From positions 2,542,001-2,606,000 of the forward strand of contig OZ038452.1 in the NCBI GenBank assembly GCA_964036195.1: a stretch of 64,000 nucleotides of DNA, written 5' to 3'. Numbering within the stretch: the first letter of the stretch is position 1; each line of letters begins with the position of its first letter. The position numbers and the translations under genes are program-made. Shown here piece by piece: positions 1 to 64,000 of this stretch. The stretch is from Sphaerolaimus hirsutus. Its lineage: Eukaryota; Nematoda; Chromadorea; Monhysterida; Sphaerolaimidae. The notes under the pieces are model-generated. The model had not been told where the DNA came from. It made no database searches and saw only the letters and a program-made list of their open reading frames with translations.

Positions 1-112
1 TCAAAATGTTCAAGTATCTTTCTATCAAGTATTTTCACGAAATGTGCATTGTTAACACAAAAACCTGCCATTTTTGTTAAAATTTTGCACAACTAATCAA
101 TGAAATATCTTT

Positions 113-250
113 AAGGGGGATTATTCGAAGGGGGGAATTATTATTTCCTCACTCGTCTTACAGGGGGGATTATTCGAAGGGGGGGAATTATTATTTCCTC
201 ACTCGTCTTACAGGGGGGGGGATTATTCGAGGGGGGGGAATCATTCAAGG
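113..250. repeat. short tandem repeat, G-rich ~50-bp unit
   Basis: Two full units and a partial third of a roughly 50-bp motif (a G-run, ATTATTCGA, a second G-run, then AATTATTATTTCCTCACTCG). The ATTATTCGA/G-run pieces resemble the ends of the TA-flanked element family found throughout the window, so this is probably a locally amplified terminus of that family. Confidence 0.7.
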
Positions 251-329
251 GAGGGAACTATTCAAGCAAATACGTAGTCTTTAAAAAAACAAAAATCTTC
301 AACTTCACCTGGATGCATGTTCTCTGTGG

Positions 330-535
330 CACTCACCTGGATGCACTTGTTGTCACACGAAATTTCGAAAACTCACTAATCAGCTGAGAACGCATTTGAG
401 TTTTCTACAATGAGGTGACCGTCATCTACAGTTGACGGATATCAAAAATGACTCATTCTGGAAAACTCGAACACGTTCAAAGCTCATTTATGAGTTTTTG
501 AAATTTCGTGGGAAAACTAGTGTGCGCATGGCTAT
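330..535. mobile_element. CACACTAG-type fold-back MITE, decayed
   Basis: A palindromic segment whose arms read GAAATTTCGAAAACTC and its complement. The centre (cattTGAGTTTTCTACAATGAGGTG, then GTTGACGG) recurs near 21.5, 48.7, 50.75, 59.6 and 60.5 kb. It ends in AAAACTAGTGTGCGC, like the other members. The 63-codon ORF starting at 432 lies inside the repeat and is not a gene. Confidence 0.6.
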
Positions 536-879
536 TAGCATGAAAGTCATTCAAAAAATTTTGAAAACTGATCCTATGGATTTGAAAATCCAAAATCCAG
601 TTGAAAAAAGTGAAGATTGTTAAAACAATTGAAAACTCCAGTAAATCGAAAATATTCAGGTTGAAAAACTATCCTCAAAAAGTTAGATCTAGATAACTCA
701 GTATTCAGAAAAAAAACCCTGAAAAATGGCACACATCATTAAAAAAACACAGAAAAAATGTCAAAACTTTCCCATCATCACGCCATCCGATAAAATGGGA
801 TAAAATCACATTTCGCCTCAGGGCGGCGGCTGCAGTCGCCGCATGCGTGCATTACGGAATGAGAGTCGACAGCCGGTGC

Positions 880-1194
880 CGGTCCCACAGAGCCTGTAAA
901 TTGTCCATGTAAAATGTAAAATGACATGTAAAATACCCTGTAAAATGCCAAATGTCAGGCAAAGTGTCAAAAGTCATGTAAAATGTCCTGGAAAATCACG
1001 AATGTACGGTTGCCAATTCACATGGCATTCTACACAATTTTCGCACTTCGTGTGACATTTTACACGGTCTTTCACACTAACGAAATTTGCCGCATATTTT
1101 GCACTCGCATATTTCCCGGGGCTTTTTACATGACATTTACTATTTTGCGTGATATTTTGCATTTTACAGGGTCTTTTACAGGGCCTGGGACTGG
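880..1194. mobile_element. TGTAAAATG-family MITE
   Basis: Inverted ends of the type GGTCCCACAGAGCCTGTAAA and its complement (ending CAGGGCCTGGGACT). The interior is made of repeated TGTAAAATG/TGTCA words and mirror-image TTTTACATGACA words. The same design occurs near 11.5, 20.5, 33.9 and 60.0 kb. No clear target duplication is visible for this copy. ORFs on both strands here are by-products of the palindrome. Confidence 0.65.
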
Positions 1195-2421
1195 CCCCCG
1201 ACCACAACTTGTGTTTACGTTTCTCCGATGGGGCGAACTCGCGTGCGCATTGTTTTGTCGCCGCTGTCATTTTATTACTAGCCGCTGTAAGCTGGATGTA
1301 CGCTATGCGACATGAGATCTGGCGGGTTGAGGATTTTTTTAGTTGACCGAGCGCAGTTCACAGGGGAAATTTCGGAAACTGATAAATCTGCTCTGGGTGC
1401 ATTTGAGTTCACCGTAATGAACTGCCAGTGATGGCCTTTCGCGTCAGAATTTCCAACATCCTCTGCACTTTGCTATGCATTTATTATTTTGCCAGCTCAC
1501 TCAGATCTGGGATGGGAGCATTTCGAGGGCAGAGTTGATTATAATCGGGTGTGCTGAATTAGAGGAAGTACACTATGTAGATTTATTTTTGTGTAATAAA
1601 AACTTTAATGTGTAAGATTTTATTATCATTGCATAACATTCTTCAGGTGTTTTTCACTCACTGTATTTATTTGTTGCAAATTTGCAGATGAGCACTATTC
1701 GCTTGCATTTCATTCGTTTTGTATTTGCGATGAATGCATAGCAACAGTTTTTCAAATTCTAGTCGAGAACAAAATCTCCATAAAAAACTCCGCTGACAGA
1801 AATCTATGTCGCCAAGATCATTGATGTAATTATTTCACCCCAAACGACTAGGTACGTCAATAATATTTTATAATGATTCAATATAGATAAAAAATAGAAC
1901 GAAAATATCGTTAGAATATGCACGAAAACGACGTTTGCCATATCTCCAGCTATGTAATTAAGTAACTGCCTTCTAGAGCTCATTTTGTCGTTATTAAATA
2001 AAGTATGTAGCCACAACGTAGCAGTTCACGTATACAAACTAGTTCACGGCTGATATTTCAGAAACTGGCAATTCCGCTTCGAAAATATATTTAAGTTTAT
2101 CGGAATAAGGACTACTGTTGTCGGAAGTCTAACAGGATTCATTCTGGTAAATAAATTCCGACCGCAAAGTACTGTGTAGAGCCACATCACCGAATTTTGT
2201 TTCGTTATTGCATTACTTGGGTATGTAATATCACTACTTTTCTCATATCGTATATTTACTGGCATCGAACAACATCGAAACATAACGTTTTTACCATATT
2301 TTTCGGAAGAAATTCACGTTCACGTTCACGAAATTCACCACTTTACCCATAATCGGAACAATCAATATGGTGTGCGAAAAATTTATCGGTTTTTCTATTC
2401 GGATCAGATACGGTAGACATC
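1195..2421. other. no gene recognised
   Basis: AT-rich sequence. A decayed copy of the fold-back MITE core is visible at about 1360-1440 (GGAAATTTCGGAAACTGATAAATC, then TGAGTTCACCGTAATGA). I see no coding exon with good splice signals. Confidence 0.4.
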
Positions 2422-2679
2422 ATGGTGAGCTCTCCCAAAACGAGTACAGTCGACAGAAATAAAAATGTCTCTTGCACCGGGCAGGAGAGATCCATCTCGC
2501 AAAAAACCTCATTTCAGCCACATTCCAGCCCATCGCCGCATCCCAAGATTCAACGTGGCCATTTCCTATTTCTGCTTAGTGATAAAAGACCGTGGTGGCA
2601 AGCGGTTCATTCGCTCGCGCTGACCACTTTGATATTACCGTTTGCTGGACTTGTTCAGTGGATTTTGCAAAGTGACGCG
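2422..2679 (+). other. possible unassigned first exon or chance ORF
   Basis: An open frame from ATG 2422 reads MVSSPKTSTVDRNKN and later contains a hydrophobic stretch (ALTTLILPFAGLVQWIL). A GT donor follows GCGCAT at about 2680. A second ATG (2467) opens another frame of 52 codons over the same DNA, and the first ATG is itself followed by GTGAGC, a donor-like motif. Base composition is richer in GC than the surroundings. I recognise no family and found no downstream exon, so this stays a weak candidate. Confidence 0.2.
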
Positions 2680-3531
2680 CATGTAGGGTGGGAAATTTGT
2701 TGTTTTTTTTTCCGGCGGTTTTTCTGCTATTGTTCAGCTGACAGTGGGGAGTTGTAAGTTTTCTGGGAACTGAACATATGGAAAGCGATTGTGACAAAAT
2801 GACGTCATTTTATGACATTTCCAGACTTCCTTGTTGTTGAGCAAAGTAGTTATTGATCTCATTTTTTGAATACCAAAAGCAGCCAGAAGCCAAAAAATCC
2901 CCTAAATTTTCAGGTTCCAAAAAGAATCACATTCAGAATTGAGCTAGCTCAGCTGTGCCCGCACAAAGTTCCCCCATTTCATGCAAAATCTTTTTTTTGC
3001 AGCCCAATCTATTTCACCACCAATCATTTTCCTGCTGCATTTCACAAATGACATGCTCACAATAGTCACCTTGATGTCCACGCTGGCAGGCTGGCAGCAC
3101 AAAGCCTGGCTTGCAGTAAATACCTAGTGTTTACTTGCTAAATTCTGCAGTTCTGAAAAAACAACAATTAGATTTTTTTCATGATGGATGGAGTGTTTCT
3201 TCCAGAAAAATGCATTGCATGCGGTCTGAACACGTTTCAACGCACGACAAACCTGCGTCACGCAGTTTTTGCGCAAAAAAACTGCGCGACAAAAAGTATG
3301 TTGTGTACAAGTGGTGCCATGGCACACCCCCTTTGGCGCACCCCCCCCCCCAAATACCACATCTGCAGCACATTGCGATCAAGCCTGCGCATTGAATGCA
3401 CGCGCGAGATGCCGTTTTTTCAGCGACTTGAAAGTGTGTGGCTGCCGGCCCACCAATCTCAGCCAATCCGCGGTTCTGTGCCATTGATTACCGTATTTTT
3501 TGGAATAGCTACTTGGGCAGTTTCCCGTGTA
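2680..3531. other. no gene recognised
   Basis: Mixed low-complexity sequence with T-runs and one C-run at about 3340. The ORFs on both strands overlap each other and show no family motifs. Confidence 0.4.
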
Positions 3532-3610
3532 TAGTGATGTAAAAGCGCCATGGCGCTGGCGCCAAAGCAACACGCGCCATGCGTTTTTGGCGCTTGGCGC
3601 AATTTTTGGA
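3532..3610. mobile_element. fragment of TAGTGATG/GGCGCC element (hAT-5 type)
   Basis: Begins TAGTGATGTAAAAGCGCCATGG and continues in GGCGC-rich palindromic words like the complete copy at 47148-47936. The other end is not visible here. Confidence 0.5.
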
Positions 3611-3934
3611 CTGCCTGTGGGTGTGTTGGTAATGTACAGCACTTATCACAGATGGGGAGATATTCAAGGGGTGCCATTTTTTGAAGATATATATTTATAG
3701 TTGACAGTATGCTATGATTGAGAGCGTTCCACTGTTGAAGCTTCTTATTGAAAGATTTTATCGCGTTAAGCAACGTTCTCGGCTGAATTTCCACTTTTGA
3801 CCAATTTTTTGCCATGGAAATTTGTTGTGCCGGAGGATGCCTTGATCTCGATAAGCCTCGTTGCCGATGACAACATAAATTTTCATATATGATGTAAATA
3901 ATCACGCACAATACATCGCATTTTTGTCTTGTTC

Positions 3935-4276
3935 TTTTGCCATTTTGCAGGGCATTTTACACGACTTTTGACACTTTGCATTACATTTTACATTTCACAA
4001 GCTATTTTACATGGTCTGGGAGTGGCACCTCACCGATTGTGCCTACACACACTAGTTTTCACCGTGACTTCGTGTGAAAACTGGAATTTTTTCAAATGCG
4101 AATTAATGAACACGGTTGAATGATTTATTGAAATTAAATTTGAATATAAATTAATGGAAGTGTAAATTTGAAAACTAAAACACATATAGCATACGATAAG
4201 AGTAGGCTGAATGTCGCCATGTGGCCATTTCAGTTTTCACACATGCCACGGTGAAAACTAGTGTGTAGGGCCAATA
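3935..4276. mobile_element. half TGTAAAATG MITE followed by a fold-back CACACTAG MITE
   Basis: 3935-4020 is the right half of a TGTAAAATG-family element (TTTTGCAGGGCATTTTACACG ... ATGGTCTGGGAGT). 4037-4276 is a palindromic element with ends GCCTACACACACTAGTTTTC and its complement. A near-identical sibling lies at 13869-14108. Both share the interior ACATATAGCATAC.AAGAGTAGG. Confidence 0.7.
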
Positions 4277-4582
4277 GAAGGCCGGCCCACTTCAATCGAG
4301 AAAATACGGTAGCGCGGCATAAACCGTCGCGTTTCAGTGCAGTTTGTCAGCGAGAGCTGGCGGGGCGGCGCGCGCATCGAATTCCATTTTCAACACGGTA
4401 CACAGCGCTGCTCAACGTGATTATGGAAACTCGCCGCTGCAGCTGCAGCCGCGCGGCGCGGTCACAATGCGCCGGCTAAATTGGCCCGCAGTCAGTTTCA
4501 GTTTGTGTTCCGCGCCGCCGCAGCGCAATCAGGCCCCGCCCCGCGCTGATAAGTGCCGCTGGCAAAGAGAGCTGTTTTGTTG
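4277..4582. promoter_or_regulatory. GC-rich island
   Basis: About 300 bp rich in C, G and CpG (GCGGCGCGCGC, GCCGCTGCAGCTGCAGCCGCGC) inside AT-rich surroundings, followed directly by a long T-run. Such islands often mark promoters or untranslated first exons. I see no supported coding exon in it, so the regulatory reading is inference. A similar island lies at 8630-8880. Confidence 0.3.
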
Positions 4583-7500
4583 AAGATTTTTTTTTATTTT
4601 ATATTTTTTTTCTGGGTTTTTTTCCATACCGAAACCTGCGAATATGCGATTTTTGAAAAAAAATACAGTGGATTGGATCAACTTCATGTGGGAAAATAAA
4701 TTATCTATCACACGTTTTTGTGTCCATTTTATAACTGTCAGTTGAAATATGACTGACAATAGATCCATAAAACTCACAATATCAATCCTGAGTAAGCCCA
4801 AATGTATATTAAACAGTAGAAAAATGTGCAGCAATGCAAGTAGAGTAAACCCTAGCTGCCAAGATTATTTAAGGTTTGCTGAGAATTTATCAAGTTTACC
4901 CAGCATTGAAATTCTTAGTTAAAAGTCTTCTTATAACAGCTTATGAATCATGTACAAGACTAATGGCAATTCATAAAACAATTGCATAGCATTGTTTTCC
5001 TTGAGACTCACAAAATAATGAAACATTTTGGAGTGCACTACCCCATTACTATGATAGGCCATATGAAACCAAATTTCTTAGAACTAACCTAATTGCTGGA
5101 TGAGTGGAAAACACTTGCTTCTGGAAGTTTTTGTCAATAATCTTTTAATGTTTGATGCATCAATGTTAAACGTATTTAGTTTTATGTGTAAGCTGTCTCA
5201 AGTGTCTTGTCCAAGGGCATGTCACCAAGTATCCAGCATGAAACATTTCTTTGTTGATTTTGTTTTTGCTAATAATTTGTGAACTTTTTATCTGATTGGT
5301 AAATCTTATAATGTATAAAAATAAAAATATTTTTATCCAATTATTTGTTTAATTTATGGCAACACTGTGAGTCTCAATTTTCTAGGTCTGGGATTGGGGT
5401 GGGGGCAATCTCGTTCCATGGTTCATTGCATTTAGTTCAGCTGATATGGATATCTTTTTAGGCAGATGCACAACTTTGAATACTCACAAGAATTTTGGAA
5501 GGTGGCTTTTCTGTCTATTTGTTTATTGCACATATGTAGTTAGGTGTTTATGTTTAGATTATCATATCCATCTAATATATTTTATGAATCTACACAATTA
5601 TGACAATGTATTAATTCATAGGAAGAAAAGAATAGTAATTTCAAAGTTTTAAAAGTTTTTTTTTCCAGTAGGTAAAGAATAAGAAAATCGATCTATACAT
5701 TTGTATTTTCAAAGATACAGCTATGAAAGTTGATGGAATCCTTTTGGGTGTTTGTGAAGATTTTCTTGAGTATTGAAGTGTCTCAGTTGGAGAGGTGCTT
5801 GCTACTGAAGAATGTTTTGTCATTGGAAGTTCTATTTTTGCATACACAAAATCATCATGATAACACAATCATTAACAGATTGAAAAGTGTTCAATCATTG
5901 GCTGGAAAGAGCATTCAAATTTTGATCAATTTTCCATAAAACATTCTTCAATATTATCTCAAAATATCACAATCTTTATCCACTTCAAAACTTATTTCAT
6001 TTATGCAATAAATATTGTGTCAGAAAAAGACCAAAGCACAATATGTGCAAACTAGATTTTACCCCTTCCCTACATCAAAATGTAACTTAGATAACTCAAA
6101 AACACAATTTTGTAGGCTCTTAAGGTATGAAGTAAATAGGTATCTGCAGTAAACACAAGATATTCCAAACACAATTAGGTTGCATCAGCATTCTATATTG
6201 AGTCGAGTTTAGTGAAACTCCCTAATTGACCAGCTAATCAGCATGCAACACATGCTTGTAATGCTGCCCTGCCCACTTTTCCCCAGTATTCTAAGTGTGC
6301 ATCTACATACATTTTTTTCTGTTTTCTCATGAATTATTTCATCATATTTAAACATATCTCTGTCATGTGGAAGCTATGAAGGAAGATGGTTAAATGTGTA
6401 TGTATGTGGTTCTGTCGTTTTGAAATTGACCTGCTTCTCAATTAATTACATCCAGAACCAGATGTTTTTATGTATTTTTTGTAAAAACATCTGATTTGAT
6501 TATATTGTATATAAATATATATATATATATATATCCACATGTCATTGGCAGAAGTAAGTCAATATGCCAGCATATAAACTACCATTTAGGCATTTGTATA
6601 GTCTTCTCACTAACATATAAAGCATACTAAGTAAATAATTACATGTATAAATACATGCACACGTTGACACACACACTTCTAGATCTCAAGCAGTGAATGA
6701 GGTTTTAAAGAGCAGTGTCTATGGATGGAATGTTTTCATAGTTATGCTGTACTGGTGGCAGTCTAACCCTGTATAATATCATGTAAAATCAGAAATGTCT
6801 AATGTCATATTGCTAGTAATGTTTGTTTTTTATATGAGATTTCACTGAGTATGGCATGGCTAGTGATGGAAGGGCACTGATCACTGATGTGGCATGATGC
6901 CCTTGTGATTTTCAGAGGTGATATCTGGCACCAATTCCTTTTTCACAATTTCTTAGAACCAGTGTCTGGCTGGTGCAATTCCATATTTCCAGTGACTTTA
7001 GCATTACCAGGTGCTGATCACACCACTGTTCCCTGAAGAACACAGGAATTCACCAAACTACACCATTGCTTTAATTTTGGCGGTTATTGCAGTGACATTT
7101 TGACAGTGGGGGCCATCATATTTATTTGATGAATCCTTGCATTTTTGGTAGAGAATGTTAGAGGAAACAAAAATTTTACTTAGGTATGAGGTCATTATCA
7201 GTCCAAAAATTTTCAAGTATAGATTGGCATCAGCTCTAGTATCAGCCTTCAGACACTCTAATATGTTTACATATCCCATGGATTGTTTTGTTTCATCGGA
7301 ACTTTTTTAATTTCATTATGCCCTAAATTAAATACACCCATTATTGATGACAATTATTCAAGCTAATATTTTCGACAAATGTATTGTAGAACCATACACT
7401 TTCATCAAGTTTGGCTAACAGTGGGAGCACTTCTTAAATTATTACATTTGTATTTTATTTTATGCTTTCCTTGATATTTTTGAAATACCTTACATACCTT

Positions 7501-8276
7501 TTATACATTTTAGTATAAATACAAATAATTATGAAAATGTATTTAGGTATGTTTATGTTACTACCAAAAATACCAGTATTTTAACAACTCTGGTATGCAA
7601 TACATTTCTACACATCAGGAAATACAAGTTAGAAGTAGCGAACACAAGTTACATACATAATGCTACTATTTAAACAGAAATGCACAAACTAAAATCACAA
7701 AAAATATGAAAGTTACATTTCATTACAAATTACACTACAAACAACTTAGTTTTTACACTAAAAATACCACAAAACCAATAAAAACAACCAATGGTAACTT
7801 GCATGTGAAATTTCACACAAAATATTTGCAAAATCCCTAGTGCATAAGTACTAAAATTTTTGGCTGTCATTAAAAAAAAGTTTTGATTTGAATTTTTGAA
7901 CAATGTTTTATTACAAAAACAAACTTTTGAAAAAACACCTTCCCTACTTGGGATGAAATGTGAGGGAAAGATGCTGCTGTGCATTTCAGTTTCTTAAAAA
8001 ATTAAAGTGCACTGGCACTTGCCTTGCATGTAGTTAAACTTATATAGCTGAACTAAGCAGTTGTAGCTGGACTGCTGGACATATTCATGCACGTGCATTC
8101 ATTATTCTGGTCCGAGTACTCTGCATGTGCATTATATCACTTTGCATTGGAGGACTGCGTCATTTCTTCAGGAGTCACCTTGGTGCCTGGTGCCAATGTT
8201 TAGGATGGAGATATGGCCCATTGTGTCATTTTTCAGATAAATACATTTGTGTTGTATTTATGTGAGTGAACATGCC
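4583..8276. other. MITE-poor AT-rich block, no gene recognised
   Basis: About 3.7 kb without the C/G runs and MITE termini that fill the rest of the window. It contains a (TA)n microsatellite at about 6511-6534. It could be an intron or an untranslated region of a gene whose exons lie elsewhere. No exon with family motifs is seen. Confidence 0.4.
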
Positions 8277-8555
8277 TAGCATTGAAAAAATCCCTGGGTA
8301 ATTTTTTGGAATAACAGAAAATATAAAAATGATACTTTTTATATTTTACATTCTAGTAATTTCCAGAGATATTTAATTGCCCATATTTTTGACAAATTTT
8401 CTGATATTTTTCAAAGTGTGAGAAAATTCAAACGCTATCTGATTGACATTTGTTTATATTTCTTCTGGCTTTTCTTAAGAAATATTTTATTTTGAGAGTT
8501 TTTCTGAGATTTTATTAAATTATATTTCCTAAAAATCACCCATTTTCCAATGCTA
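8277..8555. mobile_element. TAGCATTG-family (hAT-8) MITE
   Basis: Ends TAGCATTGAAAAAAT and ATTTTCCAATGCTA, matching the full copy at 11676-12776. The flanking octamers AACATGCC and ACCATGCG agree at 6 of 8 positions, consistent with an aged 8-bp target duplication. Confidence 0.65.
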
Positions 8556-8629
8556 ACCATGCGCAGCTATACATCATTTTTTCTTATTTCTGTCCGCCAT
8601 CATTGCACTAATTTCAAATAAATGTCCGA

Positions 8630-8880
8630 AAATCACTCCGCGGCCAAGAAAACATGTAATACGAAATGCAATTGCCACCTTTGGCGCTCAGACGGCGGGG
8701 CGGCGGGCAGCTGTCGCGGCCCATTTTTGCCGCGGCGCTGCGACGGCCGGCGACAAGAGGCCGCCTCGGTTGCATAGGCAGTGCAAAGTAGTAGACATGT
8801 AAGCGGTGCTCCGCGCGCGCGGCAGCCCCCTCCATGCAGTGCGCCGCATATTGTCCGAATAATGCGCTGGCCAACGATGG
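8630..8880. promoter_or_regulatory. GC-rich island
   Basis: CpG-rich segment (GGCGGGGCGGCGGGCAGCTG, GCCGCGGCGCTGCGACGG, GCGCGCGCGGCAG) in AT-rich DNA. ORFs on the minus strand across it show no recognisable domain. Promoter or non-coding exon is an inference from composition only. Confidence 0.3.
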
Positions 8881-9247
8881 CAAACTGTTTGAAAAAAAAA
8901 CGAATTTTTACGAATGGTTTTTTCAATTTTCTTATTTGAATGTCGAATATTCGATATTTTCTCCTGGTGGTTGTTGGGAATCTTTGCATTTTATGCCTAA
9001 TTTTATTACTTCCTAAATTTTTGGAAAAGGTTCAAAGGTGTTGCCGCTGAGCAGGCACATTTTTACCTTTCCGTTTTTCCGCTATCAATGCACCTATTTA
9101 TGTGGAAATAGCAGTTTCTATGCTGCATTGGCATATTTACATACACATTCAACTGAAATAAACATACAAAAATTCAAAAATGATTTTGGTTATTGTTAAG
9201 GGCATTGCTGTCGCAGCATGTCAGCCCTAATAGTGAAGAGCCCAGCC

Positions 9248-9319
9248 GCCTCTGTAGTCTAGTGGTTAGGGCACTCGTGTTCTATACGAGAGGTGCGGGT
9301 TCGATTCCCGCCTGAGGCA
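9248..9319 (+). tRNA. tRNA-Arg(TCT)-like gene
   Basis: A 72-nt cloverleaf can be drawn. The acceptor strands GCCTCTG and CTGAGGC pair with one T:T mismatch. The D-arm starts GTCTAGTGGTTAGG. The anticodon stem CTCGT/ACGAG closes the 7-nt loop GTTCTAT with anticodon TCT (9281-9283). The T-arm is GCGGG/CCCGC around TTCGATT, and the discriminator is A. There is no intron. A second copy, antisense at 57746-58051, shares both flanks (an AGCCCTAATAGTGA-like sequence upstream and AGTGCAATTTTGCAC downstream), so this may belong to a repeated tRNA-bearing unit rather than a single-copy gene. Function is likely but not certain. Confidence 0.75.
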
Positions 9320-9561
9320 AGTGCAATTTTGCACTCTTTCTTTACAATTTGAATTTTTTTCTTGATTTTAAATGAAATTCGAAAACACGAAATATTCGAT
9401 AATTCGAATATTTCAATTTCATTTTGCCATCGTCACGTAGCCGACTGCACATGCAAAACGGTATGGAGTAGCAACGTTATCCTACGTGCCTTGGATTATT
9501 GATACGTTTTCCTTCGGCTAAAAAATTGTGAAATCACATGCGTTGCATGCACAGCCGTTAA

Positions 9562-9829
9562 TACCGTATTTCCTCGAAATCCCCCCCCCCCCCCCTCGAA
9601 ATACCCCCCTCAAAATGGGCACTATGAATTTGTGGTCCGGGAAATGCATAACAGACGTTCAAAACACTCACTGTGTGACGTTAGAACATCGTTTATACCA
9701 TCTACATCCTTATATAAGGCTGTAAAAACTTATAAATGGTGGTTATTGTTGCATTTTTCGCGTTTTTCTCTCAAAATTTTCACTCTGAAAAAATAACCCC
9801 CCCGGGGGGTAATTCGAGGAAATACGGTA
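9562..9829. mobile_element. TA-flanked C-run MITE (TACCGTATTTCCTCGAA family)
   Basis: Starts TACCGTATTTCCTCGAAAT with a long C-run and ends TTCGAGGAAATACGGTA, an inverted repeat. The conserved interior (CACTATGAATTTGTGGTCCG, ACAGACGTTCAAAACACT, ACATCGTTTATACCATCTAC) recurs in at least six other copies in both orientations. The ends begin and finish with TA, as expected for elements that duplicate a TA target (Tc1/mariner-like). No transposase is seen. Confidence 0.8.
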
Positions 9830-10083
9830 GATAGGTAAATAGCTTTCTCGAGAATTTACCTGAAGAACCCTACCAACGCCTAGCCTTGCTCTACTTTACA
9901 AAATTAACCTCACGCTTTACTTACGGCTTTTTTCTCGTTCGCTGAGAAATGGCGCGCTTTAATTAGTGTCGTATTTAGTTAGTAGATTTTTAGTTATTGC
10001 AAAATTCGTAAACGAATATCATGCGTTCACTAATTAAAGGACACGCAAAATATGAGAATCTATTTGAGACAAGTCAATATACA

Positions 10084-10489
10084 TACCGTATTTCCTCGAA
10101 ATACCCCCCCCCCCCCTCGAAATACCCCCCCTCGAAATACCCCCCCCCCAAATAGAGTGTAAAGGGAACGTACATGACAATAACTGTAGTTTGTGTTCTG
10201 TGTACTGCAGAACACACGTTAAAACAATGTCGGTGTCACGTTAGAACAGTGTACATACCATCTACATACTAATATTAGTCTACAGAACCTTATAAATGGC
10301 GGTTTTTGTTGCATTTTTCGACGTCTGCGTACGTTTCAGACGACAATTTCGTACTCGGTTTTCAAAAATATTCTTGTGAAATAATAACCCCCCCCCCTCG
10401 AAATACCCCCCCTCGTTTAACCCCCCCCCCCCTCTCGGGACCACTATGAAACAATCACCCCCCGGGGGGTATTTCGAGGAAATACGGTA
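10084..10489. mobile_element. TA-flanked C-run MITE, longer subfamily
   Basis: Same termini as the copy at 9562, with a different interior (AGTGTAAAGGGAACGTACATG, GCATTTTTCGACGTCTGCGTAC). The 3' part contains several CTCGTTTAACCCCCC blocks. Related copies lie at 49040-49466 (inverted), 56105-56471 and 56635-57095. Confidence 0.8.
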
Positions 10490-10815
10490 TTGAAATCACT
10501 CTGTGTCTATGGCTTTTTCCGCAGTATTCTACACTTTCACCTATATTCACGGACATATTTTTATGGACACTTTTCATGGACAAGTCACTTTCGGGTATAT
10601 ATATGTATTGGCAATTAGTGTGGAAAGTTTTTGCCCTTTCCGGATCCTGTCAAATTGGATCGTCAAATACCTATTTATGTGAGGTTTCAGCCGGGGTATA
10701 TAAGCTGGAATGGCTGCTCTACTTAAAATTCAAGCAGACTATTTTACCTTGAAATTGATCAGGTTATATACGTTTCCAACTGAGTTTACGTCGAAATTTC
10801 ATTGAAAAATCTATA

Positions 10816-11082
10816 TACCGTATTTCCTCGAAATACCCCCACACTCGAAATACCCCCCCCCCCTCAAAATAGGCACTATGAATTTGTGGTCCGGGAAATG
10901 CATAACAGACGTTCAAAACACTTGCTGTGTTAAGTTAGAACATCGTTTATACCATCTACATCCTTATAAAAGGCTGTGAAATCTTATAAATGGTGGTTAT
11001 TGTTGCATTTTTCACGTTTTTCTCTCAAAATTTTCACTCTGAATAAATAAACCCCTGGGGGGTGATTCGAGGAAATACGGTA
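10816..11082. mobile_element. TA-flanked C-run MITE
   Basis: A 267-bp copy close to the 9562-9829 element in length and interior, with termini TACCGTATTTCCTCGAAAT and GAGGAAATACGGTA. Confidence 0.8.
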
Positions 11083-11467
11083 TACGAAAAGGGTGCACGC
11101 ACTGTGCACGTTGTTTTGGACACGATTACTAAGTGGATTAGTACTTCATCGACTTTTATGTAAAATTGTATGCTTGAACTAAAGTTGGTTCAAGTATTGG
11201 TTATTCTGTATATTGAAAAAGTCCAACCAAATGCGCATCCTTTATGTGTATTTTACCACTTCAAACGCATCATGAAATGTTGGCACTGAGCCAAAACATG
11301 TACGTGGATTGTTCTCTAAAAAAGAATGGACTGAACAAAATCAACCGTGAACCAAATGGACTCAGTCCATTCAAATTCAAATTGAAGACATGAGTAATCA
11401 TACCAAGTACCTATCTGTTGTCTTTAGCGAGAAGGGCGCATAAATTGCATAAAATGTCTCAGGAAGC

Positions 11468-11609
11468 AGTCCCACACCCTGTAATTATAATTAATAGTTA
11501 AAAAGCTTTATTACTGCACTTTTGACATTTGGGATGACATTTTACAAATTTGTATGACATTTTACATGTCATTTTACATTCTACTTTACACTTTAAAGGG
11601 TGCGGGACT
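11468..11609. mobile_element. short TGTAAAATG-family MITE
   Basis: Inverted ends AGTCCCACACCCTGTAA and TTTAAAGGGTGCGGGACT around TTTTACA/TGACATTT words. No target duplication could be read. Confidence 0.6.
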
Positions 11610-11675
11610 GACAAGTGGGCTGCATTAATCACACGGCACCCACGCATGTCATCGCCATAGTTCCTGATCTCTTAT

Positions 11676-12776
11676 TAGCATTGAAAAAAAAAACCGATTT
11701 TGAGAAAATATAATTAAATATTATCTCAGAAAATCTCTTCAAGAAAAAAATATAATTAAATCTCTTGTGTCATTTTCGAAAATATAATTAAATCTCTGAG
11801 AAAATCTCTTGCAGTACAAACAAAATCTCATAAAATCTCTCAACCCAAAGTATTATTTAATCGACATTTCAAGGTGTTTGAACCATTGAGACTAGATATT
11901 AAGCACATTAGGTGTTGTTTAACCTTTTCATTCACAATTTCATATGATAACAGCATATTGTCTACTGACGGCACACTTTGCACTACTATGTATTATGTAT
12001 TTGAATAATGAACAAAATTTGGTTTAGGTACATTTTTCCTCATAGTAGAATGCATTACCTTCATGTGTGATGATCCCCATAGAATTTATCAGATGACTTT
12101 TTCACCAAAATTTGGTAACTATATTTCCAAAGCTGCTGTCAACTCTTCAGTTGTTAAAATGGCTAGAACCCACTGCATAAGTTTACCTGTTGCACAAGTA
12201 GCAACATCCAGTGCCAATGTACACCTGGTGCTTAGGTACAGCTCCGTACTTGAGCACTGGGTCTTCATGGGACTGCAGGGGTTTGGTATGGTTCAGGGGT
12301 TAAAACATATTTACGTTTACTCAAAAATACATATATAGTTTAGTACTAAGTGAATATATCTAAATCTCCTCTGACAAAGTACCAGTACTCTCTTTTATGT
12401 ATACTTCTTGATAATACTTGAGTACAGAAAGTGTATTTCAGAAAACTTTTTTTACTCTGTCATGCCAAAGAACAGAAAAAGGGGAGGAAAAACCACAAAT
12501 AGGGGGGAAAATAGCCAAAAATGGGTATATAAGCAAATATATACCTAGTTAAAAATATATGAAAATTGTTAAAAAAGCACATGAGCTAGTGACTTTGAAG
12601 GTGAAAATGGGCAAAAATAGAGAGATTTTCTCAAGAGATTTTCTCAATTGGGAGAAAATATAATTAAATCTCTCTGGAAAATCATGGAAAAAATATAAAT
12701 CTCAGAAAATCTTATATTTTCTGAGATTTTCTGAGATTTTTTAAATATAAATCTCCCAGAGATTTTTTCAATGCTA
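11676..12776. mobile_element. hAT-8: 1.1-kb TAGCATTG element with 8-bp TSD
   Basis: Inverted ends TAGCATTGAAAAAA and TTTTTTCAATGCTA. Flanked by perfect duplications of TCTCTTAT (11668-11675 and 12777-12784). Sub-terminal repeats of AGAAAATATAATTAAATCTC occur at both ends. The middle, including a 91-codon ORF from 12063, shows no transposase motif that I can recognise, so the element is called non-autonomous. 12480-12620 resembles the interior of the hAT-9 family. Confidence 0.85.
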
Positions 12777-12893
12777 TCTCTTATATTACTTGGGTTAAAT
12801 TACATCCTAGGTAAAAAAATTTTCGTCAAAATCATTTGAGGGTGAGGGGCATATATGAAACTGAAAGCTACATAAAATATAGTCAGTGTGCTG

Positions 12894-13321
12894 CAGAGTT
12901 GGCAAAAGTACAGAAAACGTAAAGTATTTTTAAATACTTTTACATTGCATCAAACGTGAGTAAAACACTTTTCAGAGAAAACCTAAAAACGAGATTTTTG
13001 TCTGGGAAAAACTAAATAACGGGTATTTTTGCTCGCAGAAAAAATAAAAGTTATTATTTTTCTCACAAGAATTCAGTATTTTTTCCAATCTTTATTCTGA
13101 TATACATAAAACATGTGTTTCACTCCTGCTAAGTATTTCTTAGGAAAATTCTTATGTTTGTCACTTTCTGTTTGGCAAAATGACATGTCTGTCCCCTAAA
13201 TTACGTTTTCTGTACTCGCGTACTTTCAAAAAGTACGCTAGTATGTGAGTACCGGCATTTTTTTCCCAAGGAAACGTATACGTATTTATCGAGTAAACGT
13301 AAATACGTTTTAAGAACCATG
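12894..13321. mobile_element. CAGAGTTG (hAT-4) MITE, aged
   Basis: Ends CAGAGTTGGCAAAAGTAC and ACGTTTTAAGAACCATG. The interior is built of ACGTAAA/TTTACGT and GAGTAC/GTACTC words. The flanks GTGTGCTG and GTGCGTTG match at 6 of 8 positions. The best-preserved sibling is 58555-58798. Confidence 0.65.
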
Positions 13322-13744
13322 GTGCGTTGTTATGCCTTCTGTGATCATATGATTACAGTAGAGCCATGGATTATTTGGGATATTATCATGGGGTAAATGG
13401 GTTATTTTCAATCGCATAAGTACCTAATTATTTTGTTATGTTATTAGCGAATCACATTTTATTGACCATTTTGTTGACCCATGTCTCTAAGGGCCTTGCA
13501 TTGCATTAAAGGTTTACCTATATGAAAATACAGAACTACGTAAGTAACTACGCTGTAATAAATATTTATACTTCCCCAATGTCCCACAGCTTACTATACA
13601 ATACACGCTTGAAAGCTACACCTACAACGGGAAGCTGCATGACCAAATTTGCTGCAAAAGCCATGAAAAGTCCAATACACATGTGTACTTAACTTTTTGT
13701 CCTTGATAATATTTCTGCTCTTTCTTGGTTCCGAACTTTGTAGT

Positions 13745-14404
13745 TACCGTATTACCTCGAAACACCCCCAGGGGGTTTATTATCACGCCAGCAAAATTTC
13801 AGGGCGGGGGTTAATTCGAGGGGGTCTATTATTCCGCTAGATTTTTTTTTTGAAATTCCACATTGTGCCTACACACACTAGTTTTCACCGTGACTTCGTG
13901 TGAAAACTGAATTTTTTTAAAATGCGAATAAATGAACCCGGTTGAATGATTTAATTAAAATTAAATTTGAATTTAATTTTATAAATGTTACAAATTGAAA
14001 ATTTGTAAACTAAAACACATATAGCATACAATAAGAGTAGGCTGAATGTCGCCATGTCGCCATTTCATTTTTCACACATGTCACGGTGAAAACTAGTGTG
14101 TGTAGGGTCAGAGAAATTGGAAATTCAGAGGGTCAGGTGTAGGGCCATTGTCAGAGAAAATCAAGAATAACATAGACGTATAAGCGTCTATCGACTCAAC
14201 AACACTATTGACTCTATCGACTCTAGCGTCTATCGACTCGACTCTATCGTCCATACAACTCATTCACTGTTTTCTCACATGTGTTTTGGTTCCCATGTAT
14301 CACGATCTGCAGTTTTGTCGCCTATATACTCACATTACACTCAATTCGGGTGAGGGTATTTGGAGGGGGGGGTAATTCAAGGGGTTAATTCGAGGTAATA
14401 AGGT
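13745..14404. mobile_element. TA-flanked element (TACCGTATTACC subfamily) split by a nested MITE
   Basis: Left end TACCGTATTACCTCGAAACAC and right end GGTTAATTCGAGGTAATAAGG, with a TTATTATCACGCCAGCAAAATTT interior. A fold-back MITE (about 13869-14108, ends GCCTACACACACTAGTTTTC) sits inside and matches the copy at 4037-4276. The same outer subfamily occurs at 16936 and 62008. Confidence 0.65.
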
Positions 14405-14961
14405 CTTGACTTCTTGCTGGAGATATTTAGAAAATTGTACATACAGTAATTTACTTCCTCGAATTACTTTTACGAATTACGAATTTCCTTGCTTCACAAA
14501 TATGTGGAACTGCGCGGCTGCGCGTATTAACTTTTGCCCTGGTGCACAATTTTTGCTAGCACGTTTTTACATGCGTGCATGCAGATTGTGCTAAGCTTAA
14601 AAATAAAATTCCGACGTCATTATTGGTACGCAAGTGGAAAAATGTAGCGCGGGGGACAATTCATTTTTAACCGGGATTAGCTACGGTGCATTTCCCTGCT
14701 TTTCCCCACCTGCTGCAACATATTGTGATAAAATTGTATCTTAATAATATACTTCGCGGACCTCAGGCTATGTAGTTTTCTGAATAATACACTCCATCAT
14801 CACGTCATCACAATAAAATACAAATTGTTCCATAGGTGAATGATGTTTTCCAGCCACATTCAAATTGTTGTATTTACTTCACTGCTTTGACTGAACAGCA
14901 TTTATAGTCTGTAAGGCCAAATAAATGTCGAACAAATAGCATATTATCATTTTCTTATGAC

Positions 14962-16133
14962 CAGGGTTGGTTTTATAAAAATTCATTTTAGTAAAATTGT
15001 ATAAAAATTTTATTTTATTTTTATTTTATTCTTCTTTCATTTTATTTTATTCCCAAAAGTCGTTAATAAAATAAAATGACCCATTTTACAAAAATTTTAC
15101 ATTTATTTTACAAAAATTTTACAAAAAATCAGAATCATGCATGCAAGGCCAGAAAAACTTCATCATTAGACATTATACATGAAATCTTGTGACAAATTTT
15201 TGACATTTTTGTGACATACTTTTGTGACAAATTTTTGTGACATACTTTACAAAAGTTGCATGCAGTAGGTATTGTTAGCTAGCAGCAAGTGTAAACTTAC
15301 AATTATTGATAACAATGGTTTGCATTTTTTAAAGGACTGCTGGTGCCAGTTCCGCAAACTGAGAAGTGAGAAGTGAAATAACAAAGGCGAAGTAAGAGAG
15401 CAAAGGCGAAGTCAGAAAGGCTGAAGGCGGCGGCTTGGCCTTTGCGCTTTTACTTTGTCTTTGCCATTTCACTTCTCACTTCTCATTTTCTGGCTCTGGC
15501 CCCTGGACTGTGCTGGGCACATTTGTAAAATGTCATTATAAGTGTCAATTGTCATGACAAATGTAAAGTAGTGTCAATTGTCATGCAAATGTCAAGTGTC
15601 ATGTCAAATGTCATGGAAAATGTAAATTGTATCACCAAATCTTATGTTTTTGTATCTAAATCTTATGTTTATGTATCCACATTTGGATACAGAATGTAAG
15701 ATTTTGATACAAAACATAAGATCTGGATACAATACAGAAGATTTGGATAAAAGAGAAGATTTGGATATAAAACATAAGATTTGGATACAATTTGCTTGAC
15801 AATTGGCACTTTAATTTATATTTGTCATGACAATTGACACTTTACTAGTTATTTTCCATGACAATTGACACTTTGCATGGCATTTTACATAACATTTGAG
15901 ACTTTACAAAGCTTGGGTTCCACGAATAAACACGTAGAAACTCAAGCATCAAGAAAAATATTTTACAAAAAATATGAATTTTTATACACTTTTACAAAAT
16001 TTTTACAAAAATTTGAATTTTTATACAATTTTTATTTTTATTTTGAAATTTTCCATTTTATTTTATTTTATTCTTAAATTTTCCATTTTATTTTTATTTT
16101 ATTTTTATTTTTTATGCGATTTTGCCAACCCTG
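14962..16133. mobile_element. hAT-10: 1.17-kb CAGGGTTGG element with 8-bp TSD
   Basis: Ends CAGGGTTGGTTTTATAAAAAT and GATTTTGCCAACCCTG. The duplication CTTATGAC is perfect (14954-14961 and 16134-16141). Sub-terminal TTTTATTTTATTTT and TACAAAAATTTTACA blocks occur at both ends. The interior holds a fold-back around 15349-15500 (GAGAAGTGAGAAGTGAAAT and its complement) and tandem GATTTGGATAC words. No transposase was recognised. Confidence 0.85.
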
Positions 16134-16617
16134 CTTATGACTACCTCACCAGAATAACGCTTAATATTCAGATCGCACTGTAAGTAATATTCCACATTTT
16201 TGCAGTGACGTACAGAATTCTGCATGTTCTAAGCAGAAAATTAAATTTCAGCCCAAACGAATTATTCCTGAAAGCTTCCACCAGCACGCTGTGTCCTTTA
16301 AAAACCGTTACTGTTGAAGGCATTCCGTTGAATATACTTTTTATACTTTTTTAACTGTATAGAATATCTTATGTTTGAACGAGTGTTGCATTTATGGAGT
16401 AGGAAGCGACGAAAGTATGATGAACCTGGAGCCCCCCATTTTTCTATGGTGAAAAGTCTCAACTATTCTGCACGGTAGTGTACATTGACAGCGATAGACA
16501 GCTTATGTAAATAGGTTTATACAAAACATTTTGCTTTTTTATTCTGAGTAATGACACCATCGATTTCTAAAAAAATATGTGATCAAATCCCTCTGGAAGA
16601 ACCTGGAGAAATATACA

Positions 16618-16877
16618 TACCGTATTTCCTCGAATTACCCCCCGGGGGTTTATTTTTTCATAGTGAACATTTTGAGAGAAAAACGTGAAAAATTCAACAA
16701 TAACCACCATTTATAAGTTTTTACAGCCTTTTATAAGGATGTAGATGGTATAAACGATGTTCTAACATAACACAGTAAGTGTTTTGAACGTCTGTTATGC
16801 ATTTCCCGGACCACAAATTCATAGTGCCCATTTTGAGGGGGGTATTTCGAGGGTTTTTTTTTCGAGGAAATACGGTA
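16618..16877. mobile_element. TA-flanked C-run MITE, inverted orientation
   Basis: TACCGTATTTCCTCGAATTAC at the left and AGGAAATACGGTA at the right. The interior reads as the complement of the 9562-9829 copy. A partial copy of the TACCGTATTACC subfamily follows at about 16936-17060. Confidence 0.8.
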
Positions 16878-17247
16878 AATAAAAATACCTATACCCTAGT
16901 GTATTTGCATTATCTCCGCAACAGGAAAACAAATATACCGTATTACCACGAAATACCCCCGCAGGGTTTATTATTGCGCCAGCAAATTTTTAAGAGGGTT
17001 GAATCGAGGGTGGGGGGGCTTATTCGAGGGGGGTGGCTTATTCGATTAGCAAATACTCGGTCATTTTGGGTAAGCGCAAATATGCCTTCGCAACTCCGAT
17101 AGTAATCAGATTATTAATGTAGCCATATCCAGTATCCATCAGTCACTAGTCTGATCAGAAACATTTTACCTCTCCTCCCACACACAGGCATCTCCAATTT
17201 GATTACTAAAACTATTCTACCATCCAACCAAAAACACCCCCCCCCCA

Positions 17248-20200
17248 ATGGACATCCCCGCGGGCACGTCGGCGAGCGCGGCGGTGCAGTGCAGACAGGC
17301 GGCGGTCAGGGTGTCCACCAACAGCGACAGCTTGAGCAACGACACCGGCCAGTCGGTAGCAGACCAGCCGTACGCTTGTCCCGCGCAGAATGATCATGAT
17401 ATGGTGAGGGGGGGGGGGGGGTTGTGTTGGGGGGGGTGGAAGTGTGGGTGTTAAAACTTTTAAACTTCTTATGATCGTGATTGGTTTTTGAATTTTCAGG
17501 ATCGGAAATTGGGATCAGGGATTATGATTCAAATTACCAGGGTACCTTTTGAATCCTATGTGGAAGCGCGCCGCTTCAGACGCATCTAGCCCGCTTCCCG
17601 ACGCTTCAACCACCCTTTCAATCTCCAAGTTACAACTTCACCCCCCCCCCCCCCCAACCGCAGTACGGCGCCTCTCCAATGCCGACGCGTTCGGGCGGCA
17701 GCGCGCGTCGCATCGGCGCCAAAGCGGCGGCGGCAGCTGCAGCCGCCGCCGGCCGCCAGCGCAAGATCACCACTCGGTCAGAGGCGCCCGGCGCCGCGGC
17801 GGCCGACGGCCAGCCGCGCGAGTCGCCCGCCAACGGCCGCAAGGCTACGTCTAGGTCGGCCGGCTGCGGCAGGTTGGAATTTGGGTTTTTTGGAATTTTA
17901 TTTTTGAATTTTTTTGAATTTTGGATTTTTGAACACGATTTTTGAACCATTTGGCTAGCATATGATATTCCACATCTAGTAATGGAAAAGCGGCAGAAAA
18001 AAGGCGCCATGGCGACATTCGAAATAAGTCGCCAGGCGCCAAAGAAAAATGGCGCCACAACGCCAGGGTCGCCAGTGGGACCGTTTCATCACTATCCCCC
18101 CAACTTAGGTGGTAGAATTCACTGTAAATACCGCAAAATGTGAAAATTTACAGTTTACCGCAACTTGCAATATTCACCGCACCGTAGCGTACCGTTTACC
18201 GCAACCGCGTACCGTAAACCCAACCACCCCCCCCCCCCCCCCAGATCGCCGACGGACAGCGCGGCGTCGGACGAACTGCTGCGGGCGCCGGCGGCGCTGA
18301 CGTCGGTGCTGGTGGGCACGCGGCGGTCGGCGGGCGGCGGCGGCGGCGACAACTGCAGCGCGGCCGGCTCCGCCCGCTCGCCCAGGGAGACCGCCAGGAG
18401 AGTGATGGTGGTCGAGCGGCCGGGACAGGACAAGCCCCTGCCCACCGGCAATAAGAGAAGGACTGTGGCTAAGCAGCCGGTTTGTGGTTAGGTGTGCGCT
18501 TTGCGGCTTATGGGACTTGACGAATAAATCGACTGTTTTGAGAGAATAATGGATTTAACGTGTTTTCTCGAAATTACCCTGCCACAGGGGGGTTTTTTTT
18601 CATCAGCTCATTTAGATCTGGGGGTATTTCGATGGTAGTTATTCAGTCAATTCCGTCAGCCAACCGGCCAGTCAAGGAATTCAGTCAGCATTTTTAAAAA
18701 ACTGACTGTAATTACAAAAAATATGTTTCACATTCAGGACTTGCAGAAGGATTTTCAATCATGCAAGGAGAGCCAGAACACATCGCTGGACATAAGTTCA
18801 TGTGGAGTTAGTTCATCGCATTTAAATACAATTTATAATTTCAACCAAATACATCCCAAAATTTAAAAACATTGCACAGCTCACTTATCTACCCAATGCC
18901 ATCAAAGAATTGACGCACTTGTCTGAATTGTTTCTGTATAAAAACAAGCTCACTTCATTGCCACCTGAGCTTGGAAATCTGGTGAGTTAAATAATTAGAT
19001 TGATTTACAAATGGGAACATTTGAACATACATTTTTGGGATTTGAATTAATTATTAAAAATATATTTAATTATAGCAAATTTGATTCAATCATTTAAAAA
19101 TATATAAATGCACAAGAAATGTAGAAACACAAGGAATCTGGGCCATTGACTTACTGCGAAATTGTCACTTGTACAATTAGGTACCTACTCTCAGTACTTG
19201 ATAGACACTATACACAAACAGTTCATGCTGGCAGCAAGCCAACCATTACCGCATGACAATCATGATGGATAAACTCATCTCTCTTAAAAATGTAAACAAA
19301 ATGATTCACAGCAATGATCTTGATTTGACAATAGTGGCACCTATGGGATTTCATTGGCACACTGCCAGTGAGGCTATAAGATTGTGTATGAATACACAAT
19401 AGATCTCATCACAATTCACAATACTGTTATTGATATTAAAAATCAAGTTTCAGAAAAATAAATGAAATATCAATATGGAGAAGTCATACTAAAAAATACT
19501 GCTGTACATATATTTTGGTTCACTCCCCACAATCAGGTGCACCTGCAAAAACTGGGTCTGTCAGAAAATCTACTATCTACATTGCCAGATGAGTTGGCAG
19601 CATGTGGTGAACTAAAAACATTGGATTTGAGGCATAACAAATTGTGTGAACTGCCCAGAGTTGTTTATAATTTGACAAAGTTGGAAACACTTTGGTTGAG
19701 GTATAACAGGATTGTGGAAACTGATGAGGGATTGGGACACTTGGCGGTTGGTTTTTGGGTTTTATTTGTGTGTGGGTTTTTTGGGAATGAATTGTTGATA
19801 AGACAAGCTTAAGTGTTTTTAAAGAGAAAAAGTGAAAATGGGTGAAAAAATGAAAAGGGAGAAAAAACTACAGTAAAGATGTGCGGAAAATTTTTGAGAC
19901 AGAAATGTAGCTTTCCGATTCAAGGAATATTGCGGGCAAAATTTTCACCTTTGTACAGAACAGATATATTCACAGCTGGTGGATTTTGATCCCTTCTTCA
20001 ATAACCCTTAAATATTCATTGGCAGTACGAAATAGGTAATAAAATGTGATATTAACATATAGCCTAAAATTGGAAAACCACAGATGCTCAAAATGCTTGA
20101 TTTAAGAGAGAACAAAATGGACACATTGTCTCCATCAATTGGGAAACTGACCAACTTGACAGTTTGCTTGATTTCACACAATTATCTGACCAGTATTCCT

Positions 20201-23200
20201 GAAGGTAGGTTCAGGTTTATATACCTTAATGATCGTTGAAAGTGGAATTTAACGTAGGCAGGTTGAACTGAACTGCAGTATTAGTTTGAGTTTACAGATA
20301 CGTTGGTTTCACTGAGGGATAATTAGTCAGAAATTTTTTTATCATACCATTTTACTGATCAAACTCCTGGAAAAATTGGGAAAATTCTGTGTAAATAATG
20401 CTGTCTTCCCAGGTATATCATGTGGCTGTCCCACACCGTGCAAAGCGTAAGATAATGAAGGTGTCAAATGACATGTAAAATGTCATACAAACTTGCCAAA
20501 TGTCATGTCAAAATAAAAAGTAATAAAATATTTTTTGAATTTTAAATTTGAATTGACGTTTTACATGAGATTATGCCGCACTTTACACAGAGTGTGCGGG
20601 ACTTCCCCCATATTTATTATTACAGGTAAATTGTTCAATTTTTCTCCAACTCTAAATGCCAGGTTCTATAAAGGTTTATAAGGTTCAAATGGAAGCCTGG
20701 CATCAAATAGGCCACAAATATATATAAAAACGACATCGATTCTGTCGCACATTCTAAATGCAAACATAAAAATGGCAAAGTGCCCAATGAACACGGCTGG
20801 AGCAGAAATCGGCGAGTGCACGTCGCTGGTGCACCTGGACGTGCAGCACAACGAGCTGGCCGCCCTGCCCGACACCATCGGCACACTGGGCAGGCTCGCG
20901 CGCCTCGGACTGCGCTACAACAAACTCAAACAGGTGCTTGCGGGGAAAATATGTAACGAGTGTGATGGTCTTATTGGCGCTGCACACACTAGTATGCAAG
21001 GACGTATCCAGGGGGGGGGCTGCAGCCCCCCCCGTTCCCGGGGTGAGACCAAAAAAATCGTGGGAAATACGACTTCTCCTATACATTTTTCACGTTTTGT
21101 GCAAAAATTTTGCGCGGAAGCGCGCATTCACCCCCGCAAATGTATATTTATCAGTGGATCGGTCCCCTTAGGCACAAATCCCTAAAATTTCTGTCAGAAA
21201 TGTGTCCGTCGGCGTATATGTACGTATATTTACATACATATACAGTGGTTTCAGGCACTGGCGCCAGCGCCAATGACGCCATGGCGTGGCGCCTACGAAT
21301 GGCGCCAGCGCCATGGCGCTATTTCGTCACTATATGGGCAAAAATTTTAGGGGGGGGGGGCTGAGCCCCCCCCCCCCGCTCGCCGGGCTCTGTAAACAAG
21401 CAGCCCCCCCCGCTCAAAAATCCTGGATACGTCCCTGCTAGTATGCTAACAGAAGTAAACTCATTTTGGGTGCTCATAAACCTGCTTTGAACGCATTTGA
21501 GTGTACCAAAATGAGGTATCTGTAAACTACAGTTGACGAGGATCTAAAAAAACGTATTCTGGTAAACTCAAATACGTTCAAAGCTGATTTATGGACACCC
21601 AAAATGAGTTTACTTGTGTTAGTAAACTACCTAGTGTGTGCAGCCACTTTGGAAAACGTAAACATAAATGTGAGTATAAATACCCGGAACACCCAGGTAT
21701 TCTGGGTAAATGTAAAAGCGTTTTCGCAACTTTGGGAGTAAACTAGTGGGGCGCAGTGGCATGCAATATGGCAGGAAACTTAAACATATCAGCTAAAACA
21801 GCATTAGATTAGAAATAATAAACCCAACCTACTGCCCCTCATATTCCCAGGTGCCAGACTCATTGGCGCAGTGCCAACTTCTTGAAGAATTTGTGGCAGA
21901 GGGAAATGCTCTGTGTCAGCTGCCCGACAGATTGCTTGCCGGGTTAAACAGGGCAACAAATGTGAACTTGAGTAGAAATTTGTTCAATGCATTTCCACAG
22001 GGTGGACCTAGCCAGTTCTCTAATGTAACAGTCAGTTGTTGTTTTTGGGAGTTTCTTTAGCTGAAAATGGGTGGCTGAAAGCCAAAACAGCACATGAACT
22101 ACCAATTTTGGAGGTGAAAATTAGTTTAAAAGTACAGTGATTTTCAGTGAAACTTTTGGCTAAATTTCTCAAAAATAACTAGAGATAGATAGAAAGCTGT
22201 TGATTTCTTTTTTGGGGGGGAGTGGGGACTACCCCATTGGGAAAAATTAGTATTTATAATTATCATATTTTCACTTTTTTATGTAAAACTTAAAAATGCA
22301 GAGCATCAACATGGAACATAACCAGATCTCAAAAATACCATTTGGCATATTTGCATGTGCCAAATGTTTGTCCAAGTTAAATTTGAAGTCCAATGAAATC
22401 AGTGGATTACCACTAGGTGAGTATGATTTTTTTCAAAAGAAAGAAACAATAAAAAATGAAAAATTTGTTCAGATATGGGAACATGGACCACACTAGTTGA
22501 ATTGAACATGAGCACAAATCAGATCAAATCTATACCAGATGACATAGAGAAACTGATTAACTTGGAAGTTTTAATAATGAGCAATAACTACTTGAAGGTA
22601 TTTCCATACAGTATTTATTTTTCTGTATTTTACTGTGCATGTGAAAACACAACATAGAACGTGTCAACTTGACCAAAAACCATATATATGTGCTGTACAG
22701 AAAATACCTCAATCCATTGGCAACTTGACAAAGTTAAAGGAGCTTGATTTGGAAGAAAATGAAATTGAGGTGCTGCCTGCTGAAATAGGAAACCTGTTGG
22801 AATTGAGAAAGTTGTGGTTACAATCAAATAAACTGACTAGCATACCAAAAGCCATTGGGTAAGCTGATGTTTTAGTGGTTTTAAATTTTTTATGAAATGC
22901 ACAAGAAAATATATAAAAAAATTAGAAAAACAACCTTGAATTTTCCTTGAATTTTTTGCCATTAAAAATTCAACCCATGTAAAATACATGTCACAACAGG
23001 GATAGTTCCTTTCCAAACATTGGAAATCAATTTCTATACTCTTTCAGCTCACTGGAACAACTACAAGAGATGCGAATTGGTGAAAACAACATCAACAATT
23101 TGCCACAAGAAATAGGTGAATTTCTTAAGCTGTTCCTTCCTGACTTCTTAATGTAATATCGCCAAATAGTTTCCCCAAAGAAAAATTTCCACACATCATC

Positions 23201-24114
23201 AGGCACACTGGAATCATTGAAATCATTATATCTCAATGACAATCCATCATTGCACAATCTACCCACAGAGTTGTCTTTGTGCAATTCACTAGAAATAATG
23301 TCAATTGAAAATTGTCCATTGAGTTTGATACCACCTGAGATCACAGCCGGAGGACCTTCACTTGTTATCCAGGTAATTTTTATACCCTAAAACAGATGTG
23401 CATAAATATTCTGCTTACTTCAGAAAATTGAAGGGATGAACAAAATAGGGGGTATTCTAGATTTTGACTCTCTGGGGGGGGGGGGGTTGGATCGATAGCT
23501 GAGCAGCCTCTGGGATACATAGATAGCTGGAAACAAAATTTGGGGGAGGGGGTTTGGGGGGGGTAGCGGGGGTTTGATATATAGGCCTGTTTCATGGTGT
23601 ATAAGGAAGAAAAGGGATAAAAATCTAAAACTCAGTGAAAAAGGGCTAAAATGGGTATATAAGCACATATAGTACTAAAAATAGCTGAAGACACGCAAAC
23701 TTGTGATTTTGTATGTGAAAATCTATAAAAAGGTATGAAATATAGAGATGTTAAGCGAAAATTGGGTATAGTTTCTCAAAAATAACTCCAGATGGGTAGA
23801 TAGCTGGCCGATTGGGGGGGGGGAGTTAGGGGATAGCAGCCCAAAATTTTGCCTCTGTGATAGATAGTTAGCTGAGCAGCCTCTGGGATAGATAGATAGC
23901 TGGGTGGTTTGGTGGGGGTAACCCCCCTTTCCTACCCCTGCACAATAGAGAAAAGTGACTGCCTGCATATGCCTGCATTCATACACATCTTCACATGTAT
24001 TTCTGTCTTAGAAAGCAGGCATAGATAAATACATGTAGGTAGGTACACAAAAATATAAAATTATTTCATCAAATGCAGTATCTCAAGATGCAGCATCCAA
24101 TCAGAGGACTTTGA
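17248..24114 (+). CDS. SHOC2: SHOC2/SUR-8 leucine-rich-repeat scaffold of RAS-RAF signalling
   Basis: Fifteen coding exons: 17248-17403, 17664-17872, 18245-18479, 18738-18806, 18880-18981, 19537-19746, 20084-20204, 20806-20933, 21851-22030, 22302-22416, 22473-22597, 22701-22858, 23048-23115, 23203-23372 and 24079-24114. All are joined by GT..AG introns with matching phases, and the 2082 nt encode 693 aa. From about residue 215 the protein is a continuous run of LRRs ([62 protein letters not shown]), collinear with animal SHOC2 up to [19 protein letters not shown] and the short last exon [15 protein letters not shown]2 is known to bind active MRAS/RAS and PP1 in the cytosol and to dephosphorylate an inhibitory RAF site. 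The first about 200 residues are Ala/Gly/Arg-rich, GC-rich and unlike the usual charged N-terminus, so the protein is roughly 110 aa longer than the human one. The start is the first ATG of exon 1. The smallest intron is 73 bp. Confidence 0.95.
17977..18094. mobile_element. TAGTAATG/GGCGCC (hAT-5 type) MITE in SHOC2 intron 2
   Basis: Ends TAGTAATGGAAAAGCGG and CCGTTTCATCACTA with GGCGCC words inside, lying in intron 17873-18244. The target duplication is not clear. Confidence 0.6.
20427..20603. mobile_element. TGTAAAATG-family MITE in SHOC2 intron 7
   Basis: Ends TGTCCCACACCGTGCAAAG and CTTTACACAGAGTGTGCGGGAC, with ATGTAAAATGTCAT/TGACGTTTTACAT words between them. Confidence 0.6.
20976..21645. 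mobile_element. CACACTAG-type MITE, split by a hAT-1 insertion
   Basis: The outer element in SHOC2 intron 8 has ends GGCGCTGCACACACTAG and CTAGTGTGTGCAGCC. Its interior after 21446 carries the shared core (TTTGAACGCATTTGAGT, AATGAGGTATCTGTAAACTACAG). It is cut between CTAGTATG duplications by the hAT-1 element, so its uninterrupted length would be about 220 bp, typical of its siblings. Confidence 0.7.
20997..21437. mobile_element. hAT-1: CAGGGACGTATCCAGG MITE with 8-bp TSD (nested)
   Basis: 441 bp with ends CAAGGACGTATCCAGG and CCTGGATACGTCCCTG. A perfect CTAGTATG duplication lies at 20989-20996 and 21438-21445. Runs of G and C sit just inside the ends. The interior includes GGCGCCAGCGCCATGGCGC. 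The sibling at 39896-40340 has almost the same length. Ends beginning CA(G/A)GG and 8-bp duplications are the usual signature of hAT transposons. Confidence 0.88.
23430..23970. mobile_element. decayed hAT-9-like element in last SHOC2 intron
   Basis: Repeated GATAGATAGCTG and AGCAGCCTCTGGGAT words around long G-runs, plus AAATGGGTATATAAGC and TTTCTCAAAAATAACTCCAGAT, all shared with the ACK-intron element at 25953-26450. Termini are not clear. Confidence 0.5.
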
Positions 24115-24594
24115 ATCTCAAAAATTTGTAGAAGCTGTTATAGAGGATAACCGGTGCATTTGAGTGATTCTGTTGTCAATGCTTTATTAATAATAGGTAC
24201 CATCAGCATTTATGGTTCATATTCCTATTTATGATTGACTGCTATAAATGTATTTTTTGATTGTTCTGTGTTCATGTCATGTTGTTCATTGCAAACAATA
24301 TTGTATGCATAACTTTGCCATTCCACATGGTGCACACACATTAATCAGTATGTGTTTTTTATAAAATGTTTGTAAGCACCAAAGTGCAACACCCAGAGGC
24401 ATTCCAGTGTTATATTTACAACACTTTAACATGTACACTGCATGCTTTGCACAGAATGAAATTTTGATGAATGAAATGATATCTTTTTATGAAATTTTTA
24501 AAAGTTCAAATTTTTTGTTCATTATTCAAATGGTAAGTTTGAATGCAGAGTGTGCAGTGGGTAGACCATACGACTTGTTGTCAACAGTAATTTA

Positions 24595-24600
24595 AATAAA
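24595..24600 (+). terminator. candidate poly(A) signal of SHOC2
   Basis: AATAAA about 480 bp after the SHOC2 stop codon, in AT-rich sequence and before the ACK promoter region. It is the nearest canonical hexamer I saw, and its use is inferred. Confidence 0.4.
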
Positions 24601-25123
24601 TATAAATATAAAATGACCTTGTTTCCGCTTGAGACAAACGTAAATCATGTTGCGTGAACAATTTCAAAACGAAACAAATTATAAATACCACACAATTACA
24701 TGACAGCTAAAAAAGAGTGGCCACCACGAATAGGGCCAACAAAAAATTGTACGGACATTTCCATTTTTCGTGAACTTTTAAAGTAATGTACTCACTCGTT
24801 CCCTACGTGTTTTCTGGAGAATACAATGGACCAAACTTGTATCGGCACAAAAAGACTGGAACATTATTTGGTCTCTTTGCAAATCTGTTTCCAAATTAAC
24901 ATCTCGCCAATTCACACGGTGAAAAAGGTCAACTCAACAAGCAAATTTTTTAACCAACTCATTTGCATAAATACGAGTGTTTCATTCTAAACTGCCCCCG
25001 TTCCGCCCACTCGAAAGAAAGGTCACGCCAAAAGCAAACAATGGAATCATTACTCACTCCTAATCCACATTAAATTAATCGACCAAGACACTCTCAAAGC
25101 TGCAATTAATCTCCACCTCGAAA

Positions 25124-28100
25124 ATGGACGCCAACACCGCAAACGCCACATCTGGCAACGTGCCAACTCTGTACGACTTGTTGACCTCGTGCGACCTGTG
25201 CGAGTATTATGCCGAGCTGCGCGCCCAGCTCAAAGTGCACACCGTGGAACATTTGCGCGATGTGAGGGACTCGGATCTGATCAATTTGGGAATGACCAAG
25301 CCTGAGGTTTGCGCGATGTTTTTGTTTTGGGGCTTGGCACTGGTCATTTACATGGATAGCTGGAATTTTGCCCTCTTCATTTTACCCGCATAAAATATTT
25401 TTGAGCGTGTACTTTGAATTTTCTCAAATTCAAACCTCCTTAAACTACCCTCTCGAAATAATCTGTCTCGGTCTGAGGGTGTGGGGAAATGAAACCCCCC
25501 CTTGAAATACCACCACCAGTTACAAACATTGGCTAAAAAAATCAAATTTCATAAAATTTCTGAGCAAATAATAGCCCTGCTTTCGAATAAGCCCCCGAAT
25601 AAAGCCCTCCTCAAATCTGCTGGTGTAATAGCGCCTCAAAATGAACTACCACTCACCACTTTGGCAGGTGCGCCGGCTGTGGCGTCAACTCGACCGGCAC
25701 TGCCCGCCCGGTCTGCTGGGCCGGCTGCGTCGGGCGCTGCACCACAACTCTGGCTCGGCGCCCGTGTCGGGCGGGGGCGGCGTGCCCGACGCGCCCGGCC
25801 AGTACATCATCGCGTCCAGCGCGATCACCCTGTGCAAGCTGCTCGGCAAGGGCGAGTTCGGCTCCGTGTGGCAGGCCGCTTGGACTGGCGCTCGGGCTAA
25901 TGGGCACTTACAGGTTTGTGAGGTTGTGGGGTATGGTGTCGGGGGTCTCCATCAGGGGTCTCCAGGATTTTGGCCCTCGCGGGGGCTGGATAGATAGCAA
26001 ATCGCTCCTCCGGAGGGATAGATAGCTGGAAAAATTTTCTGGGGGGGGGCTGGCGGGGGCACAATATATAGGCTTTTTCAAGGTTAAGTAGGCAGAAAGG
26101 GGAAAAAATCGCTAATAATCAGTTAAAAGTAGCCAAAAGTAGGTATCAAATGGCCAAAAATAGGTATATAACCATGTATATAGCCGGAAAGCACGATTTT
26201 GAAGGTGAAAAACTATAAAAAGGTGCGAACATTAGTGATTTTGAGCGAAAATTGGGGCAAAATTTCTCAAAAACCACTCCAGATAGATAGATAGCTGAGC
26301 GATTTGGGGGGGGTCTTTTGGGGTAGTAGCCAAAAATTTTGCCTCGGGATAGATAGATAGCTGAGCGGCCTCCGGGATAGATAGATAGCTGGCCGATTTG
26401 GGGGGGGGGCAGCCCCCCCCCCCCAGCCCCCCCCCCCTAGGAGACCCCTGGTCTCCATGATTTTGGCCCTCGCGGGGGTGGATAGATAGCAAATCGCTCC
26501 TCCGGAGGGGGGCTGGCGGGGGCACAATATATAGGCTTTTTCAAGGTTTAGAAGGCAGAATGGTGAAACAAATCGCTAATAATCAGTTAAAAGTAGCCAA
26601 AAGTAGGTATAAAATGGCTAAAAATAGTATGTAACCATGTATATAGACGGAAAGCACGATTTTGAAGGTGAAAAACTATAAAAAGGTGCGAAAATTAGTG
26701 ATTTTGAGCGAAAATTGGGGCAAAATTTCTCAAAAACCACTCCAGATAGATAGATAGCTGAGCGATTTGGGGGGGGGGGTCTTTGTCTTTTAACTACGTA
26801 TTTTACCCGAAAGATCGGTATTGATTGTTAAAATTAGCAAAATAATCAAAAATTCGTGATTTGTGTGAAAATTTGGGCAAAATCAATTACACAGCAAAAT
26901 TAAACCCAATTTCTGCCCACTGCCTGCCTTAATCCGGTCAGCTCTCAGGTCGCAGTGAAATGCTTATCACCGGAGCGAATGCAGTCAAACTTGCTCGACT
27001 TCCTACAAGAGGCGGCTATAATGCACAAAATTAGCCACGCGCATGTGGTCGCCATGCATGGAGTTGTGTTGGAGACTAAAATGATTATGCTGGTAAATGT
27101 TGAATTGGGAAGTTTTTTTAAATGAAAATTTGAAATGGAAATTGGAAATGGAAAAAGTGGAAATTTTCATTGGTGTTTCTATCAACTGACATCACTAAAT
27201 ATCTTTTTTTTAACCAAAAAACATGCCATAATAGCATATTGGACAACCAAATTATCATATACATATTTACTTGAAGCCCCTTTAAATTTTCGTTGGGGAA
27301 ATTATTTTTGCCAAACTCTATATTTCCTCTATACTCTATATTTCTGCCTTTATTTAACAGTGGGTTAATTATTTAAGGCAGCGGAATTATAGCCTATTGG
27401 AAACAATACGGTAACTAAAACGACATTTTCAAGCAAAAAAAAACAAGAACGAAAAACGTGTGTTCAACCAAAATCAAAACAACCCCTCAAATACCCCCCC
27501 CCCCAGGTATCAGAATTAGCACCTTTGCGTTCTCTATTGGAATGCGTCCGCGACGAAACTCTGCGCGCCAGTTTTCACGTGTACCGCCTGTGCACGTTCG
27601 CCGTGCAGATCTGTTCCGGCATGCAGTACTTGGAGTCGCACAAAATGATCCATCGGGATTTGGCCGCCAGGAATATTTTGGTGTTTAAATCGGATTTGGT
27701 TGGTTTTGGGGAGGGGGGTTGTTTTGTTGGTGTGTGGGTCAATCGTCCTGTACGCTGTACAAATGTCAACTGGTCCCCCTCCCAATTCAAAGCTTGCTTA
27801 TGATCCGATCAACGACGTTCAAGTGCAACGGTGTCGTAACATAGTATTGCGGTATGTACAAAGTCGGCATGACGTATGTGTGTATTTAATAATGCGCAGT
27901 GTTTCTCGTCGGCAAGCTTTGAATTGTGAATTGAATGGTTGACATTTGGTGCCGTTGTCAAATAGTGCGCGTAGGGCCAGCGAAGGTTCAGATTTTGCGT
28001 GGGAAAATTTTTTTGTCGGTAACTGGAAACGGCTGAAATTACTTTTTTGGTGATTTTTTTTGTATTTGCCCAAATAGGCTGCTTCAGTTTCGTAACTGGT

Positions 28101-31100
28101 CTAGTTGAATCCTAAATACGTCAAAAATAAATGTATAACATAGGTAAATAACTAAAAAAATAATTGAAAGTACAGCGTACATATTTAGCTGATCAATTAT
28201 AGCTGATTGATTAGATGATTAATTATGGATCCTGTTTGGATGCACAAATTAGAAGTGTGTATTATGTTTCATGTCTACTTTCTGGATGACGGAAAGTAAA
28301 ATATTTATTTTTGAAGAATTTTTCATCACAATTCTCATAAAAAATTTCAGGTGAAAATCTCTGATTTCGGGCTCAGCCGCGCGCTGGGAAGTACGGAAGA
28401 TTATTATCGAGGCAATTTCACTGCATCACTGAAATTGCCGATTGCCTGGTGAGTTTTAATAGATTTTTTTGCAATTGCGATATTTTGATGTCGAAATTTA
28501 AAAATGTTTATTTGAATAAAATCGTTTTGTATACCCCGATAATATTTTGAAAAATTATTGTTATTATTATTATTACTTGAACCTTAATCGGTGCGACACT
28601 AACGAAATCGTATCCTAATGTAGTAATTGATCAAGTATCGGGAATGATACACATCGATCTTGAAAAAAAAACTTTTTTTAAAATATATTTAATAGTCATA
28701 TCATCGTTCAAAGGCTGCCCATTCTAAATATCTATTTTTAGATAAATTTAAAATCCACTTATTTATTCCATTGACCATACGTTTAATAACGAAACTCCAA
28801 CACATTATTAAAAAAATCATTGAAAAACGTCCGAAAAACCCAACCTAGGTGCGCCCCGGAATGCATCACGCATCTACGTTTCACCAGCGCCAGTGACGTT
28901 TGGTCGTTTGGCGTTACGTTGTGGGAAATGTTTACGTACGGTTTTCAACCTTGGGCCGGCCGCAGCGGCGGGGAAATTCTCGCCGCTGTCGATAAACCCA
29001 AAAGCGATCGATTGAGTCGACCGGACGCGTGTCCGACTGAACATTACGATTTAATGTTGAAATGTTGGCAACATGACGCTGGAAAGAGACCCAATTTTGA
29101 GAGGCTGTGCGGGATTTTAGGGGAGGTTCGCGCTTGTTTATGTTTTTCTTCTTGTTGTTGAAGTAGTTTTTAACATGTGACTAAGGCAGGGGGCGGGTCT
29201 GTTTTACTATTTATCTATAATTATAAGGTGTCTTGTGAATTTTTTTGCATTCAAGTACGAATGTTTATTACGTTACAATATACATGAAAAATACACGACT
29301 CAATTGTTCTATCTTTAATATATCCATGTAGCGTATTGAATGTCAATATTAGCTTTTCTAAATTTTCAATTTAAATTTTAATTAAACTTTCAATATCGCA
29401 CTTAGGGTTGGCCGATGTTTTTTTTTAAACGTTTTTTATTAAAAAAAACGTTTTTTTTTAAAAAAAAACATGACGTCCGAAATGTTTTTTTTTTAAAAAA
29501 AACATCGGCCGAAATTTTTAGTACTAAGCACTAGGTATTTTGCAAAATTTTTGCGCGCAAGCGCGCAATTTCACACACAAATTGACATTGGTGGTTGTTT
29601 TCATTGGTTTTGTGGCATTTTTAGTATCAAAGTATCCATTTCTATGTGCTACCATGGGTTAATAAGCCGTCATATGTTGCTGTAGTATATAATATTGAGG
29701 TAATGTGCTTCCATGTACCTCCACAGTGTGTAACTTCACTCTCAAAGTAACAACCTCCCTTTATAACCTTGTTTGATCACTATTCCGTGCCAAACTTTAC
29801 CTGAAGTCACGAACATTCGACTATAAGGCGATATACGAACGATATGTTGACAAAAAATGGATATTTTTGACACAAATCACCACTTATAATGCTATCCCAT
29901 GGCTCCACAGACATTATATGGTCATATATAACATCACAGAGTATTGCCACTGTCTGATATACCTATATATGTTGACACAAGGTCACATCTGGGAGCTTTT
30001 AAAAAAAAACGTTTTTTATTAAAAAAAAACGTTTTTTTTTTAAAAAAAACGTTTTTTTTTTTAAAAAACGTTTTTTTTTTTTTAAAAACATCGAGTTAAA
30101 AAAAAACGTTTTTTTTCCAACCCTAATCGCACTCGCATATTCGATTCTCTACATATTCAAAATAAACTAATTTATGGCCAATTTTCAGATTATGCCCGAT
30201 CGAGTGAAAGCGGTGCTTGATTTTCACGATGGACAGCCAGATCACCTGCAGTATGCCAAATCGACAGTGATCACTGTTATTGATAAAACGTCTGTTGATT
30301 TTTTTCGCTGGTGTATATGTTTTAAGTCAAGTGGCAGATAAATGTATAAGTGACCGCGATTTTCTTTTCGAAATTTACCTGTCACTGACACTTATATGTT
30401 GATTTATCACTTGACACACCACTTGATTTCACTTAGCACTTTCCTTGTCACTAGCCGACATGGCCCAGATCCAAATAGCCCCCCCCCCACACAGTCCACC
30501 ACTATACCCCGATGGCTACTATTGGAAGGGCGTTCTATCATCTGGTCGCACGGGACTATTTCTCCCCGGCAACACCATAGCGCACATTGGCGCTGGTGCC
30601 AGTAGCGCCAAGGTCACCTTGGCGCCGGGGCCTGGCGCCAAGGGGCAGAATAGAGTGTCGCCAGTAAATGGCGCCGTTTCTGATGCTGGTTGGTTGACGG
30701 TTATTTTTGTGGACGGGTTTGTGTTTCTCTTAAGAATACATTATTAGTTGACATTTCGGTACTCGATTCTTATCATTTGACATTTGAAACGCTTCGAAAC
30801 TGATTCATTATTTATTGTAGATTGCACCTGCATGCGTAAGCTCAGATGTCCTGGGTGTTTCATGTGGGGCAGGCCTGATACGCACATCTGCCCGTTACGT
30901 ACATTTGCCCGTCTTTTTCACTTGACACTTTTTCAAGTGATTTTCAGATATGAGTAAAGTGAAAAAAGTTGCGCAATGACATTAGTTAACTTTTTTCACT
31001 TCACTCATATTTGAAAATCACTTTAAAGTGTCAAGTGAAAAAAACGGGCAGATGTGCGTATCAGTGCACCCCCGTTTCATGTCAACTGCAAATACTCGTT

Positions 31101-34100
31101 GTCCTCCTGGGGTGTGGGATGTCCACGGATGCTGGGTCAAATGAACACGTAGAAATTCAAACCGGGCTTGACCCGTTACAGATGCTTCGTGGAAGTCGCC
31201 GCTCAAGTTGTTCACAGGCGGGCTGCACATAACTTCGTCGGGTCGGGCAGAGGCGGCCAGCGCCAGCCCGCCCCAGTTGTCGCCCCCTATTGAAGTGCAG
31301 CAAATGTGCGTTTCGTGGTTGTTGACACTTGTTGGCAACTGAAGTTACTTGTCAACTGGTTTCAATGTCAATCTGTGATCCGCTCTGTGATCTGTGATCG
31401 CTCTGTGATCCGTTAAATCTGAATTAACATAAAACCAGTTGACATCAAATAGTGTATTCAGTGCCAATGTATTTTAGGTACCTAGTTGGGAAACGCCGGG
31501 TATTTGATGCCAGGCTTGAACTTCCAGTCGTGTTGCCCGATTTTTTACCTCAAGTCATAAATATGACAATTGAAAAAAGATTAAATACGTACCCGTGAAC
31601 AACTTACGCAAATACCCGCGCACTTGAATAATATAATCAAACTTCTCTAAATGTGGCACTTTATTTTGCAGTGGCCCAGTGCCTTTGAACGGCGCCGTGG
31701 TGCCGCACCAGCTGCTTTCAAGTTCCATGGGAAAATTAGATAGACGCAGCCGCACGCCGCAGAGTGCCGTGCCCACACGCAAACGTACGTTTGAACGTTT
31801 GAACGTTTTTTGGACGTTTTTTTGAGGTGGGGAGAAAATTGATACCATATCTCGTTGTCGATTTGAGTTTACCTAAGTAGAAATACTCCGACTACTGTTA
31901 TGGAGTAAAAATATAATTCATCACGGTAACTCAATTGTGTTCAAAACTTATTTCGGCCGTAAAATAGTGCGTGGCTACTCTAGTGCTACATTGAGGGGTT
32001 TTCCTAAAGTGTATTTTCACCACTAGTCCCTAAAATTAAAGTATCAAAATTTCATTTTCAAATCGTAATTTGACATCATTAGCCACAGGCCCTATTCAAA
32101 AATACACAAAATAAAAAGTGTAAAAATACTCAGCGATGCATCTTAACGTCACGCCGCCGCCGCGGCCAGAAAGACCGAAACAAATTCAATGCAGCCCCCG
32201 TGAAAACTTCGCCAATGGCAAGGCTCTGTGTGCAGAAATCGGCGAAAATTCGACAAACAGATTGTGCAGAAATTCGACAAACGGCAATGACAATGATTCT
32301 TTGAATGAAGATGTCTCCATTTCAATGGAGAATGAGAATGGGATTAGTGGACAAATTGGTTGGTGATTTTGAATAGTTTGTCCGAGTGTTTATGGAGTAG
32401 CGATTTCTAGGGTGACACGGTAGGGCTTTGCGGTTAACGGTACGGTAAATTTCTAACATTGCGGTTAACGGTACGGTACGCTAGATTTTTCAAAAATGCG
32501 GTACAGTACCGTAAATTCTGCCACCCTAGTGATTTCGCCTAGCTGTTTAGTAGCTGCTCAGGCCACTCAGGATCACTCAGAAATACATACCGTATTTCTT
32601 AGAATAAAAGAGCGCCGTTATAATATTTACCATCAAGTTTTTTTACCTGTCGTTCCATTTAAACCATAATCATCAATTCAAAAAACACACGAAACATTTA
32701 ATCACAGTGTCATATCCAATAATTTTGAGCGGGGGGGGGGGGGCTTCCATTTATACCGTAACAGAGTGCTTCATTGAATTTCTTTTTTAAATTCCTCAAT
32801 CATGCTTACAAATCCAAAAGGTTAAGCACACATGCTCAGACAATCCACCAGTTGGGAACCCCGCGCCCCAAAGCCGCCAATATTTCGAAGATGCCCTTCT
32901 GTCGTTGGAAGTTTGCCAACAATTCAATGCTGAAACTGAACGACTTATTACCGAGGTGGGGGTTTGCGAGGTGGACGACGACAAATCAGGCAATTTAGAA
33001 AATAGAAAGCGTGACGGAAAACTGAGGCCGGTGTCCAATGCGGACGCCAGGTTGCTGGCTGATTTGCGTGCCGAAGCTGAGCGCATGGCTGTCAAGGTTC
33101 GATTTCTGCCTGAGAGCTTGCATTTTTTTGCACTGCTTTAAAATTATTATGGATACTTGTTGAAAATGCCTGAAAATTTTACTGGCTGTTTGTACTTGAT
33201 TTCGTCAGAAGATAGTGTTGGTCACATATTTTTTAGTTATTTTTTACATATCTACAAATATAATAAATTTTCATTTAATTTACTTGTCATTATGTTACAT
33301 GCCAGGCGATTATAATAAATTTTGCGTGTATTTGTGCAGGGTTTGGCACAAGATCGCCGCTTCCCGCTACCTGATACAGATGCTGAGAACGATTATACCC
33401 AGAAAATGTACGAATTGAAACGGAGAATTCGGTGTGTCTTAAAATTTAGCAACATTGAAATTTGACTCAATGTAGCTGGATAGTGCGGAAAATATTGGTT
33501 TTTGTAACATTGTTGTGAACAATCAACACCTACATAGTTTCCCATTAGAAACTAATTATAAAACTACATTTGCAGTTTCACATTCCCCTCAACATTCATT
33601 CTCCGAAAACCTTAAAATCCCCACTCGCAGGGAGCTAACCGGCCGCTTAACACCTCCCACACCGCCAGACACCCCCAACGAAAACAATAACACACAAATC
33701 GCGAGTCAAAACGGTCAACAAAGCAAGCCTCCGAGACCGAACATGTTTACCTACGGCAAGCTCGGCAACGGCCGCACCGACACCGATGCCAATGAAAATC
33801 CCAGTGTACATGGTCATGGACAATGGACACCAGGTGCTACTCCCAGACCCTCTAAAATGTTGTGTCGTCGTGCAAAGTGTCAAAAGTCATGTAAAATGCC
33901 GTGGAAAACGGCTAACAGCGTTCGCAATTTTCCAAGCATTTTATATGACTTTTGACACTTTACATGACACTTTACAGGGCATTTTACAGGGTCTGGGAGT
34001 TCCCTTAGAAGCTGAAGATGCGTACAAACTGCTGGTGGAATGCGGAACTAGGTTGAGAGAAATGGATTTGGATCAGGGGGGTCAAATTCAACGTGATACC

Positions 34101-35960
34101 CCGGGGGTGCCAGAGAAGGCGGGAAAGGGGGTGCCGCCGAAGGTACCCCCAAAACCGAAAATGGATTCGCGGTTTGTGGTTTTGACTTTTTGTTGGTGTG
34201 TGAACATGTGTTGTCAGTTGTGAGTGGTGCCTAGGGTTGGAAAAAAAACTTTTTTTTAACTCGATGTTTTTTTTATAAAAAAACGTTGTTTTTTTAAAGC
34301 TCCCAGATATGACCTAGTGTCAACATATATAGGTATATCAGACACTGGCAATACTCTGTGAGGTTAAATATGACCATATAATGGCTGTGGAGCCATGGGA
34401 TAGCATTATAAGTGGTGATTTGTGTCAAAAATATCCATTTTTCGTCAACATATCGTTTGTATATCGCCTTATAGTCGAATGTTCGTGACTTCAGGTAAAG
34501 TTTGGCACGGAATGGTGATCAAACAAGGTTATAAAAGGAGATTGTTACTTTGGGAGTGAAGTTACACACTGTGGAGGTACATGGAAGCACATTACCTCAA
34601 TATTATATATTACAGCAACATATGTCGGCTTATTCACCCATGGTAGCACATAGAAATGGATGTTTTGATACTAAAAATGCAACAAAACCAATGAAAACAA
34701 CCACCAATGTCAATTTGTGTGTGAAATTGCACGCTTGCGCACAAAAATTTTGCAAAATACCTAGTGCTTAGTACTAAAAATTTCGGCCGATGTTTATTTA
34801 AAAAAAAAACATGACGTCCAAAATGTTTTTTTTATTTTAAAAAACGTTTAAAAAAAACATCGGCCAACCCTAGTGGTGCCTGGCGTCATTATATCAGTAC
34901 ACGGATAAAATGGTGCCCCCACAACCCCCCCACAACCCTCACTCCCAAAGTAACAACCTCATTTTATAACCTTGTTTCATCACTATTCCGTGCCAAACTT
35001 TACCTGAAGTCACGAACATTCGACTATAAGGCGATATACGAATGTTTCGACAAAAAAATAAATATATTTGACACAAATCACCACTTATAATGCTATCCCA
35101 TGGCTCAACGGCCATTATATGGTCATATATAACATCACAGAGTATTGCCACTGTCTGATATACCTATCTATGTTGACACAAGGTCATATCTAGGAGCTTT
35201 AAAAAAAACGTTTTTTATTTTTAAAAAAACATCGAGTTAAAAAAACCTTTTTTTCCAACCCTACCCCCAACCACATAAATATACCTATACCTTCCCACTT
35301 CCCCAGTCGACTAGCGGAACTGCGTCGCGGGGACGAACAGAGCTCCAGTGGCCCCGCCCACTCGCTGCCGGCAATGTCCTTCGAATCGTGCGACAAATAC
35401 GAACTGCTCAGTTTCGTGGTGCAGGCGCTTGAGAAGCGACAAATTGGGGCTGAATCTCTTTGTGGGGATCAGGCGCTCGGGTGTGTGGGGGTGTTTTTAA
35501 AGTGTTTTTGACCATTTGAAAAACAGTTTTTTTAAACAAGCGTCGAAAGCGTTTTGTAAAATACAGCAGTTGGAATCTTCAGGACTTTTTCACTAGGTAC
35601 TCGCAAATTTTCGCGCGATTTCACATGCGAATTAACGTTTGGGGTTGGTATCCTTCTGCCTTAATTGAAGAAATGTTATTTTAGCAGATTTTCATCTTTT
35701 TAATGTCTTCTTCACCCGCGAAAAAGCTTATACAGTGGACCAACCCCCCCTCGAACTCACCGCCAAGCCCTCTCAAAATTTTTTATTCACCTGTCCTTCC
35801 CTTTTTTTCTAACCCCTGCGACGATCAAAATCCTGGAGACCCCTGCCGCTGAGATTTTACTTTTTGTAACAGAATATGTTGAAATAACTCTCTTCATTTC
35901 AGCGGCGAGTTACATTCTGCGACCAGCGAAGCCGATATCGACTTGCCAGTGAGAATGTAG
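25124..35960 (+). CDS. TNK2: ACK/TNK2-like non-receptor tyrosine kinase
   Basis: Seventeen coding exons: 25124-25306, 25668-25913, 26949-27092, 27507-27698, 28351-28448, 28849-29125, 30189-30289, 30495-30688, 31182-31305, 31672-31784, 32134-32358, 32840-33096, 33340-33431, 33631-33833, 34009-34171, 35307-35480 and 35903-35960. All phases agree, and the 2844 nt encode 947 aa. The N-terminal SAM-like domain (LYDLLTSCDLCEYYAEL) is followed by a tyrosine kinase: GKGEFGSV loop from residue 121, VAVK lysine 147, HRDLAARN with Asp242, DFG 260-262, then CAPE and DVWSFGVTLWEMFTYG. Next is an SH3 (AVLDF about 388, YYWKG about 422-426) divided between exons 7 and 8, then a Pro-rich tail (TPPPRPERP, VPPKVPPKP). 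This order is typical of ACK, which works downstream of Cdc42 and EGFR at membranes. I see no intact CRIB motif after the SH3. Exon 9 (weak acceptor) is the least certain. Intron 14 is almost entirely one MITE. Confidence 0.93.
25953..26450. mobile_element. hAT-9: CAGGGGTCTCC element with 8-bp TSD, inserted in its own sibling
   Basis: 498 bp, ends CAGGGGTCTCCAGG and TAGGAGACCCCTG. The perfect duplication GTCTCCAT lies at 25945-25952 and 26451-26458, in ACK intron 2. The sequence to the right (26459 on: GATTTTGGCCCTCGCGGGGG) repeats the element's own 5' interior, and the sequence to the left (GGGGTCTCCAT) matches its own tip. The target was therefore another copy of the same family. The interior has GATAGATAGC repeats and G-runs, with no transposase. 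Confidence 0.88.
26459..26792. mobile_element. host copy of hAT-9 (3' part missing)
   Basis: Parallels 25967-26310 at an offset of about 463-493 bp, with shared CAAATCGCTCCTCCGGAGG, GGCACAATATATAGGC and AAACCACTCCAGATAG. It stops at a G-run before CTTTGTCTTTTAAC. Its 5' tip is the GGGGTCTCCAT at 25942-25952. Confidence 0.75.
27740..27990. mobile_element. decayed CACAC/TGTCAACTGG MITE in ACK intron 4
   Basis: Contains ACAAATGTCAACTGGTCCC with CAATTCAAAGCTTGC and, mirrored, GCAAGCTTTGAATTG and TTGACATTTGGTGCCG. The same words occur in the elements at 36767, 41773 and 60632. Confidence 0.55.
29403..30125. mobile_element. hAT-2: TAGGGTTGG element with 8-bp TSD
   Basis: 723 bp in ACK intron 6. 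Ends TAGGGTTGGCCGATG and TTTCCAACCCTA. Perfect duplication ATCGCACT (29395-29402, 30126-30133). Both ends carry long A/T tracts interrupted by AACGTT that can fold on each other. The interior (GTGATTTGTGTCAAAAATATCC in complement) is shared with the two copies in ACK intron 15. Confidence 0.88.
30865..31073. mobile_element. hAT-6: 209-bp TGATACGC MITE with 8-bp TSD
   Basis: Lies in ACK intron 8, just before exon 9. Ends GGGCAGGCCTGATACGCACA and GTGCGTATCAGTGCACCCCC. Perfect duplication GTTTCATG (30857-30864, 31074-31081). The interior is a near-perfect hairpin (TTTTTCACTTGACACTTTTT, GATTTTCAGATATGAGT). The sibling at 38553-38761 is also 209 bp. Confidence 0.88.
33839..34000. mobile_element. 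MITE that forms almost all of ACK intron 14
   Basis: A 162-bp TGTAAAATG-family element with ends ACTCCCAGACCC and GGGTCTGGGAGT. The intron it occupies runs 33834-34008 (175 nt), so only GTGCT at the donor side and TCCCTTAG at the acceptor side are not element sequence. Removing the intron joins ..GQWTP to EAEDAYKLL in frame (phase 1). Reading through it gives stop codons and a frame change. Alternative acceptors inside the element (TTTTACAG) lead to an early stop, which supports the junctions given. No target duplication is readable. Confidence 0.8.
34232..34872. mobile_element. hAT-2 element with 8-bp TSD, opposite orientation
   Basis: 641 bp in ACK intron 15. Ends TAGGGTTGGAAAAAAAAC and AACATCGGCCAACCCTA. 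Perfect duplication GTGGTGCC (34224-34231, 34873-34880). The interior is the complement of the 29403-30125 copy. Confidence 0.88.
34936..35263. mobile_element. hAT-2 element, left part missing
   Basis: Begins inside the family sequence (CACTCCCAAAGTAACAACC) and runs to TTTTTCCAACCCTA at 35263, only 44 bp before ACK exon 16. It is inverted relative to the neighbour at 34232, so the two can pair in the same pre-mRNA. Confidence 0.8.
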
Positions 35961-36766
35961 AAAAGTGTATATCATACATTTGTATATGAAAGCGTTATTA
36001 TCAGAAGGTTGCCTACTTAACACAACTCGTGTTGCATTCAAAAATTCATGCAACAATTACCCCACCCATTTATTTTTCGACAAGCATTTCTTTCCCAAGA
36101 TTTTTATATTTTCATTTAATTGAATTCTTTTTTAGAATTAGCTGATTTAGCTGTTTATCAGATTTTTTTACAAATATTCATGACTACCGGCTTTGCTTTG
36201 TTTACTAGGGCTTTGGTGCTTTATCGTTTCAGACATTCTATATAACGCATTAACTCGAATAAGTGCCACACCAATAACAGTTTTTCACGGCGAGTAGGGT
36301 TTAACGACATGTCCATATCGAATATCGCTTTTTTTTGTCGAAGGACGCTTTAGTATTGAAGTGAAATGAAATGAGTGAAATGGATGGCGCCAGTATTTGA
36401 ATTATACCAAGGTGTCATTTTCTGGCACTTTTCGGTTACTAATCTTGGCTATCCTTGATTATTGGTCCTTTTCTTATTTTGAAATAATGAAAAAAATTTC
36501 ATTACAAATAATCTCTTTGGCACTTTTTCGAGGTAAATCCGCATTTGCTTCTCAGTCTGTCAGGAAAATTCCATATTTTCGATTACCAAAAAAAATGTTT
36601 TTTGTTTTTCTGTATTTTTCGTGCCTTTTTGGATATCTAAAGGTGCTTTTCGCTCTAAGAGCCGTGTTGCCTGATGTTTTTAAATTTTTGACATTTGTTT
36701 GAAACGCGACATATTGCATAAAATGCCATCACTATTTAGAAATCTGTTTACTCTCTATGCATTAAT

Positions 36767-36929
36767 GGGCCCCCACACGCTAGTTGACATCGACACCAAA
36801 TGTCAACTGGTTCCGATCCCAATTCAAAGCTTGCGTTTGAACGTCGTTCGTCGGCTCGTCAGCAGGCTTTGAATCGGGATCGGAACCAGTTGGCATTTAG
36901 TGTCGATGTGAACTAGCGTGTGGGGGGCC
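36767..36929. mobile_element. PIF/Harbinger-like MITE, 3-bp TSD AAT
   Basis: Ends GGGCCCCCACACGCTAGTTG and its complement. AAT on both sides (36764-36766, 36930-36932). The arms contain TGTCAACTGGTTCCGATCCC and complement. No coding content. Confidence 0.75.
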
Positions 36930-37572
36930 AATATTTCGTTAATTAGGACCAGTCCCGCACCCTGTAAAATGTCAGACAAAGGTTGTAAAATGTGAAACTC
37001 CGGTACAAAAGAATTTGACAAATTTGTGAGACATTCTACATGTTTGCTCAGTTCAGGTATTTTATTCATTTTACTTCTTGAGAGATCTAGGTAAATTTTG
37101 GTAATTTTTGTGAGTTTAGCTTACTTGTAATTTTTGTTTCTAGACATTTTATTTTCTAAAATGCTTGTCAGGTTCAAGTGGCTTTACCTTCATGCTCCAT
37201 TTTCTTCCATTGTCTGTTTTCACACCCGAGATTTATGTCATTCAACACGTGCTTTTCTTGTCCATTTCTCAACCAGAATCATCACACATCTTTTTATATA
37301 TTTTTTTAAATATTAGTCCCACTACGAATACGTTTTTTTCAAAGTAAAATTTTCATAATATTTGTGTTATCGTTAAAGTAGATCGATGAAAATGAAATTT
37401 TCACACATCGAAAACATACCGAATCCCATAAATGTGGACACAGTAACAAAAAACTTGGACTTCTCGGAAGTAAGACAAATTGTATACATATTGCGATAGA
37501 TCTACATGAATAACTTCAATTGTAATTTTTTGCTTTATATTTACCTTTTTGGTTGAATGTGTTTGTATTTAG

Positions 37573-37711
37573 TAGTAATGTAAATGCGTCGTGGCGCTAC
37601 CGCTAAAGCAAAAAGCGCTATGGCGCTTGGCACCATTTTGCTGTGGCGCCATTGGCGCTTGGCGTTGAGGCTTAAAAAAGCGCCATGGCGCTTTTGGCTT
37701 TTACATCACTA
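37573..37711. mobile_element. TAGTAATG/GGCGCC (hAT-5 type) MITE
   Basis: Ends TAGTAATGTAAATGCG and CTTTTACATCACTA with GGCGC-rich interior. The flanks do not match. Confidence 0.6.
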
Positions 37712-37844
37712 GTTGGTGGTCTACAATAATAATTACTGCAATTAAAAATGAAGCATCAGCTGAATGGATGTTGAGTAATCTCGTAGACAAGATTCAGTTA
37801 TGTATCTGACTTATAAATATGGCTGAAAAAACGCCCAGCTGTTA

Positions 37845-38065
37845 GGCGCCACACACGCTGGATGTCAACTGAACTCGTGTCAACTAAATTTTTGTGAATT
37901 ATGTGATTTCAATTTTCCTATCTGATAGAGCATAGTGAATTTTACATAATGACACTTAATTTTCATTGATTCTGTTAAGTGTGCTGCTTTTAAAATTCTT
38001 CTTGTGTTATTTAGTTGACATTGAGTTGACACAAATTTGCGATGTCAACTAGCGTGTGTGGGCCC
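37845..38065. mobile_element. PIF/Harbinger-like MITE, 3-bp TSD TTA
   Basis: 221 bp, ends GGCGCCACACACGCTGGATG and CTAGCGTGTGTGGGCCC. TTA duplicated at 37842-37844 and 38066-38068, the usual PIF/Harbinger target. The interior is nearly the same as the MITE at 57763-57993. Confidence 0.8.
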
Positions 38066-38264
38066 TTACCGACATTTTAACTACACAAATTGAAAGACTA
38101 TGCGTTGTTGAATATTTTTAAACCAAATAACCGAATTTTTCGTCACAGCCTACCCTTCAATTGATGATATAAATACCAATGGAAACAATTTTCCAGTCAA
38201 AAATAATGATAAGTTTTCAAATCTTCTGAAACCGGGAAAATGACACGACGAGATTGCAATTGGA

Positions 38265-40654
38265 ATGGCTGATGAACAGCTGTCGCAGCACCAAAATTTC
38301 GCAAGTTATGCTGGGAGGTCCATTTTACACCACTGGTATGTTTCATCGTCTAGAAGTGCGGTCACTGTATTTACGTACGAAATACCGTACTTCCTCGAAA
38401 TACCCCCATGAATACCCCCCTCGAAATACCCTCCGGTCTTTTCGAGCTGAGGAAAAAATGGAATGGAATGAAGACGTCATGAATGCGGTGTACATGATGT
38501 ATTAATTGTGGCCAATTTGCATGCTAGTTTGTATAGCGATACACGTTGATACGGGGGTGCACTGATACGCACATCTGCCCGTTTTTTTCACTTGACACTT
38601 TTTCAAGTGATTTTCAGATATGAGTGAAGTGAAAAAAGTTCACTAATGTCATTGCGCAACTTTTTTTCACTTCACTTATATCTGAAAATCACTTGAAAAA
38701 GTGTCAAGTGAAAAAAACGGGCACGTGCGTAACGGGCAGATGTGCGTATCAGGCCTGCCCCGTTGATACGCCCCTATTTTGACGTTTTTGGCGGCACTAG
38801 GGTGTCAACAAAAACTTTTTGGCGGAAAACGGAAACGGAAACGGAAAAAATTTTGCACTTGCCGGAAAACGGAAACGGAAACGGAAAAAAATCTTGCACC
38901 TGCCGGAAAACGGAAAAATGAAAGGCCGGAAAACGGAAACGGAAACAGAAAAATTTGCTGAAATTATGCCGGAAACGGAAAAAATTTGCTGAAATTTTGC
39001 CGGAAACAGAAAAAATTTGCAGAAATTTATCCAGAAATCAAAAAATTTGCAGAAATCTTGCTAGAAATAGAAACAATTCACATAATTGAGAACCTGCATG
39101 CATGTTTACCAGTTTGGCTGAAACAGAAAACAGAGAATTGAGCCAGAAAATGAAAAAAAGTTGGAGAAACAGACAATTGAGCCGGAAAACGGAAAAAGGC
39201 GGAAAAACTGAAATTTTAGCCGGAAAACGGAAAATGAGCTGGAAAAACGGAAACGGAAACGGAAAAAAAATTTAGCAGCCGGAAAACGGAAACGGAAACG
39301 GAAAAAAATTTGCCTGCGGAAAGCGGAAACGGAAAACGGAAAACGGAAAGTTGACACCCTAGGCGGCACTTATTACCAGTTTTGGGTACGTAATGGCCTT
39401 TCTTTACTACGACCCTTCACGAAAAGTTCTGGCGAACTAATACCCCCCACGAAATACCCCCCTCAATATTTCCACTCTTAAAAAATGGACCCCCTTCCAG
39501 GAAATACGGTATTCTACTCTGTTCCCACCCTTCAGTCTTAGGGGACTTTGCCAAGAATTTATTTATGGTACAATAATCATTTTTATGTCGCGTAGGCCTA
39601 CACTGGTCGCAGGTGTTGTTTGTTTGGTCCTGTTAATATTTGGCATGGTGCTTTTTGATGCTGCCCCATTGATAAATCAACATTTTGGACTCACTGGCTG
39701 GATGTGAGTGTATACTGAGTTTATATACTATAAATGCTCCCTGTTTTTATTAAATTAGCGAAATTATTAATTGAAAGGGGATTATTATTTCGCTAATAGT
39801 TTCATGAATGTCCATGATCAATTGATAGTGTTGACCTACTCAACTCGTAAATATATAATAATGCGTATTGAACTTCCTGTTCAATTAATCACCCGCAGGG
39901 ACGTATCCAGGATTTTTGAGCGGGGGGGGGCTGCTTGTTTACGGGGGCCGGCGAACGGGGGGGGCTCAGCCCCCCCCCGTAAAATTTTTCCCTATATAGG
40001 GGCGGAAAGGTGTTTTGGCGCTGGCGCCATACAAAGGCGCCACGCCATGGCGCTATTGGCGTTGGCGCCAGCGCCAGGAACCGCTTTAAATGTATGTAAA
40101 TATGCATACATATACAGCGAAAGTCGCAAATATGTGTGCATTTCCAAGTATATTGGTTTACAGGGACCGATCCGCTGAAAATACCATGCATGGGGAAGAA
40201 ATTGCGCGCTTGCGCGCAAAATTTTTAAGAAACATCGAAAAATATTAGGAAAAGTTGCATTTTCCGGGACTTTTTAGGTCTCACCCCGGGAAGGGGGGGG
40301 GCTGCAGCCCCCCCGCCCCCCCCCCCTGGATACGTCCTTGATCACCCGCTTTATTCCCAACCAACAAGACTGAGGGTACCTTAAAGGGGGGGGGGTATCC
40401 ATCGGGTTATGATCGCTATTACAACACGTTATCCATACTTTCGAGATTATCCTACCGTAATCACGTGATTATAAATACATAGCCCACACAGAAGCCACGC
40501 AACCACACTGGTCATGATGCTTTTCGGGGCTACAGCGAGCTGCACTGCGTATTGTTTCCTGAGAAGGGCTTGTTGTGAAGCGCAGCACCAGTTGGAGCAT
40601 GATAGGGTTGAGATCGATCACATGCAGCGGCAGCTAGATGAATGTGATGTGTGA
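38265..40654 (+). CDS. small two-pass membrane protein, family not recognised
   Basis: Three exons, 38265-38335, 39536-39703 and 40492-40654, give 402 nt and 133 aa. Splice sites are good (TG/GTATGT; a CTGTTCCCACCCTTCAG acceptor; AT/GTGAGT; CCCACACAG acceptor), and the phases 2 and 2 fit. An in-frame TGA at 38241 makes ATG 38265 the first Met. The protein starts MADEQLSQHQNF. It has a hydrophobic segment at about 46-66 (LVAGVVCLVLLIFGMVLF), a short loop, a second segment at about 83-102 (ATTLVMMLFGATASCTAY), then a Cys-rich juxtamembrane CFLRRACC that could be lipidated and a charged helical C-terminus (QLEHDRVEIDHMQRQLDECDV split by E120). Introns hold three TSD-bearing MITEs. I do not know the family. 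The model rests on splice and phase logic, not on homology. Confidence 0.6.
38386..38440. mobile_element. fragment of TA-flanked C-run element
   Basis: TACCGTACTTCCTCGAAATAC followed by two ACCCCCCTCGAAATACCC-like blocks. Only this end is present, in intron 1 of the small membrane-protein gene. Confidence 0.6.
38553..38761. mobile_element. hAT-6: 209-bp TGATACGC MITE with 8-bp TSD
   Basis: Ends GGGGGTGCACTGATACGC and GCGTATCAGGCCTGCCCC. Perfect duplication GTTGATAC (38545-38552, 38762-38769). Same length as the copy at 30865-31073 but inverted relative to it. Confidence 0.88.
38798..39361. mobile_element. hAT-3: TAGGGTGTCAA element with 8-bp TSD
   Basis: 564 bp, ends TAGGGTGTCAACAAAAAC and GAAAGTTGACACCCTA. 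Perfect duplication GGCGGCAC (38790-38797, 39362-39369). The interior is a tandem array of GGAAAACGGAAACGGAAA words. The sibling at 42418-43301 has the complementary TTTCCGTTTTCCG array. The ORFs in it come from the repeat. Confidence 0.88.
39896..40340. mobile_element. hAT-1: CAGGGACGTATCCAGG MITE with 8-bp TSD
   Basis: 445 bp in intron 2 of the small membrane-protein gene. Ends CAGGGACGTATCCAGG and CCTGGATACGTCCTTG. Perfect duplication ATCACCCG (39888-39895, 40341-40348). G/C runs sit just inside both ends. Confidence 0.88.
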
Positions 40655-40689
40655 ATAATGTTCGTTTTGGGGTGTGAGCCGCAGTTACA

Positions 40690-41020
40690 CGTACTGCAAG
40701 TATAAATTTTTACTCGTGAGTAAATGTGAGTAAAATACTTTTTCCTGAGAAAACGTAAAAGTGAGTATTCTTGAGAAATGTTGCCCCCGTTTTCACTCTA
40801 AATCCCTATTTTTGCTTTTTCTCCGTGTTTGTCCTTCGATGCTTTGAAAAAGCTTGCATAAAAGCATATCTGAAATACTTTTTCTGTAGTCGTGTACTTT
40901 CAAAACTTTTTTTTTCCAGGGGAAAACGTAAACTTATTCGGAAAACGGAAAACGTAAACTCAGTACTCAAGTATACGTATTTTTAAAGTAAACGTAAATA
41001 CGTTTTAAGAACTATAGCGT
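40690..41020. mobile_element. hAT-4-like MITE, decayed
   Basis: Words GTGAGTAAAATACTTTTTCC, GAGAAAACGTAAAAGTGAG and TAAACGTAAATACGTTTTAAGAACTAT as in the copy at 12894-13321. Left terminus uncertain. Confidence 0.5.
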
Positions 41021-41444
41021 GAACCACGCGTGCAAAGTGTAAAGTCGATGGAGCAGCGTTGTTGAAAGTGCCAAACTTTTTTCAAAGTATTTTTGTTTTA
41101 CCCCCCCCCCCCCCCAAGAACAAAAAGTGAAAGTAAAAAATATTTACTTTTACTCGCGATTAAATGAGAGTAAAATACTTTCCTCGGAAGTAGTAGTAGT
41201 GTTCTTCATTGGATTGTTTAGGGCCGCATAATATATAACAATATATCGCCAATCACGCAGGTATACTAATTTCGCAACAACTGTATATACTAATTGAATG
41301 GGCACATCCGAAGGTTTTACGAAAGACAAGGTGATAAGAATGCGCAGCACAATGATTCTGATTTACGATTTTCGATGTATAATCTGAATTGCGATTTGCA
41401 ATGTATCATCCAAAAAAAAAATTTTCTCATCACTGGGGACTGAA

Positions 41445-42009
41445 TACCGTATTTCCCCCGGGGGTTTATTTTTTCAGAGTGAAAATTTTGAGAGAAAAAC
41501 GTGAAAAATGCAACAATAACCATCATTTATGAGTTTTTACAGCCTTTTATAAGGATGTAGATGGTATAAACGATGTTCTAACGTCACACAGTAAGTGTTT
41601 TGAACGGGGCAGGCCTGATACGCACACGTGCCCGATACGCACATATGCCGGTTTTTTTCACTTGACACTTTTTCGTTACGTTTCGTCACTTGACACGTTA
41701 GAACATCGTTTGTACCATCTACATCCTTATATAATGCTGTAAAAACTTATAAATGGTGGTTATTGTTGCATTGGCCCCGCACACGCTAGTTGACATTGAC
41801 ACAAATGTCAACTGGTTCCGATCCCAATTCAATGCTCGCTGGCGAGCCAACGATCGACCTTCAAATACAAGCTTGGAATTGGGACCGGAACCAGTTGACA
41901 TTTGTGTCAATGTCAACTAGCGTGTGTGGGGCCATTTTTCACGTTTTTCTATCAAAATTTTCACTCTGAAAAAATAAACCCCCCGGGGGTAATTCGAGGA
42001 TATACAGTA
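41445..42009. mobile_element. TA-flanked C-run MITE split by two other insertions
   Basis: Ends TACCGTATTTCCCCCGGGGG and GAGGATATACAGTA. The left half is inverted and the right half is direct relative to the 9562 copy, with a partial hAT-6 sequence (about 41608-41696, GGGGCAGGCCTGATACGCAC) between them. A PIF-like MITE (41773-41933) interrupts the right half. Two copies may be fused here. Confidence 0.65.
41773..41933. mobile_element. PIF/Harbinger-like MITE, 3-bp TSD ATT (nested)
   Basis: 161 bp, ends GGCCCCGCACACGCTAGTTG and CTAGCGTGTGTGGGGCC. ATT duplicated (41770-41772, 41934-41936). Removing it with one ATT restores GTTGCATTTTTCACG exactly as in the uninterrupted outer copies. Confidence 0.82.
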
Positions 42010-42417
42010 GATCTGAAATAGGGTTGGACTCAACGTGTCTCCCTGTTTCACACCCATTGGATACGACTTTAGAGTGGATTTTGTATCATTAAAATGCATT
42101 TCGCAATTTAAATTTTCATAAGCATTTTTTTGTACCTGAACAAAATTGCTCCGGGAAACCGAAATGAGACATTTTCCACCAGAGTTTTTCTCTTACCACT
42201 CGATCAAATGCCTTTGTAGCGTCTACAAAGCACCCAATTAATCTACCCTTTTTCACTTTTGAAAACCGTGAGCAGCCATTTATCACCAGGAGGTTATCTA
42301 ATGTTCGCCTATTTTTTCGAAATCCCCCTTGTTGTTCACCTAGCGCACCTGAAATTTCCAACGCCGACAAAATGTGCAAATTTCAAATTGTATGAAATAA
42401 TTTGATGATGTTGCAAC

Positions 42418-43301
42418 TAGGGTGCCAAATTTCCGTTTCCTTTTTCTGTTTCCGCCTTTCCGCAGGAAATTTTTTTTACCTTTCCGTTTTCCGTTTTCCA
42501 GCAGCCGAAAAAAATTTTACCTTTCCGTTTTCCGGCAGCCGAAAATTTTTTACCTTTCTGTTTTCCGTTTTCCAGCAGCTGAAAATTTTTTACATTTCCG
42601 TTTCCGTTTTTCCGGCCCATTTTTCCGTTTTCTGGCTGAAAAATTTTTACCTTTCCGTTTCCATTTTTCCAGGCCATTTTTCTATTTTCTGGCTCGATTT
42701 TCAGTTTTCTGGCATTTTTCCATTGTTATTCCAATCTGTATTTATCTTTTTCCACTATGGTGTTTTTAACTACCAGGTTCTTCTGTCATTCATAATTTTT
42801 ATCTGTATCCAAATCTGTAAAAAACACAGAGATTTTTTGGACACATACTTTGCAGTCCGCAGAGTATACTTTTTACTGTTCAGTTACATCAAAGTTCACT
42901 TTTGCTAAATTCTTATTGTTGTTGTAGTGTATTTTTGCTACCTTTTGATGATTTTTTGTTGCTTAAGTTAAGCTTGAACTACAAGTTACTGGCATGATCC
43001 ATAGTTGCAGAATGTACAGCTACCACAATCAAAGCCAAACAGGCAAACCTGCATGCAGGTTTTCCTTCTGCAAATTTGTCTATTATCGTGCAAATTTCAC
43101 TTAATTTTTTCCGTTCCCATGAAAATTCGCTTTCCATTTTCCGTTTTCCGGCATTTCATTTTTCCGTTTTCCGGCCAACAATTTTTTTTACCTTTCCATT
43201 TTCCGTTTTCCGCTGAGTGAAAATTTTTTACCTTTCCGTTTTCCGTAAAGTAAAAAAATTTACCTTTCTGTTTTGCGTAAAAAAATTTTTTTGACACCCT
43301 A
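42418..43301. mobile_element. hAT-3: TAGGGTG element with 8-bp TSD, inside the LINE
   Basis: 884 bp, ends TAGGGTGCCAAATTTCCG and TTTTTTTGACACCCTA. Perfect duplication GTTGCAAC (42410-42417, 43302-43309). The reverse-transcriptase frame runs on across the two flanks once the element and one duplication are left out (one stop remains). The interior is an array of TTTCCGTTTTCCGGC words. Confidence 0.88.
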
Positions 43302-43765
43302 GTTGCAACCGAGACCTAGAGTTCTATAATTCAAAATGTTCGCCGAATCACCCTTTTTGTGTAGAAAAATCATCTTAGCAATTTTCGATGATGGCGGGAA
43401 CTGACCACCTGCCAACAAGTAATTGAAAAACTTCATTACATTCACCAAATGAATCTGAGCCAATTTCAAATATTCGTGAAGCACTTCAGTAGTCTGCCAG
43501 ATTTTCCATTTTTCAAGCTATTTATTGCCTTTTTAATTTCACCAGTATCTATCTTCTTCAATAATAGCGAAGCATCAAATTTACATGATTGTAAAATGTC
43601 TTTACCCGGTACATAACTTTTCGGAATATCGCGTGCCCCCGGGTTTGGGGTCATTATTGCATCCCAGGCGCAACTAAATTCAACGTTGTACTCCAAATCA
43701 CTAGAAACTATTTCACCCTTGCTATTTTACTTTTCAACAAAAAAGTCTTTACCGGTGCACTTTTT

Positions 43766-44154
43766 GGCGAGAACTCGGCCGTAAAGTAAACCCGGCCGTA
43801 AAGTAAATCCGGTCGTAAGGCATAGTTGTACAAACGTATTTACGTTTACTCGATAAATACGTTTACGTTTCCTCCCGAAAAATACTGGTACTCACTTACT
43901 CGCGTACTTTTTGAAAATACGCGAGTACAGAAAACGTGATTGAGAACATTTTTTGAGTGCATAAAAAGCTTTTTATACTACGATAAATAATTTTACTTTA
44001 CGTTTTCTGTACTCAGGTGTGACTGAAAATAAAATACTTTACGTTTACTTTGAAAAAATTTGAGTACTTTTAACAACTATGCCGTAATGATGCCCGGCCT
44101 AAAGTAGCACCCTCTACTTTACCGCCGGGTTTACTTTACTGCCGGACCATCCCC
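43766..44154. mobile_element. GTAAAGTAAACCCGG element with 9-bp TSD, inside the LINE
   Basis: 389 bp with inverted ends of about 30 bp, sharing CCG(C/G)(C/A)GTAAAGTAAACCCGG. Flanked by GCACTTTTT at 43757-43765 and 44155-44163. A 9-bp duplication is typical of Mutator-like elements, so this family differs from the 8-bp group. A hAT-4-type element is nested in it. Confidence 0.65.
43821..44081. mobile_element. hAT-4-type MITE nested in the 9-bp-TSD element
   Basis: Ends CATAGTTGTACAAACGTATT and TTTTAACAACTATG. The flanking octamers TCGTAAGG and CCGTAATG match at 6 of 8 positions. The interior has GTTTACGTTTCCTCCCG and GAAAACGTGATTGAG words. Confidence 0.65.
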
Positions 44155-44755
44155 GCACTTTTTATGGCGACCATTCTTTTATAAAGCCTGTTAATCGCAA
44201 ATTGGCTGTCATCCGAGGCGTTTTGAATGAAAATCTCGTCTTTTTTCTGGCGCAACTTAATCAAATGACTTTTTAGCAGCGCCCGTTGCAGGCGCAATTC
44301 GCAAAGCAGACACTTTTTTAATTTTTCCTCAAATTTTTCCAGGAAAGCAAAAATACGAGTATTTTTACAGGAAAGCGTAAAAGTGAGTAAAATTAGGTTT
44401 TGTTTCTGGAAAACGTAGAAGGGAGCGTTGTGAATATTTACTGTGGACAACAAAAGGGTTATTTTTTCTATTAAGAAGTATTTTTATGAAATGGAAATTA
44501 ATTCATGTGTAGCGGTCCAACAATCAGGGGTAAAGTATAATGGAAAATACTCTTTCCATACGCGGAAAAATTACTCTTTTGAGTACTCTTAAAAAGTGAG
44601 TGTAAAGTCGAGTGCCGGATACTTTTTTCAAAGTATGCGTATGCGTATTTACTCGTTACTCGAGTATGTGTACTTTTTACTTTTAAATATCAATTAACAT
44701 CTGTACTGTGGAGTATACGAAACAAACAAATAATTATGAACATTTGTGTCTGTAT

Positions 44756-45335
44756 TAGTGACAGAAGAGCGAGAGAAAAAGTGAAGGCATGGCGTTATTG
44801 AAAATAACGATACCAGATGCCAATGGCGCCAGGCCCCAAATTGATGCCAGCGATCAAATTGCGTCAATAATAATGGCGCCAGTAGATAAGCCAAGTGTAA
44901 AGTGTAAAGTCAAGTGTCAGGTAAAATTTCGATAAAAATAAAAAAAGGTTTTATCACTGATCTTTTGACATTTTTCCCGAAATTTGACATACCGTATTTC
45001 CTCGAAATACCCCCCCCCCCCCCTCAAAATGGGCACTATGTATTTGTGGTCCGGGAAATGCATAACAGACGTTCAAAACACTTACCTACTGTGTTACGTT
45101 AGAATATCGTTTATACCATCTACATCCTTATATAAGGCTGTAAAAACTTATAAATGGTGGTTATTGTTGCATTTTTCACGTTTTTCTCTCAATATTTCCA
45201 CTCTGAAAAAATAAACCCCCTGGGGGTATTTCAAGGAAATATGGTAGGTAGGTATTTGAATGAAATTGACAATTGATTTCAAACTTTACTGTGTGAGGAA
45301 CTGGCACCTGGTTCTATGGCGCCATTCCATCACTA
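44756..45335. mobile_element. TAGTGA../GGCGCC (hAT-5 type) element split by a TA-flanked MITE
   Basis: Ends TAGTGACAGAAGAGCG and GGCGCCATTCCATCACTA. The flanks GTCTGTAT and GTTTATAC match at 5 of 8 positions with only transitions different. A TA-flanked C-run element (44990-45246) is nested within. Confidence 0.6.
44990..45246. mobile_element. TA-flanked C-run MITE (nested)
   Basis: 257 bp, TACCGTATTTCCTCGAAATAC with a C-run at the left and TTCAAGGAAATATGGTA at the right. Interior as in the 9562 copy. Confidence 0.8.
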
Positions 45336-46447
45336 GTTTATACAAACATGACCCTTGATAGCAATAAAAATAGTTATACGGCAAACACCAACACAACTGA
45401 TTGTGGCACAACGTGATAAAATGCTGTGTTTATGTTTCAAATATTCAATCGAGTATAATAATTATCCCCATTCCCTCACATTTTCAAGAATTACCGCGGC
45501 TCAGATTGGATGAATGGTGCCGTGGAGGGGATTTATGTAATAGCGTTTTTTAATTTTGATTTTTTCAAGTGTTTGATTATTTTGTTTCCACCATCAATTA
45601 TATATTTCATTGTTTCCAGTTTTAATATCTTTTTATCTGTACCGGCCAAATGTTTATTTTTGTTCATTTTCGTCTATTTGATTACCAGTTTTTGATGACG
45701 CAATATGGTGGCAACATTGTGCAAAATGCAATGAAATGCAATTGTTTTGTTGTTGTCTCTTCATTAAAACTTAAACATAAACTCCAAATGAATTCATGCA
45801 AGAATGGGTGATTTACAACTGCCCAATTCAGTCAAAATGCACATACTCGGCGTACATGATACCCTGCCCTCGCGCTTATTTATGTCTCACGTTGGAAGCG
45901 TGCCAATGTTGATAAAGCATGCGATTTTTGTGTAAAAGATGAGAAATCATTGTTGTGGATAAGTTAACGTATAGCGTTATTATGACAGAGATGACTATTC
46001 TTAAAGTTTGTACGAAAATCGCATGCGTAAAAAATCGTTGGCACGCTGCCAGCGGGAACCACGCGTGCAGGGTGTAAAGTAACTGGAGTATACCTATTAG
46101 TTCACCGTCTGCCCACTTTCCAATGAAATCAACCGTATCCCATCTGAATAAAAAAGATAGGAAATTGTTGTCATTCTATCGCATTGCTTTCACTATCGAT
46201 GAATTTTTCATATTTATATCGTCAAAATTATATTTTTATATCATCTAAATACTCTAGCAATCTTTTTATCCTCGATTAGTTGCCCCTGTCAGACAAATGA
46301 CAAAAACATAATTACCTATACCTAGTCCTTAAATAGTCCCTTGTAGTCATTGTGGTGGATGGGATGGACTGTGATTGGCATTGAAAAAATTTCTGGGTCA
46401 TTTATATCTAAAAAATATCAGAAAATACAGCAATATATTATTTTTCA
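45336..46447. other. no gene recognised
   Basis: AT-rich sequence. A 61-codon hydrophobic ORF from 45510 looks like chance translation of T-rich DNA. A left end of the TAGCATTG family (GGCATTGAAAAAATTTCTGG) lies at about 46377. Confidence 0.4.
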
Positions 46448-46706
46448 TACCGTATTTCCCCGAAATACCCCCCCTCGAAATACCCCCCTCAAAATGGGCA
46501 CTATGAAAGTGTGGTCTGGGAAATCATAACAGACGTTCAAAACACTTACTGTGTTACGTTAGAACATCGTTTATACCATCTACATCCTTATATAAGGCTG
46601 TAAAAACTTATAAATGGTGCTTATTGTAGCATTTTTCACGTTTTTCTCTCAAAATTGTCACTCTGAAAAAATAAACCCCCGGGGGGTAATGCGAGGAAAT
46701 ACGGTA
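46448..46706. mobile_element. TA-flanked C-run MITE
   Basis: 259 bp, direct orientation. Ends TACCGTATTTCCCCGAAATAC and GAGGAAATACGGTA. Confidence 0.8.
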
Positions 46707-47147
46707 TTTATATTTTTCCATAGAAATTTTATTATGTTTTCTTCTTAGGCAATTCTGACATAGTATTTTCTGACATACTAAATTTGAATGTATTCGAGGA
46801 TATATGGTAAAATAGAACATTCATTTCTAAACAGCAATTTAAACTCTAAATAATAGTTCATTTTCCACCAGTGACATTTGGACCTCCATTCCCACTCACC
46901 CATATTGAATTTCCAATAATTGCGAGTCATTTTGGTTGTTGTTCAAATACAATTTAATCCCACACAAAATGCATTAAAAATATTCTAAAGATCAAACCGA
47001 GCTTCTGTGGGAGGAAACTGCGTCATCTGTTTTTTTTTTATGTTTGTGCCCTTTTCATTATTGAAAGCACTTTTTGCACCAAAAACACTATAAATATGCC
47101 GCAAGTACCACTTTTGATGTCTTTTGAATTTGTATTTAGGTTATGAT

Positions 47148-47936
47148 TAGTGATGGAAAAGCGCCAGAAAAAAGGGCGCCAGGCGCGCCATGGCGCCATT
47201 CGGAAAGTGGGCGCCAGGCGCCAATGGCGCCACGGAAAGAGGGCGCCAAGCGCCAAGGGCGCCATTTCAAAATTAGGGCGCCAGGCGCCAAGGGCCCCAG
47301 GATAAATCATTTCGTACAATACACTGCTTGTGCCAAAAATGTTTCTCCAACACACTGGAGCACACATCCGCTTACTTATTCACGTTCCCCACGATGTAAG
47401 CACCAAAAACGATACTAGCAATGAAATTTTTTGCATAATGTCATACACTGTCAATTCAATACATAAATACATTCAATTTAAACACAGTTAAAACTGTCAT
47501 TTGAAAAAAATGCATTCACTTCCTATAGATTTTTCCAATGGAGTATTGAAGTGGACGATTTTTTTGACGATTTGAATGCGTTGATTTACGAGATTGCATG
47601 TTCAACGGTTCATCATTCTCAGCTTCTGATCTGTCAGATACGTCTGATGAATGTTGGACGAAATATTTCCATCCACTCGCACAACTTTGTTCATTGTTCC
47701 AGCGAATTTTGAATCATTCGCAGACACGCTTTTTTATTTTTTTACGTTTACGTAGCACTGACCTAGAAATTCTGCTGGTGCCAAGGGCGCCACGGAAAAA
47801 GGGCGCCAAGGGCGCCATGGCGATTTTCAGAAAGTGGGCGCCAATGGCGCCACAGGGAAAGGGCGCCAAGCGCCATGGCGCGGCGCCCTTTGGCGCCCTC
47901 AAATGGCGCCAGCGCCATGGCGCCATTCCATCACTA
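47148..47936. mobile_element. hAT-5: TAGTGATGGAA element with 8-bp TSD
   Basis: 789 bp, ends TAGTGATGGAAAAGCGCC and GGCGCCATTCCATCACTA. Perfect duplication GTTATGAT (47140-47147, 47937-47944). Both ends are dense GGCGCCA palindromes. The AT-rich middle (about 47330-47740) has no transposase motif I can see. Confidence 0.86.
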
Positions 47937-48654
47937 GTTATGATGGCAAAGTTTTTCTGAAAGTGTTCATAGTTTTTCAGAAAAGGAGTTTATGCGTTTG
48001 CTCAAAATTAACTCTGGTAAGGAAAAACAAATGAACGTAGGGAGGTTGTGAATGTTTTCATTTCAAAAAGTTATACTGGATATAATTTATCTGATTTTAG
48101 TGAACTTTTGAGGTCACAAATTTATGGCTGTCAATGAAATATAAAATACTTGTTTGACGTAAATAACATCACACTATAGGAATTGTTGTAGAGGAAGTAT
48201 TTTTTTGTAAAAACTAGTAAATGGGTTGTCTATTTCTGCCGGAAAGCAAGTATTTTGTATGATATTTACCTAGTATATTTATGTATTAAGAAGTCGGTAC
48301 CTATTTATTAAACGTTTGAAGTGTTTAAGGTTTTCCAAACACCGAAAAACGCCAGCGTATAGAGATAATTTCCTCTTTTCAGACCTTTATATGGCACTTA
48401 TCTGTGTAAATACATATGTAAATACATATGAAAACACCGCTAACCACAGTGTGTAAAATGCGGCACGTTACATAATAGGTAAACTTCAGTGACTCGTCGC
48501 TATGAAATTCTGTAGAATGAAACAGTCCAATACAGTTCGCTCGCCATTAAGCGGGAATTAGAGCTCAGCGTCGATTCGACGTGAAATGACGACGTGAAAT
48601 GATGTCGTGAAATTGATTATAATTGGCGTGAAATTGGCACCATAGGGGCCACAC

Positions 48655-48845
48655 AAGCTAGTTTTCAACTGAAATTTTGAAAACTCGTAAATCAGCATTG
48701 AATGTATTTGAGTTTTCTAGAGTGGGTCATTTTTACTCTTCATCAACTGTAAATGACAGGCACCTTATTCTAGAAAACTCAAATGTGTTCAATGCTGATA
48801 AACGGGTTTTCAAAATTTCAGTTGAAAACTAGCTTGTGTGGCCAC
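48655..48845. mobile_element. CACACAAGCTAG fold-back MITE
   Basis: Ends GGGCCACACAAGCTAGTTTTC and complement, with CATAG on both sides (the exact 3-5 bp duplication is ambiguous). The arms (TTTTGAAAACTCGTAAATCAG) pair almost throughout. The core is shared with copies near 350, 21500 and 59600. Confidence 0.7.
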
Positions 48846-49791
48846 ATAGTTGTTAAAACGTATTTACGTTTACTTGATAAATACGTATACTCATGTACTG
48901 CATAAATACATTTACATTTCCTCCCAAAAAAAATTTCCAGTACTCACTTACCCAGGCACTTTTTGAAAGCATGTGAGTACAGAAAGTGTATTTTAAGGGG
49001 ACAGAAAATGTCATTTTGCTGGACAGAAAGTTACAAACATACCATATTTCCTTGAAATACCCCCCGGGGGGTGATTGTTTCATAGTGCTCCCGAGAGGGG
49101 GGAGGGTTAAACGAGGGGGGTATTGCGAGGGGGGGTTATTATTTCGCAAGAAATTTTTTGAAATCCTAGTATAAAATCGTTGTTTGTGATGTGCGCTGGG
49201 GTAGAAAAATGCATCAATAACTGACATGTATAGACTCCTGTAGACTAATATTAGTACGTAGATGGTATAAACATTGTTCAAACGTGATTCCGACACTGTT
49301 TTAACGTGTGTTCTGTACTACGCAGAACACATACTGCAGTATCTGTCATGTACATTCTCTTTACACTCAATCTGGGGGGGTATTTCAAGGGGGGGGTGAT
49401 TGTTTCATAGTGGTCTCGAGAGGTGGGGGGTCAAACGAGGGGGGGGTATTTTGAGAAAATATGGTAGGACATTTTCCTAAGAAAGACTTATCAGGAGAGA
49501 AGAACACACATATTTGAAGTATTGTAGAGTAAAAATTGAAAAACACCAATTTTACATTATTTTTGTGAGAAAATACTCCTTAACATTTTCTGTGAGAAAA
49601 AATACCCAATTTCATGTTTTCCCTGAAAAATACTCATTTTTACGTTTTCTCTAAAAAAAAGTATTTTACTCACCTTTTATGCAGTGTAAAGTAAAATTAA
49701 AATACTTTGTTTGCTGTACTCAGGTGTGAGTATAAAAAATACTTTACATTTACGTTTACTTTCAAAAAGTTCAGTAATTTTAACAACTCTG
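48845..49791. mobile_element. hAT-4-type MITE split by a TA-flanked element
   Basis: Left CATAGTTGTTAAAACGTATT and right AATTTTAACAACTCTG, with TTTACGTTT/AAACGTAAA words. The TA-flanked C-run element 49040-49466 lies inside. Flanking octamers do not match well. Confidence 0.6.
49040..49466. mobile_element. TA-flanked C/G-run MITE, longer subfamily, inverted (nested)
   Basis: TACCATATTTCCTTGAAATAC at the left and TTTTGAGAAAATATGGTA at the right. Its interior is the complement of 10084-10489 (GTTCTGTACTACGCAGAACAC region). Confidence 0.75.
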
Positions 49792-50670
49792 ATTGGCACT
49801 GATCCAAGGAAACAACTAAACTTTTTTTTTTCTTTACCTATAAATGATTGGAATGAATAAAATAATGTGTGAATTAAAATACTTCCGATGGAATTCGATT
49901 TTTTAGACATAAGTATTCGCAGCTAACTGGTCCAAAATTGTATAGCTATAAGCCACTCGAGCCTACTCAAAAATAAGCGCAGCCATAAAATGTCTAGTGT
50001 CTGTCGGTACATTTCAAGTGCTGCCAAAATTTACTTAGGGATACATATAATACTACTACATCTACATGTATACAGGTAAATATATTTACTATCTAGAGCC
50101 GGGAAACTATTCCCAGTTCCGCTTTTATTTCAAATGTTGTTTTCGCAATCCACTTATGCAAGAATATTTTTCTTTCTTTTTCTTCTATTTCTTCGTTACT
50201 TTCTCACGTTCGTGAAGTAGTTTTTTATATCGGGGTTTGGAAAAACTGTTGTTTTTTTATGCAAAAGACGTAAACAAGCCTGAACACGGCAGCAATATTG
50301 GATGCGTGCCAATTTATTCAAAATATATATTTTACTACACAGTAGTTATTTTACTACACAGTCAACTGAAAAATGTTTTAAGTGGCTTTTAATTCACGTG
50401 GAAACAGAATATTTCGTTATCGATGAATTTGTTCGCAAGGGAGATCAATAAAAACTAAAACTCATTTGAAATCGATTTTTGAGTTGACCGCGAGTTGACC
50501 CCTTTCATCTCGACGCCGCGTCGTTTTGAAATTTCGCAATATGTCGAAATGCGTCCTTGGTTTGTTTGCCTTCAAAATTGGGAGGACGTGTTTGATTTGA
50601 TGGTGAAAAACCCTTCCCACATTTTTGAAAGGAGTTTGATCGCGTGCGTGGCTTTTAACACTTCCCCATT
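49792..50670. other. no gene recognised
   Basis: AT-rich. The frame at 50495-50670 (FEISQYVEMRPWF..) has a somewhat protein-like look and is cut by the MITE at 50671, but no splice partner or family was recognised. Confidence 0.35.
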
Positions 50671-50835
50671 GGCACTGCGCACACTAGTTTGATAACACGT
50701 GAAAAACTAGAAATCGAGTAATCAGCTACTAATCAGTAACTAGAAATCAGCTTTGAACGTATTTGAGTTTAATTTTGAGTTTGCTTTTTAATCTCTATCA
50801 ACCGGAGAAGTAATTAAGCTATTGTGTGCAGCGCC
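50671..50835. mobile_element. PIF/Harbinger-like MITE, 3-bp TSD ATT
   Basis: 165 bp, ends GGCACTGCGCACACTAGTTTG and ATTGTGTGCAGCGCC. ATT at 50668-50670 and 50836-50838. Confidence 0.75.
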
Positions 50836-52145
50836 ATTAGACTATGAACATATTTAGATCAATTTTACGGTGAAATTGTTTGCAGCCATGAAATTCTATT
50901 AGCAGAAATACGGTATGTGAATACCCGCCAACGAGATTTATTTAGTTTTGGCGCTTGCAGCTATGCATCTGAAGAGAGCAGAGTTGTTAAAATACCGGTA
51001 TTTTTGGAAAGCGTAAGCGTAAGCGTAAATACACTTTCCAAATTATGGGTATGGATACTAAAAGCGTAACGTATTTTTAAAATACTTAGGAAAGCGTAAA
51101 ATAAAGCGTAAGCGTAAAAAAAGTTTTACAAGGTGCTCTTGCTGTTGAGCATCAGATTACCGGATTACCGTATTTACTCAAAATACCCCTACCCAAAATG
51201 TGTCTAATTATGTCCAAAAACTGCAGTTTGGTATCTGTGCAATGCGAAACACACGTAAAAAAAATACAGAGTTATATTAGGACAGGGCTTATATCAACTA
51301 GGTAAATAGGTACATAAAGTCGGCGGACATTTCACCCTACAAAATCGGAGAGTTAGAATTCGCTCGTGAATAGAGCGAACGCGAAAACTTGTGTCCCACC
51401 CGGATGCTCGGAATTAAAAAAAGAAAATAATATTTAAAGAAAAATGGACGTTTAGCCGCGTCCGAGCGGTCCGCACCCTATTTATCTACATTTTCAACGT
51501 CGCTCGTTTCAAGCGAGAGAATTCTACTGATTAGAATATTGTCTGGCAATGTACTACATTAATATTTTTGAGTGAATCGGGTTATTAATGTCCTCAAAAC
51601 GCGTTGAATGCGACAGTTGAATATTTTGATGTCACGTTTTCGCATTCCGAGGAATAAAATACCCTATTAATGTCAACACGCCTATTTTTTCCACCTGCAT
51701 GAGACATGGGCATGAACCGAGTGAGGTTAGTTTTTAAAGAGTATGATTGATTTTTTGAAAGCTTATAACGGGTTCCCAGCCATCAATTTTTGTTGCATTT
51801 CCTTAAAGTTAGGTGCGTTCCTGCAAAGCAATGTTTCACAAAGTTGTGTTGAGCATGAGCAGAATGCAATGTGTGCATAGCGGGTGCATAACGGAATAGA
51901 TTAGACCATTCAACGAGACCACCTGTTTGCAGAATTCTTATTTTTTTTTTTGGCATCATGCCAAAACTCTGTAAATTGACGCCCATTGAGAAAACCGTAC
52001 TGTCCCTTGACCCCCCCCTCACAAATCGCCAACTATGTATCTATCTACAAAGATTCATGTAAATTCATGCCAACTTCTGCTCAAAATTGTTGATTTTCAG
52101 ACTGTTTATATACATTTTGAAATCAGTCTAGGTGTTTTATTGCCA
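50836..52145. other. no gene recognised
   Basis: A hAT-4-type left end (CAGAGTTGTTAAAATACCGG) lies at about 50988 with AGCGTAAGCGTAAA words after it. A fragment of a TA-flanked element (TACCGTATTTACTCAAAATAC) lies at about 51166. The remainder shows nothing I can assign. Confidence 0.4.
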
Positions 52146-52366
52146 CACCACACAGCGTTCAAACATTTGTACATGCTGAACTACAAATGTTGAAATCGAA
52201 ATCTAATAAACACAATGTTTTTGAAGCATGAAAATATTGGAAATTGCAACATTTTGCACATTTAGCATGCAAGCCGATTTCTTATGCTTCAAAAACATTG
52301 TGGTCTTTAGATTTTGATTTCAGCATTTGTAGTTCAGCATGTAAAAACGTTCGAATGCTGAACGCA
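52146..52366. repeat. fold-back element
   Basis: Left arm CAGCGTTCAAACATTTGTAC .. CTGAACTACAAATGTTGAAATC and right arm GATTTCAGCATTTGTAGTTC .. TTCGAATGCTGA pair over about 75 bp with few mismatches. The loop includes ATTGGAAATTGCAAC. No copies seen elsewhere in the window. Confidence 0.65.
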
Positions 52367-52388
52367 AAATTTGAGTCAGTGCATCATT

Positions 52389-53757
52389 TAGGGTTCAAAC
52401 GATGTGACTTTTCGATATCAATATTCGAAAAAAATTTCTGAAACTAGATAGTTGATATCAATACAATATGGAACCTCGATATCAATATTCGATATTAAAA
52501 AATGTCGATATTTGATATTTTGATTTACTTTTGGTATAGCAAGGCATATTTAAAGTGGCATATTGTATTTTCATGTGGTTGCACATCTAGTTAATCATCT
52601 CTTTACTGGAATGTGAATGGAACAACGTAGGGTTGGCAAGCGATTTCTTTTGAGCGATTAAAAACAAATTCCGATTTAAAAAAAAATCGCAACCCCTGTA
52701 CCGATTTAAAAAAAAATCGCTGGCAAAAATTTTGGTACTTAAGCACTAGGTAAAATGCAAAAATTTTGTGCACAAGCGCGCAGTTTCAGGTAAAAAATCA
52801 CTTAATTTCTTGTTTTCACTGCTTATGCAGCAAATTTGGTCATGTAGCATCTCTTTCTGTATGCTTTTATGTGTGTAGCATAAACTATGAATCAGTAGGG
52901 GAAGTATAAACAGTTCTGTGATGTGATTTCATCTCAAAAATCAATGAAAAGCCATTCATGTTCACTTCCAAAATGATTTAGGCAGTGTTCTCGGTAAGAA
53001 CATATGCATTTTCTACCAAGAAATTTGCAAATGGTCAATGAAATTTAATTCACACTGCAAATATAACAAATTATCTACCTCTAGAATTGAAAATAATTTT
53101 TTCCTGTTTTTCCAAAGCTCTACAGGAGTTATACTTAGACATAGGACATAACAGTACACAGAATATGATTTTATATGGCTTTTTAAGTTCATTTTTGGCC
53201 CCCTCAGGTTATTAAGACGAAAAATAGGGCTTATTTTGACTCCAGCGATAAAAAAAATTGATTTTTATTTTTTTTAAATCGGGGTCATTAAAAAAATCGA
53301 TTTTTTCCAACCCTAGGTACAAGTGATTTTGACAAGGTTTACAAAACACAAAAGTAGAACATGGAAGAAAAACATGATGAATAAATGTATCAGACAAATA
53401 ACAATTGGTAGATATTACAGTTCATACTTATAACCTAATTACTTAAGGGCATGTTGCCAAAAATAGCGTATCAGCATTTTTTGGCTTCAAATTTAGCACT
53501 CCAACAAAAATGACATTATAAATACTGTACTTTTACTCATCAAATACAATACTATAAGCACATCAGATCAATCATAAATAAAGATCTCAAAATTAAAATA
53601 ATAACTTAATTGAGGGACACAATACAGGTTCGATACATCGAAAAAATGGTCAATATTTTTTCAAAATTTTTGATATCGATATTCTCAAAATTTTCGATAT
53701 CGATATTTGATATGAAAAAGTGGTCGATATTCGATACAATATATTGTTTGAACCCTA
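52389..53757. mobile_element. hAT-7: TAGGGTTCAAAC element with 8-bp TSD, containing a hAT-2-like element
   Basis: Ends TAGGGTTCAAACGATGTGAC and ATATTGTTTGAACCCTA. Perfect duplication GCATCATT (52381-52388, 53758-53765). Sub-terminal TCGATATCAATATTCGA words occur at both ends. A TAGGGTTGG..CCAACCCTA element (52628-53315) lies inside. Confidence 0.86.
52628..53315. mobile_element. hAT-2-like element nested in hAT-7
   Basis: Ends TAGGGTTGGCAAGCGATT and TCGATTTTTTCCAACCCTA. Shares the AAATTTTTG(T/C)GC(A/G)CAAGCGCGCA segment with the 29403 copy. Flanks do not give a clean 8-bp match. Confidence 0.7.
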
Positions 53758-53765
53758 GCATCATT

Positions 53766-54187
53766 GACTATTTCCGCATATTATTCTACTATGTGCTTAT
53801 ACATCCATTCCTAGCTATTTTTCACCAAGTTTCAGAGATTTCTCTCATTTTTTTCATTTTACACCTTGAAAATCCCAATAAGTTGAACACCCATGAAACA
53901 CTGCCCAAAATGTCAGCTATCTATTCTATCCATCAGGAGAAACGATTTACTATAGATATTTACCCCCGGAATGAGCCAAATTCCTGCAGCCCTGGTTCCA
54001 AGTAATGGAGATAAAAATCAACATCAATTTATTATGCTAATTTAATGTAATCAAAGTATTTTTCACAAAAATGTTGAAAAACAAGCAAATATGTATATAA
54101 AAATAATAATGTAATTTCCAAATTCCCGATTTACTTTTTTTTCATTTTACACCTTGAAAATCGCTTGCGTTTTTTGCTTTTCTTTAG
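53766..54187. other. no gene recognised
   Basis: AT-rich. An ORF runs through 53766-54005 from the hAT-7 end but shows no family motif. Confidence 0.35.
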
Positions 54188-54264
54188 TTTTTACGTCAAA
54201 TCCCGACATTATGTGAACTTGGCAACTTCCCAAAGAGCCCGTATGGATATCCCGGAGTCGGACG
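54188..54264 (+). other. orphan candidate exon
   Basis: A 77-nt open stretch bounded by a strong acceptor (TTTTTTGCTTTTCTTTAG) and a donor (GACG/GTAATC). In the frame set by the acceptor it reads FYVKSRHYVNLATSQRARMD then IPESD, which looks protein-like. It ends in phase 1. Joined to the acceptor at 57503 it would continue as DRKFYMFIGSLKKSQW and reach a stop at about 57595, in a different frame from the Ig-EGF start. It may be part of another gene, or a chance exon. Confidence 0.3.
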
Positions 54265-56104
54265 GTAATCTTGTGTCTTTTACTCTTGTTCATACAATAT
54301 TTAACTGTATCCAAATACAAAATTAGACTTCATTGGAAAAATGTTAAGTTCACATAATGTCGGTGATCCGTTTCCGTGATGAGTGCGTATTTTATTTTTT
54401 TGTTTTTATTTTATTTTTTCGTTTGTTGGCTCCGTCCCGATCGTCAAAATATTGCGTCACAATAATGACGTCATTCACTATCCACTGGAGAGACTGACGC
54501 AAATGTTTGTAGGGCGATACGTCTGCCGACTTTACCTACTTATGTAAGCGATACCTATACGCTTATATTTTGCACTTTGAGAAAAACCCTGGGTGTATTT
54601 CAAGGAAATACGGTATCCATTATATGACCCAAAATTCCTTATCCTCACCCACGATATTGCTAGACGACCCAATTTGCACATGTGCCGCTATTTTCATGCC
54701 GTTCGCGCACACACGTTTTTTTTGGTATGCTTTCTCAATCACTTTCTGTTCCTTTCTTACTTTTTCAAAAGCGTAAAGGTGAATTTTGTGAAAAAATTTA
54801 CGTTTTAGTACCCGGGTATTTCCGCCGGGAAAGCGTAATAAAGCGTACGGGTATTTTACGAAAGCGTAAGCGTAAGTATAAATACCCATTTACCCGGGTA
54901 TTTCGGGTAAGCGTAAACACGCTTTCGCAACTCTGGAAGAGAGCCATGGCGCTTTTAACACCACTATAATCAGGAACGGCTTTGTTTCGTCATTTCATTA
55001 TCGGTTTTCATCAAATGTCAGCCCAACAAACGTCAAACAATGGCAAACCGGAATTTTGCTATTTCAGCATTATCTCATTTTAAAAAACTCGTAAAATCAA
55101 TTCTTTCGATTTTATTCACCGATAAAAATGTTTTCGAATTTTCAATTTTTTATGAATATTTTTGGTTGATAATGAATATAAAATGATGAAACAATCCAAA
55201 ACGGCAATTTCACTAATGATCTTTTCGAAGCAGCAGAAGAAAAAATGTGCCTGTGGTAAATAACAGTTTGAAGGCCACAAAACCTATTCAAAATCCGGAA
55301 GAAAAGTTCAAAATTCGATAATTGTGTGGGAAAATTCAAAAATTCGATATATCATTTTAGAAAAAAGACACCGAAAAATAAAAACACTTTTCTCCAGAAT
55401 GTTCGCTATCGTTACCCCGCCCACGGAAATCTGCATCTGTGTGTTTTGTGTATTTTTTATGTATTTAAATGTAGGTAACTATTTATGCATGCACTGAGTC
55501 ACGCATCCCGTCGCATGTGCGTTCCAATATTATTTTATGTCTCCCAACTCCCAATACAATGTTATGTTATGTTTTGTGGTGCTGTCGTCATGGCAAGGTG
55601 TCACAAAGTGTCACAACAGTATTGATTTATGTATTTATGCGCTTTTGGTGTGAAATGCACACTTTGTCACGCCTTTTTGCGATGCACAAAAAGTGTTGAG
55701 ACAGGCAATTTTTTAGTGAGGTTTTGATCGTGTTGCATCTGATCTGATGCCTCTTATTTTTCTGATTATTCAGAGGATAATAAGAACTAATATGTAGTTT
55801 GTGTATTTTTCTAGATAGTTTGTTTTTCTACTCCAGCCTTGCCATCAATAAGATCATAAATAAGGAATTGTCACTGATCCAAAGTTTAATTGATAATTAC
55901 CTGTGATTGGTGCCATGATGTTGGGTAAAGTTACATTGTGTTGTCTGTGTTCTCACACACATGTAACCTACATAAATATATTATGCTTTTATGGTTGTGT
56001 GTATATACCAAATTATAAACTGAAATCTATTTCTTTTGTGGGGTGTATGAGTAAGAGGCCAAAAGGGTGAGAAATTACTAAATAAAACTTAATGATAATT
56101 AGCT
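54265..56104. other. no gene recognised
   Basis: Contains hAT-4-type words around 54770-54936 (CCCGGGTATTTC, AAGCGTAAGCGTAAG, CGCAACTCTG) and otherwise AT-rich DNA without exon-like segments that I can support. Confidence 0.4.
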
Positions 56105-56471
56105 GAAGTCCCGTCTGGAAATACCCCCCTGCTGCCTCAAAATGGTCACTATGAATTTATATCCCCCACCCTCAAATCAACCCCCCCCCCCAAATTGAGT
56201 GTAAATGACAACAGCTGCAGTTTGTGGTCCAGGCAGTGGAGAACACAGATTAAAATAATGACTGTGCTACACTAGAAAATGGTTTTAACCATCTACATAC
56301 TTATATAAGTCTATAGACTCTTATACATGGTGCTTATTGTTCCATTTCTGCTTACATTACAAACAACAAATTAGTATTGGCAGTTCAAAAAATTTCTGGT
56401 GAAACAATAACCCCCCTACAAATTCTCTGAAAAAAATAAACCCCCTGGGGCTAATTCGAGGAAATACGGTA
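56105..56471. mobile_element. TA-flanked C-run element, longer subfamily, left end damaged
   Basis: GGAAATACCCCCCTGC at the left, TTCGAGGAAATACGGTA at the right, with AACACAGATTAAAATAATGAC and CTACATACTTATATAAGTCTA inside as in 10084-10489. Confidence 0.7.
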
Positions 56472-56634
56472 GGTATGGTATATTCTAAAACTGAATTGGT
56501 TAAAAAGGCCATAACTCATAATGATTGGCAATTGTGAAGGTGACAATTGGCAATAATGATGCTGAAATCACTTTTATCTCAATAAAGCGAATAATTCTTA
56601 AAAAATGGTTGCTAGATTTTTTTTATTACATGCA

Positions 56635-57095
56635 TACCATATGTCCTCAAAATACCCCCCTTGAAATACCCCCCTCAAAATGGCACTAAGAATTTACACC
56701 CCCCCCCCTCAAAATACCCCCTCCCAAATTTAGTGTATAGAGAATGTAAATGACAAAAGCTGCAGTTTTTCAGGCAATGCAGAACATTCATTAAAACAAT
56801 GACTGTATCATGTTAGAACAGTGTATATACAGTCTACATACTTATACAAGTCTAAAAAGTATTACACATGGCAGTTTTGTTGCATTTTTTGATGTCTGCG
56901 TACGTTTCAAGGGACAATTCAAGCGTACTGAGATTTAAAAAATTTCTGGTGAAATAATAACCCACCACCGCGAAATACCCCCCCCTCGTTTACCCCCCCC
57001 CCCCTCGTTTACCCCCCCCCCCTCGTTTACCCCCCCCTCAAAACTTCCACTCTGAAAAAATAAACACCGCGGGGGTAATTCGAGGAAATCCGGTA
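56635..57095. mobile_element. TA-flanked C-run element, longer subfamily
   Basis: TACCATATGTCCTCAAAATAC to TTCGAGGAAATCCGGTA. It contains three successive CTCGTTTACCCCCCC blocks near the right end. Confidence 0.75.
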
Positions 57096-57546
57096 TATTT
57101 GTATCATTGAAACAGAAAATTTTGATGACTGTTAAGTGTCCAAAGACTTTAAGGATACCATGAAATGGGAGTGGCAATGAGTGGAAGTATTGGAATTTTC
57201 ACATATATATTTAAAGCTATTTCGGCTCTCGAGACAATATGAGTGGGTTATGGGTCCATGAATCGCACGCCAAATACCACCACACCTTCAGAAAACAAAC
57301 CTAAACGCATTCCTTCATTCTTTCGCTGTGATTTTTACGCTGAAAAAAAATGTTTTAATCTGTGTCCAATTTAATGTAAAAACGTGCCCGTGCGCAACTT
57401 TACAACTTTGGTAATATTAATTTTATGTCCGCCTTGCATAAATTCATTTTTTTTGCACGTCACGTTTGACGTTTTCCAATTTATAGTCAACTTTCACTTG
57501 CAGATAGAAAATTCTACATGTTCATTGGATCTCTAAAAAAGTCACA

Positions 57547-60500
57547 ATGGATTTACCTGCGTTATCCACAGCAGTTCATGAGGTCATCATTGATATGAGT
57601 GAGTTACTCCGACCATAGTGCGAATTGCATATTTTTGTTTTGTTTAAATATTTTCAAGTAAATATTATTAACTGATTGCACATAAGAAAGTAACATAAAT
57701 AGGTACATAAGAAATTAAAATCCTAGAATTAGTGCAAAATTGCACTGCCACATGCGGGTATTGGGCCCCCACACACTGGATGTCAACTGAATTCGTGTCA
57801 ACTAAATGTCAACTGAATTTAAGTGATACTGTGATTTCAACTTATCTATCTGATAGAGCATAGTTAATTTTACATCATGACACTTCATTTTCATTGTTCC
57901 TGTTAAGTGTGATGCTTTTTACAAACTTCTTGTTTTATTCAATTGACACTGAGTTGACGCGAATTTGCGATGTCAACTAGTGTGTGTGGGCCCATTGAAC
58001 CCGCGCCTCTCGTATAGAACACGAGCGCCCTAACCGTTGGACTACAATGGCGGCTAGCCTTTTCTCACTACTAGGGGCTTATATGTTGTTAAGGCATTCC
58101 TTTTTCAACTCGCAGACATGCCAGACGACTCTCGAAATTTAGACTTCCAAACGGCATTCATAACGCCCGGCCAATCAGTGGCGGCCAGGTGCATAATCCT
58201 GAACGAGCAGTTGGACAATTATGCGCCAAATCTGCACAAATGGAGTCACCCGGAAACTTCAAGTGCCATTGTGCAGGGTGGACAAAGTGGCCCACTTCGT
58301 AAAGTGCTCATTTTTGAGGAATTCAAGCCTGCTGATGCCCTGGAATATACTTGCAGCTATAAAAGGCGCCGGGCTAAACTTTTGTTGAATATGCATGCTG
58401 GTTGGTTTGGTAGTGGCAAAATTTTGATATTTTATATAGTGGCAGATGTTTTTAATCACCGGGGGTGGGGGCCCACAAGATTTTTGTGTTTCCTCGAATA
58501 ATCCTCCAGTGCCGATATGAGCGGGTCTATAAAGTGTGTTTATTGTCCATTCACCAGAGTTGCGAAAGCGTATTTACGCTTACCCGAAATACCCGGGTAA
58601 ATGGGTTTTACTTACGCTTACGCTTTCATAAAATACCTGTACGCTTTATTACGCTTTCCCGGCCGAAATACCCGGGTACGAAAAGCGTAAAAAAGTTTTT
58701 CACATAGTCCGGTTTTACACTTCATTTTACAAAATTTGGAAAGTGTATTTACGCTTACGCTTACGCTTTCCAAAAATACCGGTATTTTAACAACTCTGCC
58801 ATTCACTTGACTTCACTAATATTTTCCAACCGCAAATCATTGCAGACGAGGAATCACCAGCGGGGCACGTTCGATGCAATTTATCTAAGCACGGCGGCAT
58901 GAATCCCTGTCAGAATGGGGGCATCTGTTTTCAGAATAAATTGCATCCCGATTCTGGATGGTGCAAGTTGGTTTTTGGGGTTTTATTTGTGAGGAGAAAG
59001 GTTTTTTTGGGGAACTTACAGTTGGATATATCTAAGCGTGTATTGTTGTGTGTTTGTGCGTTGAGTTTGAGGTTTGATTTCTTTGAAAAATTGTGATTTA
59101 TGTCTACAGGGAAAGAAAACTTCCGACAGATAACGTTTTTTGGGAAGTTGCACGGAGTATGATCAATGTTACTTTTTCTTTTATCTGGATAAACTGGCCA
59201 TTGTATTTGGCTAGGTGTTTAGTTAAATCAGCTTCCAAGTTCCAACTTTATTAAAATTTTGCTATCACATTCTTGTTCATTTTTAAAAGTTTATAAATAC
59301 CTCTTCACGCTGATGATAAAATCATTTACATAATCACAATTGTATTCCCATTTTAAAATCACTGTAAACAGAGCTTTAAGGGGTGTCATTTCGTGATTCA
59401 GATGTGCACCAGGGCATTATGGCGCCAGCTGTGAACTGCTAATGCCGATGCCAGACACTAAACAAGTCACCACATTTAGTCCAGGTCTCATTGACATTAC
59501 ATTGACATTTTGTCCTACGTTTGCCCTACATTTTGCCCTACACACACACCAGTTTTCTACCGAAATAAAATAAAAATGGAAAACTGATAAATCGGCTTTG
59601 ACGGTATTTAAGTTAGCCAGAATGAGGTGTCCGTCAACTACTGTTTAATGACTCATTCCCGTCAACTCAAATGCATTCAAAGCTGGTGTATGAGTTTCCT
59701 CAAGTGTGTGTAGGCGCATTACTGCAAACCCAACTTCTCTTGGCTATCTGTACTTGGCGATAGACAACTGTAGCTTTTGAGCATATTGTAGTAGTTGACT
59801 GATTGAACTTATAGAAATTGGTGCCGGATTTAATGAACCCGACGCATGTTTTAGATATTTTTAAGCTTCTCATCAGGTGGCACTCCCTCCCAGAAACTGT
59901 AAAATGCACTGTAAAATGTTAAATGTCATGTAAAATGTCAAGGTCATGAAAGTAAAATATCATGAAAAATGTCAAATGTCCAGTTAAAAAATAAAAGTTT
60001 GACAATTTACCAGGTATTTTACCTGACTGTTGTCACTTTGCATGAAATTTGACATTTTAAATAGCAGTTTACAGGGTTGTGTGATTTTGTTGCCCAGGGT
60101 GGCACCTCTAGACATTGTAGAATGTTGTCGGGTTAATTAAATCCCGCCCCTGACCCCAAGCCAGCAGCCACAATCACAAATCCCCATCCCATGCTTGCTG
60201 TACAACATTTGACACACAATTCTTATAATAGAGTTCATTTTTAATAATTTTGCGGCAATGATTTACCTGCTGGAAGCATGCCAAAAGTCATTGTTTCATA
60301 GTATCTAAATAATGTAGATGTAGGTGTATCTTATATAAATGCCTTATGTTGCCATTTTTGAGCTTTACTTAAAACTCGATATTGTTTTGTGACCTTGTGT
60401 CATTGTAAACATTTAAAAATGGGCTCATGACTTAAAAATGAGTTAATGGCCGATATTTCACAAACTGATAAAACTAGCTTTGAACGCATTTCAACTTACA

Positions 60501-62508
60501 GTAATGAGAAGACTGTCAAGTGTCAACTATTGTTGATGGAAATTAAAAGTTTTCTTTCTGGTGAACTCAAATGTTTTTGAAACTGACTTATCACTTTCGG
60601 AAGTTTCGGCTGTAAATTTTGTGTTTATAAGTCCTACACACACTAGTTGACAACGAGATCAAATGTCAACTGGTGTCGATCCCAATTCAAAGCTTGCTGA
60701 CGACACGAGCCGACGAACGACGTTCGAATGCACAAGTGTTGAATAATGTTGCAAATGAAGCTGCGGTGTCGAAAAACATACCTAGGTATTGCGGATTTGC
60801 TGTAAATATGTGCAGTGTACCGCAGGCAATCTATAACCGCAGGACCGCATGAAGTTTATATTTTTATGATGTCTGTATAAAGAGTGTTTATTGTCGTCAG
60901 CAAGGTGTGAATTGGGATCGGAACCAGTTGACATTTAGTGTCGTTGTCAACAAGTGTTTATAGGTCCATATAACTACATGTCGGGTCAAATGCAATCTCA
61001 TAAATATCTGCAGATGTGCACTTGGCTATACGGGGAAAAGTTGTTCGATCGCTGCCGCCACCGATCGAAGATTTCTCATCGACAAAATCTGTATGCTTTT
61101 GTTGCTTGTTGCTTTTTGCGATAAAAAATTATGCATCTAGGTACTTGTAAAAGTCGATGAGCCAAAAGGTGTTTTTGAGAAAATTGCATTTTAAGTTGCT
61201 GCAAATTGCACTTCCAATGGGCTTGCTCGCTGTCTATCGTAAAGTTTCAAATGTTGATAATAAAGTGTCAAATTTCCGCCTTTGCTATTATCAACATACC
61301 TATATGAGCAGTGTGCACCAGTCCGCAAAAATGTATTTGGACAGGAACAATGGAGCATATAAATACCAAAGAAATCCAGTAAAGAAGTGTACTTCTCAAC
61401 TTCTTGCACTTATCAACTTCTCCTGACCTTTGGATGTCCACCGTGGATTTATTGACTGTTTTGCTAAAAAGAGGACTTGTCAACTTTTTGCTGAATATAG
61501 CGGGGATTGATCAACTTCTTGCTGTAGAGATTTTGAGAATCGTCCCTAGTTCCAAAAGTGTCAAAATGTGACACTTGAAAGTGTCATCAAGAAAACATTG
61601 GAAAAATGTGAAAAATGTGCAAAATATTTCCGTTTCCATACTTAACTCAATTTTCAAATTCTTGGACTTATCAACTTTTATAAGTGAATGCCTTAATCAT
61701 ATTTTTATCAATTTACACGCTTTAACATAACCATTATATTTTTATCTTTTTATATTTTTGCACTTTCTTTGGGTAGGTAAACCCTTTGCTTCACTTTGAA
61801 TTTATAATTAACTAACACAAAAAAACACAAATTTATTAACAATCAAACAGATGGATGCAGTCCATGCTATTGACATATGATATGCGAGAAATTTCTGACC
61901 ATTTTTGACATTTTTAATAGCATCCATCATGTCATGATGGAGTGTTATGCGGTCCGCAGAGTATAAATATATATATATACTATACAGTGTAAATATATTT
62001 ATCATTACCGTATTACCTCGAAATACCCCCATAGGGTTTATTATTCAGCCAGCAATTTTGAGGGGGAGTTAATTCGAGGGGGTTTTGTTATTTCGTCAGA
62101 AATGTTTGTAAGAATCGTTGTAAATCGTAGGCATGTGTAGTTGCAATGCTAATTAGCAGTAATAAATTGCATTGCACTGTAGTACATTGCATGCATAGTA
62201 CATTGCATGCATACATGATGTACATCATTCCGGGGGGGGGGGAATATTTCAAGGGGGGGTATCATTTCCTCAGCCCATTTTGAGGGGGAGTAATTCAAGG
62301 TAATATGGTATATAAAATCTTCAACCAATAAAATTTTCCAGATATTTCAAAGCATATCTATCTATTTCCAATGCTTTTTTCACTGAACCCGATTAATTTT
62401 AATTTTTCCATACTCAGCATTACCACTGGCTACAATTGCGCTTGGAGGAATTTTGGCAGTTTTGCTTCTGATCACGGGATTGCTCGCGTACCACTACAGC
62501 AAAAATAG
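57547..62508 (+). CDS. Ig + EGF + transmembrane protein, neuregulin/Vein-like ErbB-ligand candidate (3' incomplete)
   Basis: Exons 57547-57598, 58116-58400, 58846-58966, 59402-59484 and 62418-62508, all phase-consistent. The frame is open at 62508 (AAT AG/GTGTGC), so the cytoplasmic part lies further on. One Ig-like domain has Cys43, Trp60 and a D-x-x-x-Y-x-C ending at Cys97. It is followed by a six-cysteine EGF module (Cys123, 134, 140, 152, 154, 163; PCQNGGIC then WCKCAPGHYGASCE). After a 17-residue stalk comes a hydrophobic segment (about 186-206, IALGGILAVLLLITGLLAY) and basic HYSKNR. The exon border falls just before the fifth EGF cysteine, as in neuregulin and other EGF-ligand genes. 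Ig-EGF-TM order is that of neuregulins. No signal peptide is seen, as in some neuregulin forms. An in-frame TAG lies at 57505, so ATG 57547 or the Met in exon 2 is the start; exon 1 may be non-coding. Confidence 0.78.
57746..58051 (-). pseudogene. tRNA-Arg(TCT) copy interrupted by a MITE
   Basis: On the minus strand the sequence follows the tRNA at 9248-9319 (GGTTAGGGCGCTCGTGTTCT, anticodon TCT, ACGAG) and would be 72 nt without the insertion. A 231-bp MITE sits in the T-loop, after CGCGGGTTCAAT, which destroys the B box. The acceptor stem pairs at only about 5 of 7 positions. It lies antisense in intron 1 of the Ig-EGF gene and shares upstream and downstream flanks with the intact copy. Confidence 0.85.
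57763..57993. mobile_element. PIF/Harbinger-like MITE, 3-bp TSD ATT, inside the tRNA copy
   Basis: 231 bp, ends GGGCCCCCACACACTGGATG and CTAGTGTGTGTGGGCCC. ATT at 57760-57762 and 57994-57996. Interior close to 37845-38065 (CTATCTGATAGAGCATAGT). Confidence 0.86.
58555..58798. mobile_element. hAT-4: CAGAGTTG MITE with 8-bp TSD
   Basis: 244 bp in intron 2 of the Ig-EGF gene. Ends CAGAGTTGCGAAAGCGTATT and CGGTATTTTAACAACTCTG. Perfect duplication CCATTCAC (58547-58554, 58799-58806), only about 40 bp before exon 3. Both halves are TTTACGCTTACGCTT words. Confidence 0.88.
59533..59717. mobile_element. CACAC-type fold-back MITE
   Basis: Ends GCCCTACACACACACCAGTTT and AAGTGTGTGTAGGCGC, with ATT next to both ends. 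The core (AAACTGATAAATCGGCTTTG, AATGAGGTGTCCGTCAACTAC) is shared with other family members. Lies in intron 4 of the Ig-EGF gene. Confidence 0.65.
59884..60097. mobile_element. TGTAAAATG-family MITE with 8-bp TSD
   Basis: 214 bp, flanked by perfect GGTGGCAC (59876-59883, 60098-60105). The left end TCCCTCCCAGAAACTGTAAA and the right end CAGTTTACAGGG..CCCAG are imperfect inverses. This is the only copy of the family whose duplication is readable, and it ties the family to the 8-bp group. Confidence 0.75.
60440..60610. mobile_element. decayed fold-back MITE core
   Basis: GCCGATATTTCACAAACTGATAA .. GAACTCAAATG .. CTGACTTATCACTTTCGG, the same core as near 350, 1370 and 59600, with eroded ends. Confidence 0.5.
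60632..60964. mobile_element. CACACTAGTTGAC fold-back MITE
   Basis: Ends TCCTACACACACTAGTTGAC and GTCAACAAGTGTTTATAGG. The arms contain AAATGTCAACTGGTGTCGATCC and its complement. Related to 36767-36929. Confidence 0.65.
61000..62007. other. intron 4 of the Ig-EGF gene, no exon recognised
   Basis: AT-rich sequence. Overlapping short ORFs on both strands around 61157-61483 show no family motif. It has repeated CAACTTCTTGC-type words and a small TATATATATA run near 61965. Confidence 0.4.
62008..62311. mobile_element. TA-flanked element (TACCGTATTACC subfamily)
   Basis: TACCGTATTACCTCGAAATAC at the left and TAATTCAAGGTAATATGGTA at the right, with GGTTTATTATTCAGCCAGCAA and a G-run. It ends about 105 bp before the transmembrane exon. 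Confidence 0.7.
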
Positions 62509-62980
62509 GTGTGCTATTTTGTACATATTTGATTTGTAACATAAAATCATATTGGAGTGTAAATATTTTGTACATATTTGATTTGTAACATAAAATCATG
62601 TTGGAGTGTAAATATTTACATAAATATCTTCATGTCACTTGATATTGTTCATGCACACTTTACATTGGAACATAATGAAAAAAGTTCTTGCTGCCGAAAG
62701 ACAAGTTTTTAAGTGAACAAGTTACAAGTGGTGACTAAAGTGACTAGTAAACTTACAAGTCATAATCAAATCATAAATGAAAATCTATGCTACTCTTAAG
62801 TTTAGATGTCCGTATGGTTATAGTTGTGGACACTTATGGTTGGCTACTGGAACATTTCTTATTGTAACTTCTGCACTTGGACCCTGATTTGATAAGTCTG
62901 CATAAGAACCCAAAAATTGCAACAAAAAAAATTCAAACGGTTTTCATCAGGCAAGGTTGAGCATAATGCTGCGATTACAG

Positions 62981-63471
62981 CTCGGACGTAAAATTCCAGC
63001 ATAAAACTCCATCGCAAAATTGATTAGGTACATGAAACTGGATGATGATTTAGGTCTGCAATTTTTCTTGGACAATATGTTCATCAACACCTTCATTGTG
63101 ACCAAGGGTCATCGTCCACGGTCACTTCTATTTGATTCTGAAAATTCAAAAATTTCGATTTTACGCTGCAATTTTACGCCAGCTGACGAAAAATCAATCG
63201 ATAAATCAGCTACGCTAGGTGATTGAATGCAATGACATAGCGTAGAATTGATTTTTCTTCAGCTGGCGTAAAATTGCAGCGTAAAATCGAAATTTTTGAA
63301 TTTTCAGAATCAAATAGAAGTGACCGTGGACGATGACCCATGGTCACAATGAAATGAAGGTATAGATAAACATATTGTCCAAGAAAAATTGCAGACTTGA
63401 ATCATCATCCACTTTCATGTAATCAATTTTGCGATGAAATATTACGCTGGAATTTTACGAGCTGTAATCGC
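62981..63471. repeat. long inverted repeat (about 240-bp arms)
   Basis: The left arm starts GCGATTACAGCTCGGACG and the right arm ends ACGAGCTGTAATCGC. The arms pair with few mismatches through TCGTCCACGGTCACTTCTAT and ATTTTACGCTGCAATTTTACG, with a loop of under 20 nt near 63226. No other copy is seen in the window and no target duplication is clear. It lies downstream of the transmembrane exon, so it would be in an intron or 3' region of the Ig-EGF gene and could form a long hairpin RNA. The 68-codon ORF in the left arm is a by-product. Confidence 0.8.
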
Positions 63472-64000
63472 TCCATCGAAAACAAAAATTAGGAAAAATC
63501 CAACTGCTGTCCACATACCCCAAGCAACCTTTCTGTCAATGAAATGAACACGCGTGTGTTCTGTTATCTGCTGCCTAAATTAGCTTAATTTTATGTGTAA
63601 CATTTCCCTCATATTGACTTTTTGATCCATAACTATTTGAAAGAGATAAGCTGCCAGCTGTGTGGACGCACATGCCTAAGATTGTGTGCAGGTGGATAAA
63701 AGGTGTTTACCTTGAAGTTCAGTGCGAAAATGCTTGACTTCTGTTCGGATTTTGCCTCATTTTTGTTTGAATTATGCTACAAAAGTGTTTGAATTATGCC
63801 ATCCAAATGGATTCATGCTATCCAGTAGATTAATTTAAACAGATTACGCACGCTGGATTTTTTCCAATCTTAGTGGCCCATCTGTGTCGTTCAATCAAAC
63901 CTGGAAAGGAACTTCTAAATCACAAAATTAGCTGACAAACATTTTTTGCCTTGTAGATAAATACATCTAATGCATTATACAAAATAAATTGCATCTAATT
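63472..64000. other. no exon recognised
   Basis: AT-rich sequence up to the window edge. The missing intracellular exon(s) of the Ig-EGF gene are not found here. Confidence 0.4.

Follow-up and report, generated by a model that had tools for sequence, protein, structure and literature searches.

How new introns arise is a long-standing question, and introners, as described in the accessible part of Gozashti et al. (2022; PMC9860276), are transposable elements that become introns. The window analysed here (the whole stretch of 64,000 nucleotides) poses the question at positions 33834-34008, where a predicted intron of 175 nt in a kinase gene is occupied by an inverted-repeat element: did the element enter an intron that was already there, or did its insertion make the intron?

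A predicted intron of the ACK gene ends where a MITE ends

The gene that holds 33834-34008 encodes SAM_TNK and tyrosine-kinase domains and its homologues are of the ACK type (activated Cdc42 kinase). Homologues were found for its N-terminal region; for the C-terminal region there was none among 8000 scored candidates. The pattern YPDGYYW...GLFLP is common to this protein and the nematode homologues P0002 and P0003, which would suit a nematode-like animal. The features of the locus, all on the + strand, are as follows.

33631..33833, +: 203-nt ACK exon preceding the intron; its final bases are the left target copy
33831..33833, +: left CAG of the duplicated target site, retained in the exon
33834..34008, +: predicted intron, 175 nt, GTGCTA...CCTTAG, placed by reading frame and conserved motif
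33834..34005, +: hairpin-forming MITE of 172 nt, oriented with its GT end first
33834..33859, +: left element end, GTGCTACTCCCAGACCC..., source of the predicted donor
33980..34005, +: right element end, ...GGGTCTGGGAGTTCCCT (in the family, GGGACTGCCCC)
34006..34008, +: right target copy, TAG (in the family, CAG), predicted acceptor
34009..34171, +: ACK exon downstream of the intron, 163 nt, EAEDAYKLLVE...

The upstream exon ends CAA TGG ACA CCA G at 33833 and the next starts AA GCT GAA GAT, with the dinucleotides GT at 33834-33835 and AG at 34007-34008; removal of the segment gives a junction codon G|AA (phase 1) and the product GQWTP-EAEDAYKLLVE, in agreement with the initial annotation, which had joined GQWTP to EAEDAYK in frame at these positions. 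The stops that it expected on reading through are present as two TGA codons in the upstream frame; the downstream frame has no stop throughout the segment. Among 15 homologues fetched out of 120 listed, the motif around the junction was present in 12 (in three the pattern was not evident), and the spliced product matches it without gaps, e.g. SAESEKAYKSMVEEG in Trichuris and LTEEAKAAYNSLVE in a damselfly (aligned by eye). Introns of this gene also contain, as seen by eye, inverted-repeat elements of about 1 kb with GGGTTGG/CCAACCC ends and A/T runs (window about 34232-35263, and another ending near 30124).

The element belongs to a family with a CWG target duplication

A search of the genome (348.5 Mb, 762 contigs) with the ACK intron gave 80 matches, most of them pairs in which one palindromic copy was hit on its two strands, from which 40 copies were scored out of 1687 first-look candidates; the remaining 39 copy places were fetched with their flanks. 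Alignment was restricted to the 34 of 40 copies with at most four mismatches at both ends and a clear orientation (L015, L029, L030, L036, L042 and L046 were excluded). These share the layout CWG-GTGCCAGTCCC...GGGACTGCCCC-CWG, with the consensus CAG|GTGCCAGTCCCAGACCCTG...CAGGGTCTGGGACTGCCCC|CAG. Both end profiles (38 copies per end) are conserved outward as far as the CWG triplet and are near-random beyond it, save for a pyrimidine preference just outside. The two ends are unlike one another, reading CWG-GTGCCA-STCCC on one side and CWG-GGGGCA-STCCC on the other. The same triplet stands on both sides in 26 of the 34 copies (16 CAG, 10 CTG), one has CTG/CAG, and seven differ otherwise, including ACK itself with CAG/TAG; where both sides are CWG the triplets match in 26 of 27 copies (P = 2e-7), and the matching triplets thus identify a 3-bp CWG target-site duplication. 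The family is short, has inverted ends and is present in many copies, as MITEs are, and it carries the marks of transposition seen in introners, terminal inverted repeats with a target duplication. A hAT element with an 8-bp duplication, guessed from the window copies alone, gave way when genomic copies had been aligned.

Set against this layout, the 175-nt ACK intron is a 172-nt element (GTGCTA...TTCCCT) plus the 3-nt right target copy, with zero leftover. The initial annotation had divided it into a 162-nt inverted repeat with 5 nt and 8 nt of flanking sequence. The repeat at 33839-34000 is real (outer arms of 21 nt, 95%; inner arms of 33 nt, 91%), but the flanking nucleotides are not host leftover: in the alignment GTGCT (5 nt) corresponds to the GTGCC end of the family and TCCCTTAG (8 nt) to GCCCC followed by CAG, i.e. 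to element ends and duplicated target. There is no older intron sequence left in the ACK intron. Its RNA is predicted to fold into a single long hairpin with the 5 nt and 8 nt unpaired at the base (-94.4 kcal/mol, z = -14.9; 0 of 200 shuffles equalled it). The ACK copy is 85% identical to the family consensus and among the least similar copies, and the insertion event is therefore not recent.

The further window copies proposed at 880, 11468, 20427 and 59884 were all recovered, in degraded form, by a profile search (E <= 1e-6), with one additional copy at 3936-4029:

873..1199, +: degraded family copies, three profile matches
3936..4029, -: half copy retaining the GT end
11461..11613, -: degraded copy
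20422..20609, +: degraded copy
59874..60077, +: degraded copy that retains the GT end (CAG|GTGGCA)

A profile scan of the window and 20 neighbourhoods of about 10 kb found 82 places, known copies included, and many family copies are located outside coding sequence. The element is present in both members of two duplicated segments, L011/L012 (C13:18140631, C13:18129605) and L010/L016 (C1), so these insertions are older than the duplications. A related subfamily has GGCAGTCCCAAG/CTTGGGACTGCCCC ends and CWG flanks (L062:3994-4191, L062:636-728, L069:7793-8005), and a related inverted-repeat element lies at window 15524-15917, its loop holding direct repeats of about TTGTATCTAAATCTTATGTTT. A viral contig with an 18-base match had no likeness beyond that match.

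The same layout interrupts other conserved genes

Other exons holding the family with GT and AG at its borders, which the initial annotation had proposed to look for, were found at two sites of a peroxidase gene and at one site of a cadherin gene. The coding sequence of the peroxidase gene (L068) is interrupted by two element copies, and both joined junctions align without gaps to solved ascorbate peroxidases (E = 3.4e-10 over query 22-82, junction after residue 70; E = 2.2e-11 over query 55-116, junction after residue 75); Pfam matched the second junction (6.8e-8) and not the first. In the cadherin gene (L047), which reads GCC GAC CAG|GTGCCC...GTGCCCCCAG|GAT TCG, the junction falls within a match to the cadherin domain of Pfam (E = 6.7e-4, below the curated cut-off) and within a match to CELSR1 (whole-sequence E = 1.4e-18). 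The joined flanks of the copy in a Patched-like sterol-sensing gene (L043) likewise match across the junction. Taken together, ACK, the two peroxidase sites, the cadherin and the Patched-like gene make five cases, selected from long joined frames rather than counted exhaustively; in all five the GT end leads on the coding strand, and in four the acceptor is AG. Sequence common to introns of different genes extends up to both splice sites in ACK, at two places in the peroxidase and in the cadherin, and the gapless protein alignments over the junctions, with the ACK motif, indicate coding sequence that was formerly continuous.

As joined frames, the fetched copies supplied 24 peptides from the GT strand and 16 from the opposite strand for a Pfam scan, with five more from neighbouring copies; the scan did not extend to L012 (a duplicate), to L010, L036 and L044 on the GT strand or to frames shorter than 90-95 residues. 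Matches with E < 0.001 reached across the junction in L047 and L043, both among the 24, and in the peroxidase copy L068:6601, and in 0 of the 16 opposite-strand peptides; opposite-strand L022 matches ECH_2 (E = 1.2e-5) with the junction outside the match. Weak matches in L025, L026 and L029 (E 0.006-0.05) were set aside. A second insertion in a cadherin, L052:6862 (E = 0.019; no Pfam match), and a second at the Patched locus, L070:7911 (no Pfam match), are only suggestive.

The peroxidase gene itself (L068, about 6500-8350) is of the ascorbate/cytochrome c peroxidase-like type and lies in an animal genome. Such genes are unusual for animals, and this one is possibly of foreign origin.

CAG-target copies lie in frame-consistent sequence

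Should copies in exons survive only where they can be spliced out, CAG copies would be expected in GT-strand coding sequence more often than CTG copies. For the 34 copies, with flanks of about 390 bp, the open frame spanning the exact join was set against the frames of joins displaced by one base or two. Copies were classed by the donor-side triplet, L012 (the duplicate of L011) was dropped and three AAG or CGG copies fell in neither class; the 30 copies that remained include the tandem pair L010/L016 and the paralogues L043/L044. For CAG-target copies the exact join was longer than the shifted joins by 13 codons on average (n = 17, one-sided Wilcoxon p = 0.0004), whereas for CTG-target copies the difference was -2.8 (n = 13, p = 0.63); the classes differed at p = 0.004. 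CAG-target copies are in frame-consistent sequence; CTG-target copies, as a group, are not. The CAG class tends towards the exact join on the opposite strand too, as judged by means alone (36.9 versus 30.8 and 32.4 for 18 copies), a pattern that shadow frames in GC-rich coding sequence would produce. Flank GC was 0.54 where copies end in AG (20 copies) and 0.48 in the remaining 14 (p = 0.054), the window standing at 0.38.

In the Patched-like copy L043 (= L070:4648-4842) and its paralogue L044 the element interrupts coding sequence, is flanked by CTG at either end and lacks an acceptor AG; this pair does not fit the scheme, and may represent GT-TG introns, if spliced, or impaired genes. In L068:6601, from the peroxidase gene, the donor-side triplet is CTG, as a conserved leucine codon requires, and the acceptor-side triplet is CAG; L052:6862 has CTG at the donor side and CCCCAG at the acceptor. 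These two cases, the second of weak homology as given above, look like selection for AG following insertion at a CTG target.

A model for the origin of the intron

The ACK intron is very probably an introner, a CWG-duplicating MITE that inserted at a CAG of a single ACK exon and is spliced as an intron, restoring the pre-insertion mRNA. An element of about 160-195 nt with a 3-bp CWG target duplication would have inserted at CAG within one former exon, so placing its GTGCCA end beside the left CAG as the donor CAG|GTGCCA and its opposite end (TGCCCC) against the right CAG as the acceptor TGCCCC-CAG|. The spliceosome would take out the element with the right target copy, leaving mRNA the same as before the insertion; the hairpin would bring both splice sites side by side, which might help splicing. 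The initial annotation had drawn both GT and AG from the target or nearby: this fits the AG, which belongs to the duplicated CAG, and not the GT, which belongs to the GTGCCA end of the element. Its proposal that the insertion itself created the intron gains support on two counts: the element and a single 3-bp target copy account for the intron completely, and other genes show this arrangement too, with gap-free homology over their junctions. Beside the boundaries, target duplication, recurrence and frame rescue that were observed, we infer that the RNA is spliced in this way and that the intron was born with the insertion.

An alternative is that the MITE entered an older, ordinary ACK intron, the rest of which was lost later. 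The many family copies outside coding sequence make insertion into introns possible, but such a history would have to leave both splice sites coincident with element ends to the nucleotide, and to have done so in the peroxidase gene (twice) and the cadherin gene as well; we consider it highly improbable. The ACK segment might otherwise be an unspliced, disabling insertion, or be spliced at other sites. In favour are a weak donor (GTGCTA, where GTRAGT is usual), a downstream frame free of stops across the element and further AGs in the right arm; against this, the two TGA codons block the upstream frame, exact removal restores a conserved motif, the ACK exons are open on either side and the layout is common to other conserved genes, so that we give this possibility, too, very little credence beside the origin of the intron by insertion.

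A wider reading of the family is offered more tentatively, with the balance slightly against it: a Harbinger/NuwaI-type MITE lineage may have evolved for splicing, with one end changed from GGGGCA to GTGCCA as a built-in donor, the CWG preference giving AG, introns seeded in many genes, CTG-target acceptors later changed to AG (L068:6601, L052:6862) and GT-TG perhaps tolerated (L043/L044). The GTGCCA end would then have been selected as a donor.

Relation to known systems

The comparisons that follow refer to the portions of the cited papers available to us. Among the introners of PMC9860276, a Chrysochromulina type carries the 5' splice site and a Symbiodinium type has terminal inverted repeats and a 4-bp duplication; of the animals and land plants in that survey, just two groups had introners, both of them animals. 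The present family resembles these introners in combining an element with a target duplication, one splice site being element-borne and the other coming from the target copy, and differs from them in its 3-bp CWG duplication, in inverted ends that differ at the donor and in its animal host. The NuwaI group of PHIS (Harbinger-related) transposons has a CWG target duplication and a terminal inverted repeat usually starting GGG (PMC4482050). The likeness to NuwaI consists of the CWG duplication and one GGG-starting end (GGGGCA), whereas the other end of the ACK-intron family starts GTG (GTGCCA); no mention of an intron role for the group was found in the available text of PMC4482050. In the copepod Eurytemora affinis there are recently gained introns with non-canonical GA/GG donors (PMC5714493), which are like the present case in being gained introns in an animal and unlike it in that the ACK intron is GT-AG. 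We read the family as an introner family, of a kind already known, that was probably built on a NuwaI/Harbinger-like MITE. No earlier description of this element family was found among the papers listed for introners, including those listed for Harbinger (one, on the evolution of introns in fungi) and copepod contexts.

For the origin of introns, the anatomy of the family states a whole mechanism, in which the acceptor would come from the target copy and the donor from the element end, with the message restored. The ends differ exactly where the donor arises, and CAG versus CTG targets provide a built-in control for splice competence, which would make selection on intron birth measurable in one genome.

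Mitochondrial contig

The mitochondrial contig (L050-L051) has 14,754 bases and 17% GC. Mitochondrial coding palindromes are reported for the hairworm phylum in the accessible part of PMC6649704; here there were none with perfect arms of at least 18 outside an AT run. Gene order, as read by eye, is nad2(-), nad1(-), cox1, atp6, cox3, cob, cox2, nad3, nad5, nad6, nad4L, nad4. The COX1 matches, in the top 120 listed out of 8000 scored, include unnamed sequences at 89% and 79%; named species are far off, at 64-67%.
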